Assembly: GCA_031291905.1 (NCBI GenBank)
Contig: JARLIC010000137.1
Location: 1 to 51,761 of the forward strand
DNA length: 51,761 nucleotides
Source: Minisyncoccota bacterium
GTDB lineage: Bacteria; Patescibacteriota; Minisyncoccia; UBA6257; 2-01-FULL-56-20
Direction of reading: 5' to 3'
Under the pieces are notes generated by a model. The model saw nothing but the letters and a program-made list of their open reading frames with translations. It ran no database searches and was not told where the DNA came from. The stretch's first letter is position 1; every line of letters starts with the position of its first letter. A program made the translations under genes and the position numbers. Below, in pieces: positions 1-51,761 of the stretch.

Positions 1-1350
1 AAGACTCCGGTGATGTCCGGAACGCAGACGTGGGACACGACCCCCTTGCTCGACGGCTCCGGCAACGACACGCGGGCGAGCACCACCGCCATTCCGTACT
101 CGATCAATTCGATGGAGTATTCCGCCCGGGTCACGGCCCTGGCAGGGTTGGGGTCCTACCATTGGCTCAATGTCAACATCACCGCATCGGACGACCTGGT
201 CGACGCCTACGCCCGCAAGATCCGCGACGGGCTGCCGGCCGGGCAGCACAAGATCCTCGTTGAACTGGGCAACGAGATTTGGAACACCGGCTTCCCGTTC
301 GCTGGCCCGATCCAGGGGTTCGGCCGGCTGTTGGGCTACTACAACGCGTGGGCGAACGACTGGTGGGTGATTCGCGGCAAGCAGGTCACGGACCGGGTTC
401 GGGCGATCTTCAACGACCAGGGGCGAGGCGCGGAAGTCCTGCACTGCGTGGCCTATCAGGCGTCCGCCCTCGGCGACGCCCTGACGCGGTGCCGGGCGCG
501 CGGCGTGGACGTGGACGTGGTGTCGTCGGCCTGCTACATCGACCCCGGCCAGACCCCGGCCCACGTCGCCGCCTTCAACCTTTCCGACAATGAGCAGTGC
601 GGCGACGCCTGGATCTTCGACCTGGAGTTCTACAAAGGGGGGGCGGGCGGCAGACTGCGAGCCGACGCCGCCGCACTGGCGACGCACCGCAGTCTCACGG
701 GCAATCGCAAGATCGAGTTGATCTGCTACGAGGGCGGCCTCACCACGGTGATGCCCGGCACGGCCAATGGGATCACCGACCCATCCGTGTACTATTACGG
801 CGGTGAGAAGCAGCGGGACATCGCCTACAACCCTAACTGGTGGAACGTCGACCAGGACTTCTATCCGGTGATGAAGAAGATCGGCGACGTGGACGGCGTC
901 GCCCTCTTCAATCACTGCCAAACGCCGTACCCGGTCAACGTAGGCACGGGGAGGACCGACGCCATGTGGGGCGTCACGGACTGGCACGGTCAGCCATACG
1001 GCCGGGGCGACGGCAGCGACGGCAAGGCCGACAACCGACTCTGTCTCGCACAGCCCGGCAACGCCAACTCGAAAAGCCCGCTCGTCAACCAGGACGAAAC
1101 GAACGTCTCCGTCCGGCTCCAGTCGGTTATCGACCACAACATCGGGTTCTACAATCCGCCGTCGCCCGTGGTGAACACGGACGTCCCTCGGCGATTTCCG
1201 ACGCGAATCATGCGGCGACAGAGACAGAACGTCGTCCCGATCCAATCGCGAACGCCGCTGGTCTCGGCCGTCGTTCCGCCGCCCGTGCCGCCAGCCTCGG
1301 TTCCGGTGCAGGGGAGACGCGTCGTCGTCTTCAGGATGTCGGTCAACTGA
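1..1350 (+). CDS. Glycoside-hydrolase-like protein, 3' part (frame open at window start)
   Basis: Open frame from base 1; contains LVELGNEIWN and ICYEGG, resembling acid/base (NE) and nucleophile (EGG) motifs of clan-A-like glycosidases; phage or tail-associated role inferred from position. Confidence 0.6.
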   Translation, partial: KTPVMSGTQTWDTTPLLDGSGNDTRASTTAIPYSINSMEYSARVTALAGLGSYHWLNVNITASDDLVDAYARKIRDGLPAGQHKILVELGNEIWNTGFPFAGPIQGFGRLLGYYNAWANDWWVIRGKQVTDRVRAIFNDQGRGAEVLHCVAYQASALGDALTRCRARGVDVDVVSSACYIDPGQTPAHVAAFNLSDNEQCGDAWIFDLEFYKGGAGGRLRADAAALATHRSLTGNRKIELICYEGGLTTVMPGTANGITDPSVYYYGGEKQRDIAYNPNWWNVDQDFYPVMKKIGDVDGVALFNHCQTPYPVNVGTGRTDAMWGVTDWHGQPYGRGDGSDGKADNRLCLAQPGNANSKSPLVNQDETNVSVRLQSVIDHNIGFYNPPSPVVNTDVPRRFPTRIMRRQRQNVVPIQSRTPLVSAVVPPPVPPASVPVQGRRVVVFRMSVN

Positions 1351-1359
1351 GCCACCAAC

Positions 1360-1386
1360 GCCCCGCCCCAAAAGGCGGGGCTTTTT
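1360..1386 (+). terminator. Rho-independent terminator
   Basis: GCCCCGCC-ccaaaa-GGCGGGGC followed by TTTTT, 10 nt after the stop. Confidence 0.85.
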
Positions 1387-1396
1387 GCTTGCTTTT

Positions 1397-1429
1397 TCTC
1401 TTGCTTTCTTGCTTTCGCTGAGTTATGAT
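1397..1429 (+). promoter_or_regulatory. Promoter with recurring motif over the -35
   Basis: TCTCTTGCTTT; TTGCTT (1401-1406), 17-nt spacer, TATGAT (1424-1429). Confidence 0.6.
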
Positions 1430-1462
1430 TTCGGTGTCGAATGGAACACAAAAACCCCAGGG

Positions 1463-1993
1463 ATGCTAATCATGGAAACCGCGTCAGAAGTCAAATTGCA
1501 CGTCCGGTGGATGATCAAAGCGGATCTTGCGAGCGTCCTCGGAATCGAATCCAAAAGCTTCGACCGCCCTTGGTGCGAGGAGGATTTCTGCGACAGGCTT
1601 AGGTTCCGCAACGCCATCGGCATGGTCGTCGATCGAAACGGGACTGTCTGCGGCTACATGATCTATATGTTGGATCGCGGCAAGATCGTCGTTGAAAAGC
1701 TTGCCGTTCATCCTGATTTCCGACGCCAGAACGTTGGCAAGAAGATGGTCGACAAGTTGAAGTCGAAGCTCAACGAGAACCGGCGGCGGAAACTGGAGCT
1801 TTTGGTCCGCGAAACGAGCGTCGGGGCTCAGCTCTTCTTTAAAGAGATGGGATTTCGAGCCATCGAAGTGATTCGCGGGCATTTTGAGGACGAGGGCGTG
1901 GACGCTTACCTCATGTGCCACGAACTCGCGGATACGTTTTCCGCCGCGCCAGATGGGGAGATGCCGAGAAATCGAATCCGGATCTACCTGTAG
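1463..1993 (+). CDS. GNAT N-acetyltransferase (RimI-like)
   Basis: VEKLAVHPDFRRQNVGKKMVDKL acetyl-CoA binding motif; ARETS..AQLFFKEMGF-like ending. Confidence 0.8.
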   Translation: MLIMETASEVKLHVRWMIKADLASVLGIESKSFDRPWCEEDFCDRLRFRNAIGMVVDRNGTVCGYMIYMLDRGKIVVEKLAVHPDFRRQNVGKKMVDKLKSKLNENRRRKLELLVRETSVGAQLFFKEMGFRAIEVIRGHFEDEGVDAYLMCHELADTFSAAPDGEMPRNRIRIYL

Positions 1994-2007
1994 AGGTCGA
2001 CGCAACC

Positions 2008-2148
2008 ATGAAACGCACCTTGAGACGGACCACGCTGAGATTGATTTGCATCGCGGCTATGGGTTGCGAGATCGTCATCGCCGCAATGCCGACGTTGGCG
2101 GGATGTGGGTTGGCTTACTTATTTGCGAGAATGTTTACCGGGAGGTGA
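2008..2148 (+). CDS. Small membrane or secreted peptide
   Basis: 46 aa with a hydrophobic segment; overlapping alternative frame exists. Confidence 0.4.
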   Translation: MKRTLRRTTLRLICIAAMGCEIVIAAMPTLAGCGLAYLFARMFTGR

Positions 2149-2153
2149 TCTGA

Positions 2154-2354
2154 ATGAGCGAGAATCATGAAACCTGTCCAAATCCGAAGTGCAAGTCGGC
2201 CGATCTTTCGATCGCCAAAAGCATGCAGACCACGCAAAAACGCGTGCTTTGCCGAGGCTGCTTGATGACGGGGCCGATGTCGACCGACGAAGTCGAAGCG
2301 TGGGAAGCATGGGACGCGTTGCCGCGCGAATCGAAGGAGGCCGCCCGTGGGTGA
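2154..2354 (+). CDS. Small zinc-ribbon protein, Lar-like
   Basis: CPNPKC...C-R-GC...AWEAWDALP pattern similar to restriction-alleviation Lar family. Confidence 0.5.
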   Translation: MSENHETCPNPKCKSADLSIAKSMQTTQKRVLCRGCLMTGPMSTDEVEAWEAWDALPRESKEAARG

Positions 2355-2709
2355 TGCGAAGCTGGAGCAGATCCAAGAAGGCCTTGGTGAGCTGCTGATG
2401 GCTTGCTCAGGAAAGGGCTGGGTCAAGTCGTGCCGTTTTATCATGGCCGCCCGCGAACTCATCGAGCGCCAGGCCGCCGAGCTGAAGGAGAAGGCCGCCA
2501 TCATCGAGCGGCTGACGCCCAAGCCGATGGACTTAGCCGAAGCGGCGAGGCTGCTCCGAATCAATGAGCACGAGGGTCGCGTCGACTGGGGCGTGGACTC
2601 GGGCATGATGTCCGTTCACAGCTTCGGGGGCGGTTTTATTATCAAAACAAGGTTCGCAATTGCGATCGCCCGAGAATACGAACGCGAGAAGGAGGCCGCC
2701 CGTGGCTGA
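2347..2709 (+). CDS. Coiled-coil protein, paralog family A
   Basis: IIERLTPKPMDLAEAARLL motif shared with the following ORFs; overlaps neighbours by 8 nt. Confidence 0.7.
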   Translation: MGDAKLEQIQEGLGELLMACSGKGWVKSCRFIMAARELIERQAAELKEKAAIIERLTPKPMDLAEAARLLRINEHEGRVDWGVDSGMMSVHSFGGGFIIKTRFAIAIAREYEREKEAARG

Positions 2710-3067
2710 CGCAGCTGACTACCCGCTTGAGCTTGGCTATATCGCTGGAGCAATGCGGCGCAAGATAGGTTGGCCTGGCGAAGCCGGAATCCTCGTTGAA
2801 GCCGCCAATCACATCAAGACACTCACAGCCGACAACGGCCGCCTCGCAGCCGAGGTCGAGCGGCTGAAGCGAAAGATGACTCGGGACGAGGCGATCGAGA
2901 TTCTCAACAGTCACGAGTACCAGGGCTTTACTCAGTGGGAGAACACGCACCTCCTGGGAGGCGAAGCGGTCGAGTTCGAGCTGTTCGCCGTCGCCCACTG
3001 GCTCGAAATCACAAAAGGAGCCGGCCCGATCCCGCCGCCGATCGAGAAGGAGGCCGTCCGTGGTTGA
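2702..3067 (+). CDS. Coiled-coil protein, paralog family A
   Basis: YIAGAMRRKIGWPGEAGIL...EVERLKRKMTRDEAIEIL; GTG start overlapping upstream stop. Confidence 0.7.
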   Translation: MADAADYPLELGYIAGAMRRKIGWPGEAGILVEAANHIKTLTADNGRLAAEVERLKRKMTRDEAIEILNSHEYQGFTQWENTHLLGGEAVEFELFAVAHWLEITKGAGPIPPPIEKEAVRG

Positions 3068-3434
3068 CGCGAAAGAGATTGTCGCAGGGCTCCGAAACAT
3101 CGTCTCCGATTACAACTGCGGAGACAAAGTAATTACCACGGACAAGGCGAGGGTGATCCGCGACGCCGCATTTGAGGTCGAGCGGCTGACGCTGCGGTGG
3201 TCGAGCGAGCCGCCGAAGGTGATGGGCACATTCTGGGTGCGGTTCTCCAACCCAGAATTTCGCTCGATTCGAGGTCCGTGGACGATGACGGCGGATTCCG
3301 AATATCTCGCCCTCGCGATCGACGACGAGATCCCGAGCAACTGCGAGTTCGCCGGCCCGATCGCGGCGCCGCTGGAGCCGGACGCGGCGGCATTACGTGA
3401 GGCTGAAGGACTGAAGGAGGGCGAACGTGGCTGA
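3060..3434 (+). CDS. Hypothetical protein, paralog family A (partial similarity)
   Basis: EVERLTL and GPIAAPLEPDAA tail shared with next ORF. Confidence 0.6.
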   Translation: MVDAKEIVAGLRNIVSDYNCGDKVITTDKARVIRDAAFEVERLTLRWSSEPPKVMGTFWVRFSNPEFRSIRGPWTMTADSEYLALAIDDEIPSNCEFAGPIAAPLEPDAAALREAEGLKEGERG

Positions 3435-3828
3435 TGACGCGAAGACACTGGCGGACCTGAAGAAAATCAGGTCCGAAATGGGCTACGACTCGTGGGGCGA
3501 AAGCTGGGACGGAACCATGGCCGATGCCATAGCCCTCATTAAACGTCAAGCCGCCGACAACGCCCGCCTCGTCGCCGAGATCGAGCGGCTGACGCCGAAG
3601 GAGATGACGCTGAACGAAGTGGCGAGAGTGCTGACCGTGCATCGCCACCGAGACCTCACATGGCGAGCCTATGGGAGTGGAGTCGAAGGGACCAATAAAT
3701 TCGTACTCGTTAATTTCAACGGCCTTGAAGCCAGGGCTATTGCCAACGAATACGCCCGACGTGACGCCGGCCCGATCGCGGCACCGCTGGAGCCGGACGC
3801 GACGGCAAGCCGGAAAGAGAGTGAGTGA
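3427..3828 (+). CDS. Coiled-coil protein, paralog family A
   Basis: EIERLTPKEMTLNEVARVL and GPIAAPLEPDA tail. Confidence 0.7.
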   Translation: MADDAKTLADLKKIRSEMGYDSWGESWDGTMADAIALIKRQAADNARLVAEIERLTPKEMTLNEVARVLTVHRHRDLTWRAYGSGVEGTNKFVLVNFNGLEARAIANEYARRDAGPIAAPLEPDATASRKESE

Positions 3829-4049
3829 TGCTGCTAGTCATCAACATGACGGGGCTCGATCGAACCTACTGGACGCCAGAGTTCGAGCGTCGATCGGACG
3901 GCGATGGCCTCTGGTACGCGACAGCGAAGTGGCTGTGCGTCGAAGTCACGATCCATAGCCGCGAGATGGGCGCGGAGGTGGTGAGGAGATTCAACGCATC
4001 GATAGCGAAGCCGCTGGAGCCGGACGCGGCGGGGAAGGGGGAGAGATGA
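3825..4049 (+). CDS. Hypothetical protein
   Basis: ATGA overlap with upstream ORF; KPLEPDAAGKG tail. Confidence 0.6.
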   Translation: MMLLVINMTGLDRTYWTPEFERRSDGDGLWYATAKWLCVEVTIHSREMGAEVVRRFNASIAKPLEPDAAGKGER

Positions 4050-4264
4050 GCACGCCAAAGCGGAAAACGCTGAAGCGTCCCACTGGTGTCAGCGATACAG
4101 CCGAAGCCTACATCCTCTGGGTCGACGTCAAAGGGATGGGCGTGCGACTGAAAGTCCAAGGCGGCATGGGCGTCGGGCTACGCCGCGACAACCCAGCGTT
4201 ACACGAAGTCATCGGGGAAGCGATCTGTCGCGAATTCGATATCGACTTGGAGGCCACATTATGA
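4046..4264 (+). CDS. Hypothetical protein
   Basis: ATGA overlaps on both sides. Confidence 0.6.
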   Translation: MSTPKRKTLKRPTGVSDTAEAYILWVDVKGMGVRLKVQGGMGVGLRRDNPALHEVIGEAICREFDIDLEATL

Positions 4265-5178
4265 CGACCGCGAAGCTTAAATCACTCTGCCTGCAACAGC
4301 ACGAGGTGCGGGCGTTGCTGAAGGACGGGCGAGTGACGGTGGTGCGGGCGATGAAGCCGCAACCGCCAGCGTGGGTTGAGAAGATCGTCATCGAAGCGGA
4401 CGCCCCAAGCGGGCGTTGGTCTGGCCAAGGCCGCAACGTCTACGGGCGGGAGATGCATTGGCCAGGAGAGACGTATCTCCGCTGCCCTCTCGGCGAAGTC
4501 GGGGACAAGCTGGCGGTGAAGGAGTCGTTCTGGGTGAAGCACGACACGGACAGCGACGACTACAGAGAATGGGATTGCGGACCATGTCTTGATGTCGGAC
4601 CTGAGTTCCATCCTGGGATTCAGTACCGTGCGAGCCCCGAGGCGAGGAATCCGCCTGAAGGCGTCGCGCCTCATCCCGTCGATGAGCCAGGCGATTGGTG
4701 GGAAGGACCGCCTGATGATTGGGACGGCGAGTCCGACTATCACGGAAAGGGCCAGTGGGAGTTCCTCCCCTGGGGTCTATACAGCAAGTTTTCGCCAGTT
4801 CTGCTGCCGGCTTGGGCCTCCCGCTTCACGGTCGAGGTCGAGGCCGTGCGGGGCAAGCAGGTGCAGTCGATTACCGAGGACGAGGCGAAGGCTTCGGGGC
4901 TTGAGATTCAGATTGGCGACGGCACCGGAAACGGGCCTGGCTACAAGTGGGACGGCCCCGCGTACTGGGATGGGCATTCGATGCATTCGATCCACGGAGG
5001 CAAGACCTACCATGCCACCAGTCCTCGCGGAACTTGCTACTGCCACAACGGCGAAAGGGACGGATTGACGGCCGCGCGATGCGCCTTCAAGCACCGTTGG
5101 GGTAAAGCCAACGGTCCCGACGCATGGGATCGCAACCCCTGGGTATGGCTCGGCGAGATTCGGAGGGTCGAGACGTGA
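4261..5178 (+). CDS. ASCH/PUA-like domain phage protein
   Basis: N-term LLKDGRVTVVRAMKPQP and C-term WVWLGEIRRVET resemble phage ASCH-type proteins. Confidence 0.6.
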   Translation: MTTAKLKSLCLQQHEVRALLKDGRVTVVRAMKPQPPAWVEKIVIEADAPSGRWSGQGRNVYGREMHWPGETYLRCPLGEVGDKLAVKESFWVKHDTDSDDYREWDCGPCLDVGPEFHPGIQYRASPEARNPPEGVAPHPVDEPGDWWEGPPDDWDGESDYHGKGQWEFLPWGLYSKFSPVLLPAWASRFTVEVEAVRGKQVQSITEDEAKASGLEIQIGDGTGNGPGYKWDGPAYWDGHSMHSIHGGKTYHATSPRGTCYCHNGERDGLTAARCAFKHRWGKANGPDAWDRNPWVWLGEIRRVET

Positions 5179-5345
5179 ATCACTGGTGGGAGCGTTGCAG
5201 GCTTCCCGATCCGGTCTGCATGGTCTGCGGAAAGGATTGCGAGATAACCGAGGTCGTCGACATCGGCGGTGAGAAAGAGCTTTGGTGTTACTGCCCGAAG
5301 TGCGACGCCGAGACCTTTCATCCATTGATAAAGTCGACCGACTAA
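5175..5345 (+). CDS. Small zinc-binding protein
   Basis: CMVCGKDC...CYCPKCDAETFHP; GTG start overlapping upstream TGA. Confidence 0.6.
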   Translation: MNHWWERCRLPDPVCMVCGKDCEITEVVDIGGEKELWCYCPKCDAETFHPLIKSTD

Positions 5346-5360
5346 TCGCGGGAGTTAGGC

Positions 5361-5453
5361 ATGACGCTGCTTACCATCATCCCCGTCGCCAGAGGTCCGG
5401 TGCGGCGGGGCGTGCGGCAGTGGCTCGGCGAGATGCGGAGGTTTGAAGGATGA
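5361..5453 (+). pseudogene. Remnant resembling the C-terminus of the ASCH-like ORF
   Basis: 30-codon frame ending RQWLGEMRRFEG, compare VWLGEIRRVET at 5139-5178. Confidence 0.45.
5381..5418 (+). repeat. 38-bp direct repeat, copy 1
   Basis: CCCCGTCGCCAGAGGTCCGGTGCGGCGGGGCGTGCGGC; one mismatch to copy 2. Confidence 0.85.
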
Positions 5454-5722
5454 AAACTCTTGAACTGCGTCCTGTGTACGTCGAATTCGTTCCAGACGAT
5501 CCAACCGAAGGCGTGCTCTACATCTCAGAGGAATACCAAACGGCGATTCACAAATGCCCGTGCGGATGCGGGAGCGAAGTCGTGACGCCGCTGTCCGGCG
5601 AGCATGCGTGGCAGCTTACCGGATCGGCCGACGCTGTCACGCTGAGGCCGTCTGTCGGCAATTGGAACTGCCTGTGTCAGTCCCACTACTACGTCACGGC
5701 GAACAAAGTGGAGTGGCTTTAA
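5450..5722 (+). CDS. Hypothetical Cys-rich protein
   Basis: KCPCGCGSEVVTPL...NWNCLCQSHYYV. Confidence 0.65.
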   Translation: MKTLELRPVYVEFVPDDPTEGVLYISEEYQTAIHKCPCGCGSEVVTPLSGEHAWQLTGSADAVTLRPSVGNWNCLCQSHYYVTANKVEWL

Positions 5723-5738
5723 TCGAGGGGGTTGCGGG

Positions 5739-5948
5739 ATGAGCTGGGAAGCGTGGGGAGATCCGCCGGACTGCTACTGCGAGATGTGCGGCTGCGAATG
5801 CGGGTCGTGCATCTGCGAGGAATGCCCCGTTTGCGGCAAAGTGGGCGATCCGAAGTGCTACAAAGAGCATGGCCTCGTGGAGACGGAGGAGCAAATCCAA
5901 TCGCGGATTCGCAATAGCCCAGATGATAGTTTCGACTATTGCGACTGA
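5739..5948 (+). CDS. Hypothetical Cys-rich protein
   Basis: CYCEMCGCECGSCICEECPVCGKVG. Confidence 0.65.
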   Translation: MSWEAWGDPPDCYCEMCGCECGSCICEECPVCGKVGDPKCYKEHGLVETEEQIQSRIRNSPDDSFDYCD

Positions 5949-5989
5949 CAGCCGCGTCACGGCGGGGCGACGGTCGTATTCAGGGCGTT

Positions 5990-6027
5990 CCCCGTCGCCA
6001 GAGGTCCAGTGCGGCGGGGCGTGCGGC
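5990..6027 (+). repeat. 38-bp direct repeat, copy 2
   Basis: CCCCGTCGCCAGAGGTCCAGTGCGGCGGGGCGTGCGGC. Confidence 0.85.
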
Positions 6028-6099
6028 TTACCGAGTGGGAGGGAGATTGAAGATGGGAGACAAGCCATCACTGACACAAAAGATAAAGAAGCATATTAG

Positions 6100-6291
6100 A
6101 TGCTTTTCGGAGAACATGATTTTGAATACCAAACCTATAACACGGATCATAATAGCAATTGGTCCACGAAGTTCCACTATCGGATGTGCAAGACATGTAA
6201 ACGTTGTTGGGCACAAAAAGATAGTCCAATATACGAAACGATCACCGAGTGGATACGTTGCAAAGGCTGGGGCGAATGGCCCGCCGACTAG
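6100..6291 (+). CDS. Hypothetical protein
   Basis: 63 aa with CKTCKRC motif; competing frame 6053-6331. Confidence 0.5.
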   Translation: MLFGEHDFEYQTYNTDHNSNWSTKFHYRMCKTCKRCWAQKDSPIYETITEWIRCKGWGEWPAD

Positions 6292-6335
6292 TCGGCATGC
6301 CATGAGGCTTACCGAGTGGGAAGGAGATTGAAGAT

Positions 6336-6677
6336 ATGAGCGAAACCAAGACCATTTCCGAAGGCGACTTGGTTCGCCGGCACGATGACAGCCAGGTCAT
6401 GCGAGTGGAGGAACTGGGCGGCGGCAAGAACGCTCGCAAGGCTTGTTGCCTTTATCGAGCGACATCCGGATTCCACCGAGGGCTTGATTGCTGGGAGTGG
6501 ATTCCCATCGGCGATCTAGTCTTGGCCGAGCCCGACACAACCCTCGCCGACGAGGTGGCAAGCGTGCTCGCGCAGCTCGACGATCTAGTTGGGTGGAGCG
6601 ATCTTGGTGCGTACAGGCGTTGTCGCGACCGGCTGCGTGCGGCTCTCAAGAAGGCAAAGGGGGAGCGAGATGGCTGA
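6336..6677 (+). CDS. Hypothetical protein
   Basis: SD-preceded ATGAGCGAA start. Confidence 0.65.
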   Translation: MSETKTISEGDLVRRHDDSQVMRVEELGGGKNARKACCLYRATSGFHRGLDCWEWIPIGDLVLAEPDTTLADEVASVLAQLDDLVGWSDLGAYRRCRDRLRAALKKAKGERDG

Positions 6678-6939
6678 CACCGAAGACCGCATCGCAGAGG
6701 CGTATGAACAGGGCCTTGAGGATGGCTACGCTGGCGTTGCACCCGAGGCAAAACGATCGCCTCGCAAGCACCACGACCAGATCCAAGCCAGGCTGCAAAT
6801 CGCGGCCGAACAGATCCGCCGCGCCCTGGAGCTGGACAGTTCGCTGCACAGGGCTCCACACAGCCTGCTGGATGTCGAATACGCGATCCGGCGGGTTCAT
6901 GAGGCACTGTGGAATGAGAAGGATGGGAGTGATGGCTGA
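6670..6939 (+). CDS. Hypothetical protein
   Basis: Overlaps upstream ORF; gggagcgag before the ATG. Confidence 0.6.
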   Translation: MADTEDRIAEAYEQGLEDGYAGVAPEAKRSPRKHHDQIQARLQIAAEQIRRALELDSSLHRAPHSLLDVEYAIRRVHEALWNEKDGSDG

Positions 6940-7011
6940 GCAAACAAAACGGCAGCGACAACGATTTCGTGTGGACTGATTGCGGCTACGACGACTAGCC
7001 AGGGAGACGAG

Positions 7012-7488
7012 ATGGGATTTCGCAGAACCGCACTAGGGATCATGCACAGCCTGAGAAGTAAGCGTGAGCCTGGAGACGCCAGTGTTTTCGCCGGAGAGAT
7101 GCACTCGCCCAACGACCCGAACATCAAACTCAAGGGCGCCCCGCACTACAACATCCAGGAGATGCTCGCCGCGACCGCAAGCCCCGAGTTCCTCGACGAG
7201 TTTCGCTGGTATCAGGCGAACAGGGTCATTATCAATGCTTTGTGCGTGGGCCGAGCTGTCGCAGGCGTCACCATAGATGAACTCTCGGCCCGCACTAACT
7301 GGTGTTCGGACGACATCGATGATTTCGAGGCCAGTGAAGACGGCGAGATCAACTTGCGGGATCTCAACACCTACGCGAGCGCTCTGGGAATCCAGGTCGA
7401 CATCAGCTTCCGGGCAGCCAACGATCATTCGGACAGCGTCGCGGCGGTGGAAGGGATTAACCGGGCGGTGAACGGAGGCACGCCATGA
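7012..7488 (+). CDS. Possible HTH (XRE-like) protein
   Basis: GVTIDELSARTNWCSDDIDDFEASEDGEINLRDLNTYASALGI resembles XRE helices. Confidence 0.55.
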   Translation: MGFRRTALGIMHSLRSKREPGDASVFAGEMHSPNDPNIKLKGAPHYNIQEMLAATASPEFLDEFRWYQANRVIINALCVGRAVAGVTIDELSARTNWCSDDIDDFEASEDGEINLRDLNTYASALGIQVDISFRAANDHSDSVAAVEGINRAVNGGTP

Positions 7489-7646
7489 GCGATCTACCGG
7501 AAGAACTACAGGAAGCGATCGATGAGGAGCGGTGGGCCTACGCAATCAAAATGGCCACGGATTCTGGCTACGACGTGTACATCACGATCACGCCGACGGA
7601 GGATGGGTCCAAGGGCATAGTGACGCTCGTGGACGAGCACGATTAA
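7485..7646 (+). CDS. Small hypothetical protein
   Basis: 53 codons; ATGA overlap. Confidence 0.55.
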   Translation: MSDLPEELQEAIDEERWAYAIKMATDSGYDVYITITPTEDGSKGIVTLVDEHD

Positions 7647-7656
7647 TGGGGAAGCG

Positions 7657-8049
7657 ATGAGATACGACTTCAAGTGGCGATGGCTGCCCGAAGACCAGCT
7701 CGACGAGGCCCTGGAATGTCCTGACGCGGCGGATCGGGTCGTCGGCGGGTTCATTCGATGGCACCACAAAGAGATTCAGTTCATCTGCGGCGACCTAATC
7801 ACTACATTCCGTGTTCCGTTCGATTGGTTTGAGACGTGCGGCGATGGAATTCGGCCAGACTTCGAGAAACTCGCGTTTGACGACCACGGCGGAACGATCG
7901 CTCTCGGCAAGTACGAGGTCTCAGAAAGCTCGATCCTATACGACTTCGACCCAGAATATCGGCGGCGGCAGGATGAGGCGAAGAAGCCGACCGCATCAAC
8001 ACTTATGCACACGCCCCGCCAGGAAGCAATGGAGGCTGACGAGCAATGA
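7657..8049 (+). CDS. Hypothetical protein
   Basis: Coherent ORF with SD. Confidence 0.65.
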   Translation: MRYDFKWRWLPEDQLDEALECPDAADRVVGGFIRWHHKEIQFICGDLITTFRVPFDWFETCGDGIRPDFEKLAFDDHGGTIALGKYEVSESSILYDFDPEYRRRQDEAKKPTASTLMHTPRQEAMEADEQ

Positions 8050-8294
8050 CTGACGCTAAGCGACCCGCCCCCAGGCGAATCCTCTGGTTGATAAAGAGTG
8101 GAGATGTTTTCCAGGGCACGGCGTACGGCTGGAACCTGTCGGTCCAGGGAGGGACGAGATGCAACGAGGCTCGGTCGAACTGGTCGGCGACCGCACAGCA
8201 CGAGCCAGAGATCGTGATCGGTGAATTCCGGGATAAGTACAAAGCTTTGGAAGGTGCGGAAGAATGGGCGAAAGCGAACAGGAGGGATGCATGA
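8046..8294 (+). CDS. Hypothetical protein
   Basis: ATGA overlap. Confidence 0.6.
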   Translation: MTDAKRPAPRRILWLIKSGDVFQGTAYGWNLSVQGGTRCNEARSNWSATAQHEPEIVIGEFRDKYKALEGAEEWAKANRRDA

Positions 8295-8482
8295 CGATGG
8301 CGACCGAGGATCGGATCAACCTGATCCGCAACCGACTGGTAGAAGCGAGCCTCGATCTGACCGAGTTCCAGGCCAACAACTACGGTGGAGCACCGGGGCT
8401 GGACGCGGTGCAAAACAACATCGAAGACGTGATCGTGGAATTCGAACGGGTCGTGGATGCATTGACCATGGAGGCGGAATGA
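8291..8482 (+). CDS. Hypothetical protein
   Basis: ATGA overlaps on both sides. Confidence 0.6.
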   Translation: MTMATEDRINLIRNRLVEASLDLTEFQANNYGGAPGLDAVQNNIEDVIVEFERVVDALTMEAE

Positions 8483-9144
8483 CGACGGATCACGAAGCGG
8501 CGGCGGAAGCGGGACGAAAGGGTGTTTTGGGGCGGATCATCAGATGGTGGAATAAGCCGAGCGGTCTTGAGATGGCCCTTGATCTGGAACTGAAGGCGAC
8601 CAGAGCGGCCGGCGCAGACTTGGCACAGACAGTTGTACGGCTTAAGAACGACGCCAGGGATGCAGAGGAGGAGCTAGACAAGCAAGCTCGCGGCTGGAAG
8701 GAATCGCTTGATCGGATCGCGTTCCTTGAAGGCGAGCTGAAGCGGACGATCGGGCAGTTAAATACGAAGCTTCAGGCTGACAAAAGCCTGGAGCAGCTTA
8801 TCCAGGAGCGGAACAGGTTCAGCGTGGAAGTCAGGGAACGCGAATCCACGATCGCCGCCAAAAACACGGAAATCGCTGGCATGAGGTCCAAGGTTAAATC
8901 GCTGGACAAGATCCGCGACATCGTCAAGGAGCAATACGACCTCGTGGATGAGTTCCCGGACGACGACGAAGATGATGATGACATCGCCGATATTGAACTC
9001 GAAGACGAGCCCTATTGCGACGGCTGCGGTCGACTTGAACGAGAGCATCCTTTGGGATTACCCGGAGGAGAACCAGTATCGCTTGGAAAAGATCATCGCG
9101 ATCCTGAAGCGGGAGGCGGAATGAACCAAGCTTACGACAGCTAA
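8479..9144 (+). CDS. Coiled-coil protein with acidic stretch
   Basis: Long helical region, DDDEDDDDIADIELEDE, then CDGCGRLEREH. Confidence 0.7.
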   Translation: MTTDHEAAAEAGRKGVLGRIIRWWNKPSGLEMALDLELKATRAAGADLAQTVVRLKNDARDAEEELDKQARGWKESLDRIAFLEGELKRTIGQLNTKLQADKSLEQLIQERNRFSVEVRERESTIAAKNTEIAGMRSKVKSLDKIRDIVKEQYDLVDEFPDDDEDDDDIADIELEDEPYCDGCGRLEREHPLGLPGGEPVSLGKDHRDPEAGGGMNQAYDS

Positions 9145-9324
9145 ATGGAGTGCATCCTCGAACTCTGCCTCCTCGAACATCGCGGCCTGCTTGATTCGCC
9201 CGAGGCCGAATCGGTTCGGGGCAAGTCGGACACCCCGTGGGACGCCATGACCGACGACGAGCGAAAGCGGGCGAGCCGATTTTCGGCGGTGTTGGAACGG
9301 ATGATGGAAAGGGCGATGAAATGA
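9145..9324 (+). CDS. Small hypothetical protein
   Basis: 59-codon frame MECILELCLLEHRGLL...ERAMK, between tightly packed ORFs. Confidence 0.5.
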   Translation: MECILELCLLEHRGLLDSPEAESVRGKSDTPWDAMTDDERKRASRFSAVLERMMERAMK

Positions 9325-9533
9325 ACAACGAGACAAAAGAAGCCGTCCTGAAAGCCCGAACCCTTCTAGGAGACTGCCGTCGCGAGACGCTGTTCGCCCT
9401 GATGTCGGATGTCAAAGAGGAGCAAATCATCCGGGGGTTGCTCGACAAGCTCAACGACCTGGAAGAGAAACTTGATGACGTTGAAGATGCGTTGAAGTCG
9501 GCCGAACTGCCGTGCGTGCGGAGAAAACTATGA
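9321..9533 (+). CDS. Coiled-coil small protein
   Basis: ATGA overlap; LLDKLNDLEEKLDDVEDALKSAE. Confidence 0.6.
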   Translation: MNNETKEAVLKARTLLGDCRRETLFALMSDVKEEQIIRGLLDKLNDLEEKLDDVEDALKSAELPCVRRKL

Positions 9534-9760
9534 CCCAACGCGAGTGGTATGTGAATTTGTCCGTGAACCTGAACCACGTCTGCGATGCGGACGACGAGGA
9601 CCGGCGGTTGATCGTCCTATACCTGCGAATAGCCACTGACTGCCGTGCGACCGGGAGACGCCGGGATTCCGAAGGAGCAATGAACGCGGCGAGCGAGATG
9701 GTTAAGCGGGCGTGCAGGAAGAAGCAGGAGGCTATCGAAAAAGCGGAGGAGAGCAAGTGA
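9530..9760 (+). CDS. Hypothetical protein
   Basis: Overlap with upstream ORF. Confidence 0.6.
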   Translation: MTQREWYVNLSVNLNHVCDADDEDRRLIVLYLRIATDCRATGRRRDSEGAMNAASEMVKRACRKKQEAIEKAEESK

Positions 9761-9795
9761 TTTTCCTTGCTTTCAGTCCTGCGTGCTGGTAAAGT
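9761..9795 (+). promoter_or_regulatory. Promoter with recurring motif
   Basis: TTTTCCTTGCTTTC; TTGCTT (9767-9772), 17-nt spacer, TAAAGT (9790-9795). Confidence 0.5.
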
Positions 9796-9839
9796 AAGGT
9801 CTACGCGTTTAAGGTTGCCGTACAGTCCAGGAGAAATCG

Positions 9840-10172
9840 ATGTATCACGAGTTCAGGTCGGACACCAAGAGAGCAGGGTGGGTCTTTACGTACACGGGTA
9901 AAGACTTGCTCCGCTCCGCTCAGTCCAAAAGGACGCACTACGCCGTCGCCGAGTCGTCCGCGAGGCAAGCCGTGGCAGACCTCATGCTCGACAAGTCGAT
10001 TCCAGCGAGCGACAAGCGAATCGAGGAAGCCCGAAAGGCCGTCGAGACCAACGGGTCAATTCACGAACAGCTCGTGGTTTGGTGCCATGAATTTATCCGG
10101 CATCCAGAACGCGAGTACTTCCTGGCACTTGGCGACGTGGTGTTTTTCGGGATCACTGACAGCGAGGAGTGA
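9840..10172 (+). CDS. Hypothetical protein
   Basis: First ORF after the 9.77 kb promoter; SD ccaggag. Confidence 0.65.
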   Translation: MYHEFRSDTKRAGWVFTYTGKDLLRSAQSKRTHYAVAESSARQAVADLMLDKSIPASDKRIEEARKAVETNGSIHEQLVVWCHEFIRHPEREYFLALGDVVFFGITDSEE

Positions 10173-10174
10173 GC

Positions 10175-10342
10175 ATGGTGCCAAAGTTGGTTGATCGGCT
10201 TGGCATGAGGTACGGACGATCGACTGTATCGAAAGAGCCAAGCCTTACGCAGGGACTGCATCCTGACGCTGCTTATGCGATTGCAGGAAAACGCATGCGG
10301 CAGTGGAAACGGTCGCCGTGCAGTCAAGGAGAAACTGAATGA
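10175..10342 (+). CDS. Small hypothetical protein
   Basis: GAGGAGTGAGC-ATG; ends overlapping next start. Confidence 0.45.
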   Translation: MVPKLVDRLGMRYGRSTVSKEPSLTQGLHPDAAYAIAGKRMRQWKRSPCSQGETE

Positions 10343-10614
10343 GATTCACGGTAAGGCAAAGCACGATCGAGACGATGAACGGCGAGTACGAGGTTCTGCC
10401 TACCGGACTCGTGCTGAAGACAGAAGAGGAGAGCGGCATCGCTTTTCAGAATCCGCTTAAGCCGGACATCGCCCATGTCATCAACTGGATGGTTGTCTTT
10501 GGCAGCCCTGGGGTGATTCAGATCAACGGCAAGAAGCACGCCTTGTCCACGGGGAACGCATGGCCGATTCTGGACGATCTGGGGTTTAGGGATTGGCGAA
10601 GGGATAAGGCGTGA
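10339..10614 (+). CDS. Hypothetical protein
   Basis: Overlapping start/stop. Confidence 0.65.
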   Translation: MRFTVRQSTIETMNGEYEVLPTGLVLKTEEESGIAFQNPLKPDIAHVINWMVVFGSPGVIQINGKKHALSTGNAWPILDDLGFRDWRRDKA

Positions 10615-10934
10615 GTCTTGACGTTTACCTTGAAGTCGTGATGCCGACCAATGTCTACTCGGCCAATATCACGCACAATCTCAATGCGATGGCTGCGGAA
10701 GCAGACATCTGCAATGAGCTATGGCGACCCGAAGAAATCGGGATCACCAAGGCTCATCAGTTAATCGAGCCGCTGACGAAAGGCTTGGCGTTGCTCAAGT
10801 CCGACCCAGCGAGGTTCGAGGCGCTGAATGCCAAGAACGGCTGGGGCTTGTACAAGAACTTCGTGCCGTGGGTCGAGGACTACCTTGAAGCGTGCAAAGA
10901 GAACCCCGAAGCGGATGTGAGGGCGAGCAGATGA
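10611..10934 (+). CDS. Hypothetical protein
   Basis: GTGA overlap; SLDVYLEV...LWRPEEIGI. Confidence 0.65.
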   Translation: MSLDVYLEVVMPTNVYSANITHNLNAMAAEADICNELWRPEEIGITKAHQLIEPLTKGLALLKSDPARFEALNAKNGWGLYKNFVPWVEDYLEACKENPEADVRASR

Positions 10935-11167
10935 GCGAACTTGGCGAGCAGGTCCTCGCATCGCTTCAAGAAGCCATCGATGCGATGGAATCGGGCGAAC
11001 CGCTTCCGTCCAGTGCGTGGTACGCAACCGAGATTGTATGCCAGGGGTGCGGCGACGGTCGGGTAATTCGACGAGATCGAACCGAGCCCGACGGCTTGTT
11101 TGAAACGACGTTCGTGTGTCGGGATTGCAACTCGGCGTTCTGGTTGGAGAGAGAATCAAATGGGTAA
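10931..11167 (+). CDS. Zinc-ribbon protein
   Basis: CQGCGDG...CRDCNSAFW. Confidence 0.65.
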   Translation: MSELGEQVLASLQEAIDAMESGEPLPSSAWYATEIVCQGCGDGRVIRRDRTEPDGLFETTFVCRDCNSAFWLERESNG

Positions 11168-11660
11168 CGCTAAAGATCAATGGGACGACAAATGGATGGC
11201 AGCACAGTGTGGGCGGCTCAGAGACAATTACGACGACATGTGCGACCACCTCAAGAAAGTGGGCGAAAAGGAAGTAGAGCGATTCGACGAGGCGGTCGCT
11301 CGGTCCCCAAAAGAGAGCCACCCTGAGTCCGCCCGAGAATTTCTTGAGACATGCTCAAGTATTGAAGCAATCTTCAGGGAAGCCATGCTGGCCGAAAACA
11401 ACTGGCGAGACGTAGGAACGGAGGCGAATAAGCGGCTCAAGAAGCTGATGGCACTCACTGAAGCCTTGAACTCCGCTACACTCACACTATTAACCGGCTC
11501 AGTAGTGGCGATGACGATAGCGGCGAACTACCACACTTCGGATCACAGCAACGGCGACCGGCTGTTTGCGCTTGCCGCTGGGATTCTTGCCTTAGCAGGC
11601 ATCGCGCACATGGCGGTGCGTCTGGTTCTGAAGAAGATCGACGCGACCACGGAGGGGTGA
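11160..11660 (+). CDS. Membrane protein with two C-terminal TM segments
   Basis: LLTGSVVAMTIAANY and LFALAAGILALAGIAHMAVRLVL. Confidence 0.6.
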   Translation: MGNAKDQWDDKWMAAQCGRLRDNYDDMCDHLKKVGEKEVERFDEAVARSPKESHPESAREFLETCSSIEAIFREAMLAENNWRDVGTEANKRLKKLMALTEALNSATLTLLTGSVVAMTIAANYHTSDHSNGDRLFALAAGILALAGIAHMAVRLVLKKIDATTEG

Positions 11661-11941
11661 TGATGGAACCCATGGGGAACTGGACGCACCAAGATAACTA
11701 CGCCAGCGAGTTCTTGGGTCGCAAGGGGGAAGCCGACGAGATCATCAAGCAGGCTAGGAAGGCCGATGCAAGAGCAAGGCGAACCGCCGGCCTCATGTAC
11801 TGGATGCTCAACGCCGGGTTCGCTGTCGCGGTTGCGGCCTACGCATTGAACATCGCGTTCAATACGCCAGGGTGGCCAATTGGAATCGGCGGGGCGATCA
11901 TGGCGGTTCCGATTGCGTGGTGTTGGAAGGAGGGGTTATGA
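11657..11941 (+). CDS. Small two-TM membrane protein
   Basis: FAVAVAAYALNIAF...IGGAIMAVPIAWCW. Confidence 0.6.
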   Translation: MMMEPMGNWTHQDNYASEFLGRKGEADEIIKQARKADARARRTAGLMYWMLNAGFAVAVAAYALNIAFNTPGWPIGIGGAIMAVPIAWCWKEGL

Positions 11942-12141
11942 GCGACGAGCCAAAATCCCTATCGATCATCTTGACGTTGTTCGACGACGATAGCGTCCGA
12001 GAGAAACTGACGGTAATGACCAAATTGGAAGCCATGACGGACGACTCGCGAAACCCGGACGACGGATTCTATGAGAAGCTTGAGGATGAGTTCCTCCAAA
12101 TTGGCAAGACGTACCGGCTTACTTTCGAGGAAGTGGAATGA
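11938..12141 (+). CDS. Hypothetical protein
   Basis: ATGA overlap. Confidence 0.6.
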   Translation: MSDEPKSLSIILTLFDDDSVREKLTVMTKLEAMTDDSRNPDDGFYEKLEDEFLQIGKTYRLTFEEVE

Positions 12142-12536
12142 GCGACAAGAAGACGGCCAAGGTTTACCTGTTGGTGGAGTGCGAGGTTGAAGAGATCAAC
12201 TGGGCGGGATCGACAGAGGAACGTGTTATCGACACTCTCGACCACATCCTGTTCAACGGCTGTGCCGGCATGAAGAATAAGGGTTATCGGACGGAATGGC
12301 TTGGGCCAATGGTGTTTCATAAGCCGACCACACTTCCCGGCGACATTAAAGACATCCTCTGGCGAGACAGCGTTAGGCACCTGCCGCTGCACAAGCAGTT
12401 AGAAGCAGCCATCATTGAAAACAGCAAGGGTCCGGCGAAAGAGCGACTTCAGGAGATGATCGATCGCGGGGCGATCAATGAGAAGGGCGAAGTTCTGCTG
12501 AGAGGGCCGGGCGACCACGAGGACACTGGCCCGTGA
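12138..12536 (+). CDS. Hypothetical protein
   Basis: ATGA overlap. Confidence 0.65.
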   Translation: MSDKKTAKVYLLVECEVEEINWAGSTEERVIDTLDHILFNGCAGMKNKGYRTEWLGPMVFHKPTTLPGDIKDILWRDSVRHLPLHKQLEAAIIENSKGPAKERLQEMIDRGAINEKGEVLLRGPGDHEDTGP

Positions 12537-12763
12537 GCGAAGAACGCCAGTTGATCTTGATCAACACCGAAGCCCAGATGTACGTCAAGCCGCATGTGGC
12601 TCGGTATCTGAGGATTATCGAAGAGATCAAGCAGTATCAGGAGACCGGGGTTTGGCAACACGCCGTGGCCGAAAGGCGAGTGCCAAACCAGGCGGCGGAT
12701 GTGATTAACGTGCAAGACATGGCGGATGAACTGGTGAGGATGCTGGAGGAGCAGGGCGGATGA
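12533..12763 (+). CDS. Hypothetical protein
   Basis: GTGA overlap. Confidence 0.6.
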   Translation: MSEERQLILINTEAQMYVKPHVARYLRIIEEIKQYQETGVWQHAVAERRVPNQAADVINVQDMADELVRMLEEQGG

Positions 12764-13143
12764 GCGACAACGCCAATAGCAAATTTTGGAACCGAGGCCA
12801 TCGAGCATTTGATCGACTTGCGGCGCAGGCGAGACTGCTTGTCCCAAATCTCGATCGTGCCTCGGGCAGCCCGACGTCCGAAGCTATTGAGAAGATTGGA
12901 GCTACAATCGGCGAGATTGAGGCGAGGCTTACCGAAGCCAAGGCGTTCCACGCAATCCTCAAGACCAAATCGGACCTGAAGCCACAAGCCAGACTCAAAG
13001 ATTTTCATCCTGGCGTTCTCGACAGTGCGTTCGCGATCTTCGCTAGTACAGTAGACAACAAAGGCGACGAGGCTATTCAAGCCGCAGAGGCCAAATTTAA
13101 AGACGAGTGGCGCAAAGCCAAGGCGGAGGAAGACTCGAAATGA
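12760..13143 (+). CDS. Hypothetical protein
   Basis: ATGA overlap. Confidence 0.65.
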   Translation: MSDNANSKFWNRGHRAFDRLAAQARLLVPNLDRASGSPTSEAIEKIGATIGEIEARLTEAKAFHAILKTKSDLKPQARLKDFHPGVLDSAFAIFASTVDNKGDEAIQAAEAKFKDEWRKAKAEEDSK

Positions 13144-13409
13144 GCGATAACGCGACGATCGTCAAGATTCTGGATAGGGCGGCGGAGTACGCCGAGTTGG
13201 GCCAGGACTGTTTGACATCCTTGTGGCATGGCCATGTGGCTGCGTTTCCTGGACGCCCGGGGCGAGAATTTGAGGCCGCCGTTAACGCCGTTGGCATGCA
13301 TCTTGGACTCACGACGTTCAACCCATGGAACGACGATCCAGGCCGCACCCAGCAGGAAGTCGTCGACACGCTCAGGGCCGTGGCGAGGAAGTTGGAGGCG
13401 GAAGGATGA
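13140..13409 (+). CDS. DUF6197-like protein (family B)
   Basis: NPWNDDPGRTQQEVVDTLRAVARKLE signature shared with 24360 and 24650 ORFs. Confidence 0.55.
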   Translation: MSDNATIVKILDRAAEYAELGQDCLTSLWHGHVAAFPGRPGREFEAAVNAVGMHLGLTTFNPWNDDPGRTQQEVVDTLRAVARKLEAEG

Positions 13410-13552
13410 AGCTGACCTGGAGCGAAATGTCGCCGTTCGTCATCACGTCATGCGTCGCCGTTATACTGGCGTTGGCGGTGGCCAGGACGACGCAGAACTT
13501 CAATAAGCTCTACAAGACCGCGAACGCCCCCGCGAAGGAGACGAATCCATGA
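13406..13552 (+). CDS. Single-TM small protein
   Basis: SPFVITSCVAVILALAVART. Confidence 0.55.
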   Translation: MKLTWSEMSPFVITSCVAVILALAVARTTQNFNKLYKTANAPAKETNP

Positions 13553-13785
13553 CTATAATTCCCGTGACGTACGAGATTGAACTGCCGGACGAGGTGGACG
13601 CGGTGGGAGGAGTGCTAGTCTTCGAGTGGGCTGGACGCGCAATTGTCAATATTGAGCACACCGATGGAAGTTGGTCGGCCTGGATGGGGAGTTGCTATGC
13701 GTGGAAGGACAGGTGGGCCACGTGCAGAGAAAACGAAACATGGAACGGCTACATTGTTGACGGTGGAAAGTGGATCAGGAAATAG
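13549..13785 (+). CDS. Hypothetical protein
   Basis: ATGA overlap. Confidence 0.6.
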   Translation: MTIIPVTYEIELPDEVDAVGGVLVFEWAGRAIVNIEHTDGSWSAWMGSCYAWKDRWATCRENETWNGYIVDGGKWIRK

Positions 13786-13796
13786 GAGGGGGAAAG

Positions 13797-14018
13797 ATGA
13801 GAGACCGAGACATCGCCGAACAGGTTTCCGGATGGTTCAAGGCGGCCATGCGAGACACTCTCGAATCCAACCCGCACGCGGTGCTGCCGTCGAACCCGGA
13901 TTGCCAAGGTCCAACTGGGCCGCATCCCTACACAGACATCGCCTATAAAGCCGGAGTCGAGATCGCCGAGCAAATCATGCGGGATCGGGCGACTGGAGCT
14001 GAGTTGTCGGATAGGTGA
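13797..14018 (+). CDS. Hypothetical protein
   Basis: SD aggaggggg before ATGAGAGAC. Confidence 0.6.
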   Translation: MRDRDIAEQVSGWFKAAMRDTLESNPHAVLPSNPDCQGPTGPHPYTDIAYKAGVEIAEQIMRDRATGAELSDR

Positions 14019-14028
14019 AGGAGAAACC

Positions 14029-14277
14029 ATGAAGCCCAAAGTGAAGACGATCATCATGACGTGCTCAATAAGCCCGTCGCAGTGGGTTGGAAAGACGGAG
14101 AATGGAAGTGATCTTTATATCCGTTATCGATGGGGAGGATTGAGCGTTGATGTGAATGACATCGAGATCCTATACGCCGACTGCGGTCACGGCTACGACG
14201 GCGAGATGACGACCGCCAGGATGATGGGGCTAACCAAAGACGTGCTTGACTGGTCGGAAGCGGAGGTGGAAGGATGA
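14029..14277 (+). CDS. Hypothetical protein, family C
   Basis: SQWVGKTENGSDLYIRYRWGGLSVD similar to 18698 ORF. Confidence 0.65.
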   Translation: MKPKVKTIIMTCSISPSQWVGKTENGSDLYIRYRWGGLSVDVNDIEILYADCGHGYDGEMTTARMMGLTKDVLDWSEAEVEG

Positions 14278-14498
14278 GCATGACCGCCTTGCGGAGCAAC
14301 GAGTGCACCAACTTCTGTATGAGCGGGCGACGGTTTCTGCTCAAAGTTGGGTCTGCTGATTACGGGAGGCGATTTGCCGTATGCGTCCACATCGGCAGGA
14401 TGAAGGAAGCCGACGAAATCTGGCGGCACAACCATCATCGCGAGCTTCCGTTTAAGGATTGCGAGTGCCAGTACTGCAATCAATGGAGGGAAGAATGA
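14274..14498 (+). CDS. Hypothetical protein
   Basis: ATGA overlap; CECQYCNQW. Confidence 0.6.
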   Translation: MSMTALRSNECTNFCMSGRRFLLKVGSADYGRRFAVCVHIGRMKEADEIWRHNHHRELPFKDCECQYCNQWREE

Positions 14499-14590
14499 GA
14501 AGCCTGCCACGGAACGTCGAACTGGCCGTAGACCTTGTCCTCAAGAAGATGGATGACCAACTTGGCGGCTTGGGCCGGGAAGATAGGTAA
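14495..14590 (+). CDS. Very small protein
   Basis: MRSLPRNVELAVDLVLKKMDDQLGGLGREDR; ATGA overlap; possibly truncated at TAA. Confidence 0.35.
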   Translation: MRSLPRNVELAVDLVLKKMDDQLGGLGREDR

Positions 14591-14661
14591 GCAGCGATCG
14601 ACTACCTGATTGCGTGGCTCAAAGATGGCTCTCGGTGGAATAAAGAGGCGGAGGAGGAAGA

Positions 14662-14880
14662 ATGAGACGGATCGACCCAGCACCGCCACGAAGGGGCGAC
14701 AGGCGGGAACGCCAGTGGTTCGCTTGGCTCTCGGTCGATATCGTCTATCCCGACCTGTCTCGCGAGTCTCGCTGGCTGGAGACAGTCAGAGTCGAAGAGG
14801 AATACGTCCCTGATACTTCGGTAAATAATTGCTACTGGGCAAAGCGAAGGTTCCTTGAGCCGGAGAGAAAGGGGAAATGA
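14662..14880 (+). CDS. Hypothetical protein
   Basis: SD gaggagg before ATG. Confidence 0.55.
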   Translation: MRRIDPAPPRRGDRRERQWFAWLSVDIVYPDLSRESRWLETVRVEEEYVPDTSVNNCYWAKRRFLEPERKGK

Positions 14881-15074
14881 TTGGCACAAACGGCTGGCGA
14901 AAACTGAACGTGCTCGAAGCGATCGAGTTCAGCAAGAGTCGCGTAGTCGAACTGCACAGGCCCCAAGACGATGGCTTTTATGAGTCGATTAGGTTCACTG
15001 ACGGCGCCCGACTTATCGCCAGGACTGGTAAAGCGAGAGGCGAAGTAGAGTTTTACGCGAAGGAGGACCGATGA
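14877..15074 (+). CDS. Hypothetical protein
   Basis: ATGA overlap. Confidence 0.6.
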   Translation: MIGTNGWRKLNVLEAIEFSKSRVVELHRPQDDGFYESIRFTDGARLIARTGKARGEVEFYAKEDR

Positions 15075-15310
15075 TCGACCCTTATTCGTTCTACCGAAAG
15101 CCGCTCGACGAACAATCCGTGATTCTGGAGAAGGAAGCGGAGCAACTATGTAACGCAGTCAAGAAGCTCTGGGAAGCAGACAAGGACTATGCGAAGTACA
15201 AGGTCTGGCGGCAGGCTTGCGATTTCTACACCCTGACGTTTCAGCACCGGACGTTCGTTCAAGAGGAGCTGTTTGATCGTCGAGAATCCAATGAAGGGAG
15301 AGAAGGATGA
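15071..15310 (+). CDS. Hypothetical protein
   Basis: ATGA overlap. Confidence 0.6.
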   Translation: MIDPYSFYRKPLDEQSVILEKEAEQLCNAVKKLWEADKDYAKYKVWRQACDFYTLTFQHRTFVQEELFDRRESNEGREG

Positions 15311-15558
15311 GCGAGAAACTGAAATGCCCGTCGTGCTTCAATATGACGATTACCTTTCACTTCCTTCACTGCTTCGTGCCGCCCAACAGGATAAGCTATC
15401 AATGCGATAACGAGGAGTGTGGATTCAGGCTCTATGCCCCAGAATGGAAATGGCCGACCCAAGCATTGGTTGTCGACTTCATTCGAAGTGCCCAAGATGA
15501 GAGCTTTACTCCGGTCCAACAACGAAGGATCAAGACGACGGAAGTAGGTGAGGGATGA
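15307..15558 (+). CDS. Zinc-binding hypothetical protein
   Basis: CPSCFN...CDNEECGFRLY. Confidence 0.65.
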   Translation: MSEKLKCPSCFNMTITFHFLHCFVPPNRISYQCDNEECGFRLYAPEWKWPTQALVVDFIRSAQDESFTPVQQRRIKTTEVGEG

Positions 15559-16196
15559 GTGAGAAACGCGATAGAGGACGTTTGAACGACGACGCGCCGA
15601 AACACAGAAATTTCAAGCACGGAGAGGGCACCAAGGACAGGCTGTACCGGATTTGGAGCGGGATGAAAACTCGCTGCTATAACGACAACGAGCCTGCGTA
15701 CCCAAGATATGGGGGCCGAGGGATTACAATCCATGAGTCTTGGCTGACCGACTATGTTGCATTCAAATCATGGGCGCTCAGCAATGGATATTCGAACGAA
15801 CTCACTATTGATCGGATTGACAACGACGGGAACTACGAGCCCGGCAATTGCCGGTGGATAACACGCAAGGAACAGAACAGAAACAGAAGATCCAATGTAA
15901 TGGCCACGGCATTCGGCGAAACCAAGAGTGTCGCCGAATGGGCTGATGATCCGCGATGTTGCGTAGACTACGAATGCTTGATAGAACGAATAAGATATGG
16001 CCATGATCCAGAAACGGCGATCACAAAGCCATCAACAAGCTACGCGAACTTCGGAACACTGGGAAAGGACGCCATTCTTGGTATCAGGCAAAGACGCCAG
16101 GAAGGACATCTACTTAAAACAATAGCCGTGGAATTCAATACAACAATTTGCAATGTCTGCATGATCGTCAATCGGAAAACTTGGAGACACATATGA
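15555..16196 (+). CDS. HNH homing-type endonuclease
   Basis: GGRGITIHESW...ELTIDRIDNDGNYEPGNCRWITRKEQNRNRR; paralog of the - strand ORF at 42914-43639. Confidence 0.8.
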   Translation: MSEKRDRGRLNDDAPKHRNFKHGEGTKDRLYRIWSGMKTRCYNDNEPAYPRYGGRGITIHESWLTDYVAFKSWALSNGYSNELTIDRIDNDGNYEPGNCRWITRKEQNRNRRSNVMATAFGETKSVAEWADDPRCCVDYECLIERIRYGHDPETAITKPSTSYANFGTLGKDAILGIRQRRQEGHLLKTIAVEFNTTICNVCMIVNRKTWRHI

Positions 16197-16645
16197 CCAT
16201 GAAGATCTGTTTCTTGGACATTGATGGCGTTTTGAATCGCCACCAATACAACGAAATGTCGCAATCCAACTCTGTCGACCCAGAATGCGTGGCGAGGCTG
16301 AATCGCATCCTGATCGAGACCGACGCCCGCATTGTCCTTTCCTCGGCGTGGCGATATATGCTCATCGGCAAAGCCATGAGCCTCGTCGGATTTGACTACC
16401 TGCTGAGAACGCACGGCGTTGTCGCCAATCGCCTGGTGGGGCGGACGCCGGCCGACGAGGAAGTCAAAGAGCGCGGCTGGCAGATTCATCAGTGGCGAAA
16501 AGATAACGGCCATTGCGGGAAGTACGTAGTCATCGATGACATGGACCTGCATATCTCGCCGTTGCATCCGTTCGTTCAACCCCAGGGCGACATCGGGCTG
16601 ACCGACGCCGACGCGGACAAAGCGATCTCGATCCTGAAAGGATGA
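16193..16645 (+). CDS. HAD-superfamily domain protein
   Basis: CFLDIDGVLN motif I, VLSSAWR motif II, VIDDMD. Confidence 0.8.
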   Translation: MTMKICFLDIDGVLNRHQYNEMSQSNSVDPECVARLNRILIETDARIVLSSAWRYMLIGKAMSLVGFDYLLRTHGVVANRLVGRTPADEEVKERGWQIHQWRKDNGHCGKYVVIDDMDLHISPLHPFVQPQGDIGLTDADADKAISILKG

Positions 16646-17016
16646 TCATGAGCGAGACCCGATTCTGTCCAGCCACCATGTGCCCACTCTTTGCGCCGGA
16701 TGGATCGCCGTGGACCGGAGAGAAAGACGGGGTCTGCCCGAACCACGACGACATCGAAAACGATGGCTGCATGTTCTGGAGCAAAGACCATTGCGACGGA
16801 TGCCGCACGGCCGTGTCGCAGGTCTACGAGGTTCAACGCAAAGGCGGAACGCTCCAGATCGGGCCAGTCCAGCGGACCAAGACCAGCGTAACACCGAAGG
16901 AATTCGACTGCCCGAGATCGCATGAATGCCAGTGGCAGGCGGAATCCAGACCGAGCCTATGCCCGCCAAGGCTCGCTCTCAGTATCGGCGTCGATCCCAA
17001 ATCTTGTGCGTGGTGA
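16642..17016 (+). CDS. Cys-rich hypothetical protein
   Basis: Many cysteines, ATGA overlap. Confidence 0.65.
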   Translation: MIMSETRFCPATMCPLFAPDGSPWTGEKDGVCPNHDDIENDGCMFWSKDHCDGCRTAVSQVYEVQRKGGTLQIGPVQRTKTSVTPKEFDCPRSHECQWQAESRPSLCPPRLALSIGVDPKSCAW

Positions 17017-17028
17017 AACGGAGGAAGG

Positions 17029-17391
17029 ATGAGCGAGCCATGGACCATGAAGCCTTGCTTCTCTGGACCCGATTGCTGGTGCCGGATCATCGTCGACCCG
17101 GATGGACGGGAATGCAATGACTGCGGAGCCATGAACATAGCGAATTGTCAGTACGTCATCGACGCATTGAACAAGACGCCCGGCACGGAAACCAACGTTA
17201 ATGAACGACACCCTGTCCCGTGGCACATCGAATCAGTGAAGGAATGCGGATGCAGGTACGTCGTCACCACGGCGGGGCTAGGGGAGAACGATCTGGAGTA
17301 CTGCGTGTCCTGCGTCGGCCAGATCCGCAAGGAATACGTCGAACTGTTCGTGGAAGCGGTCAATGGGTTTTACAAGGAGATGCGCAGTTGA
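17029..17391 (+). CDS. Cys-rich hypothetical protein
   Basis: ATGAGCGAG after gaggaagg. Confidence 0.65.
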   Translation: MSEPWTMKPCFSGPDCWCRIIVDPDGRECNDCGAMNIANCQYVIDALNKTPGTETNVNERHPVPWHIESVKECGCRYVVTTAGLGENDLEYCVSCVGQIRKEYVELFVEAVNGFYKEMRS

Positions 17392-18221
17392 GCGACAAAG
17401 GACCAAGATTCAACATCTACGATACAACGATTATCATCTGGTCGGAAGCAAGGTCGGATCGCAAGTTGTACGACAAAATCCGCCGCATGCTGAAGCGGCA
17501 GCAGTTTAGTTGGATGAGAGATCCGCGTATCGTTAAGTTATATCCATCGCTCGCTTCGACGTTTCACTACGGATGCCTGAAGGGCTTGGAATTCTGTGCC
17601 GAGATTCACCCAGCGATGATCAAACTGGAGTTCTTCCAGAACTTCGTCACGGAGAATCGGAACGGCGGGAAGTACGACTTCGACAGGCTGAAGAAGATGC
17701 CCTACCTGATCCGCCTGCGATACCAGAAGGCAGTGAACAGCATTCGATCCATGCTTCTCAAAGAGGGTTTTGCGGACGACTCCAAGGTCACCCACAAGTC
17801 GGCCCTCGCTAACGTAATGCAGCGACGCAAGGAGCTGGAGGATTTCCAGGGCAAAGGATTCTATGCCCGCGAGCGCCAAAGCTACAACATTACGGACGGC
17901 GACGGCGTAGCCCTGAAAGACGGGGACGTGAGATACTTCTACGACCTCAACAACCGGCTCAGCAAGGCCACGGTCTACCACAACATTAACAATATGTGGT
18001 GGGCCGTATTCAACGAGTCCAGGTACACAAATATCGCCAGCTTCAGGCTGTTCTCATGGAAACCCGGATTGCCGAGGCGGAAATATCCAAAGCCGGAATC
18101 TCGCATCCAATCCCTGCTGGACACTGCGACGAAGCACATGGACTTCGAGCGTGCGATCGTCTATCGGGACCTACTGAAAGCCAGGAACCCGTCGTCGCTT
18201 GAAGTCTCGATTTCGGGTTAA
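17388..18221 (+). CDS. Unknown 277-aa protein with UVR-like C-terminal motif
   Basis: TTG start overlapping TGA; SRIQSLLDTATKHMDFERAIVYRDLLKA. Confidence 0.65.
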   Translation: MSDKGPRFNIYDTTIIIWSEARSDRKLYDKIRRMLKRQQFSWMRDPRIVKLYPSLASTFHYGCLKGLEFCAEIHPAMIKLEFFQNFVTENRNGGKYDFDRLKKMPYLIRLRYQKAVNSIRSMLLKEGFADDSKVTHKSALANVMQRRKELEDFQGKGFYARERQSYNITDGDGVALKDGDVRYFYDLNNRLSKATVYHNINNMWWAVFNESRYTNIASFRLFSWKPGLPRRKYPKPESRIQSLLDTATKHMDFERAIVYRDLLKARNPSSLEVSISG

Positions 18222-18241
18222 GCGTTTTATGGAGATAAGAC

Positions 18242-18457
18242 ATGAGCGAGCCGCACAATGTCAAGATCCTCATCGAACTGGACGTCTACGAGAGCGACGA
18301 CCAAAACGAAGCCAGCGAGAGAGCGTTCGGCGATATCCTCTGGATCATCGATCGACACTCGGAACTGGATGGAAATGGAATTCGGAAGCTCAGGCGGTAT
18401 TTTCACGATTCCATGCCGATGGTTGTGAGCAGGATTGGGGTGGTGAAAGATGAGTGA
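18242..18457 (+). CDS. Hypothetical protein
   Basis: SD + ATGAGCGAG. Confidence 0.6.
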   Translation: MSEPHNVKILIELDVYESDDQNEASERAFGDILWIIDRHSELDGNGIRKLRRYFHDSMPMVVSRIGVVKDE

Positions 18458-18701
18458 GGAATTGCAGCAGGGGGCTTCGAGGATTTGGAACAGAGTGCAA
18501 GTCGTCATTGATCTCGATGTTTGCCACAAGGAACAGTGGTACTGCGAGAAGCTGGCGAAAGAGACGGTCCAGTTCATGATGTCCAAGCAAAGCACCTACA
18601 TCGGAGATAGCCAGTATTACATCGACCTGTACGGCGACGACAAGTTCCCAATGATGTACGGCAAGATTGAAGCTCGGAAGCCTGTGGAGGATTGCCAGTG
18701 A
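18450..18701 (+). CDS. Hypothetical protein
   Basis: Overlap with upstream ORF. Confidence 0.6.
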   Translation: MSEELQQGASRIWNRVQVVIDLDVCHKEQWYCEKLAKETVQFMMSKQSTYIGDSQYYIDLYGDDKFPMMYGKIEARKPVEDCQ

Positions 18702-19009
18702 GTGAGCGAAAACGAATCGCAGTAGCGTTTCTCGAAGAAGGCTACACCGCATGCCCCACGCAATGGGAGGGAATCGCGGACGACGGCAAGGAAGTCTACG
18801 TCCGATACCGTTGCGGAAGGCTACGCGTTGAATGTGGCCTGAATAACTGGATCTACTCGGAAATGGTCGGCGAGAAATACGACGGACACATGAAGACCGA
18901 GGTCATGCAAAGGCACACAGCCTCGATTATCGATTGGTCAAACACCGTTGTTGCTCGGCGTGAAATGGAAGAGTGGTATCCGTTCGAGGGGCTTCCTGAG
19001 AGCGAGTAG
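18698..19009 (+). CDS. Hypothetical protein, family C
   Basis: TQWEGIADDGKEVYVRYRCGRLRVE similar to 14029 ORF. Confidence 0.65.
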   Translation: MSERKRIAVAFLEEGYTACPTQWEGIADDGKEVYVRYRCGRLRVECGLNNWIYSEMVGEKYDGHMKTEVMQRHTASIIDWSNTVVARREMEEWYPFEGLPESE

Positions 19010-19013
19010 GTGC

Positions 19014-19460
19014 ATGACCTTTTCAGAAAAATTCTGCGGCTGCAAAAATGAGGAAGCTATGCCAAACGATACCGAGATTCAGGGTGGGACTCCGACGCCC
19101 ACCCCGGCCGCCGAGGAGATCAACACGGAGGAGCTTCACGCTTTGCACTTGAGCCTCATGATCATGGCCGAAGAAGTCCAGGTTATAAAGAAGATGGTCA
19201 ATGCCGACAGGCTGGACCTTGCCGAGAAAACCCTTCGTGGCGTGATCGAAGTGTCCAGGGACAGTCAGCACAAGATGACCAACTACTGCCTCATGCTCAG
19301 AAGGAAGCTCGGAAAGACCGGCAAGACGCGAAGAGGATGGAAGTGCGAGAACAAAACAAGGTCGAACACGATACCCACAATGCGTGCCCAGAATGCGACT
19401 CAGGACATAGATTCTATCACTGCTTTGGCAGGGATTGCAGGATGGAGACGCATTCAGTGA
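19014..19460 (+). CDS. Hypothetical protein
   Basis: Helical ORF; 3' part overlaps the 19337-19558 frame. Confidence 0.5.
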   Translation: MTFSEKFCGCKNEEAMPNDTEIQGGTPTPTPAAEEINTEELHALHLSLMIMAEEVQVIKKMVNADRLDLAEKTLRGVIEVSRDSQHKMTNYCLMLRRKLGKTGKTRRGWKCENKTRSNTIPTMRAQNATQDIDSITALAGIAGWRRIQ

Positions 19461-19558
19461 CGTGCCTGGAGTGCGAGACCCCGTACGTCACTGGCCAAAG
19501 CTTGACGCCAGAAGGAGAGTGGATGGGAAGGATGAGGGATAAGCGAGAGTCGATATGA
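19337..19558 (+). CDS. Cys-rich hypothetical protein
   Basis: CPECDSGHRFYHCFGRDC...CLECETPY. Confidence 0.55.
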   Translation: MEVREQNKVEHDTHNACPECDSGHRFYHCFGRDCRMETHSVTCLECETPYVTGQSLTPEGEWMGRMRDKRESI

Positions 19559-19581
19559 AGAATGGTGGGGGATCTGAGTGA

Positions 19582-19620
19582 GGCTGGGGGATGCCCCTAT
19601 GCCAATAGAAGCCCCCGGCC
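19582..19620 (+). terminator. Strong hairpin, possible end of left operon
   Basis: GGCTGGGGG/CCCCCGGCC 9-bp stem with 21-nt loop; weak T tract (TGTTTAAC). Confidence 0.35.
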
Positions 19621-19752
19621 TGTTTAACATAAGCGATCGCCTACCCACCCGGTCTATAGGAATGGTCGTCCTTCCCTTCTCCATGCATGCACATGCTTTG
19701 CGTCACAGACTGTGCCAATCCATGTTGATTCTCTGCACATGGGGGCAAAAGA

Positions 19753-19807
19753 AATCTCTTGCAATGCAGAACAAATCTCTTGACTTTGCTTGCCTAGGGT
19801 GTATACT
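19753..19807 (+). promoter_or_regulatory. Promoter with two motif copies
   Basis: AATCTCTTGC (19753), AAATCTCTTGACTTT (19773); TTGACT (19780-19785), 16-nt spacer, TATACT (19802-19807). Confidence 0.65.
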
Positions 19808-19848
19808 TAGGGTGTGGAGACGAGGAACGCCAGAACAAGGGGCTTGCC

Positions 19849-20052
19849 ATGACGACCATGCTGACCGCCGAGATGAGCGTTGACGAGGCTTTGTTGGTCC
19901 TTCGCCGCAAGCCGGTGGGGCAGGCCGAGCACGGGGTTGCTCGTGCGGCCCTGCTGCTGCTGAGGGGCATTGGGATGGGCCAGGCGTCGATCGAGCGGGA
20001 GGCCATGCGTACGCTGTCCTACAGCGAAGAGCTTGTTCTGGTGGAGTTCTGA
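19849..20052 (+). CDS. Small hypothetical protein
   Basis: First ORF after promoter. Confidence 0.65.
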   Translation: MTTMLTAEMSVDEALLVLRRKPVGQAEHGVARAALLLLRGIGMGQASIEREAMRTLSYSEELVLVEF

Positions 20053-20128
20053 GGGGATGTGCAGGGGATGGGCCTCCGGGGTGTTCCTGGGGGCTGTGCA
20101 GGGGCGGCTGACACAAGGAGCTAGACCG

Positions 20129-20404
20129 ATGACAAGAACAATGAACGACGTCCTGACTGCGATCGAGGTGGACGACAAGATCGGTGATGCCACCGACGGC
20201 ATGTACGGTGCGGTAGGCGTCACGGCTGTCGTGGTTCGCGAGGTGAGCCGTAGTGAGTCCAGGGACGGGTTTCCGGAGTGGGCCGTGGAAGTGGTCGGTG
20301 ATGGCTTTCGGTGCGTCCTGAAGGCTTTCAGGCACGACCACAAGCAGGCCGCTGTGATCTACGCCAGCGAGGTTGCGGACGCCATGGGGCTGAATGTGGG
20401 CTGA
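20129..20404 (+). CDS. Hypothetical protein
   Basis: SD acaaggag upstream of ATGACAAGA. Confidence 0.65.
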   Translation: MTRTMNDVLTAIEVDDKIGDATDGMYGAVGVTAVVVREVSRSESRDGFPEWAVEVVGDGFRCVLKAFRHDHKQAAVIYASEVADAMGLNVG

Positions 20405-20428
20405 CAAACTAGGTGCATAGGAGATGGC

Positions 20429-20620
20429 GTGACGAAGGACGACAAGCCAAAGCCGACCGGCCACGTCAATCCTGTGCGAGTCTTGGCCAGAGGAAGGACT
20501 AGCCCGCACGCCGTGTACGCAACCGTCGTTTGCGAGGACGAGGATGGCACGGAATGGTCGTTTGATGTGGCGGCTTTCAACTTCGACCTCAAGCCGAACA
20601 GAGGGGAGGGCAAGCCGTGA
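20429..20620 (+). CDS. Hypothetical protein
   Basis: GTG start, overlap with next. Confidence 0.6.
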   Translation: MTKDDKPKPTGHVNPVRVLARGRTSPHAVYATVVCEDEDGTEWSFDVAAFNFDLKPNRGEGKP

Positions 20621-20964
20621 CCAGTGAGCAAGCCAAGCAAGCCGCCGACAAGGAACCAGACAACTACTCCAGTCCCTACGATGACGACTACCAAGCCGAA
20701 CCCCAGCACTGCGACGGGAGGCAGTTGAAGTATCTAAGGTTTATGGCTGGACTAGTCCGCGATCGTGCGACGTGGTTCGTGGCTGACTGCGAGATCAGCC
20801 AACATTACAATAAGGAAGACCCTAAGCCGGAACTGATGAAGGACCTGCTGGCGATCGAGAAGCATGTTGCAAACCTGAGGGCGGCAACCGAGAAGTGCAT
20901 TGCCGATGGGCCAAACGGAAACGACACGCCAGAACTGCCGGACTGGGCGAAAAGCTGGGAGTGA
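20617..20964 (+). CDS. Hypothetical protein
   Basis: GTGA overlap. Confidence 0.65.
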   Translation: MTSEQAKQAADKEPDNYSSPYDDDYQAEPQHCDGRQLKYLRFMAGLVRDRATWFVADCEISQHYNKEDPKPELMKDLLAIEKHVANLRAATEKCIADGPNGNDTPELPDWAKSWE

Positions 20965-21120
20965 CCAGGGCAACGCCGACGCATAACCGAATGGGCTCCG
21001 AGGGGGAAAGCCATGGCTGCCGACGATCCGCACCCCCGCGAGTCTCGAAGACGACAGCGAAGCCTAGGAACCTATTCCGAGTTTATCCAATACCGCGATA
21101 AACTCTGTATAACTCGATCT

Positions 21121-21196
21121 AGCCAGGCAAGGATGACGCGGTCGACAACGGCACCAACGCCAATGTCGGCCCCTAGGTTCGACTCCTAGGCTGGCT
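21121..21196 (+). ncRNA. tRNA-like element (T-arm and acceptor, no canonical D-arm)
   Basis: Acceptor AGCCAGG/GCTGGCT (6 of 7 pairs), T-arm CTAGG-TTCGACT-CCTAG with GGTTCGACTCC B-box, central 8-bp arm GGTCGACA/TGTCGGCC; 76 nt. Confidence 0.45.
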
Positions 21197-21309
21197 CTCT
21201 CGCCCCGTAAGCTGTGAGTGGGGGCGGGTCGTCGTGCGGCTGGACAGGTTACACCAACAGCGTGAACCAAGCGACGTTAACCGCAGCAAGCTATCAGTGA
21301 GGCACGCCG

Positions 21310-21351
21310 GCCCCCTGTCCGCGACCGACCATCGCAGGCAGGGGGCTTTTT
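21310..21351 (+). terminator. Rho-independent terminator
   Basis: GCCCCCTG...CAGGGGGC then TTTTT. Confidence 0.75.
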
Positions 21352-21392
21352 CATGCAACGAAAGAAAAGCAAGGAAATTCTGCCACACCCAC

Positions 21393-21421
21393 TTGACGTG
21401 TAGCTACACGCGGCGTATAGT
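21393..21421 (+). promoter_or_regulatory. Sigma70-like promoter with internal palindrome
   Basis: TTGACG, 17-nt spacer, TATAGT; CGTGTAGCTACACG in spacer; AAAAGCAAGGAAATTC upstream. Confidence 0.75.
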
Positions 21422-21467
21422 TTGGGTGCGGAGACGAGAGACGCGAGGATGAATCGGGAGATGACCG

Positions 21468-21812
21468 ATGACCACCCGGAAGCTTGCCATCGCCCTGTTG
21501 CACAACCACTTCGACGCCGACCATCTTGAGCAGGTCAAGGCCGAGATGGCGACGATGGGAGCCCCGACGATCCGTGTAGCTTGGCACGCAGGCGGCGTGT
21601 GGGTGGCCCTTGAGGGGTGCCATCGTCTTCGGGCCGCCAAGGCTCTCGGGCTGACTCCGGTGATCATTCCGGTCGAATACGACGACGAGACGACGACCGA
21701 AGACGCTGGATTCACCGACGACGAGCTGCCGGATGTCCTTGTAATCGCCGACGTCGTAGACAAGGCGTCGAACCGGTTGATCCTGGATTTCGAGCCGCAA
21801 GATGATGACTGA
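21468..21812 (+). CDS. ParB/Srx-fold-like protein
   Basis: VALEGCHRLRAAKALGLTPVIIPVEY. Confidence 0.7.
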   Translation: MTTRKLAIALLHNHFDADHLEQVKAEMATMGAPTIRVAWHAGGVWVALEGCHRLRAAKALGLTPVIIPVEYDDETTTEDAGFTDDELPDVLVIADVVDKASNRLILDFEPQDDD

Positions 21813-21873
21813 CACGCTCCTTTCAGCCCCGCTGGATAGTCCAGCGGGCCACCCGCATGCCAAGAAATGCCCA

Positions 21874-22143
21874 ATGACGATCTACCACAACCAAGACGAC
21901 GCCCCCCTGAATATCCCAGCCGGCATGGTCCGAATCTCGGGCGTCCGCGATCTCAACGACGACACGCTCTGGATGGCCGCCGAGGACGACGACAGGATTG
22001 CTTTCTTTGACGCCTACGGCCGTCCGGTCGACGACCGTAAGTACATCACATTGCACATCTACGCTGACGTTCCGGCTGAGCAAGTCCCCGCGTTTTTCGA
22101 GTGGCTGACGACGACTGGGCTCCGGTTGGACGAGTTGCGATGA
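21874..22143 (+). CDS. Hypothetical protein
   Basis: ORF between ParB-like and next; ATGA overlap downstream. Confidence 0.6.
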   Translation: MTIYHNQDDAPLNIPAGMVRISGVRDLNDDTLWMAAEDDDRIAFFDAYGRPVDDRKYITLHIYADVPAEQVPAFFEWLTTTGLRLDELR

Positions 22144-22706
22144 GCGTCGATCGTCTCAGGTTGCTGCACGGCCCTTATGCCGCGCCGGCCGTCGGACGCG
22201 GTGACGTGTTGACTTGCGAACGCCTAGGCCGCGAGGTCCGCGTCGGCGGCCTGAGCGACGCCCCGATCCCATGGCCCCGCGTACTCAAGACGGGGTCGCC
22301 GTCGCTCATCCTATGCGAAGACCTGGCCCGAGCCGTGCGGACAGAGAGCGAGATCGCCGTCTCCCATCACTGGGGCGTCGGCGTCGTGACGGTCTGGGCC
22401 TGGCGCAAGGCGCTGGGCGTCGGCCGCGTCACGGAAGGGACGAGCCGGCTGCATCGTGAATACAAGCCGATCAAGCTGCCCGACGACGTCGCGGCCGAGG
22501 GCCGCCGCCAGGCCGCATTGCCCGAGAATCGAGCGAAGATGGCCGAGGCGAAACGAGGCTCGTTATTGCCGCCGCAGACCCGCGCCGCGCTCCTCGCGGC
22601 TGTCAAGGGCCGCAAGCAGCCGCCTGATCAGATCCGCAAGCGGGTTGAATCGCGCAAGGCCGCCAAGGCGGCTCGCCGCGCCGCCCGTGAATCAAAGGAC
22701 ATCTGA
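22140..22706 (+). CDS. Conserved-type hypothetical protein, possible DNA-binding
   Basis: RLLHGPY...VGGLSDAPIPWPR...LILCEDLARAVRTESEIAVSHHWGVGVVTVWAWRKALGV; basic C-terminus. Confidence 0.6.
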   Translation: MSVDRLRLLHGPYAAPAVGRGDVLTCERLGREVRVGGLSDAPIPWPRVLKTGSPSLILCEDLARAVRTESEIAVSHHWGVGVVTVWAWRKALGVGRVTEGTSRLHREYKPIKLPDDVAAEGRRQAALPENRAKMAEAKRGSLLPPQTRAALLAAVKGRKQPPDQIRKRVESRKAAKAARRAARESKDI

Positions 22707-22891
22707 TGCCAGCCATCCCCCCGAGCCAAATCCGCATCCCCGAGGTCACGCAGGCCAAGATCGCCGACCTGAAGGTGAGATGGGGCGGTATCTCGCCAGC
22801 CACGCGAACAGACGTGGTAATCAGATCGATCGATATCGCCCACGCCGCCGAGTTCGACGCGAAGAAGAAACCGAAGTCAGCGAAAGCCTGA
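22706..22891 (+). CDS. Ribbon-helix-helix-like small protein
   Basis: QIRIPEVTQAKIADLKVRWGGISPATRTDVVIRSIDIAHA. Confidence 0.5.
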   Translation: MPAIPPSQIRIPEVTQAKIADLKVRWGGISPATRTDVVIRSIDIAHAAEFDAKKKPKSAKA

Positions 22892-22900
22892 TCAACCGCA

Positions 22901-22923
22901 GCCCTGGGAGACCAGGGCTTTTT
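22901..22923 (+). terminator. Rho-independent terminator
   Basis: GCCCTGG-gaga-CCAGGGC then TTTTT. Confidence 0.85.
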
Positions 22924-22936
22924 CATGCGCCAAACC

Positions 22937-22990
22937 AAAAGCAAGAAATTTTCCTTACTGTCTTGACATGCCAACAATATGTGGTATAGT
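22937..22990 (+). promoter_or_regulatory. Promoter with upstream motif
   Basis: AAAAGCAAGAAATT; TTGACA (22963-22968), 16-nt spacer, TATAGT (22985-22990). Confidence 0.75.
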
Positions 22991-23045
22991 TGGGACAGTG
23001 AGAGCAAGGGAGCAAGAGAAAAACCTAAACACAGGGAGCAGAGCC

Positions 23046-23240
23046 ATGACCACCATCAAGAACACTTTCCACAACACCACGGCCCGCACTGTTAAGACCG
23101 CCGACCAGATCGACGCCATCCGCGAGCGGGTCCAGTACCACGAGGCCAACGACGCCGAGCGAGCCCTGATCCGTCGCATCGACAATAAGCTGTGCGGCAT
23201 CAAGGATTGCTGCTGCGGCGGGTTCACGGTCATCAGCTAA
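23046..23240 (+). CDS. Hypothetical protein
   Basis: ATGACCACC start; longer frame start lies inside the promoter. Confidence 0.6.
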   Translation: MTTIKNTFHNTTARTVKTADQIDAIRERVQYHEANDAERALIRRIDNKLCGIKDCCCGGFTVIS

Positions 23241-23263
23241 CCCCAACCACGAAAGGACCAACC

Positions 23264-23422
23264 ATGCCACCTCTGCCGATCGACGCCAACGCTCGCAAGC
23301 AAGCCCAAAGCCTTGAAGCACGATCGGCACGGGCCAGGCGATACAGTCTCCTCCAAGCACGACGCGACTACTATCAGCGTTCACGCACTATTCGCTATGC
23401 CGCTCGTTTCATCAACATCTGA
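23264..23422 (+). CDS. Small basic protein
   Basis: 52 aa, GAAAGGACCAACC-ATG leader. Confidence 0.5.
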   Translation: MPPLPIDANARKQAQSLEARSARARRYSLLQARRDYYQRSRTIRYAARFINI

Positions 23423-23439
23423 CCACAAGGAACAATCCC

Positions 23440-23631
23440 ATGTCCGAACATCAAGCCGCCTGCTATCAGCTCATGAATCAGCGATCCATCCTCAAAGCCG
23501 AGTACCGCATGTACCGCAACATGTTGACCACCTCAAACAAGGGCGATGGTCGGTATTGGGAGATCGGCCGAATGATGGAAAACTTGCACAAAGACATCAG
23601 CCGCATGACCAAAATCATCAAGGGAAAATGA
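23440..23631 (+). CDS. Small hypothetical protein
   Basis: caaggaacaatccc-ATG leader. Confidence 0.6.
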   Translation: MSEHQAACYQLMNQRSILKAEYRMYRNMLTTSNKGDGRYWEIGRMMENLHKDISRMTKIIKGK

Positions 23632-23637
23632 GGTTGT

Positions 23638-23653
23638 TTTTGGTTAACCAAAA
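23638..23653. repeat. 16-bp perfect palindrome
   Basis: TTTTGGTTAACCAAAA; half-site again at GGCTAACCAAAA (about 23665). Confidence 0.8.
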
Positions 23654-23731
23654 TTCATGTTTTAGGCTAACCAAAAAATCCGCTCTAAGACAACTTGTCT
23701 GAGCCCACCCATTAATTAGCCAATCATCTAA

Positions 23732-23750
23732 CTACTACGCGGTGTAGTAG
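23732..23750. repeat. Inverted repeat
   Basis: CTACTAC-GCGGT-GTAGTAG. Confidence 0.8.
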
Positions 23751-23810
23751 ATCGACGAAAGGCTTAGTCGAGTCCCAACTCCAATCCTCAATCCACGTTA
23801 GGAGCAAGCC

Positions 23811-24005
23811 ATGCGATCGGAAACCTACTATACCCTGCGAAACATCAAAGCCTGTTGGGAGTCCGGCAAGGTCAGTGCGATCGAAGCCGCTTATGCCATG
23901 CTCGCGGGCATGTCAGGGGAGTTCATCGTCGAGAAGCACGACACGGTTTGCGGCCTCATGGGATGCCATCGCATCTCGATCACAAAGATGGCCAAGATTG
24001 ACTAA
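23811..24005 (+). CDS. Hypothetical protein
   Basis: taggagcaagcc-ATG. Confidence 0.6.
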   Translation: MRSETYYTLRNIKACWESGKVSAIEAAYAMLAGMSGEFIVEKHDTVCGLMGCHRISITKMAKID

Positions 24006-24059
24006 CGGTTAATCTTTTCGCCCATCCAAAACCATGAAGTTTCTTTCAGGAGATTGGTC

Positions 24060-24347
24060 ATGACGAAGAAAAAAGCTCCGTTTAAGTTCTTAGTGCTTCG
24101 GGAGATCACTGGCCATTTCTTGGATGCTGCCGCCCAAGACGTTCATGGAACTCTCAATGCGGTGGGAATCCGTTGCTCCGTGCCGGAGTTCTACGAGGGA
24201 GCGGGAATGCTTCAGGAATCTGGACTTATCGAGGTTTCTTTTCGGCACGCGGGTGCCGATGACGAATTCGCCCTCCTGCGTTGCTACCGCATCACCTCGC
24301 TTGGCAAAGCCGCATTAGCCGACGCTCTTGAAACCTACGAATTCTGA
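24060..24347 (+). CDS. Hypothetical protein, possibly winged-helix
   Basis: PEFYEGAGMLQESGLIEVSF...YRITSLGKAAL. Confidence 0.6.
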   Translation: MTKKKAPFKFLVLREITGHFLDAAAQDVHGTLNAVGIRCSVPEFYEGAGMLQESGLIEVSFRHAGADDEFALLRCYRITSLGKAALADALETYEF

Positions 24348-24359
24348 GGAGTGGAGGCC

Positions 24360-24653
24360 ATGACAAAGAAAACCCGAGAAACTATCCTCGCGGCGGCTAA
24401 CTTGATTCGGCAAGGCTGGGCGCAAAAAGTGGGCCACAAATACGTGGACGGCAAACACTACTATTGCATGCTTGCAGCATTGGCTAAATTTGAGCCTCCG
24501 CACGATTTCAGTGCGGCATTTGAAGTCAGTAAATACCTGAACGGCCGTGGGCACTGCGGAATCACAGCTTACAACGACGCTCCGGGTCGCACACAAGCCG
24601 AAGTGATTGCTTTACTCGAAGCCGTGGCTAATCAAATGGGAGACGAATCGTGA
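24360..24653 (+). CDS. DUF6197-like protein (family B)
   Basis: YNDAPGRTQAEVIALLEAVANQ. Confidence 0.65.
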   Translation: MTKKTRETILAAANLIRQGWAQKVGHKYVDGKHYYCMLAALAKFEPPHDFSAAFEVSKYLNGRGHCGITAYNDAPGRTQAEVIALLEAVANQMGDES

Positions 24654-24976
24654 CGCACGAAACCCGAGAGGTGTCGCTGCGAGCCCGCGATCTGGTGGAT
24701 CAGGGGTGGTGTAAAAATGATTACAAGGTCGAGATTGCCGGATCTTGGCGCTACTGCGTCGTTGCGGCGATCCATACCGCCGACGATCGAAGTTGTACGC
24801 ACACCAATGAAATCGTGCGTCTTGCATGCAAGCACCTGTCGATTCCGGTTAGCCCGACGTCTCTAGGTTCTTGGAACGACCGTCCATACCGCACCCAAGC
24901 CGAGGTGGTCGCCCTACTCGAAGCCGTCGCCAGCCAGTCCGATCCGTTGGCAGGTTGGCGTGAAATCGAAGTCTGA
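24650..24976 (+). CDS. DUF6197-like protein (family B)
   Basis: WNDRPYRTQAEVVALLEAVASQ; adjacent paralog. Confidence 0.65.
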   Translation: MTHETREVSLRARDLVDQGWCKNDYKVEIAGSWRYCVVAAIHTADDRSCTHTNEIVRLACKHLSIPVSPTSLGSWNDRPYRTQAEVVALLEAVASQSDPLAGWREIEV

Positions 24977-25006
24977 TCCCCTGGCCAACGCACAGGAGTC
25001 CGCAGA

Positions 25007-25264
25007 ATGACGCGATCCAAGCTTCGTCGTGCGATCCGAGAGAAGATCGATGAAAAGCTCAGCTCGCTCGCGACTTCCGAGATTCGCAGCCTGCTTGTCT
25101 TGATTGCCGACACCATGGTCGATTACCTCGATGAGGAATCGCAATTCTACGACGCAGACGACTGCTTCATTGAGGTGAAATCCGTGCTCAATGACGCGGG
25201 GATCGATCCCGAACAGATTGGACGCGAAATTCTTGAAGCTGAGCAAGAGAATTCCCTTGATTAG
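25007..25264 (+). CDS. Hypothetical protein
   Basis: SD acaggag; coherent ORF. Confidence 0.65.
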   Translation: MTRSKLRRAIREKIDEKLSSLATSEIRSLLVLIADTMVDYLDEESQFYDADDCFIEVKSVLNDAGIDPEQIGREILEAEQENSLD

Positions 25265-25266
25265 CC

Positions 25267-25295
25267 TTGCAAACATGCAAGCGATTTGCTAAACT
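25267..25295 (+). promoter_or_regulatory. Promoter of ncRNA candidate
   Basis: TTGCAA, exactly 17 nt, TAAACT; inverted repeat CTTGCAAACATGCAAG. Confidence 0.55.
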
Positions 25296-25301
25296 ACAAA
25301 A

Positions 25302-25744
25302 TAGGGAAAGAAGAGGTCTGTTCGACGTTCCGGGTTTCGGCCCGGCGGTGCTCCGGGGCTCCTGTCAGTAGGCCCGGTGATTCCTCCTAAGCTCGTAAGG
25401 GCCACGAGGACGGGCATCAGGTTAAAACCTCCCTGAGTGATGCTAGGCCGTGCAAAGGGGCGGCCGAATCAGGCTAGCGAAACCAGCTTTCCCGCAATCG
25501 CGGGTTTTCCGGGCAACGGGCAGGTAATCGATCCTGCAATGGGCCAGACGTCCCGGTCTAAATGTGATGAGCAAGAAAAAAAAGCCGGAAGCGAAGTTAG
25601 CCCGAAGCATCTGAAAGAGCCAGCAGACGTCGAACACCGGGATGGGCAAAAGACCCTAGATCACTAGGGATTGGCCCTTTCCACGCCTTGAGCTAGACAG
25701 AATGACGCAGGGCAGGGGGTGGGCTTAGGCTCATCCCTTTTTTT
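25302..25744 (+). ncRNA. Large structured ncRNA candidate (about 440 nt)
   Basis: Promoter at 5' end, terminator at 3' end; closing helix 25319-25329/25626-25636; internal hairpins CTCGT/ACGAG, GGCCG/CGGCC, CCCGC-aatc-GCGGG, GCAGG/CCTGC, CCCTAG-atca-CTAGGG. Confidence 0.6.
25716..25744 (+). terminator. Terminator
   Basis: GGTGGGC-TTAG-GCTCATCC (one bulge, one GU) then T7. Confidence 0.7.
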
Positions 25745-25786
25745 GTTGGTATTCGGCTCGACTCAGGATTCCGCAAACGGCAATGG

Positions 25787-25821
25787 AAATGTCTTGCTTT
25801 CTGGGGATTGTGTGGTATTAT
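25787..25821 (+). promoter_or_regulatory. Promoter with recurring motif
   Basis: AAATGTCTTGCTTTC; TTGCTT (25794-25799), 16-nt spacer, TATTAT (25816-25821). Confidence 0.65.
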
Positions 25822-25881
25822 TGGGATGTAAGACGAAACGAGACACGAACGCAACGCCAACCACGAACGGGAGACAGACAG

Positions 25882-26121
25882 ATGATCGCAAACAGCAAGA
25901 TGAAAGCGAATTACTACGGCAAATGGGCTGCGGCCCGCAAGGCTTACGCCGAGATCATCAAGCACATCGAAGCCGGAGGACGAGTCGCTATCGCGTCGTA
26001 CACGAAGCCGCGAGTTCTTTCGGACGCCAGGTGGTTCAAGTGCGGTCGCGATGGGGTTTACATCGCACGCGGGAAGAACTGGGATTACCTGTTCGCTGAA
26101 GCGATTCGGCTTGTCGACTGA
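25882..26121 (+). CDS. Hypothetical protein
   Basis: First ORF after promoter. Confidence 0.65.
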   Translation: MIANSKMKANYYGKWAAARKAYAEIIKHIEAGGRVAIASYTKPRVLSDARWFKCGRDGVYIARGKNWDYLFAEAIRLVD

Positions 26122-26163
26122 CCTTGGCGTCCAAATAACGAATATCATATCAAGGAAAACCAA

Positions 26164-26832
26164 TTGCACTATCACCTAGAAATCATCATGCCGCCGGTCG
26201 ATGACATCAAAGCGGCGATCGAACAGGTCCTCAAGCCGTTCGACGAGAATGGCGAGAATGAAGACGGGAACCGCAGCAATCACGCATTCTGGGATTTCTA
26301 CGTCATCGGCGGCCGATTCGCTGGGGTGAAACTGGAGGCGATGTTCGACGCGGATCGACTGAGGGCGTTCAACACCGAACTGGCAAACCAGAAAGTCACG
26401 GTCAGAGGCGTTCAGTTCGGGAAACAGGAGCTGGCACCGTCCAGTCAGATTCCGATGGTTGACGCTCTCTGGTGCGAGTCGTTCCCTGAATCGCCGATCA
26501 AGGTTTGCCCGATGTTCCGGCACTACAACGACCAGCACGAGGACAGCAACGGATTTCCCGACATCATGCGTCTCGGCGACGTTCCGGCATCGCTGAAGGC
26601 ATTCCGCGTCATCGTGGCAGGGCCGAATCATAGAGGTGAACTGGAAGCCACCTACATGATCCAAGGCGACATGTGGAACGGCGTCAGTTGGGTTGATACC
26701 CGATGGGATGGGCTGGTCCGCTCGACGGTCGACGCGCTGCGAGAAAAGCTTGGCGACTACAAGCCAGAGTACGCGGCTAGGAACACGCCGAACGATGATT
26801 GGCTGGCCGTGACCGTCGATTACCACTCGTGA
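26164..26832 (+). CDS. Hypothetical protein
   Basis: 222 aa; FWDFYVIGGRFAGV; TTG start. Confidence 0.7.
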   Translation: MHYHLEIIMPPVDDIKAAIEQVLKPFDENGENEDGNRSNHAFWDFYVIGGRFAGVKLEAMFDADRLRAFNTELANQKVTVRGVQFGKQELAPSSQIPMVDALWCESFPESPIKVCPMFRHYNDQHEDSNGFPDIMRLGDVPASLKAFRVIVAGPNHRGELEATYMIQGDMWNGVSWVDTRWDGLVRSTVDALREKLGDYKPEYAARNTPNDDWLAVTVDYHS

Positions 26833-26911
26833 TTCGTTGCGTCTCACCCACGATACGCTGAGCGTCCAGCGTATCACCAAACCGGGAATCTGATACACAA
26901 GGAACCTTCTC

Positions 26912-27643
26912 ATGCTTGCTCTAACCGAACGCCGTCGCCCCGAAACCCTTTCCAAGATCGTCGGCCAGTCATTCGCGGTCATGAGCCTGACCGATTTCGT
27001 CGATCAACCCTATCCCCAAGCGTTCCTGTTCTCCGGTTCGACCGGCGTTGGCAAGACGACGGCCGCGCTGGCTCTGGTCAAGGAACTCGGGATCAACGAC
27101 CAGAATTTCATCCACATCAAGTCGGGCGAGATGGACGCGGAGTCGGTCAAGTCGGCTCTCGACCTGTGCCGATTCGTCGGCCTGGGCAACGGTTGGAAGT
27201 TGATCTTGTGCGACGAAGCGGACTTAATGTCGACGAAAGCCCGGTCACTCTGGCTCTCGGCTCTCGAAGCCTTGCAGTCGGGCGAGTACGGCAAGACTGT
27301 GATCGTCTTCACGACCAACGATCCCGGCCGGTTCGACGCACGGTTCCGGGATCGATGCGAACATCTGGAATTCGAGAGCGAGGCCAAGGCACTCTATCTG
27401 GACGCGGAAGGACTCTTGGCTGACCTCTGGTGGTCCGAGGGGCTAGCCGGTGTGCCGCCCGCTCTGGATGCGATCAGGGGGCTTGTGGTGGACGGTGCGA
27501 TATCCTTTCGTCGTCTGGTTCGGTTCGTCGAGAGCGAGTCACGTCGTCCTCGCGACTTGGCTGGGGCTCGACTGGCGAAGATCGCGGCGAGTAAGCCGGT
27601 TGCGAGCGTTGCGAAACCCGTTTCGTCTTGCGTTTTGCTCTGA
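26912..27643 (+). CDS. AAA+ ATPase, clamp-loader-like
   Basis: GSTGVGKTT Walker A, LILCDEADLMS Walker B, FTTND sensor 1, RFRDRCEHLEF Arg-finger-like. Confidence 0.8.
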   Translation: MLALTERRRPETLSKIVGQSFAVMSLTDFVDQPYPQAFLFSGSTGVGKTTAALALVKELGINDQNFIHIKSGEMDAESVKSALDLCRFVGLGNGWKLILCDEADLMSTKARSLWLSALEALQSGEYGKTVIVFTTNDPGRFDARFRDRCEHLEFESEAKALYLDAEGLLADLWWSEGLAGVPPALDAIRGLVVDGAISFRRLVRFVESESRRPRDLAGARLAKIAASKPVASVAKPVSSCVLL

Positions 27644-27652
27644 GGAGAAGCC

Positions 27653-27931
27653 ATGAAAACGATTTGTGGAATCAACATCAAGCTTGAGAACGGGATTCGC
27701 TACTTGGCATCGTGCCGCGAAGTTATCGATTGCGGCGAACGAACAGGGTACTACGAGGTTGCCATACGTGCTGTGTCCGCCAAGGGAAAGCGAATCGGAC
27801 GGTGGGAGGCCACGCACGACGGGTTGACTCGGAGTCGGGCTGAGCAGTTCGTGGTCGAGTTCAATGGGCCTAGTGGGTCGCCTATCGTCTGGCAAGAGAG
27901 CGAAGAACCTTTGTTCGCCTGTATGTCTTAA
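27653..27931 (+). CDS. Hypothetical protein
   Basis: TGAGGAGAAGCCATG leader. Confidence 0.65.
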   Translation: MKTICGINIKLENGIRYLASCREVIDCGERTGYYEVAIRAVSAKGKRIGRWEATHDGLTRSRAEQFVVEFNGPSGSPIVWQESEEPLFACMS

Positions 27932-27942
27932 GGAGCCAATAT

Positions 27943-28263
27943 ATGATTTCTGTGATCTGCCACACAAACCTAGACCTATCTTTCGAGCGATGGCCGGACA
28001 AGCTTCCAGCCGTTCCGAGGGTCGGGGATACGATTCAATCCAAGACCATACATGGAGATTTTCGGCTATCGCTTCAAGTCATCTCCGTGCGGTGGGACTA
28101 TTTCCCGTCGTATGACGACTATATGCCACGCATTGAACTGCACATGACGGAGTTTCAAAAGCGGTTGCCAGGAAGGCGAGAAGGAGCGGAGACCGGTTCA
28201 ATCACGGCGTTCTACGAATGGTATGCGCCGCTAGTCGGCCGAACAGTCTCGTCATTTATTTGA
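27943..28263 (+). CDS. Hypothetical protein
   Basis: aaggagcc leader. Confidence 0.65.
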   Translation: MISVICHTNLDLSFERWPDKLPAVPRVGDTIQSKTIHGDFRLSLQVISVRWDYFPSYDDYMPRIELHMTEFQKRLPGRREGAETGSITAFYEWYAPLVGRTVSSFI

Positions 28264-28272
28264 GGAGAAGCC

Positions 28273-28473
28273 ATGAAACGCATCACATGGAAATGCAACA
28301 GCGAAAGCCTCGCATCTGATTGCGGCCGGTTTACGATTCACTTGGTACACCTGGCCCCGGGTCATCCTGGCTGCTGGATACTCAAGGATTTGCAAACCGA
28401 GAAGAAATACCCACGTCGATCGGAGAAGGAAGCCAAGACGATGGCGCGAGCCATCCTGAACAGCAAACACTGA
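28273..28473 (+). CDS. Hypothetical protein
   Basis: TGAGGAGAAGCCATG leader. Confidence 0.6.
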   Translation: MKRITWKCNSESLASDCGRFTIHLVHLAPGHPGCWILKDLQTEKKYPRRSEKEAKTMARAILNSKH

Positions 28474-28483
28474 GGAGAAAGCC

Positions 28484-28831
28484 ATGCAGCCCCTAACCAA
28501 GTACCTCGTTAAAGAATTCGAGCCCGGCGACAGCCAGGATTTCAAGATCCACCTTGTCGACGACTACGCTGAGTCTAGCGAATCGACAATCTGGCACTGG
28601 ATCAAACGCGCTGCGCGATCAGGTCTTGAAATTTACGTCGAGTTTGTCGAGTCGCCGATTCTCCGGATGCCTGGCCAGCATCCCTATAAGGAATACCTCG
28701 TGATTGACAACCGGGAAGGCAAACGGGCAAAATCGCTCGTGTGGGTCGACGATCTTGAGCCGTGGATCGACCTAGCCAACAGCGAAGACGTGGCGATCCA
28801 TCCCCTTACCTGCGTTCTCGACCTTTCCTGA
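28484..28831 (+). CDS. Hypothetical protein
   Basis: TGAGGAGAAAGCCATG leader. Confidence 0.65.
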   Translation: MQPLTKYLVKEFEPGDSQDFKIHLVDDYAESSESTIWHWIKRAARSGLEIYVEFVESPILRMPGQHPYKEYLVIDNREGKRAKSLVWVDDLEPWIDLANSEDVAIHPLTCVLDLS

Positions 28832-28930
28832 GGACGTGAGTGCGACACGTTGCGTGGCTCCGCCACAGTGGATACAATAGTCCACTCGTGGCGAGACCAC
28901 AGGCGAATTTAAAGCGATCTGGGCAGCATT

Positions 28931-29500
28931 ATGGCCGACAACCCGAACAAGCCATCCACCGAAGAGATCAGAGAAAGGCTGCAAAAATCGGCCAGCGAAT
29001 CTCAAGGCAGCGTGGGAAAACAAACGATCCGCAGTCGCCGAAAAAACACATGGACAGACGAGCAGACAGCGATCCTCGGAACAATGCCGGACTACAAGGT
29101 TGCCGCAAAGCTTGGGCTCACTGTGAGCGTCGTCTACAACCGACGCTGCAAGATGCGCATACCGACGTGCTGGAACGATAAGGCTTATAGCGGGGATGCC
29201 CCGGCCGACTCGGACTGGACTCAGGAAGAGGACGACCTCCTGGGGACCCACAGGGATCACGTCATAGCTGGCAAACTTGGCCGGTCATTGGGCGACGTCC
29301 AAAAACGACGTGCGTCACTAGGAATACCAGGCTACGATAAGCCAGTCGAGCGGCCAGTGCATGAATCCGTTAGTCAAGACGCCAGGGTCGCACTGGATAG
29401 GATCATTGAACTCGTTGAGGAGATCAAGGATCGATCCGAAGCGATCGAGTATGCGGCGAAAGCAGTCGTCGACTACCTCGAATCCCAAAGCGATCACTGA
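28931..29500 (+). CDS. Protein with two SANT/Myb-like HTH repeats
   Basis: WTDEQTAILGTMPDYKVAAKLGLTVSVVYNRRCKMRI and WTQEEDDLLGTHRDHVIAGKLGRSLGDVQKRRASLGI. Confidence 0.65.
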   Translation: MADNPNKPSTEEIRERLQKSASESQGSVGKQTIRSRRKNTWTDEQTAILGTMPDYKVAAKLGLTVSVVYNRRCKMRIPTCWNDKAYSGDAPADSDWTQEEDDLLGTHRDHVIAGKLGRSLGDVQKRRASLGIPGYDKPVERPVHESVSQDARVALDRIIELVEEIKDRSEAIEYAAKAVVDYLESQSDH

Positions 29501-29529
29501 GACCGCGTTGGCCAACCTTGGCCTCAATC

Positions 29530-29551
29530 GCCCCGCTAGCCGGGGCTTTTT
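29530..29551 (+). terminator. Rho-independent terminator
   Basis: GCCCCG-ctagc-CGGGGC then TTTTT. Confidence 0.85.
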
Positions 29552-29564
29552 CATGCGCGGAACC

Positions 29565-29620
29565 AAATCTCTTGCTTGCTAGGTTTTTCTCTTGCTATTT
29601 GGTCTTGATGACGATATAAT
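29565..29620 (+). promoter_or_regulatory. Promoter with two motif copies
   Basis: AAATCTCTTGCTTGC and TTTTTCTCTTGCTATTTGG; TTGCTA (29592-29597), 17-nt spacer, TATAAT (29615-29620). Confidence 0.75.
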
Positions 29621-29662
29621 TCGGCAGTGGAGACGAGAGCAACGCAAGCCAAGGGGAATGAG

Positions 29663-30067
29663 ATGAAATTCACCATGTACTACAGGACGAGCCCTGGGGC
29701 CAACAAGACTAACGCCCGCGAAGGCGAATTCAACAGCATGGAAGACGCCAGGGCGATGGCCCTGAAAGCGATCAAGGCGAAGTATCCCGATGGCGTGTTG
29801 CTCAACGTGGTCGAGTCGTCGCAGGCTGTTGAGCTGGTCGACTTGGACCGGGTCTTTAGCTTCTATTACAGGAAGGACACGCGGGGCGAGGTTAGCATCG
29901 GCCGGGCGGTTGGCGACAGCAAGGATGAAGCCGCCAAGGAAGCGACTAAAGCTGTCAAGACCGCCTATCCCGCTGGCTCTGTCTTGAAGGTCTTCTTGGC
30001 CAAGAACTCGCCGACGCTGGCCAAGAACGCACATGGCGTTGAGTGTGCCCCATCGCTGGTCTACTGA
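29663..30067 (+). CDS. Hypothetical protein
   Basis: First ORF after promoter; SD aagggg. Confidence 0.7.
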   Translation: MKFTMYYRTSPGANKTNAREGEFNSMEDARAMALKAIKAKYPDGVLLNVVESSQAVELVDLDRVFSFYYRKDTRGEVSIGRAVGDSKDEAAKEATKAVKTAYPAGSVLKVFLAKNSPTLAKNAHGVECAPSLVY

Positions 30068-30078
30068 GGGGAAATGCA

Positions 30079-30618
30079 ATGTCGCTTGATTTGGAACAAG
30101 CCGCCGACATCCTGAGACGCAATCGATATCTCGGGATAGGAGACTGGTCGTACGATGGGTGCAGCGTCGTGGCGGAGGGCGTAGGCGTGCTATTTGACAG
30201 CCACGCGATCAAAAGGGCTAACGGCTATCTTGGAAGCGATCCCGAGTATCTGGCGAGCCTGGGAGGCGTGCCCGTGCTGAATGAGGAGGTTGAGAGCAGT
30301 CCGCATGGACAAGGACTTGTTGACAGCCTTGAACGGCTCAAGATGTTCCTTATCGAGAAGCACGAGTTTGACCATGCGGCAACGATAGTTAAAGCCAAAA
30401 ACTGCGCCAAGAACGTCATCGCTGAGTCAAAGGCTTCCGCCATCCCTTCCGCCGACGAAGCCCTGGCGATCATCAATGAGAACAACCACAACGGGCTCAA
30501 GTACAAGTTGTTCGTATCTAACGCCGGAACCACAGATCCCAGGAATGCCGCTTATGTTCTGCCTTATGAGGAGTTCATCGGCACCGCAATGTTCTACAAA
30601 GCCAAGAAAGCCAACTGA
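30079..30618 (+). CDS. Hypothetical protein
   Basis: SD gagggg; 179 aa. Confidence 0.7.
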   Translation: MSLDLEQAADILRRNRYLGIGDWSYDGCSVVAEGVGVLFDSHAIKRANGYLGSDPEYLASLGGVPVLNEEVESSPHGQGLVDSLERLKMFLIEKHEFDHAATIVKAKNCAKNVIAESKASAIPSADEALAIINENNHNGLKYKLFVSNAGTTDPRNAAYVLPYEEFIGTAMFYKAKKAN

Positions 30619-30642
30619 GCCCCGGTTTCACAGGGAGGAACG

Positions 30643-30837
30643 ATGTTCAAGCGATGGATCGCAGGTTTCGCGACGTTTCTATTTTGCACGACGGCCGCCG
30701 GATGCGAGATCACGGCTTCGGCGCTCGTGCAGCAGGAGTGGAATACTGACCCCCGCGTTTTTACGAAGCCGGACGGCCTGGCGAAGGCGGAGGTCAAGGT
30801 TACAAGGTTGGTTGGGAAGGACAAGGTTAAGAAGTGA
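30643..30837 (+). CDS. Small predicted lipoprotein
   Basis: Signal-like N-term and lipobox-like TTAAGC. Confidence 0.55.
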   Translation: MFKRWIAGFATFLFCTTAAGCEITASALVQQEWNTDPRVFTKPDGLAKAEVKVTRLVGKDKVKK

Positions 30838-31265
30838 GTAATCTTGAAGAGGGCGATTCTTGCCCAGACAATTGCGGCGGGAAGATTCATTATCAAGTCG
30901 AGAACTGCTATTGCCACATCAGCCCGCCTTGCAGTGCATGCACTGACGCTTTGGCGACGTGCGATAGATGCGGATGGAAGGAGCCAGAGGGCAAATCTAT
31001 GCCAAATGGCGATTTTGTGGCACTAGCGCCGGGCCTCTGGACTTGGATCTCACACAAGAAGCCATCACAAGACCTCGGAGACGGGAAACGGATCTTCGAT
31101 TACGACTACGATTCGTCATCAGGATCAACCATGGTCTATCGAGGGCGATACGAAGGCAACGTGACGGCCAAGGACATCATTGAGGCACTTGGGGATGGAT
31201 CATTCGGCCATCGTGGGCCGATCCTTCGCAACGGCCATTTCACCTACACAAAGATCACTGACTGA
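30834..31265 (+). CDS. Zinc-binding hypothetical protein
   Basis: CPDNCGG...CSACTDALATCDRCGW. Confidence 0.65.
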   Translation: MSNLEEGDSCPDNCGGKIHYQVENCYCHISPPCSACTDALATCDRCGWKEPEGKSMPNGDFVALAPGLWTWISHKKPSQDLGDGKRIFDYDYDSSSGSTMVYRGRYEGNVTAKDIIEALGDGSFGHRGPILRNGHFTYTKITD

Positions 31266-31284
31266 TCGGGAAGGATGCGAAGAA

Positions 31285-31596
31285 ATGAGCGAGCAACTCA
31301 GGACTTGCCCAGAATGCCATAGCGCCTACCCGAAAGTACGGGTTGTGACATGGAATGACGTCAACCATCGCACATGCTGCGGACTTTGCGGATACAGCGT
31401 TTCAAAACAGAGCACCAAGGAGGCGGCGATTGCGGTTTGGAACCAGCGTCCGCACTACCCTCAAACCGCCGCCATTCTTGAGGGGATCGCAGCAGCGATC
31501 AAGAGTGGCCGCTCGACGAGCATGTTCGGTCAATCGGTGTGCGTCGTCGCCGTTTCCGACCGCGAAGCATTCTTGAGAGAGCAGGGGTTTTTATGA
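31285..31596 (+). CDS. Lar-like zinc protein
   Basis: CPECHSAYPKVRVV...CCGLCGYSV..STKEAAIAVWNQRP. Confidence 0.65.
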   Translation: MSEQLRTCPECHSAYPKVRVVTWNDVNHRTCCGLCGYSVSKQSTKEAAIAVWNQRPHYPQTAAILEGIAAAIKSGRSTSMFGQSVCVVAVSDREAFLREQGFL

Positions 31597-32150
31597 GCGA
31601 CCACGACGACGACCGAAGCCTGGTCGAGTGCGCTATCGGGATCGCTTCCGAGGCTCACGCACGCGAGTGGCGCAAGGGCAAGAACGGCTTGCCGTACATG
31701 GTCCACATCTACGACATCATGCGGTTCGCTCGCAAGATCGGGATCCCGACTAGCGATACTGATGTTTACCAGGCTATCGCACTCCACGACACGGTTGAGA
31801 GCGGGCTGCCGATCGGCATCATCAAAACGCTTCTCCCTCAAATCGTTCCGGTCGTCGAGGAGCTGACGTTCCTTGGGACGCCGGAAGAGAAGCCGGATTA
31901 CCTGGCGTCGTTCGCCGGGAAATCGGTCGTCGCTCTTGTCGTCAAGGTAATGGATCGGATCTGCAACGTCTGGGATTTCTACGATGACGGCGACCGGGAG
32001 TACGCCCGAAAGTATCTACAGAAGGCGTCCGAGCTTTGGATGGCGGCCTATGCCCGACGAAGCGAAATCATTGATCGCTTTGGGCAAGCCGTCTGGGACA
32101 ACCTGTCCTGGGAATACGACCATGTGTCCAACATGACCGACGAGTACTGA
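31593..32150 (+). CDS. HD-domain protein, SpoT/MESH1-hydrolase-like
   Basis: PYMVHIYDIMRFA, AIALHDTVES, VVKVMDRICNVWDF. Confidence 0.7.
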   Translation: MSDHDDDRSLVECAIGIASEAHAREWRKGKNGLPYMVHIYDIMRFARKIGIPTSDTDVYQAIALHDTVESGLPIGIIKTLLPQIVPVVEELTFLGTPEEKPDYLASFAGKSVVALVVKVMDRICNVWDFYDDGDREYARKYLQKASELWMAAYARRSEIIDRFGQAVWDNLSWEYDHVSNMTDEY

Positions 32151-32157
32151 GAGGAGT

Positions 32158-32496
32158 TTGATATTGATTTCGACCGTCCGCCTAACCAACGCCCAGTCCA
32201 GCGAACGCCATAAGCACGGCTACAAGCTCGCGAGACTGGCGAACGCTGTATCGCACCACATTAGCGAGTTCGACGCCAAGGCGGCCGAGCTGAGGCCCTT
32301 CGCGAGCCGTGCCAACCACGCGATAGAGCAGTACAATAATGCGATCGCCGACGCGAACCAATTCCTGGCGTCGATCGGATACGACGGACTCCCGATCCCG
32401 ATGTTTCAAGTCGCGATTCCGGGGCAGATTGAGTACGATGATGCTATGCTTGACTACGCGTGCGAGCGGATGAGCGAACTTGGGATGGAGGATTAG
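32158..32496 (+). CDS. Hypothetical protein
   Basis: SD agaggag; TTG start. Confidence 0.6.
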   Translation: MILISTVRLTNAQSSERHKHGYKLARLANAVSHHISEFDAKAAELRPFASRANHAIEQYNNAIADANQFLASIGYDGLPIPMFQVAIPGQIEYDDAMLDYACERMSELGMED

Positions 32497-32501
32497 GACT
32501 A

Positions 32502-32768
32502 GTGTTCGGCGACATCCACGTAGAGTTTAAGTGCTCGCGATGCGGCGAGACTGAAAATGCCAAGGTTGACTACTGGATCTCGTGCGATGGATCGCCGCAA
32601 CTCATGATGGAGACAGGGGGGGGGGATCGGCTAGCGAGCGAAGGCTGGGCCTTCGAGGAGCGAGTGGGTAAATTCGAGCACTGGCAGACCCCGTTTGTCA
32701 GCCGATGCTATGATTGTTCGTGCCGGCTTCAAAGGATGAGAGCCGAGCTTGCGAAAAAGGAAGGCTGA
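32502..32768 (+). CDS. Zinc-binding hypothetical protein with in-frame G10 tract
   Basis: CSRCGETEN...CYDCSCRL; GGGGGGGGGG at 32616-32625. Confidence 0.55.
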   Translation: MFGDIHVEFKCSRCGETENAKVDYWISCDGSPQLMMETGGGDRLASEGWAFEERVGKFEHWQTPFVSRCYDCSCRLQRMRAELAKKEG

Positions 32769-32959
32769 CGATGACCTACGCCGTCGGCCATGGCACGCCT
32801 AACGCCGGCGCCGGCTTTAGCAACACAGGGCAACGGAGACACATGAATGCTGGCCACATTCCGTAAGTTTTGGAAATCGGTGATCAACGCGGTTGCGAAG
32901 CTGTTCTCTTCCAGGTCGCGCCGCAGCATTAAGAGCATTGAAGAGAGGGAGATCGAACG

Positions 32960-33277
32960 ATGGGGGCCACTGTGAACGAGAACATCAATTACGCAGCCGA
33001 GCTTCGCATGATCGCTGGAGCCTTGAGACGCAAGATTCAATGGCCGGAAGAAGCGGATATCCTCGAAGCCGCCGCTGCCGAGATCGAACGGCTGAAGCCC
33101 AAGGATCTGAGCGACCAAGAGATCGCCAACACATTAAACAATATAGAGCATGGCAATGTAGACGACTGGCGTCCCCATTTCGGCAATTTCAGCAGCAAGA
33201 ATCTTTATTGCTCGATCGATCGAATCGTTGCCAAAGCTATCGCCGAGAAACACTGGCGAGAGAAGAATACGTCATGA
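32960..33277 (+). CDS. Paralog family A protein
   Basis: MIAGALRRKIQWPEEADILEAAAAEIERLKPKDLSDQEIANTL matches the 2702 ORF. Confidence 0.7.
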   Translation: MGATVNENINYAAELRMIAGALRRKIQWPEEADILEAAAAEIERLKPKDLSDQEIANTLNNIEHGNVDDWRPHFGNFSSKNLYCSIDRIVAKAIAEKHWREKNTS

Positions 33278-33353
33278 CCAAATACGAATCCGGATTCCAA
33301 GGGTTTTATCGGGAACAAGTCGGGGAAGAACGTGGGGCCGAACTGGATGAAAG

Positions 33354-33593
33354 ATGAAGAAGGGAGTAGCGATGCTGATTAAGGCTGGAAAACACATGGT
33401 GAATCCTGATCGCGTGCTCATGATCGGCGATGCGTCTTACTCGAATGCAGACCAAAACAAGATCGAAGGCGTACGCCACGGTCTTGAGGTCATGTTCGAG
33501 GGCGGAAAGAGGCTGTCATGGGGAACGAGCGAATCGACGGAATCCTTCGCTGAAAGGGTTACGCGGTCGAAAGAACGCGAACAGGGATACTAG
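33354..33593 (+). CDS. Hypothetical protein
   Basis: Coherent ORF. Confidence 0.55.
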   Translation: MKKGVAMLIKAGKHMVNPDRVLMIGDASYSNADQNKIEGVRHGLEVMFEGGKRLSWGTSESTESFAERVTRSKEREQGY

Positions 33594-33625
33594 GAGGCGA
33601 CATGGGTTAAATCCATTTCTGGCAG

Positions 33626-33973
33626 ATGACGGACGACTATGACAATTGCCCCCAATGCGGATACTTCGGTTTCCCTGACTGGTTTCATGGTGAAGCCGAG
33701 TTGTATTTTTGCGACGTCTGTAATCAGTCGTACGAAGTCGTCAGGATGGACGAAGAGGAACTTGATGATGAGGGGGAGTGGCAATGTGGACTAAAAAGCT
33801 TACGATCTTCACCGGGACTGCATGGTGCGGTCCACCTGAAAACAGGACTCGTTGCGGTGGATGCAATAGCAGTTATTTTATTTGCGATGAAGAGCGGAAC
33901 TTCTCTTGCGAGAATTGCGGAAGCCCGTTTCACGTCGAAACACCAGAGTATATCGAACGTATGTACAAGCTGA
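33626..33973 (+). CDS. Zinc-binding hypothetical; 3' part overlaps next ORF
   Basis: CPQCGYFGFPDWFHGEAELYFCDVCNQSYE; second half looks non-authentic. Confidence 0.45.
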   Translation: MTDDYDNCPQCGYFGFPDWFHGEAELYFCDVCNQSYEVVRMDEEELDDEGEWQCGLKSLRSSPGLHGAVHLKTGLVAVDAIAVILFAMKSGTSLARIAEARFTSKHQSISNVCTS

Positions 33974-34062
33974 CCGTCTATCTTAATGAGGATGAGCCGA
34001 TCATCGGCCCTGTGATCTATGAACGTATCAAGCGGGACAGGCGACTAGCACTAGAGGACTGA
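33784..34062 (+). CDS. Zinc-binding hypothetical protein
   Basis: CGGCNSSYFICDEERNFSCENCGSPFHV. Confidence 0.6.
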   Translation: MWTKKLTIFTGTAWCGPPENRTRCGGCNSSYFICDEERNFSCENCGSPFHVETPEYIERMYKLTVYLNEDEPIIGPVIYERIKRDRRLALED

Positions 34063-34071
34063 GGAGATGCC

Positions 34072-34467
34072 ATGACCAACGACGATCAAGTGAAACTCGC
34101 CCAAGACATCCTGGACGAGACGGTCGGAGCCGCTGGACTGACCAACGACCAACTCGCCATTCTCGGGTGGGACGTTCACAAGTTCGGATACTACGGCAGG
34201 CCAACAGCCGACGAGAACAGGGACAAGGCCATAGATATTATTCGGATGGCCGAAAACGCAGCAGCGAACGCCGATGAGCATAATCGCAAGATCACTGATT
34301 CAGAATATCAAGACAGCGTCATTGCTCGCTTGGAAAACACGTCCGATGCATTGTGGGACGACGAGCCGTGCAATCGCAATCACCTGTTCGCGATGAGCGA
34401 TGCATTGGAACTGCTCAAAGCCCTGTGTCCGAGGCCGACCACGAACGATAACGAGGGCAATCTATGA
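34072..34467 (+). CDS. Hypothetical protein
   Basis: TGAGGAGATGCCATG leader. Confidence 0.65.
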   Translation: MTNDDQVKLAQDILDETVGAAGLTNDQLAILGWDVHKFGYYGRPTADENRDKAIDIIRMAENAAANADEHNRKITDSEYQDSVIARLENTSDALWDDEPCNRNHLFAMSDALELLKALCPRPTTNDNEGNL

Positions 34468-35372
34468 TCGATCAACCAGAACTATCACCCAAGCTCATCG
34501 CCAAACTGGAAGCCGCCGGTCTGGACCAGATCGCCGAGATCTTGTCCGCTCGTAACCGGATCGGCCTGGACCAGATCGACGACCTTCCCGATTTCGATCA
34601 AAACGTCGAGTGGGTTTGCCCCGAAGGTTATACCTCGCCGGTCGCGGAAGACGAACAGCTCAACTACTTCGCGGTCAGGGTGAGCACGAAAGCCCTGACC
34701 CGGCTCATCTACTTTCTGGCGACGGCCGACTGGAGCCGGATGGCCGTTCCGATCTCGCTGCTTCCGCCCGAAAAGCTGGCCGACCCGATCTTAAAGCGAT
34801 GGACTTGGATTTACGATAACCTGGCTGGCGAAGACGAGTGCAAGCGGCTGGCGGATTCGATCGTGCGGCGACGCACTGGAGACAACAGCGGGCAGCAGTC
34901 CTTCACTGTCGCGACCCCGAAGGCCGAGCATGTCTTCGTAACCACGTCTGACTGGAGAGGATTGTTGATTCCGGAGTACATCGCCAACCGCGAGCCCAGG
35001 CCGCAAGCCGGCTTCTCAAGATACCAGACCTTCATCGGCAAGGAAGTGACGGGCGAGAAGAAGATCAGAAGTGCGGCCCTGAAGATCGCCCGCGAGTACG
35101 ATAAGATCAAAATGAAAGACAAGTTCGACCCGGATGCGATGAGCATGGACAGCCGCCAGCGGTACTGGGTGTCGGCCGAACGGCTGAAAAAGCTTCAGCA
35201 CACGATGCGGTTCTTGCGGGCGACCGAGCCGCATGGAGTCATCGCCCAAAGCCACGCACTCGGCGAACTGATCGACCGGGGGTTTGAGACGATCCCGCCG
35301 GAGTCGGAGTGGAAGCGGAAGAAGCCGTTTCCGTGGGAGCTTATCTCGGGTAAAGTAGGTTCCCAAGAATGA
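34464..35372 (+). CDS. Hypothetical protein (302 aa)
   Basis: Long ORF, ATGA overlap. Confidence 0.75.
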   Translation: MIDQPELSPKLIAKLEAAGLDQIAEILSARNRIGLDQIDDLPDFDQNVEWVCPEGYTSPVAEDEQLNYFAVRVSTKALTRLIYFLATADWSRMAVPISLLPPEKLADPILKRWTWIYDNLAGEDECKRLADSIVRRRTGDNSGQQSFTVATPKAEHVFVTTSDWRGLLIPEYIANREPRPQAGFSRYQTFIGKEVTGEKKIRSAALKIAREYDKIKMKDKFDPDAMSMDSRQRYWVSAERLKKLQHTMRFLRATEPHGVIAQSHALGELIDRGFETIPPESEWKRKKPFPWELISGKVGSQE

Positions 35373-35680
35373 CCAATCCCCCAGCTAATCCGGAGAGGAA
35401 ACCAATGGACATCGGCAGGGATCACCAGATCACGATTCAGACATCGAAAGAAGTTTCGGATAAGCTCCGCAAGCTTATTCCAGCCCTTGACATTCAATTT
35501 TTTGGAAGGCCTCTGAAAAGCAAGTACTTCTATAATGCGATTCTGCTTTGGCTAGCTAATGCACCAGAATCGGAGATTCGTGAGTTCATCGATCCAAAGC
35601 TGCACGATCTCGCGGAGAGGATCGCTGGCAACGATAAACCTGACAACCCCGGCAGGTTTAATTTCTTCGGACCAAATTGA
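35369..35680 (+). CDS. Possible RHH-like protein
   Basis: HQITIQTSKEVSDKLRKLI...KYFYNAILLWLANA. Confidence 0.5.
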   Translation: MTNPPANPERKPMDIGRDHQITIQTSKEVSDKLRKLIPALDIQFFGRPLKSKYFYNAILLWLANAPESEIREFIDPKLHDLAERIAGNDKPDNPGRFNFFGPN

Positions 35681-35719
35681 CCTTTTGAAGAAACCACGGA
35701 TTGCCACATGGAGGCCAGC

Positions 35720-36145
35720 ATGATGACGACTGCACGAATCACCGCGTCCAAGATCAAGCCGGCCGGAGCGAACTTAACGGCACGCGAGCAGCAGGTCTTG
35801 GACGCCGCCGCAAAGCTCGCCAAGCCGGGAGAGCCCGTCTCGCCATCGGCGATCGCCGCGAAGCTTGGGGTTGGGCGGAACTACGTGGGAACGGTCACGG
35901 CGAAGCTGAAAGCTAGAGGTCTGTGGAAGCATGCTTCGTCGCCGCGAGGAAGGAAAGCTGGGGGTACGGCCAAGGCGAAACAGATCGCTGTAGCCACGCC
36001 CGTCGCGACGCCAGTGCCAGCGAATCGAGAGGCCGATGTGATCGATACGCTGAAGGGCGTGGCGGACCTTCTGAGGCCGTTGAGCGAGGCGGATCGACGG
36101 AGGGTCCTGGAGTGTGCGACGGCTCTGCTGTTGCCGAAGGCGTGA
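35720..36145 (+). CDS. Winged-helix/HTH regulator-like protein
   Basis: LTAREQQVLDAAAKL...SPSAIAAKLGVGRNYVGTVTAKLKARGLW. Confidence 0.65.
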   Translation: MMTTARITASKIKPAGANLTAREQQVLDAAAKLAKPGEPVSPSAIAAKLGVGRNYVGTVTAKLKARGLWKHASSPRGRKAGGTAKAKQIAVATPVATPVPANREADVIDTLKGVADLLRPLSEADRRRVLECATALLLPKA

Positions 36146-36176
36146 GGGGAAGAAGGGAAGCCCGGAAACGAAGATA

Positions 36177-36201
36177 GCCCTGGAACTCGCCAGGGCTTTT
36201 T
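36177..36201 (+). terminator. Rho-independent terminator
   Basis: GCCCTGG-aactcg-CCAGGGC then TTTTT. Confidence 0.85.
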
Positions 36202-36285
36202 CATTGGTCCGAGTTATCGTGGGCCGCGAAACATCGTAGAATGCTTGCATCGTGAGAACCGAGGACCAGAAAGCGAGACACGAGC

Positions 36286-36633
36286 ATGGCCGGAAAGCGA
36301 AAATCCAACCTTGAGACCACAGCGTACGCTATCGCAATCCTCGTGCTGCTGGTTTTGGGCGGCCCATTTATTGCTGGTCTAGCCGGCTTCGGAACGAAGC
36401 CAGCTGTCGAATTCGCGTCCGGAACCCTCGGGCTGCTTGTCGTCTTGGGAATCGCAGTCGTCGTGCTCTCGGTCTTCCCGCTGCTGGGAGCCTATGTCGC
36501 GAAACAGAAGGGGCGATCGACGACCGAGGGCGCGGTATTCGGATTCCTGCTGGGGCCGTTCGGCGTGCTGATCGAGCTGATGCTGCCGACGATAGAGGCG
36601 AAGAGGCACGGGCGACAGAGCAGAAAAGCATGA
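36286..36633 (+). CDS. Membrane protein
   Basis: Two or three hydrophobic segments, GFLLGPFGVLIELMLP. Confidence 0.65.
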   Translation: MAGKRKSNLETTAYAIAILVLLVLGGPFIAGLAGFGTKPAVEFASGTLGLLVVLGIAVVVLSVFPLLGAYVAKQKGRSTTEGAVFGFLLGPFGVLIELMLPTIEAKRHGRQSRKA

Positions 36634-36646
36634 CCCATGAGTCGCG

Positions 36647-36673
36647 AAAGCCCCGCCGAAGCGGGGCTTTTTT
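36647..36673 (+). terminator. Rho-independent terminator
   Basis: AAAGCCCCGC-cgaa-GCGGGGCTTTTTT. Confidence 0.85.
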
Positions 36674-36697
36674 GTTTGGCCGGGGGGGCCGGCGATC

Positions 36698-36989
36698 TGG
36701 TCCATTTTTTGGTCCATCATGGGCGTGGTCCAGGCACGCGCCCCCTGAAACTAGAATGCAAATTTGACGTAAGCCACATCATAGTAACGCATTTCGAGTC
36801 AGCCATAAGCCCAGGAAACAGGCCCACCCGCCCGACCAGCCCCTCATTACTATTGCGGAAACCCAAAACATGCGTTTTCTTTGAATTAACGCATTGTGTT
36901 GCGGTTAAACAGGTTATGCCGATCGACTCAATTGGCCTGGTTGGTCCACCTGACCGCTCGGCCTCCGATTTAATACAGAAAATGGTCCA
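36698..36989. promoter_or_regulatory. Candidate attP / integrase arm-site region
   Basis: Five TGGTCCA copies (36698, 36710, 36726, 36942, 36983) and two TAACGCATT (36785, 36887) directly upstream of the integrase. Confidence 0.45.
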
Positions 36990-37052
36990 GCCTTGATTGA
37001 CGCAGGCGGCCGGATTACCATCATCCCTCACCGAAAACCAGGGGAGGGAGCC

Positions 37053-38363
37053 ATGCCTGCGAAGTTCCTGATGTCGTGGATGCCGCGCGAGAGGCGATGG
37101 AAGAAGATGCATCGCGGGAAGGTCTACGTCGTCTCCTGTCGCCACCTCGGAACTCCGGAGACCAAAGAGGGCTCATGGAAGGAAGCGAACGAGTGGTGGG
37201 CGGCGACGAAGGCTGAAGCCGAAAAGCCGGCGGAGGATGGCCGCGTCACAAAGGCCGTGGCGATGGCCAGGGCGGTCCGAGGGTTCGAGGACCTGGACGA
37301 CGAGGGCCGGAGACAAGTCCTCGATTCCATCCTTGGCGGCGGTTCGTATCAGAGGCTTCTCGCTCAAAGCGATGCGACCACGAGCGGGGCCAAGGCCCTT
37401 CAGTCCGATCGATCCATTGAGGCTCATGTCGAAACGTGGCGAAGCCTCTTGCTCTCCGCCTGCGAGTCCGGGCAGATCAGCGCGGGGCGCTACGAAGCCT
37501 ACCTCGCGAACGTCGCCAAATTCGTCCAATGGATCGGACCCAAAGCCCTGATCGATTCGATCGACGAATCCAAGATCGAGAAGTTTTACGCGATCCTGTC
37601 GGCGAAGGTCGCCGAAGGAGCCTACGCGCCTTCGACGGCCCACGGGATCTTCATGACTGCGAAGCAGTTCATCCGGTGGATGGCCGAGAAGAAGCTGATC
37701 CAACTCCCAGGAAACATCGACTCGCGACGCCTGCGATTCAACCAAGGCCAAGCCTCGAAGATCGAGACGTTCACGATCGACGAGATCAGGGCGATCCTAG
37801 CGGCGTGCGACGAGTTCTCAGAGAAGGTCAAACTCTACGTCCTCCTAATGCTTGGGGGAGGCATGTATCAAATGGACATAGCCGAACTGAAGCAGGACGA
37901 AGTCGACTGGGAGAATGGGCTAATCACGCGAGCCAGGACCAAGACGCGGAATCAGGGTGGACCCGTCGTCACGTATAAATTATGGAAGGAAACCTTCTCG
38001 CTGCTCAAGAAGTACCGAAACAAAAAAAGTCCCCTCGTCCTGACGACAGGAGAGGGGAATCCGTTGGCACGGCGGTGGGTCGAATCAGGGAAGACGAAGC
38101 GATACGACTTGATCGGATCAGCCTGGGAGCGACTGGCCAAGCGGATGGGGATGGCCAAGCATCGCCTTGGAATGAAGCATCTGAGGAAGACGGGAGCGTC
38201 GATCTTGGCCGAGCATCCGCAGTATAAATACTATGCCGGAATTTACCTCGCACATGCGCCCCAGAGCGTCGGAGATAAGTCATACGTCGTCCCGAGCGAG
38301 TCTGAGTTCGCCGAAGCTTTGGATTGGTTGCGGGTGCAGGTCCTTGGGCCTGAAGGGGGCTAG
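37053..38363 (+). CDS. int: Tyrosine recombinase / phage integrase
   Basis: HLRKTGASIL, LAHAPQSVGDKSYV; SD ggggaggg. Confidence 0.85.
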   Translation: MPAKFLMSWMPRERRWKKMHRGKVYVVSCRHLGTPETKEGSWKEANEWWAATKAEAEKPAEDGRVTKAVAMARAVRGFEDLDDEGRRQVLDSILGGGSYQRLLAQSDATTSGAKALQSDRSIEAHVETWRSLLLSACESGQISAGRYEAYLANVAKFVQWIGPKALIDSIDESKIEKFYAILSAKVAEGAYAPSTAHGIFMTAKQFIRWMAEKKLIQLPGNIDSRRLRFNQGQASKIETFTIDEIRAILAACDEFSEKVKLYVLLMLGGGMYQMDIAELKQDEVDWENGLITRARTKTRNQGGPVVTYKLWKETFSLLKKYRNKKSPLVLTTGEGNPLARRWVESGKTKRYDLIGSAWERLAKRMGMAKHRLGMKHLRKTGASILAEHPQYKYYAGIYLAHAPQSVGDKSYVVPSESEFAEALDWLRVQVLGPEGG

Positions 38364-38468
38364 TTTCTTTTTCGCTTTCTCTTCGAGCAGCAGCATCAAG
38401 ATAATGTCCGCGAATTCGGCTTCCGTCATGTCAAGGTAAGGCTCATAGTCCGCGTGTTCCTCCGTCAT
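38280..38468 (-). CDS. Small hypothetical protein overlapping the int 3' end
   Basis: 62 aa in line with the - strand operon. Confidence 0.4.
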   Translation of the reverse strand: MTEEHADYEPYLDMTEAEFADIILMLLLEEKAKKKLAPFRPKDLHPQPIQSFGELRLARDDV

Positions 38469-38483
38469 GCGGTGCGAACTCCT

Positions 38484-39404
38484 TTACTCAATCCCAGCGA
38501 ACATCGGCATCGTGGTTTTCTCGTCACGCAGTTTGATCGCCCGCTCGCAATTCTTGATCGCCGTCGCGTGGTATTCATCCTTGATTTCGCATCCATATGC
38601 ACGGCGGCCGAGTTTGAGGGCGGTGTAACCAGTCGATCCAATTCCCATGAAAGGGTCGAATACGATTTCCCCAGGATTGGAATAGAGTCGCACCAGTCTT
38701 TCAATCATATCGAGCTGCATGGCGCAAATATGACGGGTGTCTTCCTCGCTCTTGGCTTCCAAGGTATTGAGGGTTTCAGTCTCCCGGATTCCAGTCCAAC
38801 AACATTCGGCCCATTCAATCCATTGATTGCGGCTGACTTGTCCTTCGCCTTGAATCGGAACAGCATTTGGGCCGGGCTTGCGAAATTTCAGCAAGTAATC
38901 AGGCAACGCCCCTCGTGACCCCGACCTGTCGCTCTCCAGCCCGGCGAATTGCAAGGACCGAGACCTGGTGCGAATAGCTTGACTCTGGGGGTTGCGCCTT
39001 ACACACCAGTCGTAGTCAAAGATCCACCCAGATCGAATTGCGATCCGGATCAGAAACCCACGGAAGTCAAAAACCCCCTCGCCACCAGAACGCTTCATGT
39101 TCTGTATTTGGTTGCAATGCATCATCATAACGCGACCGGGCTTCAAGACCCTTAATAGGCCCTTGAACATATAGGACAAGTGAATCTTGGCCTCAGCCGG
39201 GTTCTCTGTATTCCCAAGGTCTTCCGCGAGAGACGTGTAGGAATAGACTGAAAAGAATGGCGGAGACGTAACGATTGCGTCAACGCTATCCGGCCCCATT
39301 TCGGCCGCCATGTGCTGAATGGTGTCACCGTGATTAATCCTAAAGCTCTCTGAGTCATTGATCAGCAAGTCATGCCTCCTTTGGAATGAGCCGCCCTCGG
39401 TCAT
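38484..39404 (-). CDS. Orphan DNA methyltransferase (beta-class-like)
   Basis: VTSPPF motif IV, FDPFMGIGSTGYTALKLGRRAYGCEI motif I; frame extends to 39446. Confidence 0.85.
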   Translation of the reverse strand: MTEGGSFQRRHDLLINDSESFRINHGDTIQHMAAEMGPDSVDAIVTSPPFFSVYSYTSLAEDLGNTENPAEAKIHLSYMFKGLLRVLKPGRVMMMHCNQIQNMKRSGGEGVFDFRGFLIRIAIRSGWIFDYDWCVRRNPQSQAIRTRSRSLQFAGLESDRSGSRGALPDYLLKFRKPGPNAVPIQGEGQVSRNQWIEWAECCWTGIRETETLNTLEAKSEEDTRHICAMQLDMIERLVRLYSNPGEIVFDPFMGIGSTGYTALKLGRRAYGCEIKDEYHATAIKNCERAIKLRDEKTTMPMFAGIE

Positions 39405-39927
39405 CGATTTTCCTGTGCGCGTAGTCGTCTCGTTTGTGCTCTGCATTTGTTTTATACAATTTCAGGTTTTCGATTCGGTTGTCCTGGGTATTCTCGTTTA
39501 TATGGTGAACGACTTCGTCGGGCAGAAGTTGACGACCAATTGATTTCTCCATGACAAGGCGGTGCTCTAATACATATCCGTTTCGCCTTGATGTCCCATC
39601 GTAATCCCGATATCTCACAAGAACATAGCCATCCTTGTCTATCGTTCTTCCTCCTTTCCAGTTTGGATGTCGCTCGCCACGGCGACCAATTCCGGCACAC
39701 GTTCGCCCGCAATACTCCAGTGTACTAAGGCCAGATTCAACGCTAGAAGGAGCCACCCATCTCTCGACATGCTTTCCGCAAATGCGACAATCGTATATTG
39801 CATTAGGAGTCAGGACCCTGTTCTTGTTATGCCAATCAGTCTTGCATTGCGTGCAACAAAACTTCTTTCGTCCCGAATCAGCATTGCACTGCTTGCATAC
39901 TTTTTGCTGATCATCACGCAGCAGCAA
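39370..39927 (-). CDS. HNH endonuclease (HNH_3 type)
   Basis: LEHRLVMEKSIGRQLLPDEVVHHINENTQDNRIENLKLY. Confidence 0.85.
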   Translation of the reverse strand: MLLRDDQQKVCKQCNADSGRKKFCCTQCKTDWHNKNRVLTPNAIYDCRICGKHVERWVAPSSVESGLSTLEYCGRTCAGIGRRGERHPNWKGGRTIDKDGYVLVRYRDYDGTSRRNGYVLEHRLVMEKSIGRQLLPDEVVHHINENTQDNRIENLKLYKTNAEHKRDDYAHRKIDDRGRLIPKEA

Positions 39928-41380
39928 GAGCCATCTCCTTAAAAAGTCGTTCTTGGATCAACGTGTCTTCCTCAACCCGATGGGCTTTACGGAGCACATT
40001 TTCCATCATCTGCCGCTCAGCCTCAGTGACCGGTAGATGCACATTTAGGGGGCGAGTCGAGCCAACGCGATTGGATCGCATGACGGCTTGGAAATACTCC
40101 TCGTAGCTGTCGTGGCACGAAGAGAAAACCTGCCTTGTGCAAACCTGCATATTTAGGCCGAAGCCAAGGATCTTCGCTTTCGTGAGAATCGTCTTAATGG
40201 ACCCGGCCTGAAATCCGGCGATAATCCGCTCTCGCTCGTGATCCGGAGTATCCCCGGAGATCGACGCAGCCCACGGCATTTCCGCTTTCAAGCGATCTTG
40301 CTCATCATTGAACCGACACCAAACCAGAGTCGATTCATCTGGCCAAGATTCGATCAACTCCCGAATGAACGCGGGCTTGTTCGAGTCTCCACCTTTAGCG
40401 ATTCGAGCCAGTTTCGACCGATCGCCAATCCCGCCAACGTGGTTTGAGAACAGGGTTCCGGTCAGCTTTCTGACCTGATCATTCTGTGCGTCGGTCATGT
40501 CGACATCGTGGATATGGACCTCGATCGGCGGGATCGTTCCGCAGTTGTCCTTCCATCCGTACGTCGCCGGGCTCGACATGAAGATCGACCAGTGCGACAA
40601 CGCCTTATAGAACGCTCCGGCCGCGTGGGCTTTCATCTCCCACCGTTCTTGGGTCTGGCCTCGGTTGATGAAGAACTTCGCCAGGAACGAGTTGATCGTT
40701 GGAAAGGCGTCGAGGAATACCGCGTGATTGGCGAACTCGATACGATCGTTGGGAGCAGGAGTCCCGGTTAGGCACAATTTCCAATCGAGACCCTTGCCGA
40801 GCCGGATAACTTCTTGGCCCCACTTGCCATAGTGAGATTTCAAGAGGGATGATTCATCGGCGATCAACGCGCCGAGTCGACCTCGCGGAACGTCCGGCTT
40901 CAACCCCTCGTAATTGGTAATGCCGACGCCTGATCCATTGACGGTCCAATCAGCCAGTTCAGAAGCTCGAATGCGTTGGATCGGCAGTGATCCGCCGTAG
41001 AACCGAGACGCCTCTTCGATCGTTTGCTTGATGACCATCGGGGGCGAGAGCATCAGCACGTTTCGCGTTATTCCAAGTTGCTGAGATGCATGGCGAGCGA
41101 ACTCGGTTCCGATCAGGGTCTTCCCCATCCCAGGTCGAACGAACGCCGCGAACTTCTTCCGCTTGATCGCCAGCCGGGCGATGTCTCGCTGGTAGTCGAA
41201 CAATCCATCTATCGGCATGTATTCGGCGTCGTTCGTCGATTCAGTCGACAACCCAAGCCGACCCGCGTACTCGTCAGGGAACCACGCGGTTCGGCCTTGG
41301 AAGCAATACCGGGGAAGGCTCTTTATCTTCAGGAATTGCGAATACGATTCGATGCTGTCGAGATCGAGTTTAATGATCAC
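39914..41380 (-). CDS. SNF2-like DEAD/H helicase
   Basis: RPGMGKTLIGTEFA, ADESSLLKS, LTGTPAPND, conserved C-terminal helicase motifs; GTG start overlapping upstream TGA. Confidence 0.85.
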   Translation of the reverse strand: MIIKLDLDSIESYSQFLKIKSLPRYCFQGRTAWFPDEYAGRLGLSTESTNDAEYMPIDGLFDYQRDIARLAIKRKKFAAFVRPGMGKTLIGTEFARHASQQLGITRNVLMLSPPMVIKQTIEEASRFYGGSLPIQRIRASELADWTVNGSGVGITNYEGLKPDVPRGRLGALIADESSLLKSHYGKWGQEVIRLGKGLDWKLCLTGTPAPNDRIEFANHAVFLDAFPTINSFLAKFFINRGQTQERWEMKAHAAGAFYKALSHWSIFMSSPATYGWKDNCGTIPPIEVHIHDVDMTDAQNDQVRKLTGTLFSNHVGGIGDRSKLARIAKGGDSNKPAFIRELIESWPDESTLVWCRFNDEQDRLKAEMPWAASISGDTPDHERERIIAGFQAGSIKTILTKAKILGFGLNMQVCTRQVFSSCHDSYEEYFQAVMRSNRVGSTRPLNVHLPVTEAERQMMENVLRKAHRVEEDTLIQERLFKEMALAAA

Positions 41381-41580
41381 GGATTCGGTTTCTCCGTTGC
41401 CATGAGATTGCCGCAAGGAATACACACTACGACCCCGGCGATGAGAACCCCATGATTCCGAGGCTTCCCACGCGACACGATGACGATCTTTCCGACCGCA
41501 TCGTGATACGGCATGTACTTGGCGCGGGAGGCTCGGTATCGGACGCGGCATGGTTGATTAAGACGCGGGTTGGCCATCAT
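41377..41580 (-). CDS. Small hypothetical protein
   Basis: Overlaps csrA end and helicase start. Confidence 0.55.
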   Translation of the reverse strand: MMANPRLNQPCRVRYRASRAKYMPYHDAVGKIVIVSRGKPRNHGVLIAGVVVCIPCGNLMATEKPNP

Positions 41581-41759
41581 TCCAGAGTCCTCCTCGCCGC
41601 CTTCTTCGCCTCATGCAACTCTTCGCGATCCACGACGACAGCCCTGTCGGCCTGGACGCCCAGCCTGACGACGCCCTTCTTGATCTCGACCACCGTCACG
41701 ATGATGCGACCCCCGTCGATGACGATGGCTTCGTTTTCATGTCGGCTGAGAACTAACAC
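41577..41759 (-). CDS. csrA: Carbon storage regulator CsrA
   Basis: MLVLSRHENEAIVIDGGRIIVTVVEIKKGVVRLGVQADRAVVVDREEL. Confidence 0.9.
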   Translation of the reverse strand: MLVLSRHENEAIVIDGGRIIVTVVEIKKGVVRLGVQADRAVVVDREELHEAKKAARRTLE

Positions 41760-41800
41760 GGTATCCTCCTTGCTAGACTGTTCGTTCCATTCCCGCGATC

Positions 41801-41829
41801 ATTATACAGGGCGAAGTTCTGCACCGCAA
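41801..41829 (-). promoter_or_regulatory. csrA promoter
   Basis: - strand TTGCGG, 17-nt spacer, TATAAT; AATCTCTTGCTATTT motif at 41834 in + orientation. Confidence 0.65.
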
Positions 41830-41856
41830 GATGAATCTCTTGCTATTTGCCTCCGG

Positions 41857-42345
41857 TTAATCCTTTGGGTTGAAGCTGCGGCGGAACAGGTAATGGCCGT
41901 ACGGCTCGCCGCGAAGGACTTCGACGGCCTTCACGTCGCACTTCTTGAGAAACTCCTGCGTGCCCCGGTCGCGTTCGTCAACGACGATTTCCATCGCGGA
42001 TCGAACCTCGTCGAGAAACTGAAAATCGAGGTAATCCAAGAGCATGCGGCCGACCCCGATCCGCCTGTAGTCCGGGCTGACGAGGATGTCCGTCACGTGG
42101 ACCTTGGTCATCCCGCGAGCCAGGACGACGAAGGCGATCACTCGGTCTTCGTTGTTGTAAACCACGGCGGCACGGATGTTGGCCGCACGAATTTTCGTGC
42201 GCCACGTATCCAGCGACCATGGGTCTTGGCTGCAAAGTTGGTCGAGATTGGCGATCTGGCTGAGCTGGCCATGATTGCCTGCTTTAACCTCCTCGACCAC
42301 CATGCCGAACAGCTTGCTTTTTACGCCCTTGGCTTTCGTCTTCAT
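41857..42345 (-). CDS. GNAT acetyltransferase
   Basis: VTDILVSPDYRRIGVGRMLLDYL. Confidence 0.8.
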   Translation of the reverse strand: MKTKAKGVKSKLFGMVVEEVKAGNHGQLSQIANLDQLCSQDPWSLDTWRTKIRAANIRAAVVYNNEDRVIAFVVLARGMTKVHVTDILVSPDYRRIGVGRMLLDYLDFQFLDEVRSAMEIVVDERDRGTQEFLKKCDVKAVEVLRGEPYGHYLFRRSFNPKD

Positions 42346-42359
42346 CGTCGGCTCCTTGA

Positions 42360-42914
42360 TTAGACACCTTGTTTGGCACGGAATAAAAGCAAGAAAAGCG
42401 CATCTGAGGCGTCAGAGCCTTTGTCCCAGTTCGGCTGAGCGGCGACCTTCGCGGCGTACTCAGTAACCTGGGTCTTCACCCACTCGCAGCGAGTCTGTTT
42501 CTTGACGTTGCGGCCTCGTAGCTTGGTCGCTTCACGGACGGGAACCCTGTCGACCTTGAAGTCTTTCAGGTGGTTCCACAAGGCTCCCTGTGCCTGTCCC
42601 AGTACGGCTAATCCCTGGACCCTCATCGACCCGGAACGATGATCTTGCCATTCAAATACGACGTGGCTGACCTTGTGGAAGGCGATCAATCGGTCGATCT
42701 CATCGGCCATAAACCCGACCTTGCGATCAAACGACCACGATGACGGGGGCCGTGCGACGCCGAAGCTGTGAATCTTGACGCCAGATGCTTCGATCTCGCC
42801 GACAGCGATGCCGGTTGCTGAGCTAGAGACGTCCAGAGCGAGCAATACCGCTCCGATGGGCAGGGGAGGGTAGACGACGGGGGGCTTCTTCGGCTTGGGC
42901 GTCTTAGTGGTCAT
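42360..42914 (-). CDS. RuvC-like Holliday junction resolvase
   Basis: LLALDVSSSATGIAVG, VVFEWQ, SDASDALFLL. Confidence 0.75.
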   Translation of the reverse strand: MTTKTPKPKKPPVVYPPLPIGAVLLALDVSSSATGIAVGEIEASGVKIHSFGVARPPSSWSFDRKVGFMADEIDRLIAFHKVSHVVFEWQDHRSGSMRVQGLAVLGQAQGALWNHLKDFKVDRVPVREATKLRGRNVKKQTRCEWVKTQVTEYAAKVAAQPNWDKGSDASDALFLLLFRAKQGV

Positions 42915-43639
42915 TAAGGAGTAACCTTGTCTTTTGAAGCCTCAAACATGGTTGGCTTCATGGATTTCCTATTCGTCACCCTAGAAGGCGTTGTTATGGC
43001 GAGTTCTGGGTCCATTCCTTGGCCAAGCCTGAACTCCAGGCCGCCACGGCCCGTCTTGCATCTTTCATCCTCAAGCCATTCTGCCATGATTTTGGTTTCC
43101 CCGAAGGCGGTGATCCGACGGTGGGTTCCCCTGTTTCGGTTTTGCTCTTTTTGTGTCACCCATCTGCAATTTCCCGGCTCGTAGTTTCCGTCGTTGTCAA
43201 CGCGGTCCAGAGTCAATTCTTCAGTGTATCCGTTTGCCAAGGCCCATTCTCGAAAAGCTACGTAGCTTTTCGCCCATTCATCGCACATCCGAATCCCTCG
43301 CCCCCCGTACCTATGATATTCAACTTCATTAGGGTTTCTGAGTCGAGCTAAAGCGTCCCTGTAGACCACATATATTCGACGGTTTGGCGTTCCACGCTTC
43401 GAGTCTCCGTGGTGCGCAGTCCGCCTTTCGGCCGTGCATGTGTAGCATCGTTGGCATTTCCCAGTTCTGAGCTTACTGTGTATGACTCTTGCTTCGCGTC
43501 CGCATTTACACCTGCACAGGACCAACATATCGCCTCGGATCGCGTCTTCCAGTAAAACGCGGTCTCCGTATTGAGTGCCAGCGGGAGCAAATTTCATCTT
43601 CGGTCCCCCGCGATGGCTACTACGATTGCTATCTGTCAT
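42914..43639 (-). CDS. HNH homing-type endonuclease
   Basis: ELTLDRVDNDGNYEPGNCRWVTQKEQNRNRG; paralog of the 15555 ORF. Confidence 0.85.
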   Translation of the reverse strand: MTDSNRSSHRGGPKMKFAPAGTQYGDRVLLEDAIRGDMLVLCRCKCGREARVIHSKLRTGKCQRCYTCTAERRTAHHGDSKRGTPNRRIYVVYRDALARLRNPNEVEYHRYGGRGIRMCDEWAKSYVAFREWALANGYTEELTLDRVDNDGNYEPGNCRWVTQKEQNRNRGTHRRITAFGETKIMAEWLEDERCKTGRGGLEFRLGQGMDPELAITTPSRVTNRKSMKPTMFEASKDKVTP

Positions 43640-45057
43640 CAGAATGGCCTCGAATCAAAGCTGTCAAAGTCTTCCAACGTTGGGTCGGGCTCTTCTTGAG
43701 ACCTACCCGGCGTTGCCGTGCAATCGAACGTGTTGTATCGCTTGTCGTACCACAGCGATACTCGGCCTCTCGGGCCACCGCGATGCTTGGCGACGATTGC
43801 CGTGACTTCGCCTTGCTTGTCGGCTTCGTCCATCTTCGAGTGGAGAAGGATGACCACGTCGGCGTCTTGCTCCACGCTTCCCGACTCTCTCAAGTCGTGA
43901 AGCTTCGGCTCTCGGTTCTCTTTGGCCGACTCGCGGTTGAGCTGGTGAAGGACGAGCACGGGTATCTTGAGTTCCCTGGCCAGCATTTTCATGCCGCGAG
44001 ACAAGCGTCCGACGACTTGCGTGCGGTTTTCGTTGTTGCCGTGCTCCTCGCTGATCAAGGCCATGTAATCGACGACAACGAGATCTAGGGCGTCCTTCTG
44101 CTTAATGCGGCGGGCGCAGGCCGCGATATCCATCATCGTTTGGTTCGGTGCGTCGCTGACATGGAGCCTCGCCTTCGCCATGATCGATGCCGCTTTGGCG
44201 ACAGCGGCACATTCTTGGCTGTTGAACTCGTCGTTGTCCGTCAGTCTCCGCGAATCAATCTTGGCCAGAGCCGAGGTCCAGCGATGACCAAGTTCGTCGC
44301 CTCCCATTTCGAGGCTCACGAACAGAGTCGAGTTCTTGTTGATGGCGGCGTGCTGAGCAATCCGAAGTGCGAGAGCCGTCTTGCCTTCCCCGGTTCGAGC
44401 GGCTAAGACGTACATCTTTTCCGCCATAAGTCCTTTGATCAGACGATCAAGGTCTACAATGCCTGTGGGAATACCGTGAAACTCGCCTCCCTTCGCGAGT
44501 GCGATATTGTCCATCATGTCTTTCATGACGACGTCGATTGGCACCGCAGATCCGACCGCGCGATCATCAGCTATTCCCTGGATTGACCTTTCGGCCTCTT
44601 CCTGTAGCTGCTTCGACGTATATAGGTTCGAGTAGCCTTTGTCGATGATGTCGGTGCACGACTGAATCAGTCTGCGCGTCACTGATTTTTGTTTTAAAAT
44701 ATCGGCGTGGTGGCGGGCGTTGGCGGCGTGAGGGACACTGTTGGCGATCTCGGTAAGCAGGTTGTCGCCGCCGATCTGCTTGTACTGGCCGCGCAACGTC
44801 AGTTCATCGGCGAGGGTCACTGCATCGACTGCCTTGCCCTCGTCGTGCATGTCGCGGATGGCGCGATAGACGACCTGATGCGCGTCGCGATAAAAGTCGT
44901 CGGCCCTTCTTATGATCGAAGCAACCTCATCGATCGCCCTATTGTCCAGAAGCATGGCCCCGAGGACGCTTCTCTCCGCGTCGAGATTCTGGGGAGGCAG
45001 TCGGTCACTGAGTCCGGAACGATCCCCGCGAACAGCACTAGGTGAATCGGAAAACAT
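43639..45057 (-). CDS. dnaB: Replicative DnaB-like helicase
   Basis: LPPQNLDAERSVLGAMLLDN; ARTGEGKTALALRIA; HQLNRESAKENREPKLHDLRESGSVEQDADVVILLH. Confidence 0.95.
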   Translation of the reverse strand: MFSDSPSAVRGDRSGLSDRLPPQNLDAERSVLGAMLLDNRAIDEVASIIRRADDFYRDAHQVVYRAIRDMHDEGKAVDAVTLADELTLRGQYKQIGGDNLLTEIANSVPHAANARHHADILKQKSVTRRLIQSCTDIIDKGYSNLYTSKQLQEEAERSIQGIADDRAVGSAVPIDVVMKDMMDNIALAKGGEFHGIPTGIVDLDRLIKGLMAEKMYVLAARTGEGKTALALRIAQHAAINKNSTLFVSLEMGGDELGHRWTSALAKIDSRRLTDNDEFNSQECAAVAKAASIMAKARLHVSDAPNQTMMDIAACARRIKQKDALDLVVVDYMALISEEHGNNENRTQVVGRLSRGMKMLARELKIPVLVLHQLNRESAKENREPKLHDLRESGSVEQDADVVILLHSKMDEADKQGEVTAIVAKHRGGPRGRVSLWYDKRYNTFDCTATPGRSQEEPDPTLEDFDSFDSRPF

Positions 45058-45067
45058 GCAATTCTAC

Positions 45068-45589
45068 TCACTTGGCGCCGCCCTTGATCTTATTGTACAT
45101 GCGGAGGAAGACAGGGTCTTGGTCTCCGACGTCATCGATGGTCGTCGTCTTGCCCTTGTCGATCCAGAACTGACGAACTGTCTCCGTGGTCTGAATGTCT
45201 CCTTGGATTTTGGCGGCCTTGTTCGCCTCTGCCAACTTCTTCGCCATGCGTTCCGTCGGCGTGCCTTCTTTCTGAAACGTGTGGGCCATCGCGATGACGT
45301 ATCTCAAATGGCTCATATTAGGCTTTGTGATCCACGTTTCTTCGATCGCCTCACGCCACCAATCGACCGAGAAAAGCCGGTTGTACCTGATGACTTCATA
45401 GCAAACCCTCTGGTTGCCCCATCGCTTCCAAACGAGCGACCAGAGGCAATGAAGGTCGTGATTCGAGTGTTGATGCGGGCCTGGAAACGGAGCTAGGTCT
45501 AGGCCGCTTTCGTCGAAGAACTCGGGCTCGTCATGAGCCGGCTCGACGTTCCAGATTTGCAGGATTTCTTCTTTGCGAACTGCGGACAT
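45068..45589 (-). CDS. Unknown; possible replication accessory or helicase loader
   Basis: Immediately upstream of dnaB; no family recognised. Confidence 0.65.
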   Translation of the reverse strand: MSAVRKEEILQIWNVEPAHDEPEFFDESGLDLAPFPGPHQHSNHDLHCLWSLVWKRWGNQRVCYEVIRYNRLFSVDWWREAIEETWITKPNMSHLRYVIAMAHTFQKEGTPTERMAKKLAEANKAAKIQGDIQTTETVRQFWIDKGKTTTIDDVGDQDPVFLRMYNKIKGGAK

Positions 45590-45660
45590 TCAAAAGCGCC
45601 CCCTTGGCCTCGCAGTGAGCAAGGCTTGCTGATGTTTCGGGCTGGGGATTCGGCGGGATT

Positions 45661-45945
45661 TCAGAGACCAGACGGCTTGCTGATCAGTTCATAGATCGAG
45701 TTGCCGTCGCTCTGTTCTTCGCACTTGATCACGCACCCGGCCTTGCGGAGATCGCTGATTCGGCTGGTGTACTTGGCGGCAATCGCCGCGATGTCACGGA
45801 GCCGTGCGGGGCCTTCGCTGAGAAGATCGAGGATGCGTCGATTCTGGCCCGACAAACGGCGTCGGGCGTGGATTGCTACGTTGGGATCGGTTGCGGGCAG
45901 GTGCTCAAGGATGTCGAAAAGGGGAGTTGCGGAGGAGCGTTTCAT
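45661..45945 (-). CDS. Winged-helix protein (HTH_39-like)
   Basis: LSGQNRRILDLLSEGPARLRDIAAIAAKYTSRISDLRKAGCVI. Confidence 0.65.
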   Translation of the reverse strand: MKRSSATPLFDILEHLPATDPNVAIHARRRLSGQNRRILDLLSEGPARLRDIAAIAAKYTSRISDLRKAGCVIKCEEQSDGNSIYELISKPSGL

Positions 45946-46331
45946 GCGTCCTCCGCGTCAGGCATTCGGCCCTTGATCAGGCGGTAGACTTCCAGTTCAT
46001 CGCACGATTTTTGGAAGGCGACGACGATCACTCGATCGTGCTGCTTAACCTTCTCGTACCGAGCTTTTGTATGGTTCGGCTTCAGGAACACGGTCTTTTC
46101 GTCAGGGAACGTGAACCACTCGACCAGCATCGATTGGAAGTCATGGTCTAACTGATCGTGGTCGAAGTACTCGTGATCGGGAGCATCGACGTACAGTTTT
46201 TCAATCACCGCGTAGTGGGCGGCTGGGTTTTCCGAGGCGTGAACATAGGCTTCGGGAACAGCGAATTCCTTGAACCCATTCTTGCTGAGTTCGGCGATCA
46301 GCTCGCGTGCTCGCTTGGAAATATCGCTCAT
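45942..46331 (-). CDS. Hypothetical protein
   Basis: Overlaps both neighbours. Confidence 0.65.
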   Translation of the reverse strand: MSDISKRARELIAELSKNGFKEFAVPEAYVHASENPAAHYAVIEKLYVDAPDHEYFDHDQLDHDFQSMLVEWFTFPDEKTVFLKPNHTKARYEKVKQHDRVIVVAFQKSCDELEVYRLIKGRMPDAEDA

Positions 46332-46567
46332 GCATCCCCCACTAAACTGCAATGATCTGGCACAGAGCAAAAGAAGCCGCCAGGAAAGAAATCGCACGCG
46401 ACACGAACGTACCACTCGTATTCACCCACAGGCGGATTAGCCACCACGAAGATGTCGCCGTCTTTGATCTCGCGCCCTACGCCGTCTTCGATGACGTAGC
46501 AATGCGAGCCTTCAGGAACGTGGAAGACGACGCGGTCGCCGGTCTTGATTGTCTTGAGGTCGATCAT
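46328..46567 (-). CDS. Hypothetical protein
   Basis: LKTIKTGDRVVFHVPEG; similar opening to the 46788 ORF (LKPGDRVV). Confidence 0.65.
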   Translation of the reverse strand: MIDLKTIKTGDRVVFHVPEGSHCYVIEDGVGREIKDGDIFVVANPPVGEYEWYVRVACDFFPGGFFCSVPDHCSLVGDA

Positions 46568-46791
46568 GATTCCTCCCTTCCGTCCGAGTCCCCGTATCGC
46601 TCGCGAACCTCGTCATTCCAGCAATCGCCGCATAAGTATTTGCCTTTATGGTTAATGATCCATCCGCACCCGAAGTAGTAGCTCATGAAGTCAGACCTTT
46701 TCTTCATGCTTGTCGTGGATTCGATCGCTCGACAGCACGCCTTGCCGTCGCATTTGACCTCCCATCTGGAAACCGTTACCAGAGGCATCAT
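46564..46791 (-). CDS. Zinc-ribbon hypothetical protein
   Basis: CDGKACCRA...KYLCGDCWNDEV. Confidence 0.55.
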   Translation of the reverse strand: MMPLVTVSRWEVKCDGKACCRAIESTTSMKKRSDFMSYYFGCGWIINHKGKYLCGDCWNDEVRERYGDSDGREES

Positions 46792-47132
46792 GAACCACCC
46801 TTCTCTGCCCGCTCCCTCGCCGCAAAACCGCACCGACACCCGAACCACATATTCGGGCCTCGCATGTCGCAAGTGCATGACTTAGGTGTTTCGACTGGCT
46901 CTTCACCGAGGTCCGCCATGCGAAGCAGGCTCTTATCGATCAAGAATGCTCCACTTGGAGCCTTCTCGTGAGCCACCCGGACACACTGATCCACCCAGTC
47001 GACGGCAGGCTTGGCGAGGGCGAAGGCGCTCCCGGCCGGAACATCGAACCAGTCGCCGTTGGCTGGACAAAACGTGTCGGCGTACAGCGTGACGACGCGA
47101 TCGCCAGGCTTGAGTTTGTCTAGTTCAACCAC
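46788..47132 (-). CDS. Hypothetical protein
   Basis: LDKLKPGDRVVTLYADTF; GTG start after GGAGGAG. Confidence 0.6.
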   Translation of the reverse strand: MVELDKLKPGDRVVTLYADTFCPANGDWFDVPAGSAFALAKPAVDWVDQCVRVAHEKAPSGAFLIDKSLLRMADLGEEPVETPKSCTCDMRGPNMWFGCRCGFAARERAEKGGS

Positions 47133-47143
47133 TGTTTCTCCTC

Positions 47144-47173
47144 CCCCCTCGCACCCCGAGGGGATTGACGTTA
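47144..47173 (-). repeat. 30-bp perfect direct repeat, leader hairpin copy 1
   Basis: - strand TAACGTCAATCCCCTCGGGGTGCGAGGGGG, next to SD. Confidence 0.95.
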
Positions 47174-47175
47174 CG

Positions 47176-47412
47176 CTACGCCTTGATGTCGAAGTCAAAC
47201 GGGCTCTCGTCAGCGGCCGATTTCGTTTGCCTCTTGAGTATTTCGGCATACTCGCGGGGCGTCCTCACGTAAGGCGTCTTGCCTGCGTAGATCGTGGAAG
47301 CGACGACTCCAAGGCATTCGTCGTCCACTAGGCTCTCGGCGTAGCGGCTCCCACCAACGATCACCGTCCAGCCTTTGCCGGCTTCCTTGATGATCACGAT
47401 CGTGTCATTCAT
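47176..47412 (-). CDS. Hypothetical protein
   Basis: SD AAGGAG, ATG start. Confidence 0.65.
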   Translation of the reverse strand: MNDTIVIIKEAGKGWTVIVGGSRYAESLVDDECLGVVASTIYAGKTPYVRTPREYAEILKRQTKSAADESPFDFDIKA

Positions 47413-47424
47413 CGCCTTCTCCTT

Positions 47425-47454
47425 CCCCCTCGCACCCCGAGGGGATTGACGTTA
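47425..47454 (-). repeat. 30-bp perfect direct repeat, leader hairpin copy 2
   Basis: Identical 30 bp to 47144-47173. Confidence 0.95.
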
Positions 47455-47465
47455 GAAACGGGCGA

Positions 47466-48374
47466 TCAACCCCGCGACCCCGGCTCATCCGGGAACTCTT
47501 CCTGAACCAACGGCTTCACCGGCTGCTTGACCTGATTCGCGGCGGCCTGTTTGGCTTTGACATCCGCAAGCGTAGCGTTGAGGTTCTGAGCTTTGACGCT
47601 GACGACGACTTGCACGGGGAAGATGTCGTACAACTGAGCTTCGCCATTCTCGATAGACTGATTCCATCCGATCATAGTGATGACGTGCTCCTCCGTGATC
47701 TCCTCGCGTCCGTTCACTCCAAGGGCCTGATAGACGTGCTCGGCGGGGATCGCCTTGCCTCGCCAGAAGTCAAGCCATTCGCCTCGCTCCACGTCGATAG
47801 CCTTGAGGCTTCCCTTGATGACCTGGCGAACTTGCTCGTACGCTCCGTCCCAGAAAGCTCGCGGGACGACCTTGAAGATCGCATTGCGAGTCGCCTTGGA
47901 GATCGCCGCGTTCGCCGTCATGTTGATCATGTCGGCGTTGTACTTCTTGCCGTACTTGTCGATGATTCCGACGCGAAGTTCAACAGCCACGCGATTGTTC
48001 CGCTGGAGGTCGATGCACTCGCCCATCACGACCACGACCTTGTCGTCTTCGTCGATCACGCGGCCCTGAACGCTGATATTGCCCCAGCATGAGGCCAGGA
48101 TTTCAGCGAACCGAGCGGACGGCCCTTCGATCGTCTTGCCCCCGCGAGGCAGGGCGTAGATGCAAGACTTCGCGATCTCTTTGGTCAATCCAGCCATCGT
48201 CTTGACCTCGTCGACCGCCCTCCGCAGGTTGCGAGGGAACGCCCGAGCCGTCGCGATCTGACTGTCGATCGTGGCCTTGACCAACGCATATGAAGCGTTC
48301 GGCGTCGATACTTCGATGGACGATTCGTTTTCCATGATCTCGCCGCCGCGACCTTCGTACGAAACAATCGACAT
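47466..48374 (-). CDS. Single-strand annealing / recombinase-type protein candidate
   Basis: IYALPRGGKTIEGPSARFAEILASCWGNI; adjacent to YqaJ exonuclease. Confidence 0.6.
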   Translation of the reverse strand: MSIVSYEGRGGEIMENESSIEVSTPNASYALVKATIDSQIATARAFPRNLRRAVDEVKTMAGLTKEIAKSCIYALPRGGKTIEGPSARFAEILASCWGNISVQGRVIDEDDKVVVVMGECIDLQRNNRVAVELRVGIIDKYGKKYNADMINMTANAAISKATRNAIFKVVPRAFWDGAYEQVRQVIKGSLKAIDVERGEWLDFWRGKAIPAEHVYQALGVNGREEITEEHVITMIGWNQSIENGEAQLYDIFPVQVVVSVKAQNLNATLADVKAKQAAANQVKQPVKPLVQEEFPDEPGSRG

Positions 48375-48377
48375 CTG

Positions 48378-49277
48378 TTAGCTTCTCCTAGGGGTACGGA
48401 AAGAAAGGTTGATTCGCCTGTGCGCTTTTCTGACTGACACGCTTTCCGCAATGTCGCTGACGCTGCACTTGATGATCCGACCGTCGGGAAGCACGCCCGA
48501 CGACACGCCGCAGAGAGCGTCGATGATGCTGGCTTTGCGTTCGTCCTTCTGAGCTTCAAGGAAGCCGATCGACTCCTTGATCTCGTTGTACTGATCGACG
48601 ACGGCCTGGATGTCGTCGCCTAGTGCGATCTGACCTTCTTGGACGCCGAAGTGCTTCACGAGGGCTTCGGAGTCGCGAATCCCTAGTGAGAGCGGAGGAG
48701 TCTTGGATTCGACCGAATTCCAAAACTCAGCCTCAACGTCGTTGATCTGGTCGATCAATTCGTTATTGCGTTCGACTGGGTATACGCGAATGTCTTCCAT
48801 CATTCCGACAAACACAGCGAAGATTACGACCTTGCGTTTCGTCACGGCGAGTTGATGTTGTCCCTGGATTTGCCATTCGATCGGCAGGGAATCCACGTCG
48901 CCGTCTTCGCCGAGTTCTCTCGCCTTCTCGTAGCCAACCGACTTGAATTCGGCGATCCGCTCGCCATCGATCAGTCGGTCGAGCGTGGCGAGTTGCCAAG
49001 GCCGATCATCAGACTGGAAGCAAACCTGAGAGCCTATGTAATTGCACCCGATTCGCTCCTGAAGTGCTTCAGCAATGGCTCCTTCAAATCGATGCCCCCA
49101 TTTCATCGGCGGCGACACGAATTTAGGCGGAACGGGCTCGCCAAGTTTTTCCAGCCAGAGACCAATCCGGTTCTGATCCGGGTATGGACTAGCTCCAACG
49201 ACAACCGGCGCGTCTGAACCTCCGATCCCGCCACGTCGCCACGCGAGCCAATCGGTATTCGATAAACTGTCGCTCAT
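48378..49277 (-). CDS. YqaJ-type viral exonuclease/recombinase
   Basis: DWLAWRRGGIGGSDAPVVVGASPYP...MKWGHRFEGAIAEAL...ATLDRLIDGERIAEFKSV. Confidence 0.85.
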   Translation of the reverse strand: MSDSLSNTDWLAWRRGGIGGSDAPVVVGASPYPDQNRIGLWLEKLGEPVPPKFVSPPMKWGHRFEGAIAEALQERIGCNYIGSQVCFQSDDRPWQLATLDRLIDGERIAEFKSVGYEKARELGEDGDVDSLPIEWQIQGQHQLAVTKRKVVIFAVFVGMMEDIRVYPVERNNELIDQINDVEAEFWNSVESKTPPLSLGIRDSEALVKHFGVQEGQIALGDDIQAVVDQYNEIKESIGFLEAQKDERKASIIDALCGVSSGVLPDGRIIKCSVSDIAESVSVRKAHRRINLSFRTPRRS

Positions 49278-49324
49278 TGCCCGCGCTTTCCTTCGGCCGC
49301 CCGGCCATTCGATTTGATGCCCAT

Positions 49325-49525
49325 TTACGCAATCCTCCGCTTAACAGGAATCGCATCAATCGCCTTGGCCAGCTTCCTGGCTCGACCGCTGAGGATCGCC
49401 ACGCCGTATCGAGCGATGAGGTATCCGTCGAACGTCCGATCGGAGATCGCCTTGGCCACAAGTTTCGAGCCGCGAGCGTCGATCCGATCGATCAACGCTT
49501 CGAGCCGGTGGATTCTGGTTTTCAT
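49325..49525 (-). CDS. Small hypothetical protein
   Basis: MKTRIHRLEALIDRIDARGSKLVAKAISDRTFDGYL. Confidence 0.55.
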   Translation of the reverse strand: MKTRIHRLEALIDRIDARGSKLVAKAISDRTFDGYLIARYGVAILSGRARKLAKAIDAIPVKRRIA

Positions 49526-49526
49526 C

Positions 49527-49826
49527 TCACAGTCCTTTCGATCTCGCGTACGCCGCCTCGAACGCATAAAGGCAGCCGCCATCCTCGCGTCGCCATTTCG
49601 ACCAAGCCTCTTCAAGCTCCTCGAACTCGGCGTCGAACCCGCTGGACACGCGAGAGCCGCACGAATCGATCTCGCCGAGCCGCTTGAAATCCCGGTCGCC
49701 GTCCGCGTCGGTAGTGACGAGGAAGACGTCGCCGTCGGAGTCGAGCATCAGGTTGGCGGTGAAGTGCTCCACGGCGTTGCCCCCGGCTTGCTTGGAAAGG
49801 TTGGAAGAAATCTCTTGCTCCGACAC
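49527..49826 (-). CDS. Hypothetical protein
   Basis: Probable GTG start; first gene of - operon after operator cluster. Confidence 0.55.
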   Translation of the reverse strand: MSEQEISSNLSKQAGGNAVEHFTANLMLDSDGDVFLVTTDADGDRDFKRLGEIDSCGSRVSSGFDAEFEELEEAWSKWRREDGGCLYAFEAAYARSKGL

Positions 49827-49900
49827 GATGAAGCATAGACGAAAGCAAGAAGGTTTGCAAGTCCAGAAAGCAAGAGAATGGCGAAAAAGCAAGAGATTCG
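49808..49900. promoter_or_regulatory. Divergent control region with four motif copies
   Basis: AAATCTCTTGCT (49808), AAAGCAAGAAGG (49842), AAAGCAAGAGAAT (49867), AAAGCAAGAGATT (49886); - strand TTGCAA, 17-nt spacer, TATGCT promoter (49832-49860). Confidence 0.65.
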
Positions 49901-49906
49901 TCGGGG

Positions 49907-50371
49907 TTGCGTTGCGGGAAAGGAGAAGCTAGGCTTGAGGCGGAAAGGAGGGCCGGAAAGCTGATTTACTTCCTTCGATCGGCCAGGACATCTCTGATTA
50001 AGATTGGCCGCAGCAGCCATTTCCGCTCGCGATACGCCCAACTCGCGTACGAGCACAAGGAAAATCTTGAGATCCTCGGGGTCGTCTCAGAGGACGTCTG
50101 GGAGGAGAGACAACTCCATCGGATCTTCAGCGAGATTCGCGTTGTCAATGAGTGGTTCGAAAACTCGGCGGTTCTTCGCGACTTCATCGCTCAACACGCG
50201 ACGCTCGATCTCGCGGCGGTCGACACGCCACGCAACGAGGTGATGGTGCCGATCGATCGGCATATCGCGTTCCAGGCGAAAAAAAACGCTGAGAACCGAG
50301 GAATCCCGGTTCACAGCTATTTAAGCAGCCTGCTACGCCAGGCTGTCGACGACGATTTCAAGCGGATCTAG
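49907..50371 (+). CDS. GIY-YIG/T5orf172 (MUG113)-like protein with RHH-like C-terminus
   Basis: LIYFLRSARTSLIKIGRSSHFRSRYAQL...EERQLHRIFSEIRVVNEWF; VPIDRHIAFQAKKNAENRGIPVHSYLSSLLRQAV; start codon uncertain. Confidence 0.7.
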   Translation: MRCGKGEARLEAERRAGKLIYFLRSARTSLIKIGRSSHFRSRYAQLAYEHKENLEILGVVSEDVWEERQLHRIFSEIRVVNEWFENSAVLRDFIAQHATLDLAAVDTPRNEVMVPIDRHIAFQAKKNAENRGIPVHSYLSSLLRQAVDDDFKRI

Positions 50372-50616
50372 GCGACGCCCGACAGGCTGTCCCGCCTCAA
50401 AATCTCATAACAGGAGTACGGGGTTCTTTGGTGGCCGACATGATAGAAGGAACAGATTGGGCACAGATAGGCGGATAGTCGGACGTCGTTCTGGATTTCT
50501 TCCTTTGCCCGCTTCAGCCGGCCGCTTTTGTCGGAATACTCGGTCGATTGGGTTCGGCGAACCCGATGCATGGCCGCTTCTCTGGTCATAAATTTCTTCT
50601 TTTCATGGCACTGCAT
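50368..50616 (-). CDS. Small zinc-binding phage protein
   Basis: LSAYLCPICSFYHVGHQ. Confidence 0.65.
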   Translation of the reverse strand: MQCHEKKKFMTREAAMHRVRRTQSTEYSDKSGRLKRAKEEIQNDVRLSAYLCPICSFYHVGHQRTPYSCYEILRRDSLSGVA

Positions 50617-50635
50617 ATCGTCCTCGGTTCTTAAT

Positions 50636-50821
50636 TTAAGATGCCTTCGCCTTATTCTGCTTGGCCGGCTTGCCGCACGCCTTGCCTCCGGGTATGCCCG
50701 CGAGGTAGACCTTTCGGGTTTCCAGGTCCGAGCACCGCCCGGTCATAATGTTGTTCATCGCGGCTCGGTACTCGTGCACCAGCCGCCTTGTCTTCTTCGC
50801 CTGCTTGCTTAACTGTTCCAC
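50636..50821 (-). CDS. Small basic hypothetical protein
   Basis: 61 aa. Confidence 0.45.
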   Translation of the reverse strand: MEQLSKQAKKTRRLVHEYRAAMNNIMTGRCSDLETRKVYLAGIPGGKACGKPAKQNKAKAS

Positions 50822-51054
50822 GGCTCCTCTTTCTCGTCGTCGTCTTCGTAGTTCGGTTTCCAGAAATCCGCTTCGTCTTTCTTGCGTCTTGCTTCCGATT
50901 TCATGCTGACCAGGACGCTCGTCGCCTCTTGCGTCGCCCGCCTCTGCTCGACGATGCTCGCTATCAACGTCTTGAACGAAGCCCAGAACAGCACGGAGTA
51001 GAACAACCCCACCGCTCCGAACCCCAAGAGAAATCCGCCGACTGAATCGCTCAT
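50809..51054 (-). CDS. Single-TM protein
   Basis: GGFLLGFGAVGLFYSVLFWASF then charged tail. Confidence 0.55.
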   Translation of the reverse strand: MSDSVGGFLLGFGAVGLFYSVLFWASFKTLIASIVEQRRATQEATSVLVSMKSEARRKKDEADFWKPNYEDDDEKEEPWNS

Positions 51055-51281
51055 GAGTCTTTTCTCCTGTCTCGCGTGACGGATCGGACGTACCCGTACA
51101 GCACGGCTACGGCCAGGATCGATCGCCAATCGAACGGTATCGCCAGGCCGAAAAGCGTGTTCAAGCACCAGATAAAGGCGGCCGAGGGCAAGACGATCAC
51201 GGTTGTGCCGAAGAACAAGATTCCGGCGCAAACAATCACGGCGCCCACGATGTCGACCGCCTTCGTGCTGATCTTCTTCAC
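51051..51281 (-). CDS. Membrane protein
   Basis: DIVGAVIVCAGILFFGTTVIVLPSAAFIW; GTG start inferred. Confidence 0.55.
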   Translation of the reverse strand: MKKISTKAVDIVGAVIVCAGILFFGTTVIVLPSAAFIWCLNTLFGLAIPFDWRSILAVAVLYGYVRSVTRDRRKDS

Positions 51282-51607
51282 GATATTTCCCCCAGCGAGA
51301 TGGCAATGGCGTTGGAATGTTCGTCCAAATCGACCTCTTGGTCCAGGCTGACGGATTCCGCCCACACCAGCGACAGGCTCGCCACCACGCCGGAGTCGCC
51401 CAGAAAGTAGACCCGCTTCAACTTCTCGTCGACCATCGCCGCACCGGCGTACTCAGAACGCAAGAGAATTTCCTTGATCTGATTATAAGCTGAAGCCTCG
51501 TTTCTCAGGCACTTCGCCTGCTCCTGCACCAAATAGTCGCCGTACTGCATCATCGACTGGTGCTGTTCGACGGCGTCAGACAAGGTCTTGGCTTTCTTCG
51601 GCTCCAT
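51278..51607 (-). CDS. Hypothetical protein
   Basis: 109-aa ORF with ATGGAGCC start. Confidence 0.6.
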   Translation of the reverse strand: MEPKKAKTLSDAVEQHQSMMQYGDYLVQEQAKCLRNEASAYNQIKEILLRSEYAGAAMVDEKLKRVYFLGDSGVVASLSLVWAESVSLDQEVDLDEHSNAIAISLGEIS

Positions 51608-51675
51608 TCCACTTCATCCTTTCCTATAGATGAAACGCCCGCGTCGAATTCCGTTGCGACGCGGGCCAGTCTCCA

Positions 51676-51761
51676 TCACTCGTCGTCGCCAAGGTCGAGC
51701 GTGCCCTGGCTCACGTCGCCGAGCGAGTTTTCATTGAAAACGAACGTCGCCTGATTTCCAC
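51676..51761 (-). CDS. C-terminus of a truncated CDS
   Basis: Frame NQATFVFNENSLGDVSQGTLDLGDDE stop, open to window end; followed by hairpin CCCGCGTCG/CGACGCGGG (about 51640-51666). Confidence 0.5.
   Translation of the reverse strand, partial: GNQATFVFNENSLGDVSQGTLDLGDDE

Follow-up and report, generated by a model that had tools for sequence, protein, structure and literature searches.

A predicted pseudoknotted RNA of about 440 nt in a phage contig, apparently the first recognised member of an undescribed family of structured RNAs

The window analysed here is the whole stretch of 51,761 nt (positions 1-51761, G000:C76), which was assigned to a 0.95-Mb Patescibacteria-like bin whose relatives lack the sequence. 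The contig is a temperate phage, with genes for a DnaB-like helicase, a RecE-like exonuclease, an integrase, a clamp loader and a SNF2-type helicase, and it encodes a CsrA at 41580-41759 on the minus strand. The RNA studied here sits inside a 618-nt gap between gene calls. Just upstream, at 24360-24976 on the plus strand, two DUF6197 proteins of unknown function are encoded in tandem. ARAGORN reported no tRNA and no tmRNA in the window.

An earlier note had proposed a structured non-coding RNA here, with its own promoter and terminator, no convincing reading frame and a long-range closing helix, and had recognised in it the signatures of no known class. All features that it named were recovered in place in the window sequence (Table 1). 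The terminator is sound: no other site near the RNA looks as much like a terminator as the stem at 25714-25739 with its seven T residues. The absence of a convincing ORF also held up, since by codon-usage scoring the top internal reading frame reached 4.5, compared with 10-50 for most neighbouring genes. The promoter fared less well. Its two boxes and their spacing are present and plausible, but with 8 of 12 consensus matches the site falls below the threshold of our promoter scan (9/12) and went unreported there; 3 of 30 shuffles of the region score as well, and the promoter remains unproven. The folding energy of the window RNA as a single sequence is modest (z = -2.46). For L235, the full-length relative described below, z is only -0.51, so this measure is uninformative for the family.

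Table 1. Positions of the predicted RNA and its elements in the window
Feature	Positions	Strand	Remarks
Possible sigma-70-like promoter, TTGCAA-N17-TAAACT	25267-25295	+	TTGCAA 25267-25272, 17-nt spacer, TAAACT 25290-25295; 8/12 consensus; unproven
Predicted non-coding RNA	25300-25744	+	bounded by promoter-like site and T7 terminator; most of its length aligns with L235
P1 (closing helix) 5' strand, TGTTCGACGTT	25319-25329	+	partner 25626-25636
5' domain	25330-25436	+	common to the window and full-length relative L235
P2 5' strand, GATGCT	25439-25444	+	pairs with 25606-25611
P3a 5' strand, GGCTA	25472-25476	+	followed by conserved GCGAAA internal-loop strand
P3b 5' strand, CCAGCTT	25483-25489	+	pairs with 25582-25588, one mismatch
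Local hairpin before P4, CCCGC-AATC-GCGGG	25491-25504	+	read from the sequence
P4 helix	25509-25556	+	25509-25513 and ACG 25516-25518 with 25549-25556
P5 hairpin, GCAGG-UAAUCGAU-CCUGC	25520-25537	+	loop conserved, UANUYGAU
X strand, AATGGGCCAG	25538-25547	+	pairs with X'
P7 5' strand, GTGAT	25564-25568	+	pairs with 25660-25664
P3b' and P3a' strands	25582-25602	+	3' side of P3
P2 3' strand, AGCATC	25606-25611	+	pairs with 25439-25444
P1 (closing helix) 3' strand, GACGTCGAACA	25626-25636	+	partner 25319-25329
P7 3' strand, ATCAC	25660-25664	+	pairs with 25564-25568
Invariant GGA motif (GGGA)	25667-25670	+	joins P7' to X'; GGA in 52/52 members
X' strand, TTGGCCCTTT	25671-25680	+	pairs with X
Intrinsic terminator	25714-25746	+	11-pair stem 25714-25739, then T7

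Relatives of the RNA were searched for with the window sequence alone as the starting point, and the chain of homologs is not circular. With blastn, the window RNA matched sequences in a set of 399 Planctomycetota genomes, which had been reached through related phage proteins; the matches centred on 25505-25565, with a best E value of 6.4e-12. A common motif, GGGCAGGTANTYGATCCTGC, was then found in 48 IMG/VR contigs, and its relaxed form in 78. Nearly all motif matches have CAACG, the P5 hairpin and ACGUC in that order, and the 78 uncultivated viral contigs are mostly true members, with a few false matches in coding sequence.

Other searches were empty. The window RNA gave nothing meaningful by blastn against 50,697 phage and 72,556 plasmid records, and other family members had no matches in these records either. 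Three scans of viral contigs that used neighbouring proteins found no relatives. A motif taken from the 3' end of the RNA, a part that lacks conservation, also found none. A covariance model of the core (R1) matched in 5 of the 399 Planctomycetota genomes, in none of 246 genomes from the phylum of G047 (titled Pedosphaera) and in none of 249 from that of G049 (titled Luteibacter); among 245 Patescibacteria only the window's own bin matched. No positive control was present in the empty R1 searches, and the filters are stricter in large searches. A 25-nt match in G043 (C227) was rejected as an unrelated locus with no homology outside the 25 nt, and the matches behind L162 and L164 were judged to be chance.

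The composite alignment of the core and its 3' strand holds 52 distinct members. P4 (8 bp) and P5 (5 bp) are 100% paired in all of them, with compensatory changes at three pairs of P4 and up to four pair types at one position of P5; together they form a fully paired 13-bp core. The long-range pseudoknot X/X' shows covariation at all 8 family pairs. Overall we counted 178 double-change cells, compared with 56 ± 7 after shuffling, and none of 500 shuffles reached the observed value. The covariation score was 0.401 compared with 0.111, and slid controls were all at or below 0.10.

X' was located by its complementarity to X, and the control search was therefore repeated with the X strands of other members. 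Members scored 9.97 with their own partner and 4.82 ± 0.28 with X strands of other members. The window pair taken alone has a p of about 0.003, with a shuffled X equalling it in 0.3% of trials. The same kind of comparison supports P7 (18.2 against 13.5 ± 0.4 for mismatched partners) and P3 (21.0 against 18.06 ± 0.39). P7 mostly starts 4-7 nt past P4' and mostly ends 0-2 nt before GGA, and the internal loop of P3 is conserved, with GAAA on one strand and a UAAG-like sequence opposite. A member found later and kept out of all models, L255, fits this scheme: it has X as AUGCGGCAG and X' as CUGCCGCA after GGGGA, and its P7 is GUGAU/AUCAC. Four members (L161, L163, L202 and L183) have a hairpin of different sequence at the place of the local hairpin before P4.

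In the predicted topology both P7 and X are crossed by P3, and X in addition crosses P4, which makes the core multiply pseudoknotted. The window RNA carries every element of the family. These pseudoknots were absent from the earlier account, in which the closing helix would bound a domain of at least six local hairpins. By the comparative evidence the defining feature is not this helix but the pseudoknotted core of P3, P4, P5, P7 and X. The functional domain runs on beyond the helix to about 25680, P7' and X' lie 3' of it, and some hairpins of the single-sequence fold (e.g. CCCTAGATCACTAGGG) clash with the conserved P7.

The closing helix itself is present as described. P1 (TGTTCGACGTT/GACGTCGAACA) has ten Watson-Crick pairs and one G-U pair. 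Runs of at least 10 bp spanning at least 250 nt occur in 9 of 343 windows of 450 nt from the contig, so P1 taken alone is only suggestive. It gains support from the relative L235, which is homologous to the window RNA over nearly its full length (67% identity, 406 aligned positions) and in which U25328-A25627 becomes A-U, one compensatory change. We regard P1 as probably real on this comparison. In P2 the pair U25441-A25609 becomes C-G in L235. Five pairs of the 5' domain also covary between the two sequences (25333/25342, 25351/25358, 25382/25410, 25384/25408 and 25385/25407). A joint fold of the two with RNAalifold gave 13 pairs in which both sides had changed and 10 with a consistent change on one side, and it left every aligned pair intact; RNAalifold picks the pairs itself, so this last result is partly by construction. 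The evidence for P1 and P2 comes mainly from these two sequences, and the 5' domain rests on few sequences, because a motif built on it retrieved L235 only. In the window, the loop AAGGGCC (25398-25404, in the hairpin 25393-25409) is perfectly complementary to GGCCCTT of X' (25671-25680), a possible alternative pairing that is not conserved in L235.

Covariation among homologs, which the earlier note had named as a check, is strong in the core, and for the closing helix it depends on one full-length relative. The candidate is confirmed beyond chance, and the decisive evidence, all of it from sequence, is comparative. The proposal of a structured non-coding RNA of about 440 nt outside the recognised classes is borne out by this covariation together with the lack of an Rfam match. 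With cmscan against Rfam 15, no gathering-level match was found in the window, nor on the RNA at 18 related loci, and permissive scans gave stray sub-threshold matches only. One of these, to SorY, reached 27 bits compared with a gathering score of 111 and lay on the 3' hairpins and terminator; we rejected it as chance. A description of the family was not found in the open literature, a search that did not cover subscription papers and most preprints. The window RNA is apparently the first recognised member of a structured RNA family that has not been described.

The family distribution and the csrA genes both bear on the host. Five RNA-bearing planctomycete genomes have 10-13 csrA copies, compared with 0-2 in three others, and of 40 relatives of the Patescibacteria-like bin that were searched, only one has csrA. 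Because the RNA family and csrA both point to planctomycetes, we consider the contig to be a planctomycete phage that was probably mis-binned. Most carriers of the family are phages, whose hosts are probably Planctomycetota, and a few are planctomycete chromosomes.

No constant gene accompanies the RNA. In phages its neighbours vary among helicase, portal, terminase, HNH, RusA and methyltransferase genes, with tRNAs once; on chromosomes they are Type I restriction genes, a ParB-like gene or integrases. A constant neighbouring gene family was sought across the loci and not found. Nor is there a consistent downstream gene family, as would be the trait of a riboswitch or another gene-specific cis regulator. 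Neighbours that are unrelated between members argue against a cis element specific to one gene. An association of the family with tRNAs was considered and rejected, since tRNA genes lie near the RNA at 1 of 47 loci.

Several single loci are worth recording. In two chromosomes (G208 and G394; L260 4122-10371 and L261 5854-9290) HsdR genes of Type I restriction are neighbours of the RNA, and one of the two loci also has a D12 methyltransferase; a link to defence islands is possible. In L212 a DUF3800-IX RNA (Rfam RF02968; 1939-2002, plus strand) and the new RNA are encoded on opposite strands about 250 nt apart, and two tRNA genes follow the new RNA. A tight group of members, clade A (L170-L216, e.g. 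L174 3321-3597), has an extra 5' motif, AGCGCUG...UUCUCG...CAGCGCU...CGAG, that resembles another pseudoknot. In this clade the RNA is placed between a helicase plus a small gene and a conserved MAKDLVLL protein.

The ends of the RNA differ among members. Among the 52 members, only the window copy has an intrinsic terminator no more than about 250 nt from X'; the terminator is a peculiarity of this member and not a trait of the family. Most of the other 51 are probably cotranscribed with the genes downstream. Of the 37 members outside clade A, 22 have the start codon of an ORF of at least 60 codons no more than 80 nt from X', as do 14 of the 15 in the clade, compared with 26% of random positions; the short gaps between co-directional genes in phages would give this proximity as well. 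Promoter-like sites upstream of members have a mean best score of 7.66, compared with 7.22 in shuffled sequence and 7.09 in random windows. No common reading frame is preferred among members across X' and the 3' end.

From these results we favour, with somewhat better than even confidence and without transcript data, a stand-alone, untranslated phage RNA, some 440 nt long and part of a new family, that acts on a host machine. At the level of sequence comparison, the conserved fold, the absence of coding and the lack of a constant neighbour are established; the transcript, the compact particle and the action in trans are inferred, and the partner molecule is unknown. The RNA would be transcribed during infection. 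In the core, as the comparison shows, P4 bears the hairpin P5, and X, between P5 and P4', is captured by the distal 3' strand X' that follows GGA. P7 closes the loop immediately before GGA, with P3 crossing both P7 and X, and in the window and L235 the outer 5' domain and closing helix enclose this core. The RNA is inferred to fold to a single compact particle and to work as a free molecule. Its invariant CAACG, UANUYGAU, ACGUC and GGA would most likely dock on a host machine, for which the ribosome, RNA polymerase or a host RNA-binding protein are candidates. Its action would then be in trans, as for other ornate phage RNAs, without coding for protein or regulating one particular neighbouring gene. 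The covariation, the window copy's own terminator, the absence of an ORF and the unrelated neighbours count for this reading, and the missing terminators and the frequent nearby start codons count against it.

The latter two observations are what would be expected of the main rival, a cis-acting 5' leader (an attenuator, a put-like antiterminator or a riboswitch) acting on the transcription or translation of the gene or genes that follow. The upstream promoter-like sites, which are somewhat enriched, fit it as well. In the window a terminator separates the RNA from the next gene, and this terminator, 37 nt after X', could serve as an expression platform for the gene at 25882. However, the downstream genes have no common function, about 15 of the 37 members outside clade A have no nearby start codon, we recognised no alternative pairing in the window that would form an antiterminator, and X' does not overlap the ribosome-binding site. 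We consider a leader unlikely, though it has to be kept in mind. Less probable still is a ribozyme, in which the P3/P7 pseudoknot and P4-P5 would form a catalytic core, topologically reminiscent of group I introns, and act on itself or on another RNA by cutting or ligation. The clustering of invariant unpaired residues in a multiply pseudoknotted core suggests it, as does a helix order shared with group I cores (P3-P4-P5-P4'-P7-P3'-P7'). It is opposed by the absence of any Rfam intron match, of P6 and of a conserved guanosine-binding P7, by the extra X/X' helix, and by the lack of an interrupted reading frame or of a common frame across the 3' end.

Little credence can be given to a decoy that captures host or phage CsrA with its invariant GGA and exposed core. 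GGA is part of ANGGA in 42 of 52 members, csrA is abundant in the RNA-bearing planctomycete genomes, and the window phage has its own copy. CsrA sponges of the CsrB/RsmZ type carry many GGA motifs in hairpin loops. The whole window RNA, however, has only five GGA, two of them in ANGGA, the invariant GGA lies between two helices and not in a hairpin loop, and csrA is near the RNA at only 2 of 88 loci. That the region holds no functional RNA, being a chance structure or the remnant of a protein-coding gene, is the least credible reading: the folding energy is modest and transcript data are absent, but extensive compensatory change across 52 members contradicts it and there is no coding signal.

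To our knowledge, the large structured RNAs described from phages are few and all lack a settled function, and the phages of Planctomycetota have hardly been studied. Here evolution has conserved an intricate knotted shape, of unknown function, among dozens of phages from the environment and in a few planctomycete genomes; neither Rfam nor the databases of cultured phages had revealed the family. It points to an RNA-based step in Planctomycetota infection, and its compact, strongly covarying core is a defined target for structural and biochemical work. More tentatively, and with real doubt, the family may be a new functional class of RNA spread through planctomycete phages, for example a ribozyme or a direct reprogrammer of host RNA polymerase or ribosomes, with a core unlike characterised folds.

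Compared with known RNAs, the family shares with group I introns the order of helices and the crossing of P3 and P7, a likeness of topology only. It differs from them in lacking P6 and a conserved P7 sequence, in its additional X/X' pseudoknot, in interrupting no host gene and in having no Rfam match. We rejected the idea that GGG-AUG at X' belongs to an IRES or an intron, because the position after GGA (UA, GU, AU or CG) follows the pairing with X and no frame is favoured across members. The conserved regions CR-I to CR-V and the long-range P4 of RNase P RNA were not found in the window RNA. The words GAAAUCCGGGC and UUGAGCUAGACAGAAUGAC are superficially similar and coincidental: no RNase P model matched even at an E value of 10, the CCGGG/CCCGG pairing is local in the window RNA, and the topology differs. 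A tRNA-like domain with a tag ORF, as in tmRNA, was not found in the window or the related loci, and the Rfam covariance model of OLE matched neither. The put RNAs of HK022 and EAR are RNA antiterminators, structured leaders that act on RNA polymerase and for which the downstream gene is nearly irrelevant; they are much smaller than the new RNA and different in structure.

The nearest precedents in kind are ROOL and GOLLD, large, pseudoknot-rich RNAs of phages and prophages whose function is unknown (PMC12286853). Profiles of both exist in Rfam (PMC12286853) and give no match to the window RNA, which is neither of the two; the earlier note had named them as precedents but could not assign the RNA to them. 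The new RNA, at about 440 nt, is shorter than a ROOL example of 659 nt and the many GOLLD RNAs above 800 nt. ROOL and GOLLD are located near tRNA islands, whereas the window has no tRNA and tRNAs are rare at the family loci. Large phage RNAs of unknown function have precedents as a category; as an RNA class, with its distinct conserved core, the family appears to be new.
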